Translations under genes and position numbers: made by a program
Notes under the pieces: model-generated
Told to the model about the DNA's origin: nothing
The model's database searches: none
The model's input: only the letters and a program-made list of their open reading frames with translations
Origin: Lantana camara
Lineage: Eukaryota; Streptophyta; Magnoliopsida; Lamiales; Verbenaceae
Length of the DNA: 64,000 nt
NCBI GenBank assembly: GCA_037501455.1
Contig: CM074858.1
Location: 101,652,001 to 101,716,000 of the forward strand
Direction of reading: 5' to 3'
Part shown: positions 1 to 64,000 of the stretch, one piece after another
Numbering within the stretch: the first letter of the stretch is position 1
How the letters are laid out: each line of letters starts with the position of its first letter

Positions 1-1115
1 AGTCAAGTGCGTGTACCTAATCAAAGTCTTAAGCCTACTCTCGTGGTCATTAGCTCATTAATTAGATCAAACAAACAAGACTAGTACAACAAAATAACTA
101 GCGGCTTGGCCCGGTTACTCTATTGCTCGATTGCTCAAGATTAGGCTAAATGTCTTTATACCTAAAACTTAAGTGTTATGAAATTTCATCCAATTTACAT
201 ACAATCTCTCGATTAGCATGCAAATCTAAGTTCATATCTAAGGTGATCAAGCTTAAACATGCAAACACAGCAATTTCACAAGCATAAGATCAAATAGTCC
301 CACCTAGGCATTTCATCAAACACTTACCCTACATAATTCATCACCCCCCTTTGCCCAAGAAATTAGCCACTCATATTAACACTAGAAAGCAAGGAAATAA
401 TAGAGATCTTACTGAAAACATGCATATTCATTAAATTAAACCAAATATCAAATATTAAGAACAAAACTCTCAAAAACATGAACAAGTTCCAAAACTAAAG
501 ACATTAGTATCAAACTTGAAGCAATTAAATCTAACTAGGACTGAAAATAAAGGAAAATGATTGTTCTAGAAAGGAATTAACAACTACAATCTAATTAAAG
601 CTCTAAGGATCAAAGATAAAGCTAGAAGAGAATCCTAAATTAACCCTAAATTAAACCCTAAACGAGTCTCCCTCAAAGAGTGCTGAAAACTGCCTTAAAT
701 AGCCCACAAAACATCCCCGGAACGGCCTGCGGAACGGCCTCGCCCACAAGTCTGCCAACGCTGCTGGGAACGACCGTTCTCAGTAAAGGCTTGGGACGGG
801 AACGACCGTTCCCATCCTCGGTCAAGGGAAAAAATGTTGACTTACCGGAACGGCCCTTCCCAAAATACACATGGACCGGAAATGGCCGTTCCCACCTTCC
901 AGACGCGGGAAATTCAAATCTTCACACGTATTGATCATTCTCGGCATCTAAACTCTCGTTTCGTGCCTCGTTTTAGCATTAACAATCTCCGAGCATAATA
1001 TACCTGAAATAAGAGCAATTATAACAATATAAGGCCTAAAATCCGTCAAATAATGACATAAAACATGCTCAAATAAAGGTATAAAATAATCCTAACACTA
1101 AACAAAACAACACAA
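1..1115 (-). mobile_element. Athila-like LTR remnant (minus strand), left edge truncated
   Basis: This stretch aligns in order, though diverged, with the Athila-like LTRs at 48599-50101 and 55520-57024. Shared landmarks are the ACAAGACTAGT block near 85, the CTAGCGGCT block near 110, a CCCCCT...TTAGCCACTCAT block near 345-375, a palindrome cluster at 766-893, and a TATA-like CTATTTAAGG on the minus strand at 694-702. The right boundary is estimated from an ACAACA end like that of the other LTRs and may be off by tens of bases. No coding region is visible. Because a CACTA end lies to its right at 2385, this LTR probably sits inside that CACTA element. Confidence 0.55.
766..893. repeat. Palindrome cluster A (GGGAACGACCGTTCCC type)
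   Basis: Four near-palindromic 16-17-mers lie at 766-781, 798-813, 846-861 and 877-893, plus two half-sites (GGAACGGCC) near 719 and 731. The best copy is GGGAACGACCGTTCCC, with 7-bp arms around AC. On the minus strand they lie just upstream of the TATA-like site at 694-702, the same layout as in the Athila-like LTRs further right. They contain AACGG/CCGTT, the core of plant MYB3R (MSA) sites; binding is an inference. Confidence 0.75.
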
Positions 1116-1739
1116 AGTTGAATTCTTTCCAGGCCTAACACTATGAATCGAAATTATGAAGCATACTATCAATGATTCGGTTCAAGAAGAGACTAATTTA
1201 GTATAATTTAAACCACGAGCCCTAATCTAACTTGCAAAGAGACTGTAATTCAACCAGTTCACAAGTTAATCATACACCTATTTCAATCAATACACATGAT
1301 AATAACAATCACCAGATTTAATCGAAAAAAGAAAAAAGGAAAATAGCATTAAGGGTTTGCCAAAAGCTAGAAGAAAAAAGTAAACGGGGCAGGATTCTAA
1401 ATTCGTGGCTAGCGGAGACGAGCTACTACGGTATAGGCGGAGGCGGAGCGGTGGCGGCGCAAGGGTAGAGCGTGGTGACGATGCAAGCGGGGGCGGAGGC
1501 ACGGGAGAGAAAAGGGGTTTTTCAGCTCTTGAGCAATGGGAGTGATATAGAGGCGCAGTGGTGGTTGGTGTAGAATGAGCCGAGCAGCGGTGAACACTGT
1601 TGGAGACAGGCGGGCGGCCGGAGGGCAAAATTTTTGGGTTTTTCCATGTCTACCCAGCAGTTTTATAGAGAAGGGTGAAAAAGAAATGGGGGAGAAGTCA
1701 CACATTTATAACCTAAATTTTTTTATTTTTATTGTTGCT
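1116..1739. other. Unassigned interval with a GC-rich patch, no convincing gene
   Basis: The first part (to about 1390) is AT-rich and featureless. From about 1390 to 1640 the base composition becomes strikingly GC-rich, with GGCGGAGGCGG-like runs, between AT-rich neighbours. On the minus strand this could be the start of a plant gene (short open frames begin at 1628 and 1705), but no domain is recognisable and no splice structure is clear. Lying beside CACTA terminal sequence, it may be a captured host gene fragment. Confidence 0.3.
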
Positions 1740-2385
1740 AAATTTTTTAAGTAAACCGATGGACAACCGACGGTATAGGTCGTCAGTGTTCATTTTTAAA
1801 TTTTATTGAGGGGAATCCCATCGGAATCATTTATTTTTTAATTTTTATATTTTATATTCATATTTAATTGAAAAGTATAGTATTTAGAATTTATTTATAT
1901 TTATATTTTTAGATTTTATATTTTAAAAAACTGACAGGATGTCCCTCGAAAACCCATCGGAACTATTTATTATTATTTTTTAAGATTTATATTTTAAAAA
2001 ACCGATGGAATTCTCCTCGAAAATCCGTCGGAATCATTTACTATTATTTTTTAATTTTTATATTTAAAAAACCGGCGTAATTCCGAGGGGAATCCCGTTG
2101 GAAATATTTAATTTCTATTCTTATATTTTGTATTTTAATAAAACCGACGAGACTTCCCTCGGAAACCCATGAAAATTATTTAATATTAACTTCAAATATT
2201 TCATTCTAAAAATATCGACGGAATTTCGAGGGAAATCCCTTCAGAATTATTTTATTTTTTATTATTTTAAAAAAAATCGAAGCCGGTCGGATTTCCATCG
2301 AAATTCCCTCAAAATTACCGACGGAAATGCGAAGAAGTGTTTCCCTCGGAAGTTTCCGTCGGAATTTGCAGGATTTTTTGTAGTG
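1740..2385. mobile_element. Terminal region of a CACTA (En/Spm) element
   Basis: The interval ends with GGATTTTTTGTAGTG, the inverted form of a CACTACAAAAAATCC terminus typical of CACTA elements. It is filled with subterminal repeats built on TTCCGTCGG / CCGAGGGAA and their complements, spaced by AT-rich sequence. Immediately right of 2385 the sequence switches to copia polyprotein code in the middle of a conserved domain, so the element inserted into copia-1. Its other end is outside the window, so the 3-bp target duplication (probably TGA) cannot be checked. Confidence 0.75.
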
Positions 2386-2399
2386 TGAGTTTCTGCAGC

Positions 2400-5345
2400 T
2401 TGAAGAAGGAGAATGCGTCTTGAAGGTTGGGAATGGATCAAGCGTTCAAGCTCAAGCCATTAAGACGTGTAGATTAGATTTAGGTGTCTTTACTTTAGTT
2501 TTAAACAAAGTCCTTTATGTACCTTCTTTTATTCGTAATATAATTTCCATTCCAATACTTGATTGTGAAGGTCTTGAAACTTTTTCCAAAAATGGAAACT
2601 TTTATCTTAAGAAGAATAAAACTTTCGTTTTGCTTGGTACATTATCTAATGGACTTTATACAACTAAAGACACTAATATTTTGATATACAACAATTAAAC
2701 AAGCACAAAAGAGATGACAAGATCTCGGCTTCTTTATGGCGCGCACGTTTAGGGCATATTTCTAAAGATAGGATTGCTAAGTTAACTAATTTAGGATCAT
2801 TCTATGATGATGAACTTAAAGAGTTAACTCATTGTGAATCATGTCTTAAATGAAAGATGGCCAAAACTCCCTTTAATGGTAAAGTGGAACGTGCCACTAA
2901 AGTAGTGGATTTAATCCATACTGATGTTTGTGGACCATTTAGTCTAAGTACGAGAAACAATCATCAGTATTTCATAACCTTCATAGATGACTTTAGTCAT
3001 TTTGGTTATATGTACTTAATGAAGTATAAATCCGAAGCCTTTGAGAAATTCTTGGAATTTCAAAAGGAGGTTGAGAACCAAACCGGTCACAAGATAAAGA
3101 CACTTTGATCTGATCGAGGCGGCGAGTATCTAAGTGATGAATTCCTTAATCATCTTAGAGATAATGGAATTATCTCTCAGTGGACTCCTCCGGAACTCCT
3201 CAATTAAATGGAGTTTCAGAGAGAAGGATCAGAACCCTACTTGATATAGTTCGTTCCATGATGAGCTTCACTGAATTGCCACCTTCATTCTGGCGTTATG
3301 CCTTAGAATCAGCAGTTAAGATTCTGAGTCTTGTTCCGTCCAAATCTGTACCCAAAACCCCATTTGAATTGTGGATTAGGAAAATTCCTAATTATTCTTA
3401 CTTAAGAATTTGGAGTTGTCCTACTTACGTGAAGAGGACAATGGGAGATAAGCTTGAAGCTAGATCAAGTTTGTGCAACTTCATAGGATATCCTAAAGAT
3501 TCAACAGGATATTATTTCTACAATCCTCTTGAACAAAAGGTCTTTGTGTCAAAAAATGCTACTTTTCTTGAGGACTCGTCCCTTAAAGAAAAGAAAGGCA
3601 AGACCGCAGAACTTGAAGAGGTTCGAGACCAAGGTCCCATGCTAAGTTTGGAGACTAACGTCCCTCAGCCAATCGCAGAAAGTGATACACTCGTAAATCC
3701 TCCTCTAGTAAGACGTTCCGAACACATTCCTAGACAACCAGAGAGATGGTATGGTTTTCTCCACCAAACATCTCAAATAGATAACGATTCATTAACTTAT
3801 GAGGAGGCATTGTTAGATTCGAACTATGAATAGTGGAAAGAAGCAATGAAATCAGAAATGGATTTCATGTACTCTAATCAAGTTTGGACCTTAGTGGATC
3901 CACTTGATGGGATTAGGCCTATAGGGTGCAAATAGATATATAAGTGTAAGATTGGAGTAGATGGAAGCGTGGCAGCCTTTGAAACAAGATTAGTTGCTAA
4001 GGGTTTTACTCAAAGACCAGGTGTTGACTTTGATGAAACCTTCTCACCTGTTGCAATGCAAAAATCCATTCGGATCTTGCTTGCTATTGCAGCATATTAT
4101 GACTATGAGATATGGAAAATGGACGTGAAAACTACCTTTCTTAATGGAGACATTGACAAAGACATTTACATGGAGCAACCCATGGGTTTCACATTCAATG
4201 GGAGCGAACAAAAAGTTTGTAAGCTCCAATGTTCAATCTATGGATTGAAACAAGCTTCTAGGAATTGGAACATTCGATTTGATGAAGCGATCAAATCGTT
4301 TAGCTTTATTCAAAATTCGAATGAGTCTTGCATGTACAAGAAAGAATTGGAAACCTCAGTTCAATTTCTAATAGTTTATCTAGATGACATCCTCCTCATT
4401 GGGAATGCGAAGGATGACATGAAAGTAACAAAGTCTTGGTTATCGAACCAATTTGAGATGAAGGATCTTGGTGATGCATCCTACATTCTCGGCATAAAAA
4501 TCTATCGGGAGAGATCTAAGAGATTGTTAGGATTATCACAGTCGGTTTACATAAACAAAGTATTGAAGAGGTTTAGTATGGAAGATTTCAAGCGAGGGAA
4601 ACTTCCAATGGGCCCGGGAACAGTTCTTTCGAAGAAGCTGTGTCCCAAGACTGAACTTGAAAAGTCCAGGATGTCCAAAATTCGTTATGCATCAGCAATA
4701 GGAAACATAATATATGCAATGCTATGCACTCGACCGGATGTGGCATATGCAGTTAGCGTGACTAGCCGATTCCAATCTGACCCTGGTGAAGGTCACTAGA
4801 CTGCTGTAAAGAACATCCTTAAGTACAACTAAAGATTTGTTCTTGGTTTACGGAGGCCAGCAAGATCTTGTCATTAGAGGATACTCTGATGCAAGCTTTG
4901 CATCAAACATGGATGACTTTAAATCCATGTCAGGATATATATTCTGCCTGAATGGCGGAGCAGTGAGTTGAAAAAGTTCCAAGCAAGCGAGCACTGCAGA
5001 TTCGACCACTAAGGCCAAATACTTAGCCGCAAACAATGCTGCTAAGGAAGGTGTTGGGGTAAGAAACTTCATCCACGAGCTAGGCGTAGTTCCTAGCATT
5101 AACGACCCGTTACGGTGTTTTATAACAACATAGGGGTGGTTCAAGCAAGAGAATCAAGATCTCACCAGAGGACCAAGCACATTTTGAGGAAGTATCACTT
5201 AATCCTTGATATAATCAAGAGAGGAGATGCGCAAATTGAAAGGGTCACATCGACAGAGAACATGTCAGATCCACTTACAAAAGCCCTTAGTTAACAAGCT
5301 TTCGAAAGACATCTTCTTAAGATGGGACTTAGATTAGCACTTGAA
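2400..5345 (+). pseudogene. Copia-1 pol (gag-pre-integrase, integrase, RT, RNase H), decayed
   Basis: Order of domains: gag-pre-integrase segment (2420-2850, ending with the CESCLK zinc-binding part), integrase core (2857-3260; aspartate in LIHTDVCGP, aspartate in SDRGGEY, glutamate in LNGVSERR), integrase C-terminal and linker (3260-3830), reverse transcriptase (about 3850-4790, catalytic box YLDD in VYLDDILLIGN), and RNase H (4800-5345, active-site region visible only in pieces). Defects: stops near 2697, 2851, 3106 (SDRGGEY preceded by TGA), 3831, 3932 and 4797, frameshifts near 2700 and 3190, and a small deletion near 4830. The product would normally copy and integrate the element. This copy cannot make it. 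Confidence 0.9.
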
Positions 5346-5356
5346 TGGCTTTGATA

Positions 5357-5370
5357 GGCAAGTGGGAGAT
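5357..5370 (+). other. Polypurine tract of copia-1
   Basis: GGCAAGTGGGAGAT lies directly before the LTR start TGTTAGGAATAG. The same tract is found (minus strand) beside the 3' LTR of copia-2. It primes plus-strand DNA synthesis in this family. Confidence 0.85.
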
Positions 5371-6530
5371 TGTTAGGAATAGTGCCCTTAAAGCAGTATT
5401 TATACTTCACTATTTCCTTATAAATCACAAACAGTCTTTGAATAATATTAAACGAAATGATTTTGTTCATAGGCAATCACTTCTTTACGTGTTTATTCAT
5501 GTCTGTTTGGGTTTGATTGTGTTTTGCATGTTTTGAACTCCCCTAATCCGATGAGAAAGTTAAGAACTTTGCCCTTATGAGAACGACACATGAAACGAGT
5601 TCTTAACTCCATAGGCGAGGATTAGAAACTTCTCCAAGTCGATGAGTCCGATAGACAATGGGAGTGTCAACCTTGACTCCGCCGAGACTTGCTTATGTGA
5701 TTATGTCCTTTTGAAGGATCATTCAGTTTCATTAAATGATAAGTGCATATGATGATGCGTTCATAATACATAATGGTGATTGTTACAAAAACTTCATCAC
5801 TGAGATGTTCCACGTGAGAACATTCCTAAATGGGAGAGTAAGTCTCCTAGAAACTTTCAGACTAGGAAATATCTCACAGGTCAATGATGTGATTAATAAT
5901 CCTTAGACTTGAGATTCTGTAATGTCTCATATGAGCTAACTCTGTAATATTTGATATAGGCTCAAAAGGGTGTCTCCATATAGACACCTGAACCACGGCC
6001 TATGTTTGGGATTACACAAGTGGCATATGTAGAATTAGTAGAATCAATAAAGGACATACACTTGTTAAGAACAAGAATGACCTCTTACTAATTAAGTTGA
6101 ATGGTAATCTATTAAATATTAAATCCTTGACCAAGGTGGATAAAAGATGAAGACATCAAGAAAATGAGGTTTTCATGGATTGAGGTCTAAATGGATATGA
6201 AACGAACTTAACTTTAAAGATCAAGAATAACAAAGCTCTAAGAATATTCTCATGCCTTAATTCTTGATTGAGAGATGGAGTTGCAGGAGGATCGTATTTC
6301 AGTGATTGTCATTGACTGAAAGGTTCTTCGATTCATTTCATTATTCGGCTAGGGGTCACACACCCAGTGCTAGATTACGGTAGTTGGGAATTAATTAATT
6401 ACTGTCACTGCTAATCGAATAATGAACCTAAAGGGTCACACACAAATGCTAGAATACGAGGGTTATGGTAGGATGTTAATATGATTAACAAAGGATCAAA
6501 TTATTGATCGAAGAGGGCCACGGAAATGTG

Positions 6531-6730
6531 GGCCCCACCACGTGTCACGCAATGTACGTGATTGCCACGTGTGCATGACACGTGGATGTGGGCCCCACCA
6601 CGTGTCACGTAATGTACGTGACTACCACGTGTGCATGACAAGTGGATGTGGGCCCCACCACGTGTCACGCAATGTACGTAACTGCCACGTGTCATGCACA
6701 TATGGCCCCACGTGTCATGCACACGTGTTG
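6531..6730 (+). promoter_or_regulatory. G-box (CACGTG) array, 60-bp tandem repeat in copia-1 LTR
   Basis: Nine CACGTG hexamers begin at 6539, 6566, 6579, 6599, 6626, 6659, 6686, 6709 and 6722. The first part is a 60-bp tandem repeat (GGGCCCCACCACGTGTCAC recurs at 6531, 6591 and 6651). CACGTG is the canonical G-box bound by plant bHLH and bZIP factors. The array lies about 370 bp upstream of the TATA box, as expected of a U3 enhancer. The copia-2 LTRs have a similar but shorter cluster at the matching place. Confidence 0.85.
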
Positions 6731-7093
6731 GTGACGTGGCCATATGCGTGTGGTTTATTCTACACACGACCTCTTTTCTAGAATTAATTAATTAATTTTG
6801 GTGTTTTAATTAATTATGAATTAATTGTTAAGACTATTCCCAAATTACTTAACCCAATAAATAATTATTTAGGAACTGAATTATTTATTGAATATTGACT
6901 TTTGACTTTAGTAAGTAAAGGTTGAAAAGTCAAACTTCCTATTGTAGGAGGGACAAGGCATCTCTTGCTAGACTTGGAGAATAAGTTAAGAACTTATTAT
7001 TCCAATTAAATTAATAATTAAATGAGTTAATTAGTGAGCAAGAAAACAAAGCCCATTGTTTCTTGGAAATCCTAGGGTGTTCGAACCACCTTG

Positions 7094-7101
7094 TATAAAT
7101 A
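7094..7101 (+). promoter_or_regulatory. TATA box of copia-1 LTR
   Basis: TATAAATA in the context TTGTATAAATACAAGG. It is the best TATA match in the LTR and lies downstream of the G-box array. Confidence 0.65.
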
Positions 7102-7486
7102 CAAGGGGTGGTGCTTCTCTTATTCGTTAGACCAACGTTCTTGAAGCGTTAAGTTTTTCAGAAAGATAAAAGAAAAGTTTTCAAAGTAAAATATCCTAGC
7201 CTAACACAAGCCATAGAACTAGCATTCTCACTCGCTTGATCGTGTTCTAGGACTGGTGTGGATACGCTTTGAAGGATTGCCTACTTTGGGATCTAATCGA
7301 AGGACGTCTGAGGGACTTTCCGCTTGAAAGGTGTTTGTTAGGCGGTAACAACATCACAAGAAAGCTTCAATTAATGAGAGTTTCTTAATGCACCCTACGA
7401 TACGATACGAACATTGCAAGTCTTTCAGATCTACTTTTGGAAAAAAATTTAAACTTCTGTTGCGCATACTCTACCGTTTTCCAACA

Positions 7487-7675
7487 GCCCTGCTAACCTT
7501 TTGCCTCTCCAGGCCTTTGGTTTCGCGGCTAACCTTCACTGCTTTGAGGAAGCTCGGAAACCCTTCGATTTGGAAATTTCCCAATTGGCATCCTTGGGCC
7601 TTGTAGACCCTGAGGATCCTACCCTCAATAGGATTGGCCTCTAGTATGACAAGGACTTGCAAATTCCCCCACTTA
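7487..7675 (-). repeat. Truncated 3' LTR and polypurine tract of the Tat element
   Basis: On the minus strand AAGTGGGGGAATT (about 7662-7675) is a good polypurine tract and is followed by TGCAAGTCC, taken as the LTR start. Only 175 bp remain before copia-1 interrupts it at 7487. The rest would lie left of the window. Confidence 0.6.
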
Positions 7676-7949
7676 ATTGTAACACTTGCATAATAAGTTC
7701 TACTATAGAAACATTTAACGAGATTCTATTAGAACAAACTTTGCAATCAGAGCATGCATGTAGATTTAATCTTAAGAAAGACTAGTACAGAATGCCCCTC
7801 AAGGAGTGTCTCATATTGAAAACCTTAAACAAAAAACCTCCTTAGATTGTAGGCATTCCAAGGCCTGGGAAGTGGTTCTCCCTGAAGGGTTTCTAGTATG
7901 TAAGTGTTGTTTGCTCTAACCTGGGTGATCTTATATGATCCTTCCCAAT

Positions 7950-10900
7950 TAGGGTCTAACTTGCCCAATGCCTTGAGACTTCCACATTTTTTAGAACCAA
8001 GTCCCCCATTTGGAACATTCTCTCTTTAACTCGCTTGTTGTAGTGATGAGCAATGGAAGCCTTATATTTGCGAATACGCATCCAAGCTTGATCTCTCTTT
8101 TTATCTAATAAATCTAGTTCAAAGGCTCGATTTTTGCAGTTACCTTGCTGCTCAAAGCACACAATGCAAGTGGATTCGTGCGCTAATTCTGCAGATACCA
8201 TAGCCTCAGATCCATATACTAGAGAGAAAAGGGTTTCTCCTGTGGCTGCTCGAGGGGTCGTACGGTATGCCTAAAGGGAGCCTTGAAGTTCTTCCGCCCA
8301 TTCTCCCTTCTTACTCTCGAGCATAGTCTTGAGCTGCTGCAAGATAATCTTGTTGGTGACCTCCGCCTGCCCATTAGCTTGGGGATAGCCCACGGAGGTG
8401 AATCATTGCTCATTCCCTAACTCCGAGCACCACTCTCATGTGTCAGCAGTTATAAATTGTGACCCGTTATCTGAGATAAGCACCCTCGGGATCCCATACC
8501 TACATATAATGTTCTTCCAGATAAAATCTCTGACTACCCGGAACGTGATCTTAGCCACGGCTTGTGCCTCGGGCCACTTTGTAAAATAATCTACGGCCTC
8601 TGACTACTCGGAACGTGAAAAATTGTGACCCATTATCTAAGGTATATTCACATGAATTTGGCATTTGGGGCACTTCCTCATGAATTCGACTGAGTCTTTC
8701 AAAACTATGAGCCAATAAAAACTACTTCTTAATATTTTCTTGGTAAGTACCCGACCTCCTGAATGACTTCCACAACTTTCCCCATGCACGTGTTCGAGTA
8801 CCTCTTTAGTTTGCCAGGGTCACAAGCATTTCAGTGGAGGGCCTTGGAAGGACCGTTTAAACAGTCTTCCTTCATGATCAAGTGTGAATCGAGGGGCTTT
8901 GCCTCGAACTTTCCTTGTTTCTATTGGATCCTCAGGGTGGAACAATCTCTTATGAACTTCACTATATTATCGACCAGTATGGCTCTAAGGGGTCGATGGA
9001 AACAACTTCCATAGCTTGGCTTTTGTCCTTAATTAGAGGTTTCTCCGTCCTAAAAAAGGTAATGGGCCTATCACATTCACCCCCGATCGTTGAGGTAAAC
9101 TTTGAGAGTGCGTCAGTATGCTCGTTTTTTGCTTGGGGTATTTGGAGAAGCTCAAACTCCTGAAATTTGGCGAAACCCTATTGCGCTTTTCTTAAATACC
9201 GTATTATAGCTATTTCTCTGGCCTCGTAGTTGCCTTCGATTTCATTGGCGACCAACTGGGAGTCAAAGAAAGCCATTAATCGAGAGGCCCCATTTCCGAG
9301 GGCTATCTTTAAACCCTGGATATGCGTCTCTTATTCCGCTTCATTATTGGTAACTTCAAAATCCAACTTAATTGTGTACCCCACCTTAAGACCCGCTGGG
9401 TCCCTTAGGGTTATCCCGGCACCTTCCCCTCGAGAAGTGGATGAACCATCGTTGTGGAGAATCCGCCTTCTACTGCCACCAGGGGAGGGCTCGAGGTTGA
9501 ACCTTTACACAAATAGATCCTCCACAACCTGTGCCTGGATAGCCGTCTTAGGCTCAAAGCTTATCTCAAACTGACTAAGCTCAATGACCCATTTAATTAT
9601 CCTCCCCCAGAGGTCAGGTTCTGACAATACCTACTTTAGGGTGCTGATCAGTAAGCACCATTGTAGAGTGTGCTTGAAAGTATGATCTCAACCTCTACTG
9701 CCATTAATGAGAGCTAAAGCAAACTTATCTATCTCTAAGTACTTCTTTTCTGCCCCCTGGAGGGTTTTGTTGAGATAATAAGAGGGCATGTGCTTACGAT
9801 CTCTTAAAGCCACCAATACTGTGCTCGTGGCGTAGCTTGAGACAGAGAGATAGAGGGCCAGCCTCTCACCCTCGATTGGTTTAGTCAGCAAAGGGCTCGA
9901 GAGAGATAATCCTTCATATCCTGTAGGGCCAGCTCACATTCATATGTCCAGGCAAAGTTTTGAGCATTACGGAGCATCTTAAAAAAGGGTAAATTCGGAT
10001 CAGCTGATCGAGATATTAAACCTGTTAAGCGAGATGATTTTTCCAACAAACACTTGAACTCCCCTAATGTTCTTGGGGGATGGAATGGCGAGGATGGCTT
10101 TGATCTTTTCGGGGTTAGCCTCGATCCCCCTCTGAGTTACCACATATCCGAGGAACTTTCCCCCTCGAACACCGAAGGTGCATTTGGAAGGATTCAACTT
10201 CATGCCATACTTCCTCAGTATATTAAGGCTATCTCGAGATCACTCAAGTGGGAGTCTTGCCTCACGCTTTTGACAATCGTGTCATCCACATAAACTTCCA
10301 CAATTTTCCCAATCTCCAGCTCAAACATTTTATTGACCAGGCGCTGATACATGGCTCCAGCATTTTTTAATCCGAACGGCATCACCAAGAAACAATATAT
10401 TCCTATGTGCACTATGAAGGACGTCTTGGGCCGATCCTCGGGTGCCATGAAGATTTGGTAATACCCCTGAAATGAGTCCATCATGCTCATATCAACTAGC
10501 TGATCTATCCTCAATAACGGGTACGGATCCTTTGGGCACACTTTGTTGAGGTCAATGAAGTGGTTACACATCCTTCGATTATTTGCATTCTTGGGAACAA
10601 GGACAACGTTGCACAATCATTCTGGGTATTGGATTTCTTCTATGTACTGAGCCTCGAGGAGCTTGTTCACCTCTTCCTCGATTATCTTTCTCCGAAAACC
10701 ATTAGCATCCCTCTTTTTCTGCTTCACAAGCCTGAAAGATGGGTCCACGTTCAATCTATGGACTATCACACTCTGATCAATACCCATTAACTCTGAAGCT
10801 TTCCATGCAACACATCCTTGTTTTCCCTTAGAAACTTTATCAACAGAATTTGGATGAGGCCCTCGAGGCTCGAGCCAATTTGGGTTAGTTTCTCTTGATT

Positions 10901-11440
10901 CCCTGGTTCCAATTCCAACATGACGTACTGCTATGTGGGCTCGACTTGAGTTTCTAATCGGGGAGCCTCTAAGGCTCTTTTCTTGCCCCTGAGAGGTTTG
11001 GGGTCTGTGTTCACCTCGGGCGCTGGTTCCTCCTCCGAGGTGGAGGTATCACCGAGGGGCTCCAAGGGTCGGCCTTGAGGGGACCCTTCCGAGGGTCCGA
11101 CTCCTTGGCCTCCTTTTTTCTTGTTCTTCTTCTTGTTGAGTTTGGCCCACTTTCAAAGGGGTCCATCCTCGTTGAGATTGGAAAAATCTACAGCTTTCTT
11201 CTCCGAACTTAGTTGAAACGCTTTTTGGGGTTTGGGCCTTTTAAGGGATAACATGTAACACTCCCAGTCCTCTTTAACATTGCAAAGGACCTCACCCTTT
11301 CCCTCGGGCATGGGAAACTTAATCTTCTGGTGGTATGTGAAAATGATTGCCTTGTAATCGACTACGGCCGGACGCCCTATTATGACGTTGTACGAGATTT
11401 CTATTTCTACAACTGCATAAGAGACCATCAAAGTCTTCCG
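7950..11440 (-). pseudogene. Tat gypsy pol (protease-RT-RNase H-aRNase H-integrase), decayed
   Basis: Pieces in order on the minus strand: post-protease segment with YNVIIGRPAVVDYKA (11431-11153); reverse transcriptase (10616-10000) with MPFGLKNAGAMYQRLVNKMF and catalytic YVDD (EVYVDDTIVKS), then LGYVVTQRGIEANPEK; RNase H (about 9891-9688) with YYLNKTLQGAEKKYLEIDK; a second, archaeal-type RNase H (about 9560-9190: DGSSTSRGEGAGI ... LDFEVTNNEAE, then a stop); integrase (about 8900-7956) with VDYFTKWPEA, ISDNGSQF and NGQAEVTNK giving the D-D-E triad, then the C-terminal part ending VKERMFQMGDLVLK. Many stops and frameshifts break it (for example near 10214, 9687, 9340, 8440 and 8280). Confidence 0.85.
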
Positions 11441-13065
11441 CTGTGGGGCGCGGCTAAAAGAGGTGGCTAAGTAGAACTACCCACGTGGGACAACCTCGGA
11501 GCCCAGTAGGGGAGAACATTCATAGAGCTTCCACTATCAACAAGGACCCTCTTTATAATGTGATTGTGCACATCTAGACTAACAACCAGATTTTGTCGAC
11601 CCCATGGGGCGTTACAATGTGGCCAAGGTCATTCTCACTAAATCCTATAGCCTCCTCCTCCTACCTCGAGTGCGGCATCTCTTCTTTCCCGATGGCGTAA
11701 ATTGTCTTTGCGAGGGAGGGCTTCTGGTCGTAGCTCCGCACATAGTGACGCCGCGAAGCATTGGAATCTCCATCGGCAGCACCTCCTGCAATCATGTTGA
11801 TTACAGCAAAAGGGGTGTTCTCCATTTCGGGAGTCGTTTTCTGCTTACCTCGGTCACTCCCTTCAGTCGACACGCTTCTCGGGCTCCTCAAGTGAGATGG
11901 GCTTCTCCTTCTGCTATCGGCTCGATAGCTGCAATGCTCATTATAACGCTAGAGGATTTTCAAAAATTCCTTCAGATGGTCCTCTGCTATGAGCCTTTGT
12001 ATCTCATTCTCCAATTGCCTATATTCGTTTGTGCCATGACCCTTTTATTTGTGAAAGGTGCAGTACTTCCCTGAGGGCCTCTGGGCTTCGGTCTCTCTCA
12101 TCTTGGGCAGCCTCTTGAAAAATTTCCTATCCGCCATGGAATAGACTTCGGAGATAGGTCTGTTGAGGGGGATCCGGTCGTATTTTCGAGCGGACGGAGG
12201 GCTCCGTCGGCGACCTTTGGCATTATCGTTTTTTTCCCTCCAGGATCTTGTCCTATGCAGAGATATTGGGTACCCTCGGGGGGATGCATTTATGTTCTCA
12301 AGCATGAAGAAGGGCTCCGCAATCTGCCTTATCTCCACTGACGAGCGCGACTTCTGTTTCACCACAACATCTGTAAATTCTTTACTCACATAGTCCTTAC
12401 GGTTGATAGAACCAAAGAGTACGTGGGCTAGGAAGTTTATCGAGGACCTCTCCACCAGCAAAACCTCTTTGGTAAACCTTCCAAAAAAAGATCGGACGGA
12501 CTCGTTGTGCCCTTGCACGAGGTTGTACAATGTCGTAGCCGTGGGGGCCGGTGTTTTCAAAGAATTGAAGTGGTTCAGAAAAGCATTGGCAAGATCATCG
12601 TAGCCCCTGATGGATCGAGGGGGCAGCTTCTTGTACCAGTCCTTGGCCATGCCCACGAGTGAGGTAACCAATACTTTCGCCCAATAATGGCTGGAATGCT
12701 CGTACAAATGCATTAAATGCAGGAAATGATCTAAGTGCTCGGATTGATCAGTGGTTCCATTGTAGCGGTTTATCGACGTGGGGATTTTCCCTACTCCTGC
12801 TTGGGCCATAAGAACTTCATCTTCGAGGGGAGAGCCTCTCGCCACAGGGTGATAGCACCCAAAATTCTCCTCGATAGGATCGTAATCTCCTTGATCCCTT
12901 TCACGCCTTGGGACATGGCTATGATTCTGGTGATGGGGAGCATCTCTGGGATAGGGCCTCTCCCCTCCCGTTCGGGGGTCTTGAGACCGTGCTTGAGAGA
13001 GCTACTCCACCATATTTTGAATCCCTTCCAATTGATTCTGCATGGCTGCTAAGAAGTGGGGATTC

Positions 13066-15641
13066 TGTAACTCCCCAATTTTCTAAACGTTCAGGTACGC
13101 ACGTCACACGTGTGATTTTTGAGAGTTAGGATTTAATTTTAGTTCATTTGTTTATTAAATTCCTACATTTCATGAAATTATATGAAATCATATAAACTAT
13201 ATTTCATCATGTTTACGTGAAAATATATGAAATTCGTGATAATTTGAGAATTTATTTCATGACTTGAAAATGTTTATTACATGAAATAATTGTCGAACAT
13301 GAATTAATTGCCAACTTGTCCTCAAATCACCTTTCTTTAAAATTCAAGAACCAAATTGCATCTTTATTTCTTTGGACTTAATTGATCAATTCTCAAGCTT
13401 TTCATCCTTAATTGCATAACTTGAATCCTTAAGGAATTAAATTGCAATTTGTGGTTTTCATCAAAATCAAGATTGGTTATTCACTTAAATGGCTTCTTCA
13501 TGTTTTCATTTCATTCCCAACAAAGCTTTCATCTCACAATTTGCTTTCTTCATCACCGAACCAAGCTAGCAAGAAAAGGAGAAGAGATTCCATTAATTTC
13601 CATCAAGTTTTTCCAAGAAATTTAGGAAATTCAAGCTCAAGCATCCATTAACATCACCTTCATCCATTTCTTTTTCTTCAAGTGCATGTAAGTTGATGTA
13701 GGTGTGTTCTTTGATAATTATATAAAGGCTAGGGTTTATGATTTCATGGAATAAATAGATGATTTATTGTTTGCTACATAAATACATGAATTTTCCATGG
13801 ATTGATGCATGAATTCTTAGAAGATTTGAGCTTAGATGATGAATTCATGCATGAATGTGGAAGTGATGATTCTTGATGATTATGTGTGAATTAAGTGTTT
13901 ATATGGAGCTTTATTGCATATTGAACAAGTATACATGTTAATCTCCAGAAATCTTGCAATTATATGATTGAAACTTGAAGCTTTGTTGTTGTTGATTTTG
14001 TCCCGAGAGCCTCCCCTGTTTCTGCTCTGTTTCTGGGCTTGCAGACGAGCGGGAACGGCCCTTCCTGTCCCCAGTTCAATCTGGAAATGGTCGTTCCCAC
14101 TCGTGCATGGGAAAGGTCGTTCCCATTTTGGCCTTTGAGCCGGAAGGGTCGTTCCCATCTAAAAGCGCCATTTTAAAATTAAAAGCGCGGGCAAGTTCTC
14201 GAAAGGGCATGGGAAGAACCCTTCCCATTTTGAACTAAGGGCCAGAACGACCATTCCCATCCCTCTGGCAGAACAAAAGTTACTGCATAAAAATGAAATT
14301 TTGGGATTTAATTCCAATGATTTTCTTGACCCCAAATTGTTATTATTTGATTGATTACATGTCAAAACATGATATTTACATGCTACATTGTACATTGCTC
14401 GTCATCTCGTTGCATAATTACGCCGTGCGTCATATTTAGTATTATTATTGAGTCATTGTCTCACGAGTGCACAATGTCCCTTTTTCTTGTCTAGTTCTTC
14501 TCCAGGGCGGAGATTACAGATCGATGAGCAAGTTTATACATTCACGAGTCGTCGTGTCACCTGTCAGGTGAGGTTTAATTGCTAGTTATATAGAACCCGT
14601 ATAACCCTTATGTGGAATTTCAAGCCAAAAGGTATATATATATTCATCTATGATCATTTCTAAACTCGTAAACAATTGCAAGCAAGTCATGTTCATGAAA
14701 GCAAGTCGTGTATTGTGATTGAATCGTGACCGTGTATTGGCGAGTAGCATGATAACACTTTGGGCCTGAGGGTTAGTGTATGAGCCAACCGGGAAACCAA
14801 GGGCTGACGGGTAACTCTACACTCCCCTCATCATTTGGGATGACCCCTGAATCCACCAGGAGGTTTGGTGGAGGAAGGAATCCCTTATGTGGGAGTCATG
14901 AACCTGACGTACGTAGCATGGATGGTTAGGGTCTTGCAAACCCACCATCATTACCGGAGGGAAAAGAAGTTCATGAAATTGCTACTTGTGCACTATAATA
15001 AACTGCATGATCATATAATAATTAAACAAAGCATGTACATTTCACTATTGGTGTAAGGTTGGAGAATTACCCCCACTCGTCGGGCCACGGATTGAATGAA
15101 CTTGATTGATTAAAGTGTTTAAACTTGATAGTTGTGATCTCGGGCAAAGTATATTGTATTTTAAACTTATATTGTATTCAGTTATAAAACCTTACCCGAG
15201 GTTATAACTTGTATGTTATTTGCGCTAATATTTATATATGCCCCTCACTCAGTCTTTCATAGACTGATGCCTCCACCTTTCAGGTCTTGTAGGTGCATAC
15301 CAGGCGGGAAGTGAGTCGAGTCCGGTCTTTGCATTCGAGTCAAGCACGGTGCATTTTATTTATTGATGCATATGAATCATTGTATTTCATTATAGTATAA
15401 GTAGAGAATTGTATATGTTTATCATGAATCGTACCTGAATAGTGAAAATATTTATTTACATCCCGTTTATATTATTACGCATTGATTGCCGTGATTTGAG
15501 GTTTTAGTCCCGCCTAGCCAGATTAATTTATTTTCGTATCACCCGTTCGCTCTAGGTTGGTTCATGTATGGACAATCCATTTCGTATGTGGATTGACCTA
15601 TAGTGCGGGGATGTGGCATCTTTATGTATAAAGGTGCTACA
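13066..15641 (+). mobile_element. Solo LTR B (2576 bp), target duplication GATTC
   Basis: Begins TGTAACTCCCC and ends GGTGCTACA. It is flanked by perfect 5-bp duplications GATTC at 13061-13065 and 15642-15646. It has no coding region, primer site or second LTR, so a solo LTR left by recombination is the simplest reading. It shares with solo LTRs C (29192-32127) and D (20211-35882) a start containing CAGGTACGCACG, a CCAGTTCTTCTCCAGGG-like block (14480-14510), a CCTCACTCAGTC...CACCTTTCAGG block (15245-15285), and an end with TAGTGCGGGGATGTGGCATC. Superfamily is probably gypsy (long LTRs, TGTAA... start), but no internal genes are here to prove it. Confidence 0.85.
14051..14258. repeat. Palindrome cluster B in solo LTR B
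   Basis: Six imperfect palindromes of the form GGGAAnGRnCnTTCCC lie at 14051-14066, 14082-14098, 14109-14124, 14141-14156, 14211-14226 and 14243-14258. They lie about 985-1190 bp from the LTR start. Solo LTRs C and D have clusters of quite different palindromes at nearly the same place. The sequence type is almost that of cluster A, although cluster A belongs to another LTR group. Confidence 0.8.
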
Positions 15642-16406
15642 GATTCTCTCCGTCTCTCTTACTCCCTCTCCTCGAGGCTCTAGAGTGGGCTTCATCCTCT
15701 CTGGGGGCCTGTTCGAGGGTGCCCCTCCCTTTTCCGCCGAGGGCTAGACCTCTTCGCCCCTCAGTTCGCCTCTCCTCACCGATGGAAGGGGTGGAGGCTG
15801 TGCATGAAAGACCGCTTGAGCAGCCATGAGTGGATGCATCTACCATCCTCCCATAGGAAGAGCAATCTGGTTGGCTGCTTCGGACGGGAAGTACGTTGCC
15901 GTGAGATTCTTCCAAGCATTCTGAGCTACTCAGACCTCGCATTGGGCATAGATCGCCTAGAGTTACCTCTGGGTCATGGGAGGCATCTCTACCCCTTCAA
16001 TCTCTTTGGGGATTGTGACGGGAAGTTATATCAACCCCGCATGGTAAAGTTATACAGCTGGTATCAGGCTCGCCGACGACAACACATATCCCGGCGGTGG
16101 CATCATCATAGGGTATCCGCCCATATTAGCCACCAATGAAGCGGGGCTGAGTCTGGGGGATGTTGGACCCAGAACCTCTGGTACCGTCGGTGAGGCGCGG
16201 CTCCTGGGGAGTCATCTTATCCCTGTTCTTGTCTCCTCCAACTATTGTTCCCTGCTCAATGAGAGGCGGAGAAGGAAGAACTCTAACAACCGCTACATTC
16301 TCGGTATCCCCAAGCTTGTGGTTACCTCTATCTCCAACTACTCCTGATCTAGTGGATACCACCATTGAATTGCTGGTGTTAAGAAAGGAAAGAAGAGGAA
16401 GAAAGG

Positions 16407-16430
16407 TGGTTTCCCACAAATGGAGCCAAA
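16407..16430 (-). other. Primer-binding site region of the Tat element
   Basis: On the minus strand TTTTGGCTCCATTTGTGGG follows the presumed LTR end (...CTATCA). It resembles the usual gypsy form TTGGCGCCGTCTGTGGG with a few substitutions, so the tRNA match is now imperfect. Confidence 0.6.
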
Positions 16431-16431
16431 A

Positions 16432-17025
16432 TGATAGGGTCTTATCCGATGAGGATCACGCCACCATCATTTAAGATTTGTATTGGATAAAGAAACCACC
16501 TGGGAGGCAAGGCTCCGATAAATAAGGCGCATCAGATTCGAAAAGCGTGGGTTCTCCCAGCTAGGTTAACACCAGATTGAGGGTATAGTAACTCAATGGG
16601 GTTTCTTCTGGAGGTTAAGTTTCAGAGGCCAAAAGATGATCCCCTGAGGGGGGCAAGCACCTACCCTTTTATAGTAGTAGGTGAGGGCTATAAAGTCATT
16701 TCGCTCTATGTTGTCCCGAAAGGGATGGCTCTCAAGGTGCATGGCACCTTTTGGGAGATTTACCGGAGTAAGTCTGCAAATATGTCAGGGGAACGGCTGT
16801 AAGTTGTTGCGCAGGCGCACTACCCCATTCCATGTGTCAGAGAAGTGGAAATTATTACCAAGGGATGATTGCGCTCGAAGGAGTGGGCGTACCCGATGGG
16901 AGGGTAAGGTTCTTAAGCATTTCTGAGGCCCTATGCTAGAAAAGAGAGTGAGTTAGGCTCATCACATGGCCTCCTGAGGGGCTGTTCCGAGGGACCATTC
17001 CCTTTGCCCTCGAGGGCTGCTACAG
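16432..17025 (-). repeat. Probable 5' LTR of the Tat element
   Basis: Placed by the primer site on its left and by a TATA box, ACTATAAAAGGGT, at 16663-16675 on the minus strand. The proposed start, TGTAGCAGCCCTCGAGGGC near 17025, rests only on TG...CA and an internal CCCTCGAGGG palindrome. It does not match the start of the truncated 3' LTR, so the outer limit is doubtful. Confidence 0.5.
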
Positions 17026-17604
17026 GTATATGGGGCCACCTCCATAGTGGGGCCTGCCATGGAACATATGAGCAATGACGTGGCATACCAGGTGTATTTC
17101 GAGCCTCATCAAGGGTCTTTTTTGCTCTTTAGGCATAACACAGGGTTTTTGGTGCATATAACTCTTTGATTTTGGTTGAGTGCTTTTGAAATGAGGAGGG
17201 GTATTTTGGTCAAAACACACTATTCATTTGACCGAAAAATGAAAAGGGACGGTTGGCTTAAGTTTTAACATAGGGTCTTTTAAACTGATTTTTTTGTTTC
17301 ACAAAGTTGTGTTTGCTCTTTTCGAATTACACAGGATTTTGGGTGCAAATAACTCGTTCCCCGACAAATCATTGTCACCTTCAGGACATCGGAGGATGGC
17401 TGGCTAGAAGATTTAAAAAGTTATTTCGCAACCAAAGCTAGAATTCTAATAATAATTATGATAAAGAATTAGAAATTGGTAGGCAATTATGATGAAGAAA
17501 TAGAAATTAATTGGTAGACATGTTGAGTTCCTTGTGATTCTGATGATTTAGACCATGCAAAGTATTGACCCTAATTGATTGAATTTTGATTAAATAGAAT
17601 TTTG
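17026..17604. other. Intergenic; short direct repeat, otherwise nothing seen
   Basis: No gene or element ends are recognisable. A segment near 17115-17168 (TTTTGCTCTTTAGGCATAAC...GGTGCATATAACTC) recurs diverged near 17301-17355 (TTTGCTCTTTTCGAATTAC...GGTGCAAATAACTC), about 188 bp apart. This suggests an old tandem duplication. Confidence 0.4.
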
Positions 17605-17906
17605 GGAAAAATTATATTTTCGTATACCAACTCAACCCTTTAAATATTTTTGGTACTTTTTATTTTTTGAATGTAAAAAATAGGCTCATATGTTCAAAAA
17701 TCAAGCAATCGCATGCCAGAAAACCGGGTGGTTTTTGGTTGACAAGTGTAAAACCGACCAATTTTCAAAAAGGGAAAAGCGCTTATGGTCAAAATGTGCA
17801 TGCAATTGCTTGATTTTTGAACATACAAACATATTTTTCCATTGAAAAATAAAAGGTGTAAAAAATGCTTAAAGGGCTGAGTTGATATACAAAAAAGAGA
17901 AAATTA
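17605..17906. mobile_element. Short foldback (MITE-like) element
   Basis: About 300 bp folding on itself. The outer arms are CGTATACCAACTCAACCCTTT (near 17619) and its complement-like AAAGGGCTGAGTTGATATAC (near 17872). The inner arms, TGTTCAAAAATCAAGCAATCGCATGC (17692 on) and its complement (to about 17826), are nearly perfect. There is no coding capacity. The target duplication is not certain in this AT-rich context. Confidence 0.6.
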
Positions 17907-18209
17907 ATATTTTTATCCCAAAATGTAACCCCTTTTCAACTTTGGTACCAATAGTTGCCATGTTCTTACTTTACGTCCCATAAAGTCACTTTTTTTCCCT
18001 TAAATTAGGTCCCATTGACCAATTTTCATTCAAAGTAAACGTTTGACCGCTAAATAAAACATTTGATAGTTAAAAAAAAAAAGTTTAATCGTTCAAAAAA
18101 TTGCTTTTAAACCCTTTTTATTTGTTTATATTTTCAAAGCTACCCCAAACAATTCAAATTCTATATTTTCAACCCATACTATTATATATACGTATTATAT
18201 ATTATACAA

Positions 18210-18240
<31 letters not shown>
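17895..18240. repeat. Left arm of an inverted repeat split by the CACTA element
   Basis: This arm is the inverted counterpart of 41300-41612. Matching blocks include CATGTTCTTACTTTACGTCCCA (near 17959), CCATTGACCAATTTTC (near 18011), CGTTTGACCG (18040) and ATTTTCAAAGCTACCCCAAAC (18131). The inner edge is a TA repeat that directly borders the CACTA terminus at 18245. The simplest reading is a foldback or MITE-like hairpin with a TA-rich loop into which the CACTA inserted. Confidence 0.75.
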
Positions 18241-18244
<4 letters not shown>

Positions 18245-18247
<3 letters not shown>

Positions 18248-19020
18248 TACAAGAAAACTGCCGAATTCCGAGGGAAGTTTCCGAGGAAAAAATTCCCTCG
18301 GAATTCCATTGAAAATTTCGAGGGAATTCCGAGGGAATATATCCCTCGAAAATTCCCGAGGGAATTCCGGGGGTATTCCAAGGGAATTCGACAAATTAAT
18401 TTCCGAGGGAATATTCCCTCGGAAATCCCTCAGAAATGTTCGCGCCAAGCTAAGCCGCCAATATTTCCGAGGGATTTCCGAGGGAAAATTCCCACGGAAA
18501 GTTAAAAATTATTTAATTTTAAAATTAAAACTATTTTCCGAGGGATTTCCAAGGGAATAATTCCCTCGGAAAATTTTAATTATTAAATATTGAATTGTCC
18601 AAGGGAATTTCCGAGGGATTTTTCCCTCGGAAAAGTAAAACTTATTAATTTTTAAATTAAAAGTATTTTCCGAAGGATTTCCGAGGGAATATTCCCTCGG
18701 AAAAATAAAACTTATTTAATTTTTAAATTAAAACTATTTTCCGAGGGAATTCCGAGGGAATAATTCCCTCGGAAATTTTCTAATATTAAATCTTGAATTT
18801 TCCGAGGGAATTTCCGAGGGATTATTCCCTCGGAAAATTAAAAATTATTATTTTTTATACTAAAATTTGTTTCCGAGGGAATAATTCCCTCGGAAATGTT
18901 CACATATTTACCTCTTCAATATTCCGAGGGAATATTCCCTCGGAAACGTGAAATTTATTTAGTTTTTAAACTAAAATTCATTTTATTAAATTAATATTTT
19001 AAAGTATGATATTCATTTTT
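18245..19020. repeat. Left subterminal palindromic repeats of the CACTA element
   Basis: About eight palindromic units of the form TTCCGAGGGAATATTCCCTCGGAA (for example near 18402, 18679, 18751, 18814, 18871 and 18921), plus half units, are separated by 30-50 bp of AT-rich spacer. In En/Spm such subterminal repeats are bound by TNPA and are needed for excision; here the role is inferred from position and form. Confidence 0.8.
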
Positions 19021-20205
19021 AATGAATATTCTATGTTATGAAAATTCCGAGGGAATTCCGAGGGAAAATTAAAATTCCCTCGAAAATCCCTCGGAATTCC
19101 CCATGCCAAATTTTAATATTAGAAACTATGTAACGATTCGTTGAATTTAATTACTATCCATGATAATTATAAGCGTTATTAGTGAATTTAATAAGCTAAT
19201 AATAGTTTTTATATTAATAATTTGTAATTATACATATGTAAGCAAACTTTGGATAAGTATTTCGTACTAAATCAATGTAGGTGTTCGTGTTCTTTTCAAT
19301 TGAAATCGAATTTCTACTTCATATATAAAGTATTTATGCGACATCAAATTTTTTATTTTTATCATTATTAAATAAAATTTGGTGTTTTAAAATTTATATG
19401 ATAAAGTATGATTTATTTTTTTTTAATTTATTTTATGGAGAATTCCGAGGGAAAATGAAAATTCCCTCAGAAATCCCTCGGAATTTCCCATACCAATTTT
19501 TAATATTAAAGAGTACTATGTAACGATTCGTTGAATTTAATTACAATCCATGATAATTGTAAGCGTTATTAGTGAATTTAATAATCTAATGATAGTTTTT
19601 ATATTAGTAATTTGTAATTATACATATGTAATCGAACTTTGAATAAGTATTTCGTACTAAATCAATGTAGATGTTCGTATTCTTTTCAATTGAAATCGAA
19701 TTTCTACTTCATATATAAAGTATTTATGCGACATCAAATTTTATTTATTTTTATCATTAATAAATAAAATTTGGTGTTTTAAAATTGATGTGTTAAAGTG
19801 TGATTTCTTTTTTTTTTTAATTTATTTATGGAAAATTCCGAGCGATTTCCGAGGGAAAATGAAAATTCCCTCGGAAATCCCTCGGAATTCCCTTGGAATT
19901 TCCCATACCAATTTTTAAAATTAAAGACTATGTAACGATTCGTTGAATTTAGTTACAATCCATGATAATTATAAGCGTTATTAGTGAATTTAATAAGCCA
20001 ATGATAGTTTTTATGTTAATAATTTGTAATTATACGTATGTAAACGAACTATGGATAAGTATTTTGTATTAAATCAATATAGATGTTCGTGTTCTTTTCA
20101 TATATAAAGTATGTATGCGACATCAAATTTTTTTATTTTTATCATTAATAAATAAAATTTAACGTTATTAAATTAAAATTTGAATATATAATTTTATTTG
20201 ATAGG
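19021..20205. repeat. Three tandem units of about 400 bp inside the CACTA left end
   Basis: A unit starting with GAATTCCGAGGGAAAATGAAAATTCCCTCGGAA and continuing with a conserved AT-rich body recurs three times. The landmark TAACGATTCGTTGAATTT starts at 19131, 19521 and 19933 (spacing 390 and 412 bp). Each unit carries one copy of the terminal palindrome, so terminal-binding sites were copied inward with their flank. The third unit is shorter at its end and is followed directly by the solo LTR D insertion. Confidence 0.8.
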
Positions 20206-20794
20206 ATTATTGTAACACCCGCACCGGAAGGCGCCACATCCCCGCACCAAGAGTCAAATCCACGTATGAAATGAATTTCCATACATGAATCAGATACGTG
20301 GCGAATGGGGGACCAAGAAAAACTCAACATAGCTAAGTGGGGTTAACCCTTAAACCAGATTCAAATAAACGATGCAAAACATTAAAGCGGAAGCATAGGT
20401 ATGTAATTAGCAATTAACCATGTGATACAAACATAGGCTATCCCGTCCATCAAATATTTACATTAATTCTCTCAAGAAATAGAGTAATACATGATGAAAG
20501 TATAAGTATGATATGCTAAAGAAAAGACAAGCTAGGACTCAAAAGTAAGGATTTCGACCAGACCTTAATCCCCGAATAGCTCAACCTGCAAAAGACTAAA
20601 ACAACATGGGGTGTCAGTCCAAAGACTGAGTGAGGAGCAATACATATATCACATGCGCATGCAATCAATAACTCCGAGAAAAGTGTTAGAAAGTCTCAAG
20701 TGAGTAATTTAAAAGAGGCATGGCTTGGAATTACGGATATCATATTATTACTTGTCAAAACATAGCTTAACGTGGCCCGGCGAGTGGGAAATTC

Positions 20795-22724
20795 TGTTGG
20801 AAAACACGAATCAGAAAGCAGCAGAAAATTAAATTAATTTTCCAACAAAAGGATCGAATACTCGCAATCGTGAATCCAAATTCGTGGAGATTAGAAACTT
20901 ACTTTTCAATAATCTTTCTTGAAGCGTTTCAAGCCACCCAAGAACGCTCTTCTCGCGGCTTGATCCCGTCTCCTTGGTAAAGCTCGAATCTTTAAAACTT
21001 CTTACTTGAAACTCTCTAGAGATAGTCCACCAACTTGATCTAACTAGTAAGGATGCTAGTTCTCTAGTTAGTGTTTAGGCTTAACCTAGGGTTTATTTTA
21101 TCTTGGAGAAAGGATGGTGTTCAACACATGAACCAAAAGAAATCATCAATCAATTACCCTCTAAGGGGAGCTCGAGCTCCCCTATATATAGGAAAGGGAG
21201 GGGCGGCCGAACCTTAATCTTATTGGACTAAGGATTTGGTCCCTCTCTCTTATTACTTGATCATCAAGTAATTCCAACTTTGACTTTTGAATTCTAATTC
21301 AAATCAACTTTTAAGAGAGCTAAAAATATCCAAACTCCTTCTGGATAATATTATACTTTATTTATTTACTAATAAATAAATAACTCTTTTATTTATCTAA
21401 TTAATTAATTCATAGTTAATTAAATAGATTAATTTCTCCAAAACAAGACTTTCTTTTTAATTCAAAATTAAACCAAAGTCCGTTAAATAATTAACACATT
21501 TAATTATTTAATATATATATATACACGTGTGAGACACGTGTCCCAAGGACACGTGCTACTCACGTGACCCACACGTGTGGTTTCACACATGTGGAACCCT
21601 CTCGGCTTGATTAACTCGTTTAATCATTCCAAAGCCCCAACTCATGTAACCAAGTTGTTGTGTGTGACCCACTAGGTTCTCAATTCAAATAGCAGTGACC
21701 CTAATTAATTAATCAGTCCACAGATTAAACGACCATAGTCTAGCAATAGGTGTTTAACCCCTAGCTGAATTGGAATGTCTCGATTCGACAGAACCTTTAA
21801 GTCATTGATTCATGTGAGATACAATCCTCCTACTTACTATCTCTCAAACTAAATCCAGGGTAAGGGAATAATCAGAACCCTAATAATCTGGTCTTAAAGC
21901 TAAGTGCATTTCATATCCATTTGATCTCAATCCAAGAAACCCTTTTCTTGATGTCTTGATCTACTACCTTGGCCAAGGACTGCATATGGCATATGAATGA
22001 CTTACACAATAAGAGATCACCTTGCAAATGCAAGGGTAGGTCTTTTTCTTGATTCTCATTCACTTTCATGAATCACTTGTGCAGCCCCAGTATAAGCCTT
22101 GAATCAGTTGTCTAAGGCGACACCCTTTAAAGCTTATACCTAAGACTACAGATTTAACTCATAAAGTGACATGGAACCTCAAGTCTAAGGATCAATTAAT
22201 CACATCAATGACTCGTGAGATCTTTCCTAATCTGGAAGTTTCCATTTCCTGAAATAGAAACTTCCTTTCCCATTTAGGAATCTTCTCACACGGGGCACCT
22301 CAGTGAACTTACTTATTGAAGTAAGCACCCTCGTGTATCACGCACGTATCAACTATACACTTTGCACCTGCATGAAACAAGGTGGTCCTTCTTAAGGGCA
22401 TGATCCTACAAGCAAGCCTTAAAGGAGTCAGGTGGACACTCCCACTGTCTGTAGGACTCATCGGCTTGGAGTATTTTACTAATCATGACTTATGTGAAAT
22501 AGGACTCGTTTCATGAACCATTTCACCTAAATGGTAGAGTCTTAAAGTCCTCAAGATTAGGGGAGTTCTCATACATGCACAGCTAAAGTAAACGCATACC
22601 AAACAAGAGCATATAAAGAAGTGTTGCCTCAATTCATTATTTTATTCAAAGATTGTCTGTGATTACAATAAGGAAAAGTACAAAGCGGATATACAATCGG
22701 CTCTCTAGGGCACTATTCCTAACA
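20795..22724 (-). repeat. 3' LTR of copia-2 (1930 bp)
   Basis: On the minus strand it reads TGTTAGGAATAGTGCCCTAG ... GTGTTTTCCAACA. A TATA-like TATATATA lies at 21183-21190 and a G-box cluster at 21524-21577. On its right, minus-strand GGGCAAGTGGGAGAT (22725-22739) is the polypurine tract. Confidence 0.9.
21524..21577 (-). promoter_or_regulatory. G-box (CACGTG) cluster in copia-2 LTR
   Basis: Five CACGTG hexamers begin at 21524, 21535, 21550, 21561 and 21572, and a sixth is mutated to CATGTG near 21587. They lie about 335 bp upstream (minus strand) of the TATATATA at 21183-21190. The 5' LTR has the matching cluster near 32500-32575, also with five intact hexamers but with a different one lost. 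Confidence 0.85.
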
Positions 22725-22739
22725 ATCTCCCACTTGCCC

Positions 22740-25700
22740 GTCAAAGCCATTCTAAAGCTACTCTAAGTCCCATCTTCTGAAGATGACCTTGGAAAGCTTT
22801 TCGACTAAGGGGTTTAGTAAGTGGATCTGCCATGTTCTCTGCTGATGTGACCCTCTCAATTTGCACTTCTCCTCTTTTGATAATATCACGGATTAGGTGA
22901 TACTTCCTCATAATGTGTTTGGTTCATTGGTGAGATCTTGGTTCTCTCGCTTGAGCAACCGCCCCAGTGTTGTCACAAAACACAGTAATGGGGTCTTTCA
23001 TGCTAGGAACAACATTCAACTCTTGAATGAAGTTTCTAATCCAAACACCTTCCTTAGCTGCATCATTTGCAGCTAAGTATTCGGCCTCAGTGGTCGAATC
23101 TGCAGTGGTCGTTTACTTGGAACTCTCCCAACTCACTGCTCCGCCGTTTAGGTAGAAAATGTATCCTGACATTGACTTAAAATCATCTAAGTCAGATGCA
23201 AAGCTTGCATCGCAGTATCCTTCGATAGTAAGATCTTTCTGACCTCCGTAAACTAAGAATAAATCTTTAGTACTTTTCAAGTACTTAAGAATATTCTTCA
23301 CGGCAGCCCAGTGACCATCTCCAGGGTCAGATTGGAAACGACTTGTTACACTAAGTGCATAAGCCACATCCGGTCGAGTACATAACATTGCATACATTAT
23401 GCTACCTATTGCTGATGCATAAGGTGTATGAGTCATTCTTTCCTTCTCAAGGTTAGTCTTAGGGCACATCTTCTTAGAAAGACATGTCCTTACACTCATG
23501 GGAAGGTTCTTAACCGTTGCTGACTCCATATTGAATCTGTTCAATACTTTGTCAATGTACATCGACTGTGATAGTCCTATCAAACTTCTAGATCTATCTC
23601 GACAGATTTTAATTCCAATGATATAGGACGCATCACCAAGATCTTTCATCTCGAATTGGTTCGATAACCATAACTTAGTTACTTTCATGTCATCCTTCGA
23701 ATTCCCAATAAGAAGGATGTAATCAACATAAAGTACTAAGAATTGCACTGAGGTCTCCGATTCCTTTCTATACACACATGATTCATTCGAAATTTGAATG
23801 AAGCCAAACGCTTTGTCTGATTCATCAAATCGAATGTTCCAATTCCTAGAAGCCTGTTTCAATCCATAGATTGATCTTTGGAGTTTGCAAACCTTTTGCT
23901 CACTCCCACTAAATGTGAAACCTATGGGTTACTCCATATAAATGTCTTTATCAATGTCACCATTGAGAAAGGCAGTCTTCACATCCATTTTCCATATCTC
24001 ATAGTCATAATATGCAGCAATGGCAAACATGATCCGAATAGACTTTTGCATTGCAACTGGTGAAAAGGTTTCATCAAAGTCCACGCCGGGTCTTTGAGTG
24101 AATCCTTTTGCAACCAGTCTTGCTTTGTAGGAAGCAATGCTTCCATCAACTCCAAGCTTTCTCTTAAAGATCCATTTGCAACCTATGGGTTTGACCCCAT
24201 CAGGCAAATCTACCAAGGTCAAAACTTGGTTGGAATTCATGGAATCCATTTCGGATTTCATGGCTTCTATCCACTGTTCAGAGTCTGAATCTGAAAGTGC
24301 CTCCTCATATGTTAAAGGATCATTATCCTTTTGAGAGATCTCATGGAAGAATCCATACCATCTCCCCGGCTGTCTAGGAGTGCGTTCAGAACGCCTTAGA
24401 GGAGGATTTACGTGTGTATCGAAATTCGTAATTGGTTGTGGTTGATCAGAAGGGGACGTTTCTTCAGTGGGTGGCATGGGGTCACTATGTACTTCCTCTA
24501 ATTCTATGATCTTGCCTTTCTTTTCTTTAAGGAACGGTTCCTCAAGAAAAGTGGCATTTCTGGAAACAAACACCTTTTGCTCAGATTGATCATAGAAGTA
24601 GTATCCTATGGATTCCTTAGGATAATCTACAAAGTAGCATAAGTTAGAACGAGATTCTAACTTATCTCCCACTGTCCTCTTCACGTAAGCAGGACAACCC
24701 CAAATTCTTAAGTAAGAATAACTAGGGATTTTACCATGCCACATTTCATAGGGCGTTTCAGGGACTGACTTAGAGGGAAGTAGATTCAAAATCTTTGCTG
24801 CACTTTCTAGGGCATTACCCCAGAAAGAAGGTGGTAAGTCAGTGAAACTCATCATAGAACGAACCATATCAAGTAGAGTTCGGTTCCTTCTCTCAGAAAC
24901 TCCATTAAGCTGAGTAGTGTCCAGAGGAGTCCACTGAGAGATAATCTCATTATCGTTGAGATGATTAAGGAATTCTTCACTAAGATACTCGCCTCCTCGA
25001 TCAGATCGAAGTGCTTTGATCTTGTGACCAGTTTGGTTCTCAACCTCCTTTTGAAATTCTAGGAATTTCTCAAAAGCTTTAGATTTATACTTCATTAAGT
25101 ATACATAACCATACCGACTAAAGTCATCGGTAAAGGTTATGAAGTACTGATGATTGTTTCTAGTGCTTACACTAAGTGGTCCAACAACATCAGAATGGAT
25201 CAAATCCAAGACCCTAGTGGCATGTTCCACAGTTCCTTTAAAAGGAACTTTGGACATCTTTCCTTTGAGACAGGACTCGCAAGAAGTTAACTCTTTGAGA
25301 TCATTTTCAGATAATGATCCTAAAGTGTTTATCTTGCTAATTCTGTTCTTGGAAATATGTCCTAATCTAGCGTGCCATAAGGGAGATGAAACTTTGTCAT
25401 CTCTCTTACGCTTAGTTTCTCGTTGTATATTTATAATATTGATATTCTGAGTTAGATAAAGTCCATTACTTAGAGTACCGATGTGAACGGAAGAATTGTT
25501 TCGTTTGATAAAGTACTTACCATTCTTAATATAAGTTTCATAACCTTCACAATCTAAAATTGGAAATGAAATTATATTACGAATAATGCTCGGTACATAA
25601 AGGACTTTATTTAAAACTAACTCAAAACTACCTAAATCTAATCTAATTGTGCCTAAAGCTCGAGCTTTCACATTTGAGCCATCGCGGATCTTTAAGACAC

Positions 25701-26661
25701 ATTCTCCTTCTCTGAGTTGTTGAACTTCACTTAGCATCAGTACATCATTACAGATATGAGCTCCACAACCAGTATCAAGTACCTAAGAACTAGAATGAAT
25801 AGAAAGATTTACTTCAACGAGAAACACACCTTTCTTTAGAGTAGCCTTGTACTCTGGCCAGTTTCTCCTCCAATGTCCCACTTTGCCACAATGGAAGCAA
25901 ACATCCTCTTTCTGATCATGCTTCTTCTTTTGGGCCTTCCCTTTCAAAATGCCACCAGTGAGCCTAAGGGGTTTCTTCTTCTTGATTTGGGCTTTCTTGC
26001 CCTTACCTTTAGAAGGCCCAGAAGAGGAAGATGGAGCATTCATCATCAGAACCTTATTATCCTTCTTGATCGTGCTTTCAGCAGTCACAAGCTGACTAAT
26101 TAGCTCAACTACAGTAGCACCAGCATGATTCATATTGAAGTTAAGGACAAATGGGTTGAATGATGGTGGGAGCGAGGCTAGCAACAAGTTCACTAAAAGC
26201 TCATCTTTCAGTGGCATGTCCATGGAAGCAAGTTTCTCAGTAAGGGCGAGAAACTTGAATCCATATTCATGGACACTTGAACCTTCCCTCATTCTCAAGT
26301 GGAACAATTCCTTTGAAGTGTTATACCTTGTAACACGTTCATGAGGGCGGTAAAGTTGCTCTAAGTGGTCGTAAATCTCCCAAGCAAATTCCATGGCCCC
26401 ATGTTGCCTTTGCAAGTCCGGAGACATGTTAGCCAACATAAAGCAACGGGCTTGGAGATTATCATCCTTCCATTTCTGGATCGCGTCCCGCTCGGCCCGA
26501 GTGGGAGCTTCCCCTTCGGGACTAGGCTCCCCTTCGAAGAGAACATAAGTTCACTTTTCAGAATCTAAAATGATTTTTAGATTCCTCAGCCAATCAGAAT
26601 AGTTGGGACCAGTCAACTTGTTTGACTCGAGGATCGATACAAGAGGGTTTTTGGTTGCCAT
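22740..26661 (-). pseudogene. Copia-2 gag-pol polyprotein with in-frame stops
   Basis: The start is the ATG at 26661 (MATKNPLVSILESNKLTGPNYSDWLRN), a common copia gag start. Order: gag with UBN2-like region (26440-25990), CCHC knuckle (CFHCGKVGHWRRNW, 25900-25850), protease (DTGCGAHIC just after 25780), gag-pre-integrase (ending CESCLKGKMSKVPF), integrase (LIHSDVVGP, SDRGGEY, LNGVSERR), RT (24200-23500) and RNase H (23340-22740). Stops interrupt the one frame: TGA near 26553, TAG near 25782, TAA near 23927 (EQP context), TAA near 23111 and TGA near 22923. The RT box reads YVDY instead of YVDD. Several stops fit C-to-T change of CAA, CGA or TGG codons. Confidence 0.92.
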
Positions 26662-28820
26662 TTCAAAACACGTGGAGAATCAAATAATCTACGACCTAAA
26701 TGGTAAAATAGAGAACTAGTGAGCATGTTGAATTATAACGATACACAAAAGATAAGGTCTTTAATATAATGTAGCTCCCACTGTTTTTCAGAGATATATA
26801 ATTCCCAAAGATCTAAGAGGAACACGTTTTCCCAATGGGTACTAAGATCCTAGGCATTTTACCTCGAACCCACAACTCGCGGACATTCTAAGTGAAACCC
26901 TAGGTACGTACAACTTACCAATTCTAACACCTTTAGAACTCTTAGTAATTGTTTTCGCATCACCTATCTTTCAATATGGACCCACGACTCGTGTGACATC
27001 CACATTTACTTAGGCGTTAAGCTAGACCCATCAATCATAAGATCATGATCAAAACTTAGTTCGAACGACCCACGACTCGCGGACATAGCCATTGCTAAAA
27101 TTGACCACGAAATATCGATCATTTTAGGTAACTAAGAACTAATAAGCTCCACTAGCTATCCCACCACTCGTGGACAATAACTAGTTTCACTTACTAAACT
27201 TAAAACCTATTGATGGAATGCTAGGAATTTAATTCGAAATTTGCATCTCGAATTAAACACCTATTTGTTCGAAATTAGCTTAATATTTAATGGGAATTTT
27301 CGAATCAACCGGAGAGTTGTCCGGTTCGACCTCACCAACATATATGTTATCCATTTTAATAGTCTTAATTAATACAAGTACAACTTAAATGCATTTCGCA
27401 CAAGCACTTAGCAGATAACATGTCCTAGCATGATACTAACATGTGATGATCATGGGTTCTACCTATCTTATGCGTGATATGTGGGAGCCACTGCAGAATC
27501 ATAAGTTCTAACATACATACCACATAAACAGTTTAAATCACATAGGGGAAAGCTGTAACAAAATACGAGCCCTATCTCTATTATATTTTTCAATTGAGAT
27601 TCCCCTCCCTAACATTTTGAGGGGTCTTCACTTATGGCCTCCTTGTTACTTGAATGTGGTTCATCTTACTCCATGGGTGCATTGTCTCCAAAATGAAAAT
27701 AAAACCTCACCACCTATTCTACTCTCAAAAAATTGAAAAAGTACTGAAATGTAATAAGGCTCAATCTTCATATTGGCCTTAGACAATTACACGGGGCATA
27801 CCTCGGCCTCAAAAACAGTAATATGGAAAGCCACATAATAAATCACATAACAATACGCATATAAGTGAGGCTCCAATCTCAATTGAAAAAACACAACTAT
27901 AGGGCTCCAACCCAATTTAAACCATTCATGTGCATAAATTAAAACCATACATAAGTCTAAACCCATGATCACCTAACATGCAACTTGCGAGAATTTAAAT
28001 TTAGCCAATAAATTAAAATTTCCCATTTCAAGTCCTAATGACTTAAAACATGACTTGGTGCGAGTCTTATTCATAAAAGTTTTCAATAAATCCCAAATTA
28101 TTAAAACAAATAAAATTCCAATTAATTTATGAAAATTAACAATTTTATCAAAGGTGTAATTTCCCAAATTATAAACCGTTTCTATTTCTCAAAAAATCCC
28201 AATTTTAATTTTTATTCAAAATAAATTAATTTAATTAAAAAACAAGTTTTAATAAAATAAATAAAATTGGGACTGGATTGCACGAGATACGAAAACGGAT
28301 TACGCGAAAGGGGCTGCACGCAAGCACGTGCACGCAACTAAAGCCGCTCGAGTGCACGCGCTGTTGCGCGCGGCCCCTCTCGGCCTCTTGTGGGCGGCCT
28401 CGACGAGCGATCACGCACGCCTTGTGGGATTCTCGCCCGGCCTGGGCGGACAGTGGGCGGGTATGCCTAGGCACACCCGGAAGGCTCCCGCACGCCTAGC
28501 GGCGGGAGGTGGCGCGCGAAGCCCGCGCTCGACGCCTTCGCTCACGGGGTTTCGCGTGTTCGTAATCCAGGCTTTTCGTTTCCTGTTTTCGTTCAAAAGC
28601 AAAACTAATCCAAGAAATCCAAAAACAGTTTATACAGTTTCAAATCTAAAACAGTTTTTCAAAACAAATTTTATAAAACAGTTTTCAGAAACTTTCAGGA
28701 AAATTACAGTTTCGTAATTCAGGCTTTCTAAAACAGTTACAAATACTCAATCGCATCAAGCCTAAGAATTTCTACCAAATTCAGTTTAATTGAGACGAAT
28801 TAAAAACACGATTAACGAGG
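26662..28820 (-). other. Long untranslated leader of copia-2
   Basis: About 2.1 kb separates the primer site from the gag ATG, far more than usual for copia. No known domain is coded. Two unusual parts stand out: four copies of a 13-mer palindrome CCACGACTCGTGG (26870-26882, 26982-26994, 27071-27083, 27161-27173), and a GC-rich patch at about 28270-28560 with overlapping open frames on both strands (28328-28717 plus, 28235-28474 minus) that match nothing I recognise. The patch may be captured sequence. Confidence 0.6.
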
Positions 28821-28834
28821 TGGCTCTGATAACA
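28821..28834 (-). other. Primer-binding site of copia-2
   Basis: On the minus strand TGTTATCAGAGCCA begins two bases after the 5' LTR end. It matches the copia form TGGTATCAGAGC (initiator tRNA-Met primer) with one change. Confidence 0.85.
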
Positions 28835-29191
28835 CTTGTTGGAAAACACGAATCAGAAAGCAGCGGAAAATTAAATTAATTTTCCAATAAAAGGATCGAC
28901 TACTCGCAATCGTGAATCCAAATTCGTGGAGATTAGAAACTTACTTTTCAATAATCTTTCTTGAAGCGTTTCAAGCCACCCAAGAACGCTCTTCTCGCGG
29001 CTTGATCCCCTCTCCTTGGTAAAGCTCGAATCTTTAAAACTTCTAACTTGAAGCTCTCTAGAGATAGTCCACCAACTTGGTTACAATCTAACTAGTAAGG
29101 ATGCTAGTTCTCTAGTTAGTGTTTAGGCTTAACCTAGGGTTTATTTTATCTTGGAGAAAGAATGGTGTTCAACACATGAACCAAAAGAAAT

Positions 29192-32127
29192 TGTAATGCC
29201 GCGATTTTCAGTTATTCAGGTATGCACGACACGTGCGAGTTTTCGAGGGTTAGGATTTATTTAATTCTTTCGTTTAGTAATTCTTACCTTTCATGAAAGT
29301 TATATGAATCATATTTCAACATGTTTACGTGAAAATATATGAATTTTCACTAACGTGAATTAATTGCTAACGTGTCTATTTGCTATTATGTGACCTTGCT
29401 TGATTATTTCATAAATATGTGAACTTAATTGCATAATATGCATCAGAGTTATTTGATTAATTGTCTAGAGAAGGAACTTGTATGCATGCATTCGAATATA
29501 TCAAGGACTAAAATGCAAAAAGTGATGACTCATGCAATTAGGTGCAGGACTTTGTAAAATATCTCATTCTCTCTCTCTCTCATTTCATTTTATCATCATA
29601 TTTCATCAAATCTCACACATACACACACACTATATCACGGTTTACACACCAAGGGAAGAGAAGGGAAGAATTCTTCATAATTTCAAGCTTGAATCAAGGA
29701 AGATAATTGCACAAGTTGAAGCATCATCATTTCATCATCTTTCCATCCATTTCTTTCTTCATTTCAAGGTATAAATGGATTAATTGATTGAATTCTTGAG
29801 ATGGTATGGGAATCTAGGGTTATGATATTTGAGCTTGATAACTTGATTAATTGTTGTTATAAGTATGATTCTATGCCTTAGATTTGGGTTTGAGCATGAA
29901 TTCTTGAAAATCATGGAAATATATGATGATTTGAGCAAGTTTTCATGGAATAATTGATACCTAATTGATATATATGAGTTATATAATAGTTTTGAGTTGA
30001 ATTCTTGCGTTGGTTTGATGTGGGAAGGCTTGGGAGCCAAAATTCGAAACTTGCCATGTTTTTCCGAAGCCTTTCGCTACTGAAGAAATTGGGGGTCGCG
30101 CCCGCGACCTTTTCATGACCATTTTTGTTCGCGGCCGCGACCAACAATTCGAAAGTTGGATAATTTTCAGTCACGGCCGCGACTGATTTTCAGTGCAATT
30201 TTGTCACGGCCGCGACACCTTCATCCGAGCTCCGATTGACCTGATTTTTTAACCAACGGAAACTTCTTGAAGTCCAGAACAACCTAAAATTGGAATCAAC
30301 TCAATATCACTTCTCATTTGTGAGATATAATTAATTATTTTTGGTGTCGCCACTTAGCCGGGAAACTGCTTTCACCCAACTTCAAGCTTCCGCCATTTCC
30401 TCCTCAGTTTGAACTAAAATACGAGCCATATATCCTCGGAAAGGTCTATTTGTCTAGTTTTATATACAATAAACAAAACTCAATTTTCACTTCTAGAATT
30501 TATGATATTCCAGTTTTCCCTCAGCATGCGCATTTTCGAAAATTGCCGATTTTTGCCCAACTTCACCAAAACCCATCTTATTGCAATCCTTTCACTTCCT
30601 TGGCTCCCATATGTGACTTATATGATTGGCATACTTGAATAAGTGATGATTATGTGGTTATTTGACATTTTATGGTCTTTACTTACTTAAACTTAATTGT
30701 TAACTCCGTGCTTTATGTAAAATGAATTTGTATGATTACATGCCTTGAATACGTGATCTCCATGAAATTACTTACTTTCTTAGAAATTACTCCATTCCAT
30801 TTATAAATATCTATATGTTCATGGTTACGCCGTGTGTCATATTTGGTATCATTATTGAGTCGTATCTCATAAGTACACTATGTTTCCTTTCTTGTCCAGT
30901 TCTTCTCCAGGGCAGAGATTATTGATCAATGAGCACCTCATGCATCCTTGAGTCATTGTGTCCCCTGTTAGGTGAGGTTTAATTGCTAGTTATACAGAAC
31001 CCGTATAACCTTATGTGAAGCTTTGAGCCAAAAAGGTATACATATATTTATAATATTTCCAAAACTCTTAATTGAATTGCAAGCAAGCCATGTTTATTGA
31101 TAGCAAGCCATGTATTGTGCATGTTTTGGCGAGTAAGCATGATTGTTCACTTTGGGCCCGAGGGTTAGTGTACGATTCAACCGGGAAAGCATAGGGCCGA
31201 CGGGTAACTCTGCACTCCCCTCATCCTGTGGGGTCACCTCTGAATCCACCAGGAGGTTTGGTGGAGGAAGAAATCCCATGCGTGGGAGTCATGTTCCGGA
31301 CGTACACCATGTCGTGGATGGTGAAGGCTCGCAACCTTCCCATCATTGGAGGGAGAAGGAGACTGGGGATGAGTCCGGCACCACGGGCTGTCCTCGGGTT
31401 ACTGTATTGATTGCACTCATTGACTGTATTGATTGAATATACTACCGCACTACTTCACTGTAATTGAATTGCATGATCACGTGCTAACTAATCAAGTAAG
31501 CACGTATTGTTCACTATTGGTGTAAGGTTGGAGACTTTCCCTCACTCGCCGGGCCACTGATTGCACGAAACTGAATTGTAAATAATTGTTAAATTTGATA
31601 GTTGTATTCTCGGGTGATGTCTCTCTATTACTGAACTTATATTGTTTCTTTCTAAAACTTTACCTGAGTTTATGACTTGCATGTTAATTACGCTTATATT
31701 TATATGAACCCCTCACTCAGTCTTCCATAGACTGACGCCTCCACCTTTCAGGTTCTTGCAGGTGCACGCTAGGCGGGATTAGAGTCGAGTCCAGTCTTTC
31801 ATTCAGGTCTTGCACGGTTCATTTCATTGTTAGTATGTGTCGGGAATTGATGAAGTACTTAGGTCAATGTTGTTATTCGAGTATATTGTATTGAAGCGCA
31901 TGTAAAAAAGAACATTGTATATTTCATGGTGCATTATTATTGGTTATGCTTCTGCTTAAGTTATTATGAATTAATTATGTGGTTTGGGGTTAGTCTCGCC
32001 TAGCTAGAGTGATTTATTTTTATTGTCTCTCGTTCGCTATAGTTTAGTTCATGTATGGGTTGTCCATCTCATATGTGGATTGAGCTATAGTGCGGGGATG
32101 TGGCATCTTTGCGCTTCGGGTGCTACA
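29192..32127 (+). mobile_element. Solo LTR C (2936 bp), target duplication GAAAT
   Basis: Begins TGTAATGCCGCG and ends GGTGCTACA. Perfect duplications GAAAT flank it at 29187-29191 and 32128-32132. It shares start, middle blocks (TTCTTCTCCAGGGCAGAG near 30900; CCTCACTCAGTC...CACCTTTCAGG near 31710-31750) and end with solo LTR B. It has no coding region. It is the youngest layer of the middle nest, sitting in a copia LTR, in an LTR, in a CACTA. Confidence 0.88.
30094..30217. repeat. Palindrome cluster C in solo LTR C (GTCGCGGCCGCGAC type)
   Basis: Four palindromes lie at 30094-30109 (GGTCGCGCCCGCGACC), 30127-30142, 30169-30184 (AGTCACGGCCGCGACT) and 30202-30217 (TGTCACGGCCGCGACA), spaced 33-42 bp. 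They lie about 900-1025 bp from the LTR start, where solo LTR B has a different palindrome. Their GC-rich, CpG-rich form stands out from the AT-rich surroundings. Confidence 0.85.
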
Positions 32128-34393
32128 GAAATCATCAATTAATTACCCTCTAAGGGGACCTCGAGCTCCCCTATATATAGGAAAGAGAGGGGCGGCTTAA
32201 CCTTAGTTCTATTGGACTAAGATTTGGTCCCTCTCTTTTATTACTTGATCATCAAGTAATTCCAACTTTGACTTTTGAATTCTAATTCAAATCAACATTT
32301 AAGAGAGCTAAAAATATCCAAACTCCTTTTGGATAATATTATACTTTATTTATTTACTAATAAATAAATAACTCATTTATTTATCTAATTAATTAATTAA
32401 ATAGATTAATTTCTCCAAAATAAGACTTTCTTTTTAATTCAAAATTAAACCAAAGTCCATTAAATAATTAACACATTTAATTATTTAATATATATATATA
32501 CACGTGTGAGACACGTGTCCCAAGGACACGTGCTACTCACGTAACCCACACGTGTTGGTTCACACGTGTGGAACCCTCTCGGCTTGATTAACTCGTTTAA
32601 TCATTTCAAAGCCCTAACTCATGTAACCAAGTTGTTGTGTGTGACCCTCTAGGTTCTCAATTCAAATAGCAGTGACCCTAATTAATTAATCAGTCCACAG
32701 ATTAAACGACCATAGTCTAGCAACAGGTGTTTAACCCCTAATAATCAGAACCCTAATAATATGGTCTTAAAGCTAAGTGCATTTCATATCCATTTGATCT
32801 CAATCCAAGAAACCCTTTTCTTGATGTCTTGATCTACTACCTTGGCCAAGGACTGCATATGGCATATGAATGACTTACACAATAAGAGATCACCTTGCAA
32901 ATGTAAGTGTAGGTCCTTTCTTGATTCTCATTCACTTTCATGAATCACTTGTGCAGCCCCAGCATAAGCCTTGAATCAGTTGTCTAAGGCGACACCTTTT
33001 AAAGCTTATACCTAAGACTACAGAGTTAACTCATAAAGTGACATGGAACCTCAAGTCTAAGGATCAATTAATCACATCAATGACTCGTGAGATCTTTCCT
33101 AATTTGGAAGTTCCCATTTCCTAAAATAGAAACTTCCTTTCCCATTTAGGAATCTTCTCACACGGGGCACCTCAGTGAACTTACTTATTGAAGTAAGCAC
33201 CCTCGTGTATCACGCACGTATCAACTATACACTTTGCACCTCCATGAAACAAGGTGGTCCTTCTTAAGGGCGTGATCCCACAAGCAAGCCTTAAAGGAGT
33301 CAGGTGGATACTCCCACTGTCTGTAGGACTTATCGGCTTGGAGTATTTTACTAATCATGACTTATGTGAAATAGGGCTCGTTTCATGAACCATTTCACCT
33401 AAATGGTAGAGTCCTAAAGTCCTCAAGATTAGGGGAGTTCTCATACATGCACAGCTAAAGTAAACGCATACCAAACAAGAGCATATAAAGAAGTGTTGCC
33501 TCAGTTCGTTATTTTATTCAAAGATTGTCTGTGATTACAATAAGGGAAAATACAAAGCGAATATACAATCGGCTTTCTAGGGCACTATTCCTAACAAATT
33601 CTCCAACCGTACTCCCATAGTGTGTGTTTAAAAACATAATTAAGCGTTCATGTATTCATAATCATAATCATAATCATAGTCATAATCATAATCATACTCA
33701 TGACATGAGAAAACATAATTTTCCATCCTTTTTTCTCCGGGGCGGTGGAAGGGTTTGCAAGGCCCAAACCACCTCATGAGATAATATCGAGATGGGGGAT
33801 CATGACTCCTTCCCGCTCCTTCGATGGGTTAACCACAGGCTCAAGAGTATCTCACCTCCCACACTACACGGTCGCGTAAGATACTCTCAAAGGGTACTAT
33901 ATGCAATGGCTTATCCGATGACCCGATGTCGTACCGTTCTCTATTCACATAATTCCCCGGGGCCCAATAACATGTGCTTGATTCTCGCCAAAACATTTTC
34001 ATTAAATCCTTTGAAAACATTTCATACTTAAACCATTTCCCAAAGTATACATATATTTAATACATGTTGGCTAAAATGATCAGACGAGATATTAGGGTTC
34101 TATATAACTAAAATTAAACCTCACCTTGACCAAAAGAGAAAGGATACGAGAAGCCTACTGACTCTGCTCCTCAACCGGATCAAGCTCTGTGCAAGAAACA
34201 CGAGTGTACATAAGACTCTAGACAAATGAACCAATTAATGGACGAACGGAATATGAATGAATGTCATGAGATGTTGAAATCATAGAAATAATTAATTATA
34301 ATTCATGAATAATTCATAAGAAAGCATAAACTGAGAATAAACGTATGCAAGATAAGAATTAAGCAAAATGCACAACACGACCTCCCAGGGGTC

Positions 34394-34669
34394 TATCCCG
34401 GTCAGGACTGATTTCAAGAGTAAAAGTGTCCCGGCTGGGACAGGCTTCCAGTAGCCTTCCCTGCATCCCTATACCGTCCGGGATTGGTTTTGAACTGGGA
34501 AGGATCCTGACCGGGATGGCCTGTCAGCCATTCCCCTACCTCGCTATCCCTGCGGGGAATGAAAATAAACTGAAAGGGATCCTGTCCGGGATCCAAGGTC
34601 AGCTAGCTGCCTGACAAGGGGTCCCGACAGGGATAAAAAACAAGCAAAAATGGTTCCCGGTCGGGAACC
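34394..34669. repeat. Palindrome cluster D in solo LTR D (TCCCGGnCnGGGA type)
   Basis: Seven palindrome-like units lie at 34394-34409, 34427-34442 (TGTCCCGGCTGGGACA), 34502-34517, 34545-34560, 34576-34594 (GGGATCCTGTCCGGGATCC), 34620-34634 and 34652-34669 (GGTTCCCGGTCGGGAACC, 8-bp arms). They lie about 1210-1490 bp from the LTR start on the minus strand. The core is TCCCG/CGGGA, unlike the palindromes of solo LTRs B and C. Confidence 0.8.
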
Positions 34670-35039
34670 AAAACACGAAAACAGGGCACAGCAGGGGTAA
34701 GTCTCGTTCCAAGCAAAACCAAACACCAAAACAAGTTTAAACCCAACAAAAGCAACACATACCAACATATAACATTTATACACACCTTATATATCAATTA
34801 GGCAACATAAGTCCATCATATTGGCACTTAGATCCATCAAACAAAGTCTCATATATGTCATAATATCACATATACCAATAACCCAAGTGTTCATGCTTCA
34901 ACTTCAAAGATACACACATATATAGTCACATATTCATGCTTAAAGTCAAGGAAACTCAACCAAATCATCTAACCCTAACTATTCATCCAAAACAATCCAT
35001 AAACTTATCCAACCTTGTATGAAAGAAAGGAAATGGTGA

Positions 35040-35250
35040 GATGATGATGATGAAGATGATGATCTTGATGATGCTTGTGATTCTTGAAATAAATCCTCCC
35101 TTTCTTATCTTCTAGCTTGGAGATAAAGATATGATGAAGATGATGATCTTGATGTTGCTTGTGCTTCTTGAAATAAATCCTCCCTTCCTTCTCTTCTAGC
35201 TTGGAGATAAAGATGTGATAAAGATGATAAGTGAGAGTGTAGTGTGTGTG
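35040..35250. repeat. 84-bp tandem duplication in solo LTR D
   Basis: The stretch beginning TTCTTGAAATAAATCCTCCC at 35081 recurs at 35165 with a shared TCTAGCTTGGAGATAAAGAT block. It contains GATGAT-rich runs. No function is visible. Confidence 0.7.
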
Positions 35251-35446
35251 TTAGAGATTTGGTAGGTGTTTGTGTGCGTTCTTGCAAATATGATACATAC
35301 AATGTATGGGATGTAATGTTATATAATTATAGATATAAGGTATATATATAAAGTTAGATATTATATATATTATATGTATATAATTGATCTTAGTGCTTAT
35401 TAATATATACATATATAATGCATGTGAGTGAGAGTATTAGTGTATA

Positions 35447-35454
35447 TATATTTA

Positions 35455-35495
<41 letters not shown>

Positions 35496-35549
35496 ATGTT
35501 ATGAGATGAATGTATGAAATATGCATATGTTAGAAAATGAAATGAAATG

Positions 35550-35583
<34 letters not shown>

Positions 35584-35637
35584 ATGTTATGAGATGAATG
35601 TATGAAATATGCATATGTTAGAAAATGAAATGAAATG

Positions 35638-35674
<37 letters not shown>

Positions 35675-35720
35675 ATGAGATGAATGTATGAAATATGCAT
35701 ATGTTAGAAAATGAAATGAA
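35447..35720. repeat. TA microsatellite within an ~87-bp tandem repeat
   Basis: Three units, each made of a (TA)n run followed by GTTATGAGATGAATGTATGAAATATGCATATG and GAAATGAAATGAAAT. The landmark GTTATGAGATG starts at 35498, 35586 and 35672 (88 and 86 bp apart). An older, imperfect (AATCAT)n run is at 33657-33705 in the same LTR. Confidence 0.8.
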
Positions 35721-35882
35721 ATGAAAATAAAATGAAATTGCAATTAAAATGAACCCATAGGCACTAAGGCAATAAACCACATAATTCAATTAGACATATA
35801 AGCCTAAGGCATGCCAAAAATTCTAACACTCAAACTCACACGTGTGGCGAGCATACCTGGAACGAAGACACGGGGCATTACA

Positions 35883-37617
35883 ATTATTTTTAAAATTAAT
35901 GTCATCAGCTGAATTATCGAAAAAATTAAAATTTATAAGTGGAAGGGTATAATAACATTAGTATTATGATTTTTTCTTTACATTAATAGAAAGTTTTCCT
36001 ATCTTAAGAATAGATTAAGGGATAAATTAGTAGATTAATTAATGCGAGACTTATTGTAGAGTTAAGTGGACAACACATTTTCTAACTTTGGCGCTATCAG
36101 ACGCGAAAAAAGAGGGAAGTGAAAACTAACTTTGGCTTTCATTTCCTAACAGTCAACACATTAGACACGAAGTGAAGAAGCTCATTCAACAAAAATCAAC
36201 TTGGGGAAGAACCTTTTCAGCCAGCGAATCGGACGGGAAGATAACAAAATCGGACGCGAAGACAACATATCAAAAAGGAAGTCAACGAATCGGACGAAAA
36301 TAGATTTGCAATTTCAGCCCACAACCAGAGTTTCTGTCAGTCACTGAGGAGCAAGATTTTGTGCCGGTAACCCAACTTCTTTCTAAGCTTTCGTGTGGGA
36401 TTTCGTAAGGAGCAAGATCTTTTGTGCTCTTTACTGTTTTTTCAGAAATTTTTAGCTTAAATTTTCATTGTTTTTATTTTGGGGTTTTAATGTATTCAAG
36501 TAAGAATGAAAGTCGGTAGACCTTGTTGTTGATTCTTTCTGGAATTATCGATTACTTGTGTGTCTTTCTGTTACTCTTGCCAGAAATAGGGTTAACTTTC
36601 AAGACACCCCGATACGCAATTGAGGGTTTGATTTTCTCGAAATTGTATTTGCTCTTTCAGTTCTTTTGTTGCTTTCTATGATGTTATCCCTTTTGTTGTG
36701 GTATATATGTATCCGTGAGCTTCTAAAGTATTTTTTCAAATGTTAGAATGTATAAAAGTGTTTGAAATCCGTCATTATGCCAAGTTAGGTGTGTTTCGGA
36801 GAACATCTTAGTGTTTCTGATGTCGGGATTTAGTCGATTGTTACCTGAAAAGTGTTTGAAATCTATCATTATGTTTTATAATCCAATGATCTGTTGGTTG
36901 TACTTAACCTTGCATTTTTCTTTTGTGTTTTCAGTAATTATAGGATTTTCTTTAATGAAATGATGCGTGTTTAAGTGATTGGGTATGTGTTAATCTGTGC
37001 ATGTTACTGTGGAATCGAAATAAGTTCAGTTATGTGATGATTAATTAATTAATCAATTAAAAATTGTGGTGGTTGCAGGTTGAATTCTGGCCTTGCTCGA
37101 CTCCAAGATCCATTGATCTGTGCATTTTCTGGATTTCATTCATACTGCCATCACCACCTAGAGATCTTCTTCAACGGTAGTTCCTATTTGTGTTTTCCAA
37201 ATTTTCGCGTTAATTTCAGGTGGTTAAATTTTGATTCTAATCTATTTAGGCCTAAGATATTAGTTTGTTTTTAAATCCTGTGACCATTATCAGTTTCAAT
37301 TATTGATTACTATCTTCATTAGTTTGTTCCTCATTACAAGCTTTGTTATTGATTAACAATCAAATGATCATTTGGCCGCAGGGTAATTGTGTTTTTTCTT
37401 TTGTGTTTTCATTAATTCTGGGTTTTCTTAGTGAAATCATGGGGGTTTAAGTGATTAGACATATGTTAATGGGGTGCTGATATTACTGAATGTGAGTTTG
37501 TCAATAGTATAATCAGAGTTGTAAAATAAGGGGGTGATAATATTACTGAATGTGTGTTAGTCGAGAGTATAATGAGAGTATAACGTTTTACCTTATCATG
37601 TGTATAAATATATCAAG
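35883..37617 (+). other. CACTA interior upstream of the transposase gene
   Basis: AT-rich sequence without an open frame of note. A segment near 36090-36310 repeats the word CGGACG(C/G)(A/G)AA several times. From about 36330 it resembles a plant 5' untranslated region with several possible introns (an acceptor-like TTGCAGG at 37073-37079). It probably holds the promoter and leader of the transposase-like gene. Confidence 0.4.
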
Positions 37618-39816
37618 ATGGCTGGTTGGGGTCGCGGTGCACCAAGTAAGATTTTACGTGGTAATCAATCCTCTGCTCATTGTAACAATTCTTCCCCTCA
37701 CATGTCCTCTCACTCTCTTCACCTATACCCGACACAACTATCCATCCATATGTTGCCACACCATCTACCACACATGATTCTCCCACAATGAGTTGCTCTA
37801 TTCCTGCCACAACTAACCCCCCATCTGCTCCTACCACGACTATCTATCCACATGCTCCCACCACAACTACCCCCCTGACTTCTGCTCATGGGGATATTCC
37901 TTCGTCGCAAGTTCCAACTACTTCAGTTTCTGAGGCACCCTCTCCATCAAATGCCTTCGACTCTCATCTGCAAGATGATGCTTTTGAAAATCCTGAACCA
38001 CCACCCAGTACTGATTCCTTGCTGAGGATAAAGCCCTTCGAAAAGGGAAATCATATGTGAGTAAAAATTATTTATTTCTCAATTAATACACATATATATG
38101 TTGTCTTAGTTTCTGTTTTATTTATTTTTGCAACTTCGTGCAGATATACACCTAAAACCTAGTGCAAATGGAATTTTAAACGTGATAAAGACCACACTTA
38201 AAGATCCCTATCCGACATGGTGTTCTGTCCCACCGGCAAAGAGGAAAGAGTTATTCCAGGAGTGGAATGTAATTTACTGATGTATTTTATTTAGTCACAT
38301 GTTAACTCTTTGATATGAATTTGTTACACTTCATTTGGTAAATTTTTTGTAGAAATATGTGAATTACGAGCCCCAATATGAGGATTATATGAGAGAGGCA
38401 TTTGAGAAGCATATCAAAAATCGCCTTCTGGACATTTACTCTGAAATTTGAAAAGCAGGAAAGAAACCTTCTTGGATGTTCCCAGACACTTATGATGCAT
38501 TGTGTAACCATTGGGAATCACCGGAATGGAAAAAGAAGTCTGAGATAAACAAGACGAACAAAGCTTCCCCTACTGGAGGATCATCACATGCTGCTGGATC
38601 TATTTCTACTGCCACTCTTTACGAAAGCCATGTAAATTAATTGCTATGTATCATCAAAAACTAATTATTAAGTTAGTGTATGTTATAATATACTAAATTA
38701 CAACTATAAATTGCAGAAAAAGAAAACTGGCACAGCACATGATGATGGAGTTCTATTTTTACTTAGCAAGCGAATGAAGGAGGATCAATTGTTCTTGGAG
38801 CCTTGTGGGGAGCAAGCATGGGTTAGTAAAAGCCTTTTAATGTTATTTAATTTTTTTTTGTTTACGGGGCATGATTTTGGATTCTTTTGGTCTAAACATC
38901 TAAATATTATGTTGAATAAAAATGATACTTCAATCATGGCTGTAAGATGAAGTCATTTGCATAGATTTGAACAAGCATGGCATAAATATTACTGTTCATT
39001 TCCTTTGTGGATCGTTTCAAGGGTTAAAATTTTGTTGAGTTTGTAACCTTGTTGCAATTTTTGAAATAAAAAAGATTTAGTGCGACGACATTCATGAATA
39101 TTCTTTTGTCCAGAATTAACTAGTCTGATCTGGTTCCCATAGTCTAGCAATTAATGCTCAAGCCCTGTTGTCTTTAGTTAAATAATATCACAGTTATATC
39201 TTTCTTTTTGATGCAACTTTTCCCATATGCGTATTATAGTTAAATAATACTTCAGTGGGTTTTAGTAATTAGTAACATTTTAAGAGAGGTATGTGACATC
39301 CAAGGTTTGTAGTTTTTTCGAACAACTGGAACTAGCTAATTATTTGCTGCTTTTACTTTTACTCTTTAAATGGAACTAATAGTCAAATCTATATATATCA
39401 ACCTGTAGGATAACTATATGAATTTGATCAAAAATCATCAGGTTGAGGCTGCAGAGACAGGTGTTCCTAGTACACAACAAGCAAGGAATGAATTGTTTTC
39501 TCAAGCTATAGGGGGACGAAACAAGAAAGGTCGCATGTATTAAATGAACTACCTGTTAGGTAGGTTATCATCGCACATGGACTCGTATTCTAGCGGTTCT
39601 AATGAGCACACATCGCCCCATGGCCAGTCATATAATCAGGTTGAATTGCAATTGATTGACCTTAAACAAAACCAAGAAAAGCAGAGAGAGTGTCAAGAGA
39701 AGCAAATAGAATCAATCCAACGGATAGACGAAATGTTATCTGGATTCATGAGATTGGTTGAAGGCCTTCCACTTTTGACGACACAGTCCCAACATTCAAA
39801 TCTTAACACAAATTAG
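37618..39816 (+). pseudogene. Ptta/En/Spm (Transposase_24-type) CACTA gene, broken
   Basis: Five exons can be traced: 37618-38056 (starts MAGWGRGAPS; Pro/Ser/Thr-rich), 38144-38268, 38353-38631, 38717-38821 and 39409-39816, with GT/AG borders at each joint. Exons 2-4 code the signature of the plant Ptta/En/Spm transposase family: YPTWCSVPPAKRKELFQEW, then PDTYDALCNHWESPEWKKKS and NKTNKASPTGGSSHAAGS. The last exon has a coiled-coil-like Gln/Glu/Lys tail (QNQEKQRECQEKQIESIQR). Defects: a frameshift in exon 1 near 37788, TGA at 38449-38451 and TAA at 39541-39543. In this family such proteins are the TNPA-like DNA-binding partner in transposition; that role is inferred. Confidence 0.8.
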
Positions 39817-40789
39817 CCTACAAATGATGGATCAAACAATGAAGATGGAGAAGACAACTAATGGAGGTGTGTTTATTTTTAGATGAAAATGCATGTGAAT
39901 TTATTTATAAATTTAACTGAGTTCTACAAATGATAAATTGTATGTTTTTGCATAAGTTTGGTAGATTGACGTGGTTTGAATTTGAAGAATGTTTAAAGGT
40001 TTTTATTTTAACTTCTCTTATTTGGGGGAGAAAGAGTCAGGTTTGTATTTCTGGTTCTTTTTATTTGAAGTTGGCTATGATAATTGAAGCTGAAAGCTGA
40101 AGTCTTTGTCCATTCTCCTTAGATAGAACTGATGGCTCTAGTTAGAAGTTAAGGTTTAGCCCTTAATCAAATTTTGCTTTTCCTGATTGTTTGAAGGTTT
40201 CTATGTTGGATCTATTGTTCTCTTGATCAGTAAGATGGAATATTTAGATAAGGTTTGAGGTTTGACAACTAGAACTGTTTCATTGTAAAGACATATTATA
40301 GATGTCATTGTACTTTGATATATGGGCAAATATTGTTACAACAAATGTATTCTATGTTCTGTAGTAATTTTGCTAATTAATTGGAGCACCTGATAATTTA
40401 TCCTTACCCATTCGCTTTTCAGGGTTACTGTTTGCCAGAATGTAGAACATGTTAATTGGACTCGAGTCTTTGCTATTCTAGGAGGGACGTTTACAAGATG
40501 CCTTATGGATGATGGAGTACTGGTAATTAGATGTAAATGTATGGTTTTGTAAGAGTTTGATGACTTATGGCTTTATAAGATTGACTTGTAGTATGCTTTG
40601 GTATTTGCAGTGGTGAATTAGATGGAAACGGATGTTTTTGTAAAAGTTTATCGGATTTGTAGCACTATTATTACATTATATCTAGTATGCTTGATTCAAT
40701 GTGTAGAATGTTTGAAGCTTTTGAGTAAATAGAATGTATTTGGTTTTTCTGATTTTGATTAGTCATACGGAATGTATTTCAGATTCAGA
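39817..40789. other. CACTA interior downstream of the transposase gene
   Basis: AT-rich, no gene seen. It is probably the 3' untranslated part and the space where a second gene could have been deleted. Confidence 0.4.
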
Positions 40790-41298
40790 ACAGGTACAAT
40801 AATTGAAATAATATGGAATTCCCTCGAAATTCAAAATAAAAAGAATTCGGACAAAAAGATTTCTGAGGGAATTTCCTCGGAATCATTTGACTTTATCTTT
40901 TTATATGTAATTTTTCAAGGGAATAGGTAATCTTTCTGGCTGATTTTTTTAAAATTTTAATTATCAAGGGAATTCCCTCGGAAATGTTTTTCTCGGACAG
41001 TTTTGCGAGGGAATATCCAATTGGGTATATTCCGAGGGAATTTTCGAGGGAATTCCCTTGGAAATATTTTTCTCGAATAATTTTACGAGGGATTAACTAA
41101 TTGGAATTTTTCCGAGGGAATTCCGAGGGAAATAAAAATTATTATATTTCCCTCAAAATTCCCTCGGAAATATATTTCCGAGGGATTTCCCTCGGGAAAT
41201 ATTCCCTCGGAACAAATTCCGATGAGGGTTTTTCCGAGGGAATGGTTCCCTCGGAATTACCTCGAAAATTTCCCTCGAAATTCGACAGTTTTCTTGTA
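40790..41298. repeat. Right subterminal repeats of the CACTA element
   Basis: Repeated TTCCGAGGGAATT and AATTCCCTCGGAAAT in both directions, densest at 41028-41290, ending with the terminal inverted repeat TTCGACAGTTTTCTTGTA. They mirror those at 18245-19020. Confidence 0.8.
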
Positions 41299-41299
41299 T

Positions 41300-41612
41300 A
41301 TATATATATATATATATATATGCTAATTAAATATATAATTAAATAATTTAAGGTTAAAATATAGAATTTAAAAGGTTTGGGGTAGGTTTGAAAATATAAA
41401 TAAACAACAAGGCTGAAAAGTAATTTTTTGATCGGTCAAACTTTTTTTTTAATGGTCAAACGTTTATTTTTAAGGAAAATTGGTCAGTGGGACCGAATGT
41501 AAGAGAAAAGTGACATTGTGGGACGTAAAGTGAGAACATGACAACTGTTGGGATCAAAATTGAAATTGGGTTATATTATGGGACGAAATAATAATTTTCT
41601 TTACAAAAAAAC
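41300..41612. repeat. Right arm of the inverted repeat split by the CACTA element
   Basis: Reverse complement of 17895-18240 with moderate divergence: GGTTTGGGGTAGGTTTGAAAATATAAA (near 41373), CGGTCAAAC and TGGTCAAACG (41436-41461), GGAAAATTGGTCAGTGGGACC (41475) and GGGACGTAAAGTGAGAACATG (41520). The inner edge is again a TA repeat. The short foldback at 17605-17906 is not repeated on this side, so it is a separate insertion. Confidence 0.75.
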
Positions 41613-42130
41613 TATCTTTTCCAGAATTTTATGATTTTTTTATATTTTTAATTAAAATTTTAAAATTGTGATCGTTTAATGGTTATTAAATTGATTAAAT
41701 ATTTAATTGTTAATTTTATAAATCCCTTAATTTTTGAAAGTTGTCCTCAATTAAAATATCAATTTATGGTGAAATTTATTTTGAATGCATATAAGGAAAA
41801 TATATATCAATTTATGCTCAAATACAATTCATGAACTCAATGCAAACACCCAAATTTCAAATATAACTCATGAAATACAAAATTTATTTCTCCTTTTTTT
41901 GAATTATTTTAATTCTAACAATAAAAGTTCATTGTTTGATTTTTTTCTCCTTATTTACAAATTTTTTATTAAGAAAACATTTACACATTTATAGGTGGAC
42001 ATAATTGGATTTAATAAGGATTGAATATTTTTATCAATTGCTTTCCTTACTTAGGAAAATTAACCAAAATTATATAAGGATATTAATACTCTTTAATCTT
42101 ACATTAATTTGAATATATATCCACATTGAA
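41613..42130. other. AT-rich interval, nothing recognised
   Basis: Very AT-rich DNA with no open frame, repeat or element end that I can support. Confidence 0.4.
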
Positions 42131-43960
42131 GTTTTTTGCCATTGAAGTGTGACGGGGCCTGAATTCAGCACATGACACGGTACAAATCTGGCATGGACGC
42201 ATGTACCCACGTTAGACACCATGTGATCCTGTTAGCCATGTGGAACAGCATATTAGCATACCAAAAATCGAGGATGAATCTCACAAGGAGAGCCTAACGA
42301 TTAATCGAGGATGACCTATATAACTCTCACTCTTTATTGCTTATTGTCGTCAAAACTTGAGGAGCAAGACTGTTCTCACCAAGGTATGCCCCTCGGAAAA
42401 TGCCATCCAGTTGAGGGGAGTAGCCACAACCCGTAAGCCATCACCCCTCCAGGTTTGAATGGCGTTTTTCATTCAAAAGATGCTAAAACAGTTATTATCA
42501 TATCAACCTCTGCACCACTACCTACGTTACATCTTTTGTAACACCAAAACTCTGATGTACTGTACCAAGTCGTTGAAGTACTATTAGGCCACGTAGAAGG
42601 GGACAACAAGAATATTCCTCGCACCCTACCGACGTCAGGTGGAAACCCCATGAGCTCCACAAATTAAGGTTAGACGGTCCCCCTCGAGTTGGGGCCACTA
42701 CCTCACACAAAACCTTATCCCTCGCAATTAGGATACAAATAGAAACTCTTCTCCCTTACAAGACGCTCTCCTTTCCCAAGCAATAAACCTTAAGTTTCTC
42801 GCTGCAACTCCTTCTCTCACCATTTCTAGATCTTAAGACTGTTTCATCCGTATTCTCCAAATCTCTGACAAAAACACGAAACCATTTGTGCTTCCAACTT
42901 ATAGAAAAGGAACAAACCAAAATCAAGTGCACGTAGCGAAAATCAAAACTCCTCTCCAAATACCCAATATACAATCAATCAAGTATGCCCATGGATAGAA
43001 AAATAATCAATCAAACAAGAATAGAGACATGCAATTTTTAATGTAGAAAACCTCTTCAAATCGAAAAGTAAAAGCCACGAGTCCTACAAAACCACTATAA
43101 TACGAGGCAAAATTACAGCAATTCCACACCAATAAAACCAACATTAAACTCGAACCAAATACCGATTCGAACAAAACGAACTAGAACCATAAAAGGAGAA
43201 AAAAACACAAAAACCAGTCGAAAATTTACTCTATTGTTCATGCGTCAAAAAACCCAATTTACAGTGCTCCAAATTCGATCTCCACCGTTCAAATACAATT
43301 TGATGTGTTGGGAATGTACTGTCCAAAATTCAGCTTAATCGGACCACAAATGACCTCCCGATCGTGCAATTGATGAAACTGTCGTGACCTCAAAACTGCC
43401 CAAAATCTATGCAGAAAATTCCTTCTTTTCTTGCGTCAAAAGTCTGTTGATCGATGGGTATATAGAACCCAAAAAATGAAGATAACCCTATTCAATTAGA
43501 AAAGAATTTTTCCATGGGCTTTAATTTTGAATTGGGCCAATAAAGGAAATTGGGCTGGACCCAACACCAACATTGCACTTCCTTAAGGGTGAGCTAATAG
43601 GCTTGTTGTAGCATCATTTGCTTGGGGCGGCTTAGCCGGTTGAGCACATAGCTCGCTCTTCCATCTGAATGTGTAGCCGGAGCCCTAGGCCCAACGTCAT
43701 TCCACTCGGACTTATAACTTAGGATAAGATTAGCGGGTTGTGTATTCGTGGTCTATTTGCATAGCTATTCTTTGTGGTTCGTGAGCCTTGTAAGCATGTA
43801 AACACGGGCTGACCATGACACCATTTATCCGACCCATTTCTATTGAGTTGGTCCGGACTTAGGAGGAGTAGTGATGGGGCCCTACCCAATTAGGACACAT
43901 GACCAACTTTGCAAGAGGTAGGATGAGGAGAGCTCGCATATGACAAGCTGTGTTTGGGAG
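42131..43960. other. Unclassified repeat-derived sequence, no gene
   Basis: From 42131 to about 42980 the sequence resembles a gypsy LTR (CCCCTCGGAAAATGCC, CCCCCTCGAGTTGGGG, a TATATAAC near 42317), but no partner LTR is found. From about 43000 to 43560 it resembles the non-coding leader or tail of an LTR element (a Met-rich-free, AAACC-rich stretch). No target duplication or coding domain supports a firmer call. Confidence 0.3.
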
Positions 43961-44611
43961 TGTTAAAAATTTAGGCAATGGATACAACACCTAACTTTAA
44001 GGGAAGTGTGCTAAAGGTTTAATTTCAGGCGATATATTTCCAAGATATATGTCAAACTTTTAGGGAGGATGATTTCATATGATAACACTGCACAAGAAAT
44101 CTGATGAGTGTTGTGTGTTCTTTCTTAGTTCAAGAGGATTGTATATATAGATTTTAGATGTTAAAAAACGGACCAATTTGAATAATGGCTGTTGGGGAAT
44201 TAATTCAACATCAATTGGTTGTTAGTGGCCCCAAAATTTATTTGTGGCTTAAATCTCTTGACTTTGCAGTTACAATTAGCCACTCAACTGTCATATTTAA
44301 ATTATTGGGCTAATTTAGGGTTAATTTGGAACAAATCTGGTCCAAAAAAATAGGCTTTGGGCTCAGAAGCGAGGCTCCAAACTCCTACCGATGATGCGCA
44401 TGTGCGAAGTGCAAAGTGCGCCATCATACACCCCAATCGCCCAAGCCCGGCCCACGGGCGCTATAAAAAAAGGATTCAAAAAAAGCGTCGGAGGACTCTA
44501 AGAGTCTCAGTTTTTTCAAACACCTATTATATGTCTTTGTTATTCCCAATGACTTTTCAATTTTCAATGTCGGATATTATAGACACATAACATTCAACAA
44601 TTCCCCACTTG
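43961..44611 (-). repeat. 3' LTR and polypurine tract of the Tork-like element
   Basis: The LTR is 639 bp (43961-44599), about 113 bp shorter than its partner. Minus-strand AAGTGGGGAAT (44600-44611) is the polypurine tract. A minus-strand TATATATA lies near 44142-44150. Confidence 0.85.
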
Positions 44612-45905
44612 TTTGGAAAAACTGCTCTTTCCCTATACTAGTTACTGATCAAGTGTTATTTAAAGATCACATGCATAACGGAAGGTGCGACGAACATTGA
44701 ACTTTCCCTTAGTGTGAATAGCTCAAGACCATGCCGAAGTTAATGGTGTTTGCAGATTAAACCTCAACTTCTTAGTGGCGCAATCGGTGTTATCACACAC
44801 ACGTGTTTTTTCTCTCACAACAAGCTCTCCAGTGCTTGGTGCTTATCAAGCCATACGCCATATCCCATTTCATGAACCTCTAATTGAGTAAACCATAACT
44901 CTCTATAAGAAGCGGCTTAACTTCTAGTTCATATAGGCAAAATGTTTCTCAAGCACTTGTTGCAAATAGTGCAGCATCTTGCTAAGAGCAAAGCTCAACC
45001 TTATCACAATACAACCCACTTAACTATCTTTTACTACTTCTAAGACCATTTGATAGCTCTAACCAAATTGTGACTTGTTTTTCCCTTTGAACCTATAACT
45101 AGGTGTAGCCTAAGTTATAAGTAGTGTTACCATCTTGTATTAATTGTCTTACAAATGTGTGTCTTAGACCAATATGTCTAGATTTACCATTATAGGTACC
45201 ACTGTACGCTTTTGTAACCGTTGCTTCGCTGTCACAATATGATGAAATTGGAGGCATTTGATTTGGCCAAAGATCTATGTCTAACAACATATTTCTAATC
45301 CAATCAGTCTCTTATCCAGCTTGTGCTAAAGCTATGAACTCAGATTCCATGGTAGAGTGACAGGTAATTGTCTGTTTCTTGCTTACCCAAGAAACAGCCC
45401 CATCGGCAAGAGTAGAAATTCACCCACTTGTAGATTTGTTATCTCCCACGCTAGTTATCCAACTCGCGTTTGAGTACCCTTCCAACACGCCAGGGAATTT
45501 GTTATAGAATAAGCCAAAGCTAATAGTTCTCTTAAGGTAACTGAGCATCCTACAAACAACTTTAATTTCCAATGATTAGTATTGGGACTGCTCGTGTATC
45601 TACTAAGTTTTGAAACTGCGAAGGAAATATCTGGTCTAGTGCAATGCATTGCGTATATAAGGCTACCAAAAGCACTTGCATACTCAAGCTATGCAACAGC
45701 TCTGCCAGTATTTTCCTTAAGTTTCAGTCCGTTGTGAATAGGAGTATTCACCTCCTTGATTGCCAAATGATTAAACTTAGTCAATACTTTCTCAATATAG
45801 TGAGATTGGTTTAGTGAAAAACCCCCCCACTATATTTTTTAACTTTAATGCCTAAAATAGTATCTACTTCACCTATGTCTTTCATCTTAAAGACCGAGGA
45901 TAGAT
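44612..45905 (-). pseudogene. Tork-like pol, C-terminal part (RT end and RNase H), decayed
   Basis: On the minus strand from 45905: LSSVFKMKDIGEVDTILGIKVKK (RT), then MHCTRPDISFAVSKLSRYTSSP (45649), and RNase H pieces near 45380-45100 (YGKSRHIGLRHTFVRQLI-like end). Many stops and frameshifts. Residues continue directly from the RT segment that ends at 57807, proving that 45911-57806 is an insertion. Confidence 0.8.
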
Positions 45906-46478
45906 GCTTTTGTTAGGGATAATGCCCTAAAGATCCAATTATATTGTAAATACGTTGGATTAATAAAATTGAAATTATAGCAAGTTATGAGTATTTTACA
46001 AATTTAAAAGTTAATGATGTGTGATGGTATTTTTATATGAAATGTGTTTTATAGGAAAAGATTTTAAATACCAGAAATCACGTGTCATTAAAGTTCTAGT
46101 CGGTATGATAAGAAAATGTTCTTACCAAGACTATAATGTGTTATATAAGATGATTAGTCTTTCTTCATAGGGAAATGAAGTTTCCGATTATAACACATTG
46201 ATGATTTTCAATGAGACTGGAAACATCGAACTGGATCACTGAGATTGTTCATTTTATACGCTATTTAAAATGAACAAAAATCTCGGAAAGCATTGGACTT
46301 TTAATCCTGGCAATATTTCTACTTTAGGCATGTCATAATGTTAGTCACTATGATATACTCAGAAGTAAGGTCTCGATAATGGGTGACCAAAATAATTTGT
46401 ACGTTCGGTGATTGCATGAAATGTGCTAAAGAGTAATACTGATCGAGAAATCTATAGACTTCCTAGAAGGTTAAAAGA

Positions 46479-47783
46479 TGTAACTCCCCATCTTCCGGAA
46501 TAGCTAAAACATGTTTGAACATTCGAGAGTTGTGTTATATTCGTTCGTTGTATTAATTTCTAACTACTTGCCCTTGATTGCCAAAATTTCAAAGTATAAG
46601 TACTTAAGTGAATTTTATTTGGCTTTAGATATTATTAACTCAAGAGTATGATCACTTCATTGCATAAAATTTATAACTAGTGGATTAAATTTTAAATATA
46701 CTTCTTAAAGTCAAGAGATAACTTTATGACTCATGCATTTTAATTAATGTTTATATGGCTTTTATAAAATATCATAGTCTTCCATTTTATTCCATGAATT
46801 TCAAGAATACACAAGACATTCTCCTTCTTTCTCCTTGCTTCTTTCTTGCACGTACACCACCATACACTCACATACCTTTACTCTAAGTCAAGTTCTTCCA
46901 CAATTCAAGGTGAATTTCATGTTATTCTTATGCATAATCTTCTCTTTGTGGCTTGATTCCCTTTATTACATGAATTTGCATACATGTGCATGAATATGTT
47001 GCCATGGAAGCTAGGTTATGGAGAATCATATAGCAAAGCATATTAATAGGAAAGTGGTAGAAGTAAATAAGTTGGAAATCATGTGCTAGGAAGAATTCAA
47101 AAAGCCATCATGTATGATTCATAAGTTAGGAAAGCTTGAAGTTTATTAATGGAGTTGTGGGTTTTGAGGATGATGATTAAGGATATTAAGCATGAGTTCT
47201 TGATATATATTTGATCCTTAAGTGTTCTTAAGTGTGCTTTTATGTGTTATGAGTTGAGTATGCTTGATTCTAAGTGTATGTTTGCAAGTTTGGATGGTTT
47301 AATGAATCCTTGGTTTTCTTCCCTCTTTCTCTTTCCTTCTTGTCCCTTCGTATTGATTGTAGGTTTTGGGAGTCGACTAGGCAGCGGGTTGTCTAGCTTT
47401 CTTTTTAGTCGAGTCCTTGTTTTGGTGATATCATGTATGGTATTAGTTTGTTATGATATTGGTATGTGATGTAATACGAAATTATATACCACATTACTTT
47501 TGATATGTTAGCTGTGAACCTTATTTATGTGAATTAGTTAACGCTGAGTTTCTGAATTGTTGATTACTTATCGCTGGCCCACGGCCACTAATTGCTTACT
47601 TATGGAGTTTGCTTCCGCTATGCGTTTAATTATTTTTGGTCATCTGTATAGCGCCGCCTAGCTAGGAGTGGTCCTGAGTGTCTCTCATTCGCTAGCTCTT
47701 GGCACGTATATGGATTTTCCATTTCGTACACGTGTTGGGTTCTAGTGCGGGGGATGTGATATCTCCACGCTCGGGACATCACA
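46479..47783 (+). mobile_element. Solo LTR E (1305 bp), target duplication AAAGA
   Basis: Begins TGTAACTCCCCATC and ends CGGGACATCACA. Perfect duplication AAAGA at 46474-46478 and 47784-47788. Start and end (TCTCATTCGCTAG ... TAGTGCGGGGGATGTG) relate it to solo LTRs B, C and D, but it is half their length and shows no clear palindrome cluster, only AGTCGACT near 47374. Confidence 0.85.
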
Positions 47784-48598
47784 AAAGATATCCTCGAAAT
47801 AGATTTGCAAAAGTTCGAATCAAAACTTTCGCCAACATACTTCATGTGTGCGTCACCGAAGTTGTATGTTGAATGTGTTTCACATACATGGAATATAAAC
47901 TTAAGGCAAATCAAAAAACTTCAGATTGGAAGTGAAAAATAAATGAGAGTAGTATTGATTTATTTTTCATAGATATCTGTACATAGAGTAAAATGCAAAA
48001 TTATTCTAGATCGAGAAATTCGTGAATAATTTAATTAATTTTAGAGTTCAACAATATTTATTTAATAAAATTAAATATTATTAGACGGTATTAAATTATT
48101 GGCATGAGATGATAATAGATTGACCCGTTTGGAGCTAAAATTAATTAGTACTCTTGCACATCCCGCCGCAAACCCCAACAAAGACCAAAGAGAAAATATT
48201 AAAAGGAGAGAGAGAAATGAATTTTCAAAGAGTTTGAAAATAGTCAAAGAATTTATTTTAAGAAAATAAATTAAATTCCAAAAAGTTGGAAATGCCCGAA
48301 ATTTTATTTTGGAGAAAATAAAATTTTTTGAAAAAAAAAAAAGAGATAGTTTTTTTACTGACGTGACAGCTAATGTGTCACGCCATGTCAACGGGTCAGG
48401 TGCCAAGTGGCACTGACCAGGTGTCGTAAGGCGCGCCACGTGTACGGCTAGGATCACGCCAAGTTGCGCAGATCAACGGCCGAGATTGGATCTGGGCAGA
48501 CCTGGTCAAGGGGCAGGGTCGGATAGGGTCAGGTCAATTGTTGATTGACCTGAACACGTGGCCTAATCAGGTTTCGACACATCAACGACCAGCAAGAT

Positions 48599-50101
48599 GT
48601 TGTAACTGATTTTACTACAGTTAAAAACCAATCGTGCAATGTACACTAACATTCGCGTAGCACAATAGGATCGAACCCACATGGAAGGAAAATCAATCAC
48701 TACTTTCTATTTCTCTCTAATCTAAAGACTTAACGAATTCAAAGGTTGTTTCTATTAATCTACTGATGCAGAAATTAACAAGTAATTAAACTAAAATTGC
48801 AATTAACAACTTAAATACGCAAATTAACTTCAGTAAACTAAACAAGCAGGGGAAAAAACTTTGAATCATACAATCAAGAGCTAATGTTATACTCGTTTGA
48901 CAAGCGTAATTCTACAACCTAGTCACTTATATTTGAATTACCCTCTCTCGAGGTGTAACCAAGTGCTTAATTAGTGTTCTATGTTGCTCTCGCAATCACC
49001 AATAATTAATTAAACCATAGGAACAAGACTAGTGTAATTCAGTATTCTAGCGGCTCGGCATGGAATAAGATTACTGTTGTATAAGCTAGGACCAAATCTC
49101 TTTGAACCCTACAACTCACAAGTATTGAAAACCCTCTAAACTACCATCACTCTTTTGATCTATAGGCAATTGTGACACATGCTACGGGTGATCAGGCCAT
49201 CGCAAGTCAGTTTAAACCAGTTTTCAAACTAAGAATTAACATAAGTCATTCAAGCATCTCATCAAACATCCGTCATGCAATCATCATCACTTCCCCCTAG
49301 CCCTAGATAATTAGCTACTCATAATTGAAGCAAAAATCAGAAAACTAAAGGAAATTGCATTAACATAAATCATCGTCAACGAATCTAAACAAAGTCTAAC
49401 AATTAAACTCGTAAACATTCAGCAAAACTCAAGAACGAAACTAGCATAAAAAACTAAAACTAAAATCAAAGGAATTAGTTTGGAAATTAAAGCAACAATA
49501 AAACCAAAGATTGTTCTCGGAATACAATCCTGTCATCTTCTCGAATTCTCTGAAAATCTTCTGAACTTCTGAGTCTTCTTCCAAACCCTAGGTCTTGATT
49601 TGGAAGTGAAACTCTTTTTCTCTGTCTAACTCTCTCCTCCTGTATGTCCTTCTCTGGCGTCCCCCCTCTCTCTAAAGACTCCAAAAACACACATATATAG
49701 CAGCCCTAGGAGATTTCTCGCCGCCCTAGGTAACGGGCATTACCTATATTTGCCTTGCCATCGTTAACGCCCGTTAATGGCCTGAAATCTCCTTAACGCT
49801 TTTACTGGTAATGCGCGTTACCTATTTCCTTCTGCGTAGGGTTAACGGGCGTTACCCCTCTGTTCTCGCCAAAACCTTTCTCCTGTGGCTAGTAACGGGA
49901 GTTACTCCTTTAGTACTGCTAAATGGTAACGGGAGTTACCACTTTTTCTCCCAAAAATGCGTGAAATCGCTCTGCTTCGCCGTTTCGTAACTCCAATTCT
50001 AATGACAACTGAACAGAGTCAAATAAATACATAAACGCATCAAACGGCACCAGAATATCATCTATTTAATGCTTAAAATCATTCAATTTCTACACACAAA
50101 A
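48599..50101 (-). repeat. 3' LTR of the Athila-like element
   Basis: Matches 55520-57024 nearly base for base. On the minus strand it holds six palindromes (49729-49940) followed 30 bp downstream by a TATA-like CTATATATGTG (49691-49700). Confidence 0.9.
49729..49940 (-). promoter_or_regulatory. Palindrome cluster in the Athila-like 3' LTR
   Basis: Six 16-mers at 49729-49744, ~49764, 49807-49822, ~49841, ~49891 and 49925-49940, variants of GGTAACGGGCGTTACC (GGTAACGGGAGTTACC, GGTAATGCGCGTTACC and others). They lie directly upstream of the LTR TATA-like box on the minus strand. Each contains TAACG inverted, matching the core of MYB-type sites; binding is inferred. Confidence 0.85.
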
Positions 50102-51646
50102 AAACTCCCACACTTGAATATTGCTCGTCCCCGAGTAATACAAAAATTAAGTAAACACATCCTCATCAAACCTTCTCCTCTAAGCAATCATCAACCTTTG
50201 CCTAAACAAGTCTAGCCAATCAAATCAAATACTCGTAAACAGGAAATCCTCAAAATTTAGTATGAAAAGTAAACCCTTGTGTAGTGTGTGAGTCAAACGA
50301 TACAATGTACAAAAATTAGAATGACAACTTCACAATTTCCTCCTAAGTTCTTTCATCGACTTCGGAACACACTCTTCGCACCTATCTGCACTAATGGAAT
50401 TAAATCAAAGCTTCGGATCGGTAGGTCTTTCGGGCTTGTAATGTAGGCTTAGGGTAAGGTTATGGAAATTTGGATCATGTGACTACTCACCAAGCTTACT
50501 TCATTTACTCTAATCAAAACATGGACACTTCTATTCACCATTAACACGAAGAATTTCGCCCCACTCTTCAATTGAATCCCACACTTTCAAATTCACCCTT
50601 TGCATAATCTTATTTTGTTTTTCTTCTTTGCTCTTTCTCTTTTCATATCTTTTCTTTTCACTCTTTTTTTTTTCTCTTTTGTATTTTGTCTTTCTTTTCG
50701 CGCAATACCTCCTCATTCTCCATCAATCGTAAGAACAAATAAAAAGGATCTAAGAATAGATACTGGTGAACTAAACTATCAAGGTAGGTATTTCTATGTT
50801 GTGCCTTGGCTTATAATGTGGCTACAAAAATCTTTGCACAACAATTAGGCTCAGCAGGGTCAATAGGTTTGCGTTATTTAGTGAAAAACGGCTAAATAGA
50901 AAAAGCTAAAAATCCTCTGACAACAAATGCCTACTTCACTTCCTTAGTCTTTCATTAATTCAAAATTTCGCCTCGGTAGGACTAAAGTGCATCCTAATCA
51001 AATCTTAGACTCATTCGGAGATTATCAACTCATCTCTCTAAGTTAAGTACATCATTTCGTTTAACAGTGCTCAAAATATAAGGGCTTACTAACAAACTAA
51101 ATCATCAAATCTCATGCAACTTTCCTCAATTCAAAAAGCCTAACTTATTCTAGCAAAAGCTCAACGATCAAACTTCAAAGAAAAAGTTCAAAATGAGGGA
51201 AAATTTTCAAAAATTTTCAAAATTACTCGAATTTTAGCAATTTACAAGTGAAATTACATCTACTCATGCAAATATTCAATAAAGCTCATAGCAAGTATGC
51301 ACATTCTTCCCCCACACTTAAACTTTGCAATGCCATCATGCAATTGAAAGAATTAAAGGGTTAGAAAACTTCCTGATTACTGACGAACCGCAATGTGCCT
51401 GCTGTGCTTCCAAACCTGAACAAGTGACTAAAAATACGGATCAAGTACACAGGCAATTGATAATCAACATGCATCCAACAAGTATAATAATAGTCACAAA
51501 TTCACGAAAATAAAAGCACATTTGCATAAACCAAGTCAGAAAACCGAACATAGCAAAAATTCAAGTGTAGACAAATATCCAAACATAGTAAAGCATAAAC
51601 GAAACAAATGTCTAGAACTCTGGGGAAAAATATCAAGATAACAAAA
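50102..51646 (-). other. 3' non-coding part of the Athila-like element
   Basis: Runs from the end of the env-like frame to the 3' LTR. Minus-strand AAGTGTGGGAGTTTTT (50102-50117) is the polypurine tract. A second, better purine tract, AAGTGTGGGGGAA, lies at 51308-51320 next to the end of the env-like frame. No gene is visible, and the open frames at 50531-50848 are low-complexity (Lys/Glu or Phe/Leu runs). Confidence 0.6.
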
Positions 51647-52846
51647 TCAGGGCGATGGGGGTCCTCCAAAATACTGATCCAAGCGAGCACTGAGCCCGTC
51701 AAACTTGGCCTCCCACGAGTCGAATCGCTCATCTACATAATGTGCTAAATCTTCCACTCTAGCAATAATGGTGGTCAAGTCAGCCCTCAATCCTGCTAGC
51801 TCTACACGTACGCCTCTCAAAGTCACGGGAGTGTCGTCACTAGCCTCGGCAACAACAGGGACGGCATTACGAAGAACCACAAACTCATCATCAGGTCGGT
51901 CAGGAATCTGAGCCAAGAGCTCCCTCTGCCTCGCAGAAAGCTCATCGAACCGGGCTATCCCCCAGCTGTACATCTGCCAGAAACGATCTCTCTCACGGAT
52001 AGGCCACCATGGCAAAACCCTTTGCTTCAGCTCTCCACTCTCCCAAGGTATAGCTAAGCCTACGGTCTCTAAGTACTCTGGACCTGTAAGTCCAAAATTG
52101 ATAGGCAAAGCCCCTCTTGGTGTCTAGTTCATCTCTCTAGCAAACATCGTTACAAAGCCTCCATGAGCAATCGTGCCCATCACACTCCCCGCACTCTCCT
52201 GCAGCTTCTAGAGGAACTCGATCGTACCATCGAACTTAATACCTTCCTTCATCATATACATGATGCCCAACTCAGTTTCTATAATATGGCTATCTCTCCC
52301 GTATCTGGTTCAGAATCCCAGGGCTAAAATCCTATGGACTAGTATCCATGTCAACGAGTCAAAATAGTTGTCATACGTGCTCCGGGGGGAATAACTAGGG
52401 ACACCCTCCATCAAGGAAAAGGATCTCCACACCTCCTCTCGCTGAGTCTCGCTCCATCTAGGTAGAGAAGTGATGGCATTAGCTGGAAACCGAAGGATCT
52501 CTCGAATTCTGCTCACACTCCAAGTCCGAGTTTCCATATCATCAAGAGTGAAGGTCAAAGTATTATCCACCAGATCAAAATTCATTGTATGGAAGAAAGC
52601 AGCGGTCATATCTCCATAAGTCATATCCCTCCTTTCAAGGAAAGGCAACCAACCTATGTTATCGAAAAGCCTCCGCACTTCCATCGGGTCGAAGAATTTA
52701 GTACCCACAATATTCCTTGTTGGATTCCTTTGGAAAGGGTTCCCAAAGACAATAACCGTTACGTTGTCCGAACCAAAAGGTTGGTGGTCTAGTCTGGATG
52801 ACGTAGTGAAAGGTTCCGGGACTTTAGAGCGCTTAGTGCGACCCAT
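51647..52846 (-). pseudogene. Athila ORF1 / env-like reading frame with three stops
   Basis: The frame runs without shift from the ATG at 52846 (MGRTKRSKVPEPFTTS) to 51647, about 400 codons. It is interrupted by TGA near 52308 and TAG near 52208 and 52126. The protein matches the ATHILA ORF-1 family in position and character (MEVRRLFDNIGW, DMTAAFFHTMNFD, TLDDMETRTWSVSRIREILRFP) and ends in a heptad-rich helical tail (RVELAGLRADLTTIIARVEDLAHYV). An upstream ATG at 52873 lies in what looks like an intron, so 52846 is preferred. The function of this family is unknown; it sits where other Athila elements have an env-like gene. Confidence 0.82.
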
Positions 52847-52851
52847 TGTAC

Positions 52852-53405
52852 CTGAATCAAACAATGATAGCAAAGCAAAGTACTAAGAAATCAATCACAA
52901 TTCACATGGACAATTCATCAAACACCTTGTGCGCCTAAGTCTAGTGGGTGAGTCCAAACTCATGTTATTCACTCTATTCAATCTCAAATTCACACTAGCT
53001 TAATTACTACAATTCAAGCTTATAATTCTCTGCCTTCAACTCTGAAATTCAAAAACAAGGCTACTTAGAACTTTAGGATTCTTCAAAAATTTAACCCAAT
53101 TCAAGTTAACTTCAATTTAAAGCATCAATCCTAATTCTAGCATAGTTAATCTCTCAAAATTCATCAATTTAATCTCATGGTGATCTCTAGCATGCAATTC
53201 AATCCTAATTCTCATCCCTTAGATTGGAAAAATTAGCTCCAAAAAATACTCTAAGACAAAGGAGTGGTAACTTACTTTGATTCACAAGAGAGTAAAGAAT
53301 GTAACTTAGTGGGGGAGCTTCTTGCTTGTTAATTGAAGATGATTGACCCAAGGGAACAATTGAATCTCTAGTAAGGTGGGATAAGTGGGTGCAAGTGTAT
53401 TTATA
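52852..53405 (-). promoter_or_regulatory. Internal TATA box, noncoding exon and intron before the env-like frame
   Basis: On the minus strand: TATAAATA (53405-53398), then about 95-120 bp of leader, a strong splice donor AAA|GTAAGT at 53275-53270, and an acceptor TTTGATTCAG at 52852 just five bases before the ATG (GTACAATGG). The implied intron is 424 nt. This is the layout of a complete transcription unit. The palindrome cluster at 53499-53775 lies about 95 bp upstream of the TATA box. Confidence 0.65.
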
Positions 53406-53498
53406 GGGTTGGGGGAAAGAAAACCGAAATTGGGTAGGACAAGACTTAAATTAACCCTAAAACCGTGTGCCTAAAATCCAATTTCCGCCAGTGCGACC

Positions 53499-53775
53499 GG
53501 TAACGGGCGTTACCGGTTTTCCTAAGAAAAAGGGGTAACGGGCGTTACCCCTGTCGGCCAAGATGCCTGTGTCCATTAACGGGCGTTACCAAAAAATAAC
53601 AGCAATGGTGTAACGCCTGTTACCTTTAGTAACTGGTGCGTCTGATCTCATTAACGGACGTTACCAAAAAATAACAGCAATGGTGTAACGCCCGTTACCT
53701 TTAGTAACTGGTGCGTCTGATCTCATTAACGGGCGTTACCAAAAAATAACAACAATGGTGTAACTCCCGTTACTC
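53499..53775 (-). promoter_or_regulatory. Internal palindrome cluster with 75-bp tandem repeat
   Basis: Eight palindromes of the same type as in the LTRs: two perfect GGTAACGGGCGTTACC (53499-53514, 53534-53549), then pairs carried in three tandem 75-bp units (landmark AAAAAATAACA at 53591, 53666 and 53741). Each unit holds ATTAACGGGCGTTACC and TGTAACGCCCGTTACC variants. The cluster lies between the gag-protease remnant and the env-like unit. Confidence 0.85.
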
Positions 53776-53799
53776 ATAACTCCGCCCAAAACTTATGTA

Positions 53800-54219
53800 A
53801 AACACAAACACACAACTAATAGTGCTCAATCACGTCAATTAACTGAAATTAACTCATAGTATTCAATCAAATCACAGTGTACCATTTTCAAATAAACACA
53901 TAAGCACCTAGAACAATTCATATCAACAATTCATTCTCCTCAAGAAATACAATCAAACCATGCACAAGCATACTAACAAATTAAATGGACCTCAATATTG
54001 ACGATGACGCTCAATTCACGGCCCTCACACCATCTAGCTCTTGGCTACCTAGTAAACCATCAAGTGACCTGCAATGAGAGAGACAACTCAATTATTCCGA
54101 GAAAACAAGGACAACAGAAACGAAAATAACGGAAACAAAAACAAAACAAGAGAAAAGGGAAAGGGAAAAGTTAGTTCTAAGTTATAGTCATTAGCTTGAC
54201 TGCAGAAAGCAATCTAGGA
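53800..54219 (-). other. Spacer between gag-protease remnant and the env-like unit
   Basis: AT-rich, no coding frame. RT, RNase H and integrase should lie in this interval in a full element; nothing of them is left. Confidence 0.6.
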
Positions 54220-55362
54220 TTAGCAATTCCCAAGCAACGAGTCACAAGGAGTGACCTCGTTCTTGTTACTCACAAACCCAGAGCTTGATCTCCAAGTATC
54301 TAAATCCAAAGCATCCTTCATTCTCGCTCTCTGAAACTTCGTTTCTCTCTGCCAATCATCTGCATCTCTTTGCTCCATATACAGAGTTTCTCCGTCTGGC
54401 GTATCATTGACAACCTTAATCATGCAACACTTATCTGGAATTGTGGATGGTGTCCTGGAACCAAAGTTCCTGAACTCCATTCTTTCATCTCCTATTTTGA
54501 ACGTGAGCCGTCCATTCTGAACATCAATATCTGCTCCAGTCGTAGCCAGAAACGGTCTTCCAAGTATCAATGGCATCCTCTCATCACTCTCAATATCAAG
54601 AACTACAAAATCAGTGGGAATATGAAAATTTCCAACTTTTACCAAAATATCTTCTAAAATTCCTGTCGGATATTTCACCGATCTATCTGCTAGTTGGAGT
54701 GTCATATTTGTCGTCGTGAGCTCTTTCACTCCTAGTTTCCTGCAAGTAGACAATGGAATTAAACTCACACTAGCTCCTAAATCACATAGAACAGTATGAA
54801 ATTGCAAAGAACCAATAGTAAGGGGAATTGAAAAACTCCCTGGATCTTTAAGCTTTGGAGGAAGCTTATGCTGAATAAAGTGGAAAGAACTTTGCTAGGA
54901 AAGCCTGAGATAATGCTGCCCAAGTCTGAAAAGATTCATTTGGGACAGTACTCAGCCATGCTTTAGCTCGATCCCTAAGTGAAAAGGGAAAAAGCGTGAC
55001 TCGGATAGCATCAGTAGTGACATTATGAATTTTGAAGGTATCACAAACTTCCAAAAAATACTCCAAATGTGAAGTTGGATCCTCCAAAGATAGTCCAGAA
55101 AACAAATTATTCTGCAACAAATTTATGATAGATGGTTTAATCTCAAAGTTGTTTGTTGCAATCGTGGACGAGTTGCAGTCTGAATTGCTCCAGCTTGTGG
55201 TACGTTATAATCTCTTATAGCCGGTGGTGGTGGTGGGTCTGCTTCAGCCATCGGTAAAGCAATTGGTTTCTTCTCCTTCTTATTTCTTCTCCTAATAGCA
55301 CTCAGTGTTCTCTCAATTTTCGGATCGTATGGAACTAAGTCAGTATCTTGAGATCTTCGCAT
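54220..55362 (-). pseudogene. Athila-like gag N-terminus joined to protease
   Basis: The gag starts MRRSQDTDLVPYDPKIERTL (55362) and, after a frameshift near 55170, continues INLLQNNLFSGLSLEDPTSHLEYF...SLRDRAKAWLSTVP, the retrotransposon gag domain, to FLAKFFP near 54890. It then jumps, with a change of frame, to KLPPKLKDPGSFSIPLTIG and a retropepsin (CDLGASVSLIPLS ... LILGRPFLATTGADID). The gag C-terminal part with its zinc knuckle is deleted. DLGA at the active site is usual for Athila-type proteases. The frame ends at 54220 (CDSLLGNC), before any RT. Confidence 0.85.
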
Positions 55363-55496
55363 GCACTATAAACCTACACAAGGAAAAAGAATTTCTCAGT
55401 CCAATTCCACAGTAACAAGGATAATAAACACAAAGTAAAGTAATAGTCTAAAGAACTAGATCAAAATAATTGAATAATATTGACTTAAAACGCCTT

Positions 55497-55513
55497 CCCC
55501 GGCAACGGCGCCA
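55497..55513 (-). other. Primer-binding site of the Athila-like element
   Basis: Minus-strand TGGCGCCGTTGCCGGGG, six bases inside the 5' LTR. This form, usually ascribed to tRNA-Asp, is common in plant gypsy elements of the Athila/Tat type. Confidence 0.88.
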
Positions 55514-55519
55514 AAAACT

Positions 55520-57024
55520 TGTTGTAACTGATTTTACTACAGTTAAAAACCAATCGTACAAGCGTACACTAACATACGCGTAGCATAATAGGATCGAACC
55601 CACAGGGAAGGGAAATCAATCACTACTCTCTATTTCTCTCTAATCTAAAGACTTAACGAATTCAAAGGTTGTTTCTATTAATCTACTGATGCAGAAATTA
55701 ACAAGTAACTAAACTAAAATTGCAATTAACAACTTAAATACGCTAATTAACTTCAGTAAACTAAACAGGCAGGGGAAAAAGCTTTGAATCATACAATCAA
55801 TAGCCAATGTGATACTCGTTTGACAAGCGTAATTCTACAACCTAGTCACTTATATTTGAATTACCCTCTCTCGAGGTGTAACCAAGTGCTTAATTAGTGT
55901 TCAATGTTGCTCTCGCAATCACCAATAGTTAATTAAACCATAGGAACAAGACTAGTGTAATTCAGTATTCTAGCGGCTCGGCATGGAATAAGATTACTGT
56001 TGTATATGCTTGGACCAAATCTCTTTGAACCCTACAACTCACAAGTATTGAAAACCCTCTAAACTACCATCACTCTTTCGATCTATTGGTAATTGTGACA
56101 CATGCTACGGGTGATCAGGCCATCGCAAGTCAGTTCTAACCAGTTTTCAAACTAAGAATTAACATAAGTCATTCAAGCATCTCATCAAACATTCGTCATG
56201 CAATCATCATCACTTCCCCCTAGACCTAGATAATTAGCTACTCATAATTGAAACAAAAATCATAAAACTAAAGGAAATTGCATTAACATAAATCATCGTC
56301 AACGAATCTAAACAAAGTCTAACTATTAAACTCGTAAACATTCAGCAAAACTCAAGAACGAAACTAGCATAAAAAACTAAAACTAAAATCAAAGGAATTA
56401 GTTTGGAAATTAAAGCAACAATAAAACCAAAGATTGTTCTCGAAATTCAATCCTGTCGTCTTCTTGAATTCTCTGAAAATCTTCTGAACATCTGAGTCTT
56501 CTTCCAAACCCTAGGTCTTGACTTGGACAGGAAACTCTTTTTCTCTGTCTAACTGTCTCCTTCTGTCTGTCCTTCTCTGGCGTCCCCCCTCTCTCCAAAG
56601 ACTCCAAAAACGCACATATATAGCAGCCCTAGGAGATTTCTCGCCGCCCTAGGTAACGGGTGTTACCTATATTTGCCTTGCCATCGTTAACGCCCGTTAA
56701 TGGCCTGAAATCGCCTTAACGTTTTTACTGGTAACGGGCGTTACCTATTTCCTTCTGCGTAGGGGTAACGGGCGTTACCCCTTTGTTCTCGCCAAAACCT
56801 TTCTCCTGTGGCTAGTAACGGGAGTTACTCCTTTAGTACTGTTAAATGGTAACGGGTGTTACCACTTTTTCTCCCAAAAATACGTGAAATCACTCTGCTT
56901 CGCCGTTTCGTAACTCCAACTCTAATGCCACTTGAACAGAGTCAAATAACCACATAAACGCATCAAACGGCACCAGAATATCGTCTATTTAACGCTTAAA
57001 ATCATGCAATTTCTACACACAACA
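55520..57024 (-). repeat. 5' LTR of the Athila-like element
   Basis: 1505 bp, TG...CA ends in minus orientation. It carries the palindrome cluster 56652-56863 and a TATA-like CTATATATGTG at 56613-56623. Confidence 0.9.
56652..56863 (-). promoter_or_regulatory. Palindrome cluster in the Athila-like 5' LTR
   Basis: Six 16-mers at 56652-56667, 56686-56701, 56730-56745, 56764-56779, 56814-56829 and 56848-56863. Two are perfect GGTAACGGGCGTTACC; others are GGTAACGGGTGTTACC and AGTAACGGGAGTTACT. The nearest lies 30 bp upstream of the TATA-like box. Order and spacing equal those of the 3' LTR, with a few C/T differences. Confidence 0.87.
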
Positions 57025-57806
57025 CCAGACTAGTTTAAACTAACCGGTTCACGGTTGAACTAGTCTGAGAGTCGAATCGCTGGTTGAACCGGACCGAACC
57101 GGACACGTGGAAAGTGCTCGTGTGTGCGTGAATAGTAAAAATACCAAACGCACAGGCGCAACTCAGGCGGCGTGTAAGGGCGCTTGCGGTATCCAATCCG
57201 TACATGGACGGTGGCGTGATGCTCACGGTTGCTTGGGCTGCATGAAGGTATGTTTTTGGCTGTAAATAGGGCCTTCCTATTTCATTTTAAAGCATCAGTT
57301 TTTGAAAATCTTTTTCGGTAGTTCCAAAGCCATTTAGCTGATTTCCTCTCTCTAATTAATTAATCTTTAATTAAGGATTAATTAATATTTAATTAGGTGG
57401 TTAAATAATTAATATATAATCCACTTAATTATTAGAAAATAGGGTTTTTCTGAAATTAGAAAAAAATGTTTTCTAAGAAATATTTTCTCGAGTATTTAGT
57501 GAAATACTGACGGATTTCACACTCCAAAATCTTAATTGGGGATATTGCGGGGAAGATCTGCCGGTTTCACGAGAAAATATCGGCATGGAAAAGTGTCGTT
57601 GATAGCCAATTTTGCAGTACTGTAATACCGTTATGCTGCTAAAATTATTATTTGCATATTGTGATCATATGCACTGTGATTTAAAATTATGTTATCGATG
57701 CACGTATATATTAGAGTTATTCTGCCCGATTTGTTCCGCTCCTTCTTAAAATTTTTTTGAAATATTGAGCTATACCATCACTCTATTTTGGGCCCACCAC
57801 CCAGCA

Positions 57807-60545
57807 ACTTTTTAGTCTCGTTTACTCCAATCATGTTCATCCCCATGATTAACATATCATCGACATATAAGCATACTATCACCATATAGTCAGCTATACT
57901 TTTGGAGTAAATGCACCTGTCGGCACTGTTATACTTGAATCCAAAACGCAAGATAGCAGTGCCAAACTTCTCATGCCACTGTTTTGGTGCGTGTTTTAGA
58001 CCATACAGGGATTTAACCAACTTACACACTTTATTTTTTGTTCTCGGTCCTACAAAGCCCTCTAGGTTATTTCATATAGATTTTTTCTTTGAAATTAACA
58101 TTTAAAAATGTTGTCTTTACATCCATTTGATGAACAAATTGATCATAAAAAGAGGTTAAGGCAAGAAGAATTCTAATAAAGGCAAGTCGAGCCACCGGTG
58201 CGTAAGTGTTAAAGTAGTAAATCCCTTCTATTTTTCTAAACACTTTGGCAACTAATTTGGCTTTGAAGGCTGAGATATTTCCATCGGTGTTTCGTTTTCT
58301 TCTAAATACCAACTTGCACCCAATGGGTTTTTTTTTTCTAAATATGGGTAGGGAACCACGAGGTAAGTCTGTTAGTACCGAAGTGTTGTTACCCAAGATC
58401 GAATCCATTTCATCGTTTACAGCTTCCTTCCAAAAAGGAGCATCTCGAGAAGCTTTAACTTTTACAAATGACTTATGATCCGTCTCAAGTGTAAATATGA
58501 AAGGTATTTTCCTTACCACTTTATTATCCCGGTCCCTTTCCACCATGAACAATAAAGCCTTAGAAGAGATAAAGTTATTGTCCAAACTTTTCTTTCAGCG
58601 ACATCGTGCTGCTGGGGTGTATAACAGGCAGTTGTTTGATGTATGATACCACTTTCTTTGCAAAGTGTGTCAAAAGCATTCAAACAATATTCCATGCCTC
58701 GATCAAAACGTAGAACCTTAATCTTCTTCTCAAGCTGGGTTTCTACTTCTAACTTGTATTTCACAAATTAACTAAGAGCATCATCTTTAGTTCATAACGG
58801 ATATACATAGCAAAAACAACTAGCATGATCGATAAAAGTAATAAAATTCCTTTTTCCTCCTCTAGTTAAAATTCTATTTAACTCACAAATATCAGTATGA
58901 AGTAAATCTAATATTTGTGATTCTCTTTTTTAACATTTGACAAAAGTTTTCTTACAATTTTTGACTTTGCACATATTTCACATTTGTCAAGTTCATATTT
59001 ACCAATATCGATTAATCCCATTGCATGCATATTTTTCATGTTTTTTGCACTGATATGCCCTAATCGACTATGCTATAAAGAAATTGAAGAATGCATGTAA
59101 CCAAAAACTGAATTCATATTATTAGTCGACATCTTGTACATCCCATTACAAGCATAACCTTTGCCAACAAAAAATCACCATTTTTCATAATGATGACATT
59201 TCCTGACTCAACAGAAATTTTAAAACCTTTCTTATCTAACAAATCAACAGAAATTAAACATTTCCTAATATCTGGTACAAACAAGACATTAATCAAAAAT
59301 AATTTCTTCCTGGAGGTAAAGTTGAGTTCAACGGATCCTTTGCCTCCAACACTGGATTTGGAGCTATTTCCCATCTAAACCTCTTGCTAACAATATTTTC
59401 AAAGGTTTTGAAAAGCCTTCGATCGTTGCAAATATGAACGGTTGCTCCAAAATCCAAACACCAGCCTGAAAGTTCACTTACCATATTGACTCCAGAAATC
59501 ATTGCCACACCAAGGCTAAGATCAATAACCATGGAAACTAGGTTCTCCTCAACCATATTTGCAACGCGAATCCACTCTTCCATTGTGAGAATTCCCTCGC
59601 ATAATGTCCTGTTTCTCCACAAACATGACACTTGCCTTTTTTTTTTTTTTTTTTGTTAGTGGCATTAACAGGCCTAGATTTCTGTCCGGTTTTCTTAAAT
59701 TATCAAGAATTCTTTTTAACAGCGAAACCTTTGTTCTGAGAATTTCCAACCTCAACATGGTTTATACTAGACTATCCTTGAAACAAATTCTTTTCGTCGT
59801 GTTTTCGAGCCTCCTCTTCAATATGCAGATGTTTTGAATTTGTCCCAAGGATAAATCCTTAGATTTATGAATCAATCTCTTTGCATAATTTTTCCAGGCT
59901 GGAGGGAGCTTTGAAGTAGCTCCAACCAAGAAGGTTTCTGGAAGGACAATTTTCACCATCCGTAATTTGTTGGCAATTACCAGGAGCTCATGCACTTGCT
60001 CCAGAATTAGTTTATTACCAACCATCTTAAAATCAAGATATTTAGATATCAAGTACTTATTTATACCTTCATCCTCAGCCTTGTATTTGTACTCCAGTGC
60101 CTCCCAAAGTTCTCTAGGAGACTGTACATTTGTGTATAAATCATACAGACGGTCAGAGAGACCATGACCTAACTGTTCGTCTTCTTCTCTTTTCTGTCTT
60201 TGTTGCTGAAGGGTCTCCACTATCTCTTGGTGGATCTGTAAAGAATTTTTGGAAGGACCTGCTGCGGCAGTGTTGGTAACAAGGATAGTACCTACTGTTG
60301 TTGTTGTAGTGGGATTCGTTGTAAGGACACCACCTACTGCTGTTGTTGGTGGATCCAAGTCGATCGGTTGCTGAGAATTAGGAGGATCTTCTGGAGCTGG
60401 TGTAAGGTTTGGATCTAGAATATAGGCAGCCTTAAGGACAGTGAGCAGGAACTTCATCCTATCCTGTCAGCGGTTGAAATTGTTACCACCAAAACAGTCT
60501 AGCTTTTGCTAGTTCATGATTCTGAAGAATTCAAACTCCATCTTC
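57807..60545 (-). pseudogene. Tork-like gag-pol, N-terminal part (gag to RT), decayed
   Basis: Gag from the ATG near 60543, with stops after MN and after FNR, then a long open stretch (60457-59762) including a UBN2-type gag domain (LYDLYTNVQSPRELWEALEYKYKAEDEG). Next a CCHC remnant with an A-run slippage (59660-59640), protease (CLDFGATVHIC; usual S or T of the D-S/T-G triad is F), gag-pre-integrase, integrase pieces (FDRGMEY, HDVAERK; the glutamate in AERK is kept), and RT (58585-57807) with MDVKTTFLN and catalytic YVDD (CLYVDDMLIMG). Frameshifts near 58600, 58060 and 59290. Confidence 0.85.
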
Positions 60546-60566
60546 AAGAAATAGAAACTTTAAGAT

Positions 60567-61318
60567 TGTTAAAAATCTGGGCAATGGCTGCAGCTAGACA
60601 CGAGTATTCTCTGTCCTTAAAGTTTATATTGCCCCTAAGTTTATGGGAAGTGTGCTAAAGGTTGCAGGCGATACACATCTAGGATAAATGTCAAGCTTTT
60701 AGGGAGGATGATTTCGTGTGATAATACTAAACAAGAAATCTGATGAGTGTTGTGTGTTCTTTTTCAGCTCAAGAGGATTGTATATATAGATTTCAAGTGT
60801 TAAAAAATGGACCAATTTGAATTATGGTTGTTGGGGAATTAATTCAGCATCAATGGACTGTTAGTGGCCCCTAAATTTATCTGTGGCTTAATTCTCTTGA
60901 CATTGCAGTTACAATTAGCCACTCAATAGTCATATTCAAATTACTAGGCTAATTTAGGGTTAATTTGGAACGAATTTGGCCCAAAAAGAGCCTCCAAGCT
61001 CCTAGCAACGATGTGCATGTCCGAAGTGCAAAATGCACCATCAAACGCCACAATTGCCCAAGCCCAGCCCACGGTCCTGGCCCGCGCGGGCGGTGCAGTG
61101 AACCACACCACGTATGAGCCCATCAACCCACTCATGAGTTCCACAAATTTAATACTGTGTTTACCACTTTAATTTATAAAGCTATCTCATTTTCAGTATT
61201 TCTCGAATGTGAGACTCTAAGAGTGTCAGTTTTTTCAAACACCTATTATATGTCTTTAATAGTCCCAATGACTCTTCAATTTTCAATGTGGGATATTACA
61301 GACACTTAATATTCGACA
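60567..61318 (-). repeat. 5' LTR of the Tork-like element (752 bp)
   Basis: Aligns with 43961-44599 through GGGAAGTGTGCTAAAGG, TTTTAGGGAGGATGATTTC, AAGAAATCTGATGAGTGTTG and GGTTAATTTGGAAC. It carries an extra block near 61100-61210. The sequence just inside it shows no clear match to the initiator tRNA-Met primer site. Confidence 0.85.
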
Positions 61319-61726
61319 AGGAGCTCATTCGGTAAGCTCGCTCTTTAAATTCCATGGACAAAAGAATACTTAGGTAGTTATATAGGATACTGGAGGTAAC
61401 GTGATGGAGAGATAAACGAGTCTTATGGATAAGGCCGGAAGGAGGAGAAGCTAACAGAAGGAGTTTAGACTAAGAGTCGATAAAGAATTAAACTTGAATA
61501 GGACTCTGGGTTTATAAAAAGAAAGGTTCAGGTCAATACGAAACACAACACAAATACAAGAAAATGAGAGAGAACGGACTCGACAAGTACTCATTGCTAA
61601 TAATTAAAGGAAACCCTCCCTAAGTAATATTTAACATTTAATAAACTTGAAGTCGCGGTACGACAGCTAAAAAAAAAAACTCTCCCTTCTCTCTCCTATT
61701 CTTTAACAACCTCCTTCAATTGCGGG
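61319..61726 (+). other. Junction and probable 5' leader of a LINE
   Basis: Contains the target duplication copy AGGAG of the Tork-like element (61319-61323) and then non-coding sequence, purine-rich from 61380 and CT-rich at 61680-61720 just before the LINE ORF1 start. The exact 5' end of the LINE is not visible. Confidence 0.4.
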
Positions 61727-63294
61727 ATGGCAGATCCGCCGCCACCGCCTTAGTCTGCCAGTGACCCAGAGCAACCGCGGCCATTATATGCCACGGCCCT
61801 ATCCTCGGGAAAGCGCACTCTGGCGGCGACTACGCCTCGTACTGCAAACCCTACCCAACGTAGTAGGGTTCACGTCTTCAATCGCACAGAGCAGGCACGC
61901 AAATATGGAATTGTGACCGAACGCAACGGCCTCACCCATATTTAATTCACAGCGGAAGAAATTGCCAGGCTATCCCAACCCTATAGACATGCCCTTGTGG
62001 GTAAGTTCTCTCATGGATACCCGTCTATGGCACGTATGCATGAATTATTCATGGAACTTGAGTTGTCTGGGGAGTTTAAACTAGGATTGTTAAATGCGAA
62101 ACACGTCCTAATTCGATTAAACTGCGAGGAAGACTTCACTAAATTGTGGCTGAGAAAAATCATACTTTTGGATGGTTTTCCCATGAGAATTTTCAAATGG
62201 ACACCGACGTTCAATCCCCAAATTGAATCCTCGGTTGTCCCAGTTTGGGTTCGCTTCCCTGGAATGCGGACACAATTTTTCGATGAAGATGCCATCTACG
62301 ACGTGGCTCGTGTGATTGGGGAACCCCTATGCTGTGATGAGGGCACATATGATGCGAGTAGACCCGAATTTACGCGCGTGTGTGTTGAACTGGATCTCCT
62401 CAAGCCTCTGAAACACCAAATAACAATGGGATATGAGGGTGGCATACAAATCCAAGATATTATGTATGAGAGGCTGCCAGATTACTGTCGCAAGTGCTCC
62501 AGGCTAGGGCATAAGGAGAATGAGTGCTACATCTCTGATCCTAATAAACAGTCGGACACAACCAGGGATCTAAGAGAAAAAATTCAAGAAAAACATGCTA
62601 ATGCAGAGGAAACCAATCACCTAAGGGAAGATGGCCCCAATGGACGAAAAGGGACAAGAAAGGGAATTGGGGAAAATAGAAATCAAGACCATTCGGTCTC
62701 GAATGAACAGCAGGCCCAACAAGTAGTTGATAAGGGAAAGAAGGTTCCCAGGCTCCTATAGTAACGAAAGCTTGGGTAGAAAAGCGATTTGGGGCTACAA
62801 CCAGTAGTGAAGGGAAAACAGAAAATAACAATTCTCTGTTGCAGGATAAAACTCCTCAAGAAAAAACAAAAGGCAATATGGGCAAAGAAAGCGTTATGAA
62901 TACTATGATGGAGCAAGCGTCAGCCGCTGAGAATGCCGAGGGACAAGCAGGAAATTTGGTTCACATAAATTCTCTAGAAATTGTCCTTCCTATCACAGAG
63001 CAAAATCCTCCCGAAAACACTATCCAGGAAGCTACAGTTGGGGAGGATTCGGACCAAGAGGAAGTAGGAACTGATTCAGGCCAAGAAACTGAAGCAGAGA
63101 CTGATGAAGATGACCCAGAGACTCTCCATGCCCAAGCCACCATCCGCAGGTCAAATTCCATGGATGATATGAATCGTGATAAGGGATTTACGGAAGTTAA
63201 GTACAGAAGAAAGAACAAAAAGGAAAACCAGCTGACAGCCGCCCCTAAAAGGATGAACACTAGGTCATCGGGCGTTAATCCCGGTCAATCATGA
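61727..63294 (+). pseudogene. LINE ORF1 (DUF4283 and CCHC), with two stops and a frameshift
   Basis: The start ATG at 61727 gives MADPPPPP. TAG at 61751 and TAA at 61943 interrupt the same frame. From 61997 it is open: DUF4283-type domain (GKFSHGYPSMARMHELF ... FTKLWLRKIILLDGFPMRIFKWTP ... PVWVRFPGM) and a CCHC knuckle (CRKCSRLGHKENEC, about 62488-62529). A frameshift near 62750 (frame ends at 62761) moves the C-terminal part to another frame, open from 62755 to 63294. This part is acidic (DSDQEEVGTDSGQETEAETDEDD), with a basic end (YRRKNKKENQ). The family forms the LINE RNA-binding particle. Confidence 0.85.
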
Positions 63295-64000
63295 TTTTAC
63301 GAGGTCTCATATGGAACATAAGGGGCATATGTAATAGCGGCCGACAGCGTATCCTCAAGAGATATCGGCGGAAAAACAAACTGAATTTTTTGGCTATTTT
63401 AGAGTCTATGGTTCAATTTGGTTTTAATGAATTTACTCGCAAATTTAATTTTGATAAGGCCATTACCAATTCTTCTAATCACATTTGGTTTTTCTGTGAT
63501 CAGGAAACGACGGTGGATGTCATTGAAGATAATCGCCAATTTCTTCATTTGAAACTTACAAATCCTAACTGGGCGAAATCTGTCTTCCTCACTATAATAT
63601 ATGCTAAATCAACTATAGTTGGAAGGAGGGAGATGTGGGAATGGTTCCGGCTAAACCGAGACCCCATGGAACCTTGGATGATAGGGGGTGATTTTAACAT
63701 CATCACCCGGGTAGAAGAGAGGAAAGGCGGAAATCCTCCGGATTTACAAGGGATGGCAGAATTCAATGAATTCATCCAGGACTGCAGCTTAATGGAACTG
63801 AGGTTTGAAGGTCAGCTGTTCACGTGGTCCAGGGGATCAATGCTGCAGAGACTCGACAGAGTCATGGTGAATGAACATTGGGGTGACTTATTCCCAAAAA
63901 TGCATGTTAGACACTTACCAAGAGGAGAGTCTGATCATAGCCCCTTGTTAGTTAAGTGCGATGATAATGAACTTAGAACTGCAGCCTCGTTCCGTTTTCA
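63291..64000 (+). CDS. LINE ORF2, endonuclease part (partial, open to window edge)
   Basis: ATG at 63291 overlaps the ORF1 stop as ATGA (TGA 63292-63294). The 236 codons in the window are uninterrupted. They show an AP-endonuclease (exo-endo-phosphatase) fold: WNIRG (Asn), LAILES (Glu), TIIYAKS, GGDFNIITR (Asp and Asn), LDRVMVN and ESDHSPLLV (Asp-His). The enzyme nicks target DNA for target-primed reverse transcription; RT should follow to the right. All endonuclease key residues are present, unlike the state of ORF1. Whether ORF2 stays intact is unknown. Confidence 0.88.
   Translation, partial: MILRGLIWNIRGICNSGRQRILKRYRRKNKLNFLAILESMVQFGFNEFTRKFNFDKAITNSSNHIWFFCDQETTVDVIEDNRQFLHLKLTNPNWAKSVFLTIIYAKSTIVGRREMWEWFRLNRDPMEPWMIGGDFNIITRVEERKGGNPPDLQGMAEFNEFIQDCSLMELRFEGQLFTWSRGSMLQRLDRVMVNEHWGDLFPKMHVRHLPRGESDHSPLLVKCDDNELRTAASFRF

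Follow-up and report, generated by a model that had tools for sequence, protein, structure and literature searches.

The closest described counterparts of the locus analysed here are found among the Sireviruses, which belong to Ty1/copia. Multi-copy palindromes, called RM boxes, were described in 13 of these elements, clustered upstream of the TATA box of the LTR (Bousios 2010, PMC2829016). Copies are also present in the linker of all nine ENV-bearing RM Sireviruses (Table 3 of that paper), 77 of 79 lying before ENV, and the authors considered that these linker palindromes support an internal ENV promoter, which was not conclusively identified. Moreover, the Sirevirus RMs form predicted CpG islands (PMC2829016).

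In Ty3/gypsy, start sites, ORFs, an intron and an ENV ORF promoter, corresponding to the internal promoter region, were annotated for the Arabidopsis element Athila6A (Panda 2016, PMC4977677). In maize Grande, gene23 is an extra ORF with its own promoter, located between pol and the 3' LTR (Gomez-Orte 2013, cited in PMC7264820). According to the same review, env-like genes are otherwise transcribed from the 5' LTR. The 3' ORF of BAGY2 and other env-like plant elements is reached by splicing (Vicient 2001, cited in PMC7264820 and PMC2829016), and splice acceptors have been predicted for the env of BAGY2 and of Athila (cited in PMC2829016). Finally, the LTR and the internal promoter of foamy virus carry sites for one activator, which links genomic and subgenomic RNA (PMC3185757).

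The element examined here, which appears to be an Athila-like member of Ty3/gypsy, resembles the Sireviruses in that a palindrome cluster lies before its LTR TATA box. Further copies, eight in number, lie upstream of a 3' ORF that is env-like by position only, and would correspond to the linker copies if this ORF were an ENV. It differs from them in lineage and in the core of the palindrome, which is GTAACG-NN-CGTTAC in the LTR and internal arrays and not the CGG-CCG found in all but one of the Sirevirus elements. Furthermore, a TATA box and splice signals are visible here, whereas no conclusive internal promoter was reported there; as for the CpG islands, these were predicted in Sireviruses, while CpG counts alone were made here (PMC2829016).

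With Athila6A, the element would share an internal or ENV ORF promoter and an intron, both of which are predicted in our case, but the available part of the Athila6A paper mentions no motif shared by the LTR and the interior and gives no position for the intron (PMC4977677). Grande gene23 differs by its antisense orientation relative to gag-pol, again with no shared motif mentioned in the accessible text (PMC7264820), and for elements of the BAGY2 type the passages available mention no internal promoter (PMC7264820, PMC2829016). The likeness to foamy virus lies in the shared sites at LTR and internal promoter; there, however, Tas, the activator, is a viral product and accessory genes are the ones expressed from the internal promoter, and no kinship with the present element is implied (PMC3185757).

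A sequence-only reading of this locus had taken the paired-promoter layout to be previously unreported, a claim that does not hold in view of the Sirevirus (PMC2829016), Athila6A (PMC4977677) and Grande (PMC7264820) precedents. We found no motif common to the LTR and the internal promoter of an Athila-group Ty3/gypsy element in the open-licence literature. Each half of the layout had already been published, and what appears new is the presence of both halves on one Ty3/gypsy element.

Anatomy, lineage and decay of the element

Within the window, that is, the whole 64-kb stretch of DNA analysed, we delimited an LTR retroelement of ~8.4 kb on the minus strand, at about 48598-57024. Its main parts are as follows.

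55520-57024, minus strand: 5' LTR, ~1.5 kb, with TG...CA ends in the sense orientation, from alignment of the LTR pair and reading of the ends
55497-55515, minus strand: primer binding site TTTGGCGCCGTTGCCGGGG, directly after the 5' LTR, read from the sequence
54866-55365, minus strand: gag remnant recognised by eye, its N-terminal and middle parts lying in separate, interrupted frames
54220-54894, minus strand: retropepsin (PR) ORF
52310-52846, minus strand: 178-aa ORF with a basic N-terminus (MGRTKRSK), no family found
51647-52123, minus strand: 158-aa open stretch in the frame of the 178-aa ORF, with three in-frame stops between them, the first ORF's own included
48598-50101, minus strand: 3' LTR, its end approximate, the U3 end being ~1 base unlike that of the 5' LTR

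The two LTRs are 95.7% identical (1439 of 1503 aligned positions), and the element is flanked by a near-matching 5-bp target duplication, identical at 4 of 5 positions (CCAGA at 57025-57029 versus CAAGA at 48593-48597). The primer binding site at 55515-55497 is one that we take to be of the tRNA-Asp type, presumably a feature of the Athila lineage. The PR ORF matched PF13650 with an E value of 4.6e-07, above the cut-off, whereas PF13975 remained below it. It has 6259 protein homologues; among the best 120 listed, those named to organism are from flowering plants, and none is labelled by lineage. Overall, PR and, presumably, the primer site point to Ty3/gypsy.

No RT, RNase H or integrase was recognised by eye among the ORFs of at least 40 aa in the element, and just 447 bp separate the PR ORF from the internal palindrome array, a combination which makes it most likely that we are dealing with a non-autonomous deletion derivative, as compared with the 11.6-kb full-length consensus of Athila6A (PMC4977677). 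It is likely that the present copy no longer gives rise to a working protein. A tract at 54080-54170, located between the PR ORF and the array, is purine-rich on the plus strand and pyrimidine-rich in the sense of the element. The window contains other retroelements: two with copia-like polyprotein ORFs, recognised by eye, at 3165-4799 and 23113-26550, one per strand, and another represented by a 318-aa gag-like ORF at 12045-13001 on the minus strand, also by eye.

The 158-aa stretch is probably the eroded rest of the 178-aa ORF. The sequence-only reading had called this ORF env-like, which agrees with its place between PR and the 3' LTR, where an Athila env-like ORF is expected, but no sign of an envelope came from its content. 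In Pfam, the 178-aa piece had no match at E<=10 and the 158-aa piece matched HalX alone, a hit below the cut-off (E 0.05), with no Athila or envelope family for either. No homologue was found at E<=10 among 25 candidates, which were proteins up to 1.75x the query length, so that full-length relatives may be missed. Hydropathy revealed no membrane segment, the highest 19-residue values being 0.89 and 0.85 in the two pieces, and a single-sequence structure model had a mean pLDDT of 50, too poor for a structure search. The label env-like is thus by position only.

Relatives with the same layout were sought among viral contigs, where the primer-site and the paired-palindrome scans gave 0 matches each. 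Among genome contigs, the primer-site scan recovered 23 loci, all under bacterial titles, 7 of which were inspected. Three of these are probably plant retroelement contamination, judging by G+C and flanking sequence. The records concerned, titled Streptomyces clavifer (L005), Blastococcus endophyticus (L011) and Candidatus Burkholderia humilis (L018), have the 19-base primer site of plant type within sequence of lower G+C content (0.37, 0.37 and 0.44, respectively), and in L011 the 19-mer precedes a 907-residue ORF with a gag-like start, by eye. In L005, L011, L018 and a further locus (L019), no perfect palindrome arm was repeated at least three times, a weak negative as these are partial records of unclear kinship.

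Palindrome arrays and the signals downstream of them

The arrays and the TATA boxes that follow them, in the sense of the element, are located as listed below.

56653-56862, minus strand: U3 array of the 5' LTR, six palindromes, gaps 34/50/34/44/34
56613-56623, minus strand: LTR TATA-like box CTATATATG, 30 bp after the 5' LTR array (56653 to 56623)
53500-53773, minus strand: internal array of eight palindromes (gaps 34/41/34/41/34/41/35), in part a tandem repeat of 75 bp
53398-53405, minus strand: internal TATA box TATAAATA, 95 bp after the last internal palindrome
49730-49939, minus strand: U3 array of the 3' LTR, six palindromes, gaps 34/50/34/44/34
49691-49700, minus strand: TATA-like box of the 3' LTR, 30 bp after its array

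When GTAACGNNCGTTAC was searched with at most two mismatches, 22 sites were found in the window, comprising six in each LTR, the eight internal ones and two strays (799 and 6609). A chance origin of the palindromes can be ruled out, given that 20 lie in the three arrays and that each of 20 first-order Markov controls of 64 kb contained 0-2 palindromes of this type. In the 16-mer form, the palindrome has 16 matches in the window, one of them stray, against 0.06 expected. The stray look-alike at 798-813, outside the element, reads GGGAACGACCGTTCCC; the two strays, at this position and at 6609, do not exceed the number found in the controls.

The arrays are also enriched in CNGTTR, which we take to be a MYB-type core (7 in 230 nt and 12 in 290 nt of arrays, versus 16 in the remaining 7525 nt). 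This is a lead only, because the palindrome itself contains CNGTTR. Between the two LTRs, 6 of 84 palindrome positions differ, as do 58 of 1419 positions elsewhere; the palindromes of the present copy show no sign of sparing after insertion. Each arm of an unmutated core has one CpG. CpG amounts to 8-15 per 200 bp in the intervals covering the arrays (G+C of the internal array, 0.40-0.48), to zero in the 200-bp intervals starting at 53423, 53323 and 53223 and also at 54923, and to 11 in that at 52023, and the observed/expected ratio exceeds 1 in several AT-rich intervals elsewhere. In view of these intervals outside the arrays, the CpG counts were not taken as support.

The sequence-only reading had described six palindromes ending 30 bp upstream of an LTR TATA-like box and eight internal ones, the nearest 95 bp upstream of the box at 53405-53398, and we recovered both arrangements, the former in each LTR. 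The 9-mer CTATAAATA from 53406 is unique in the window, and plain TATAAATA, present 16 times in the window on both strands, occurs once in the element. Matches to [CT]TATA[AT]A[AT] number three on the sense strand of the element (at 56623, 53406 and 49700), an array preceding each of them, and none on its antisense strand, against 4.7 per strand at the rate of the window. It should be noted that a TATA octamer is expected by chance within 90 nt in ~5% of cases at the window's own rate, and the internal box alone is thus modest evidence.

Between the internal TATA box and the 3' ORF, the following features are predicted.

53276-53375, minus strand: noncoding exon 1, without ATG, its 5' end placed 30 nt beyond the first base of the TATA box
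52852-53275, minus strand: 424-nt intron GTAAGT...TTCAG, 37% T, 30% A and 11% C, with nine ATGs

The donor AAA|GTAAGT at 53275 (score 3.5) ranks 3 of the 535 GT sites in the element, and the acceptor TTTGATTCAG ending at 52852 ranks 2 of its 662 AG sites, on splice-site matrices that are untrained on the host species. The first ATG past the predicted junction is that of the ORF at 52846, in the context ACAATGG. As regards the first exon, 1022 of 5400 windows of its length plus 6 nt are free of ATG. The succession of TATA box, ATG-free exon, donor, acceptor and ATG was thus borne out.

The same signals bear on an alternative explanation, in which all message for the 3' ORF comes from RNA started in the LTR and spliced to the acceptor at 52852, the array inside the element being a leftover enhancer or repeat and its TATA box a product of chance. 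The LTR leader offers donors of comparable strength, at 55864 (AGG|GTAATT, score 3.3) and 56140 (score 3.0); splice acceptors are predicted for env in BAGY2 and Athila (cited in PMC2829016), the review places env-like transcription at the 5' LTR (PMC7264820), and the ~5% chance level of the internal box leaves room for coincidence. What this explanation does not account for is a second array with the same motif and the same spacing, nor a TATA box, an ATG-free exon and a strong donor placed between that array and the ORF, and it sits poorly with the annotation of an ENV ORF promoter in Athila6A (PMC4977677). We regard exclusive splicing from the LTR as unlikely. The LTR-spliced and the internally initiated routes may both exist. 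Thus, where two promoters with shared sites had been proposed instead of expression by LTR splicing alone, the anatomy fits (same core, 34-bp pairing, TATA box, ATG-free exon and strong splice sites in order), but splicing from the LTR RNA may also occur, given the similar score of the donor at 55864, which could use the same acceptor.

Likeness between the LTR and internal arrays

Both types of array are built of palindrome pairs, spaced by 34 bp in 3 of 3 pairs of the LTR and in 3 of 4 internal pairs, the fourth being spaced by 35. This pairing went beyond the sequence-only reading. The coordinates given there for arrays, boxes and splice sites all check out. The three internal 34s derive from one 75-bp tandem duplication and count as one event, not as independent ones. 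With the 16-mers masked, the LTR and internal blocks share zero 8-mers on the same strand and one on the opposite strand, in a test with limited power (mean of 1.0 on shuffling). The likeness of the two blocks lies mostly in the core and in the pair spacing.

BLAST, on the other hand, aligned the LTR pair at 56727-56782 with the internal pair at 53496-53552, the spacer being part of the alignment (80.7% over 57 positions, E 7e-06), and under permissive settings 53496-53624 with 56727-56863 at 68% over 140. The arrays may thus share a common descent. When the spacers were compared, 3 of 50 comparisons reached p <=0.01 (two at the floor of 0.003, with 300 shuffles each) versus 0.5 expected; all three involved one LTR spacer, against three different internal spacers, and the spacers of the pair aligned by BLAST gave p 0.06, so the spacer test was counted for neither side. 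We rejected the possibility that the element harbours a recent U3 copy or a solo LTR from its own family, as the likeness to the LTR is confined to 53469-53785, the array and its edge, and consists mostly of palindromes.

These comparisons define a further explanation, in which the internal array is a piece of U3, from the element's own LTR or that of a related element, that was duplicated or recombined into the interior, has no function and was enlarged by tandem duplication. The common motif and 34-bp pairing, the BLAST alignments, the arms AGGG...CCCT found in one LTR and one internal palindrome, and the 75-bp units, which are clear tandem copies, are all consistent with it. A recent copy, however, would align throughout and not in its palindromes mostly, and the zero count of same-strand 8-mers outside the 16-mers also speaks against copying. 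We consider a functionless U3 copy improbable. Shared core and spacing fit a common binding requirement and also an old, diverged copy of U3, the two being compatible: an old copy could have turned promoter, so that origin and function are separate questions.

Moreover, the dyad symmetry often continues into the sequences flanking the palindromes, with letters that vary: 24 of 40 flank pairs are symmetric versus 16.1 expected (permutation p 0.007), and contiguous extended arms amount to 19 versus 8.0 expected (p 0.0009), as determined over ten non-duplicate sites, two of them with identical flanks. At 53495-53515, 53532-53552 and 56761-56783 the arms reach about ten bases and their outer letters vary (CCGG...CCGG, GGGG...CCCC), as if the symmetry itself were kept. 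This extended symmetry and the CpG in each arm of the unmutated cores would also suit palindromes with a role in structure or silencing (as hairpins, targets of CpG methylation or siRNA sources) instead of activator sites, an explanation that we find very unlikely, since both in the LTR and inside the element the arrays precede a TATA box, as activator sites usually do, and only ten non-duplicate sites, two with the same flanks, enter the symmetry test.

Two proposed promoters under a shared factor

The reading that we favour, with a probability of about 0.57, is that the element, now decayed and non-autonomous, belongs to an Athila-like Ty3/gypsy family which carried LTR and internal promoters under one shared factor. 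The LTR promoter would give the genomic RNA, while the internal promoter at ~53405 would give a short message with a noncoding first exon, and removal of the 424-nt intron would bring the ATG of the 3' ORF close to the cap. Both promoters would lie downstream of arrays of one dyad-symmetric site, in pairs 34 bp apart. From these observed sites and their spacing, we infer that one dimeric or paired DNA-binding factor could bind at both promoters and switch them on together, which would coordinate the two transcripts. Such a factor would most likely be host-encoded and, by the core CNGTTR, presumably MYB-like.

In favour of two promoters are the 20 array sites, the 34-bp pairing, a TATA box after every array, the ranks of the splice sites and the Athila6A and Sirevirus precedents. 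It is the order of the signals that persuades, no single item being decisive. Several points weigh on the other side: the internal TATA box is 95 bp from its array versus 30 bp in the LTR; its chance level of ~5%, the share of ATG-free windows (1022 of 5400) and the donor at 55864 weaken the downstream signals; and the palindromes are not spared between the LTRs, the internal 34-bp spacings are not independent and the arrays resemble each other by BLAST. In addition, the layout is known from one copy, and the review assigns env-like transcription to the 5' LTR (PMC7264820).

By analogy, the product of the 3' ORF, given its basic N-terminus and the lack of a membrane segment in both pieces, might be a regulator and no envelope, a protein that binds DNA at the palindromes of its own promoter and of the LTR, either as a self-activating switch like Tas of foamy virus or as a sequence-specific anti-silencing factor of the same kind as VANC in VANDAL elements. 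Ty1/copia and Ty3/gypsy would in that case have acquired the dual-array layout separately. We hold this idea to be very doubtful.

The arrangement seen here bears on the expression of the third ORF of plant retroelements and on the reasons for its retention. A two-array layout in Ty3/gypsy, as in the Sireviruses, would suggest that unrelated plant retroelements have converged on linked control of the genomic RNA and the 3' ORF. Moreover, a single factor bound by the motif, should there be one, would offer a way into what wakes such elements.
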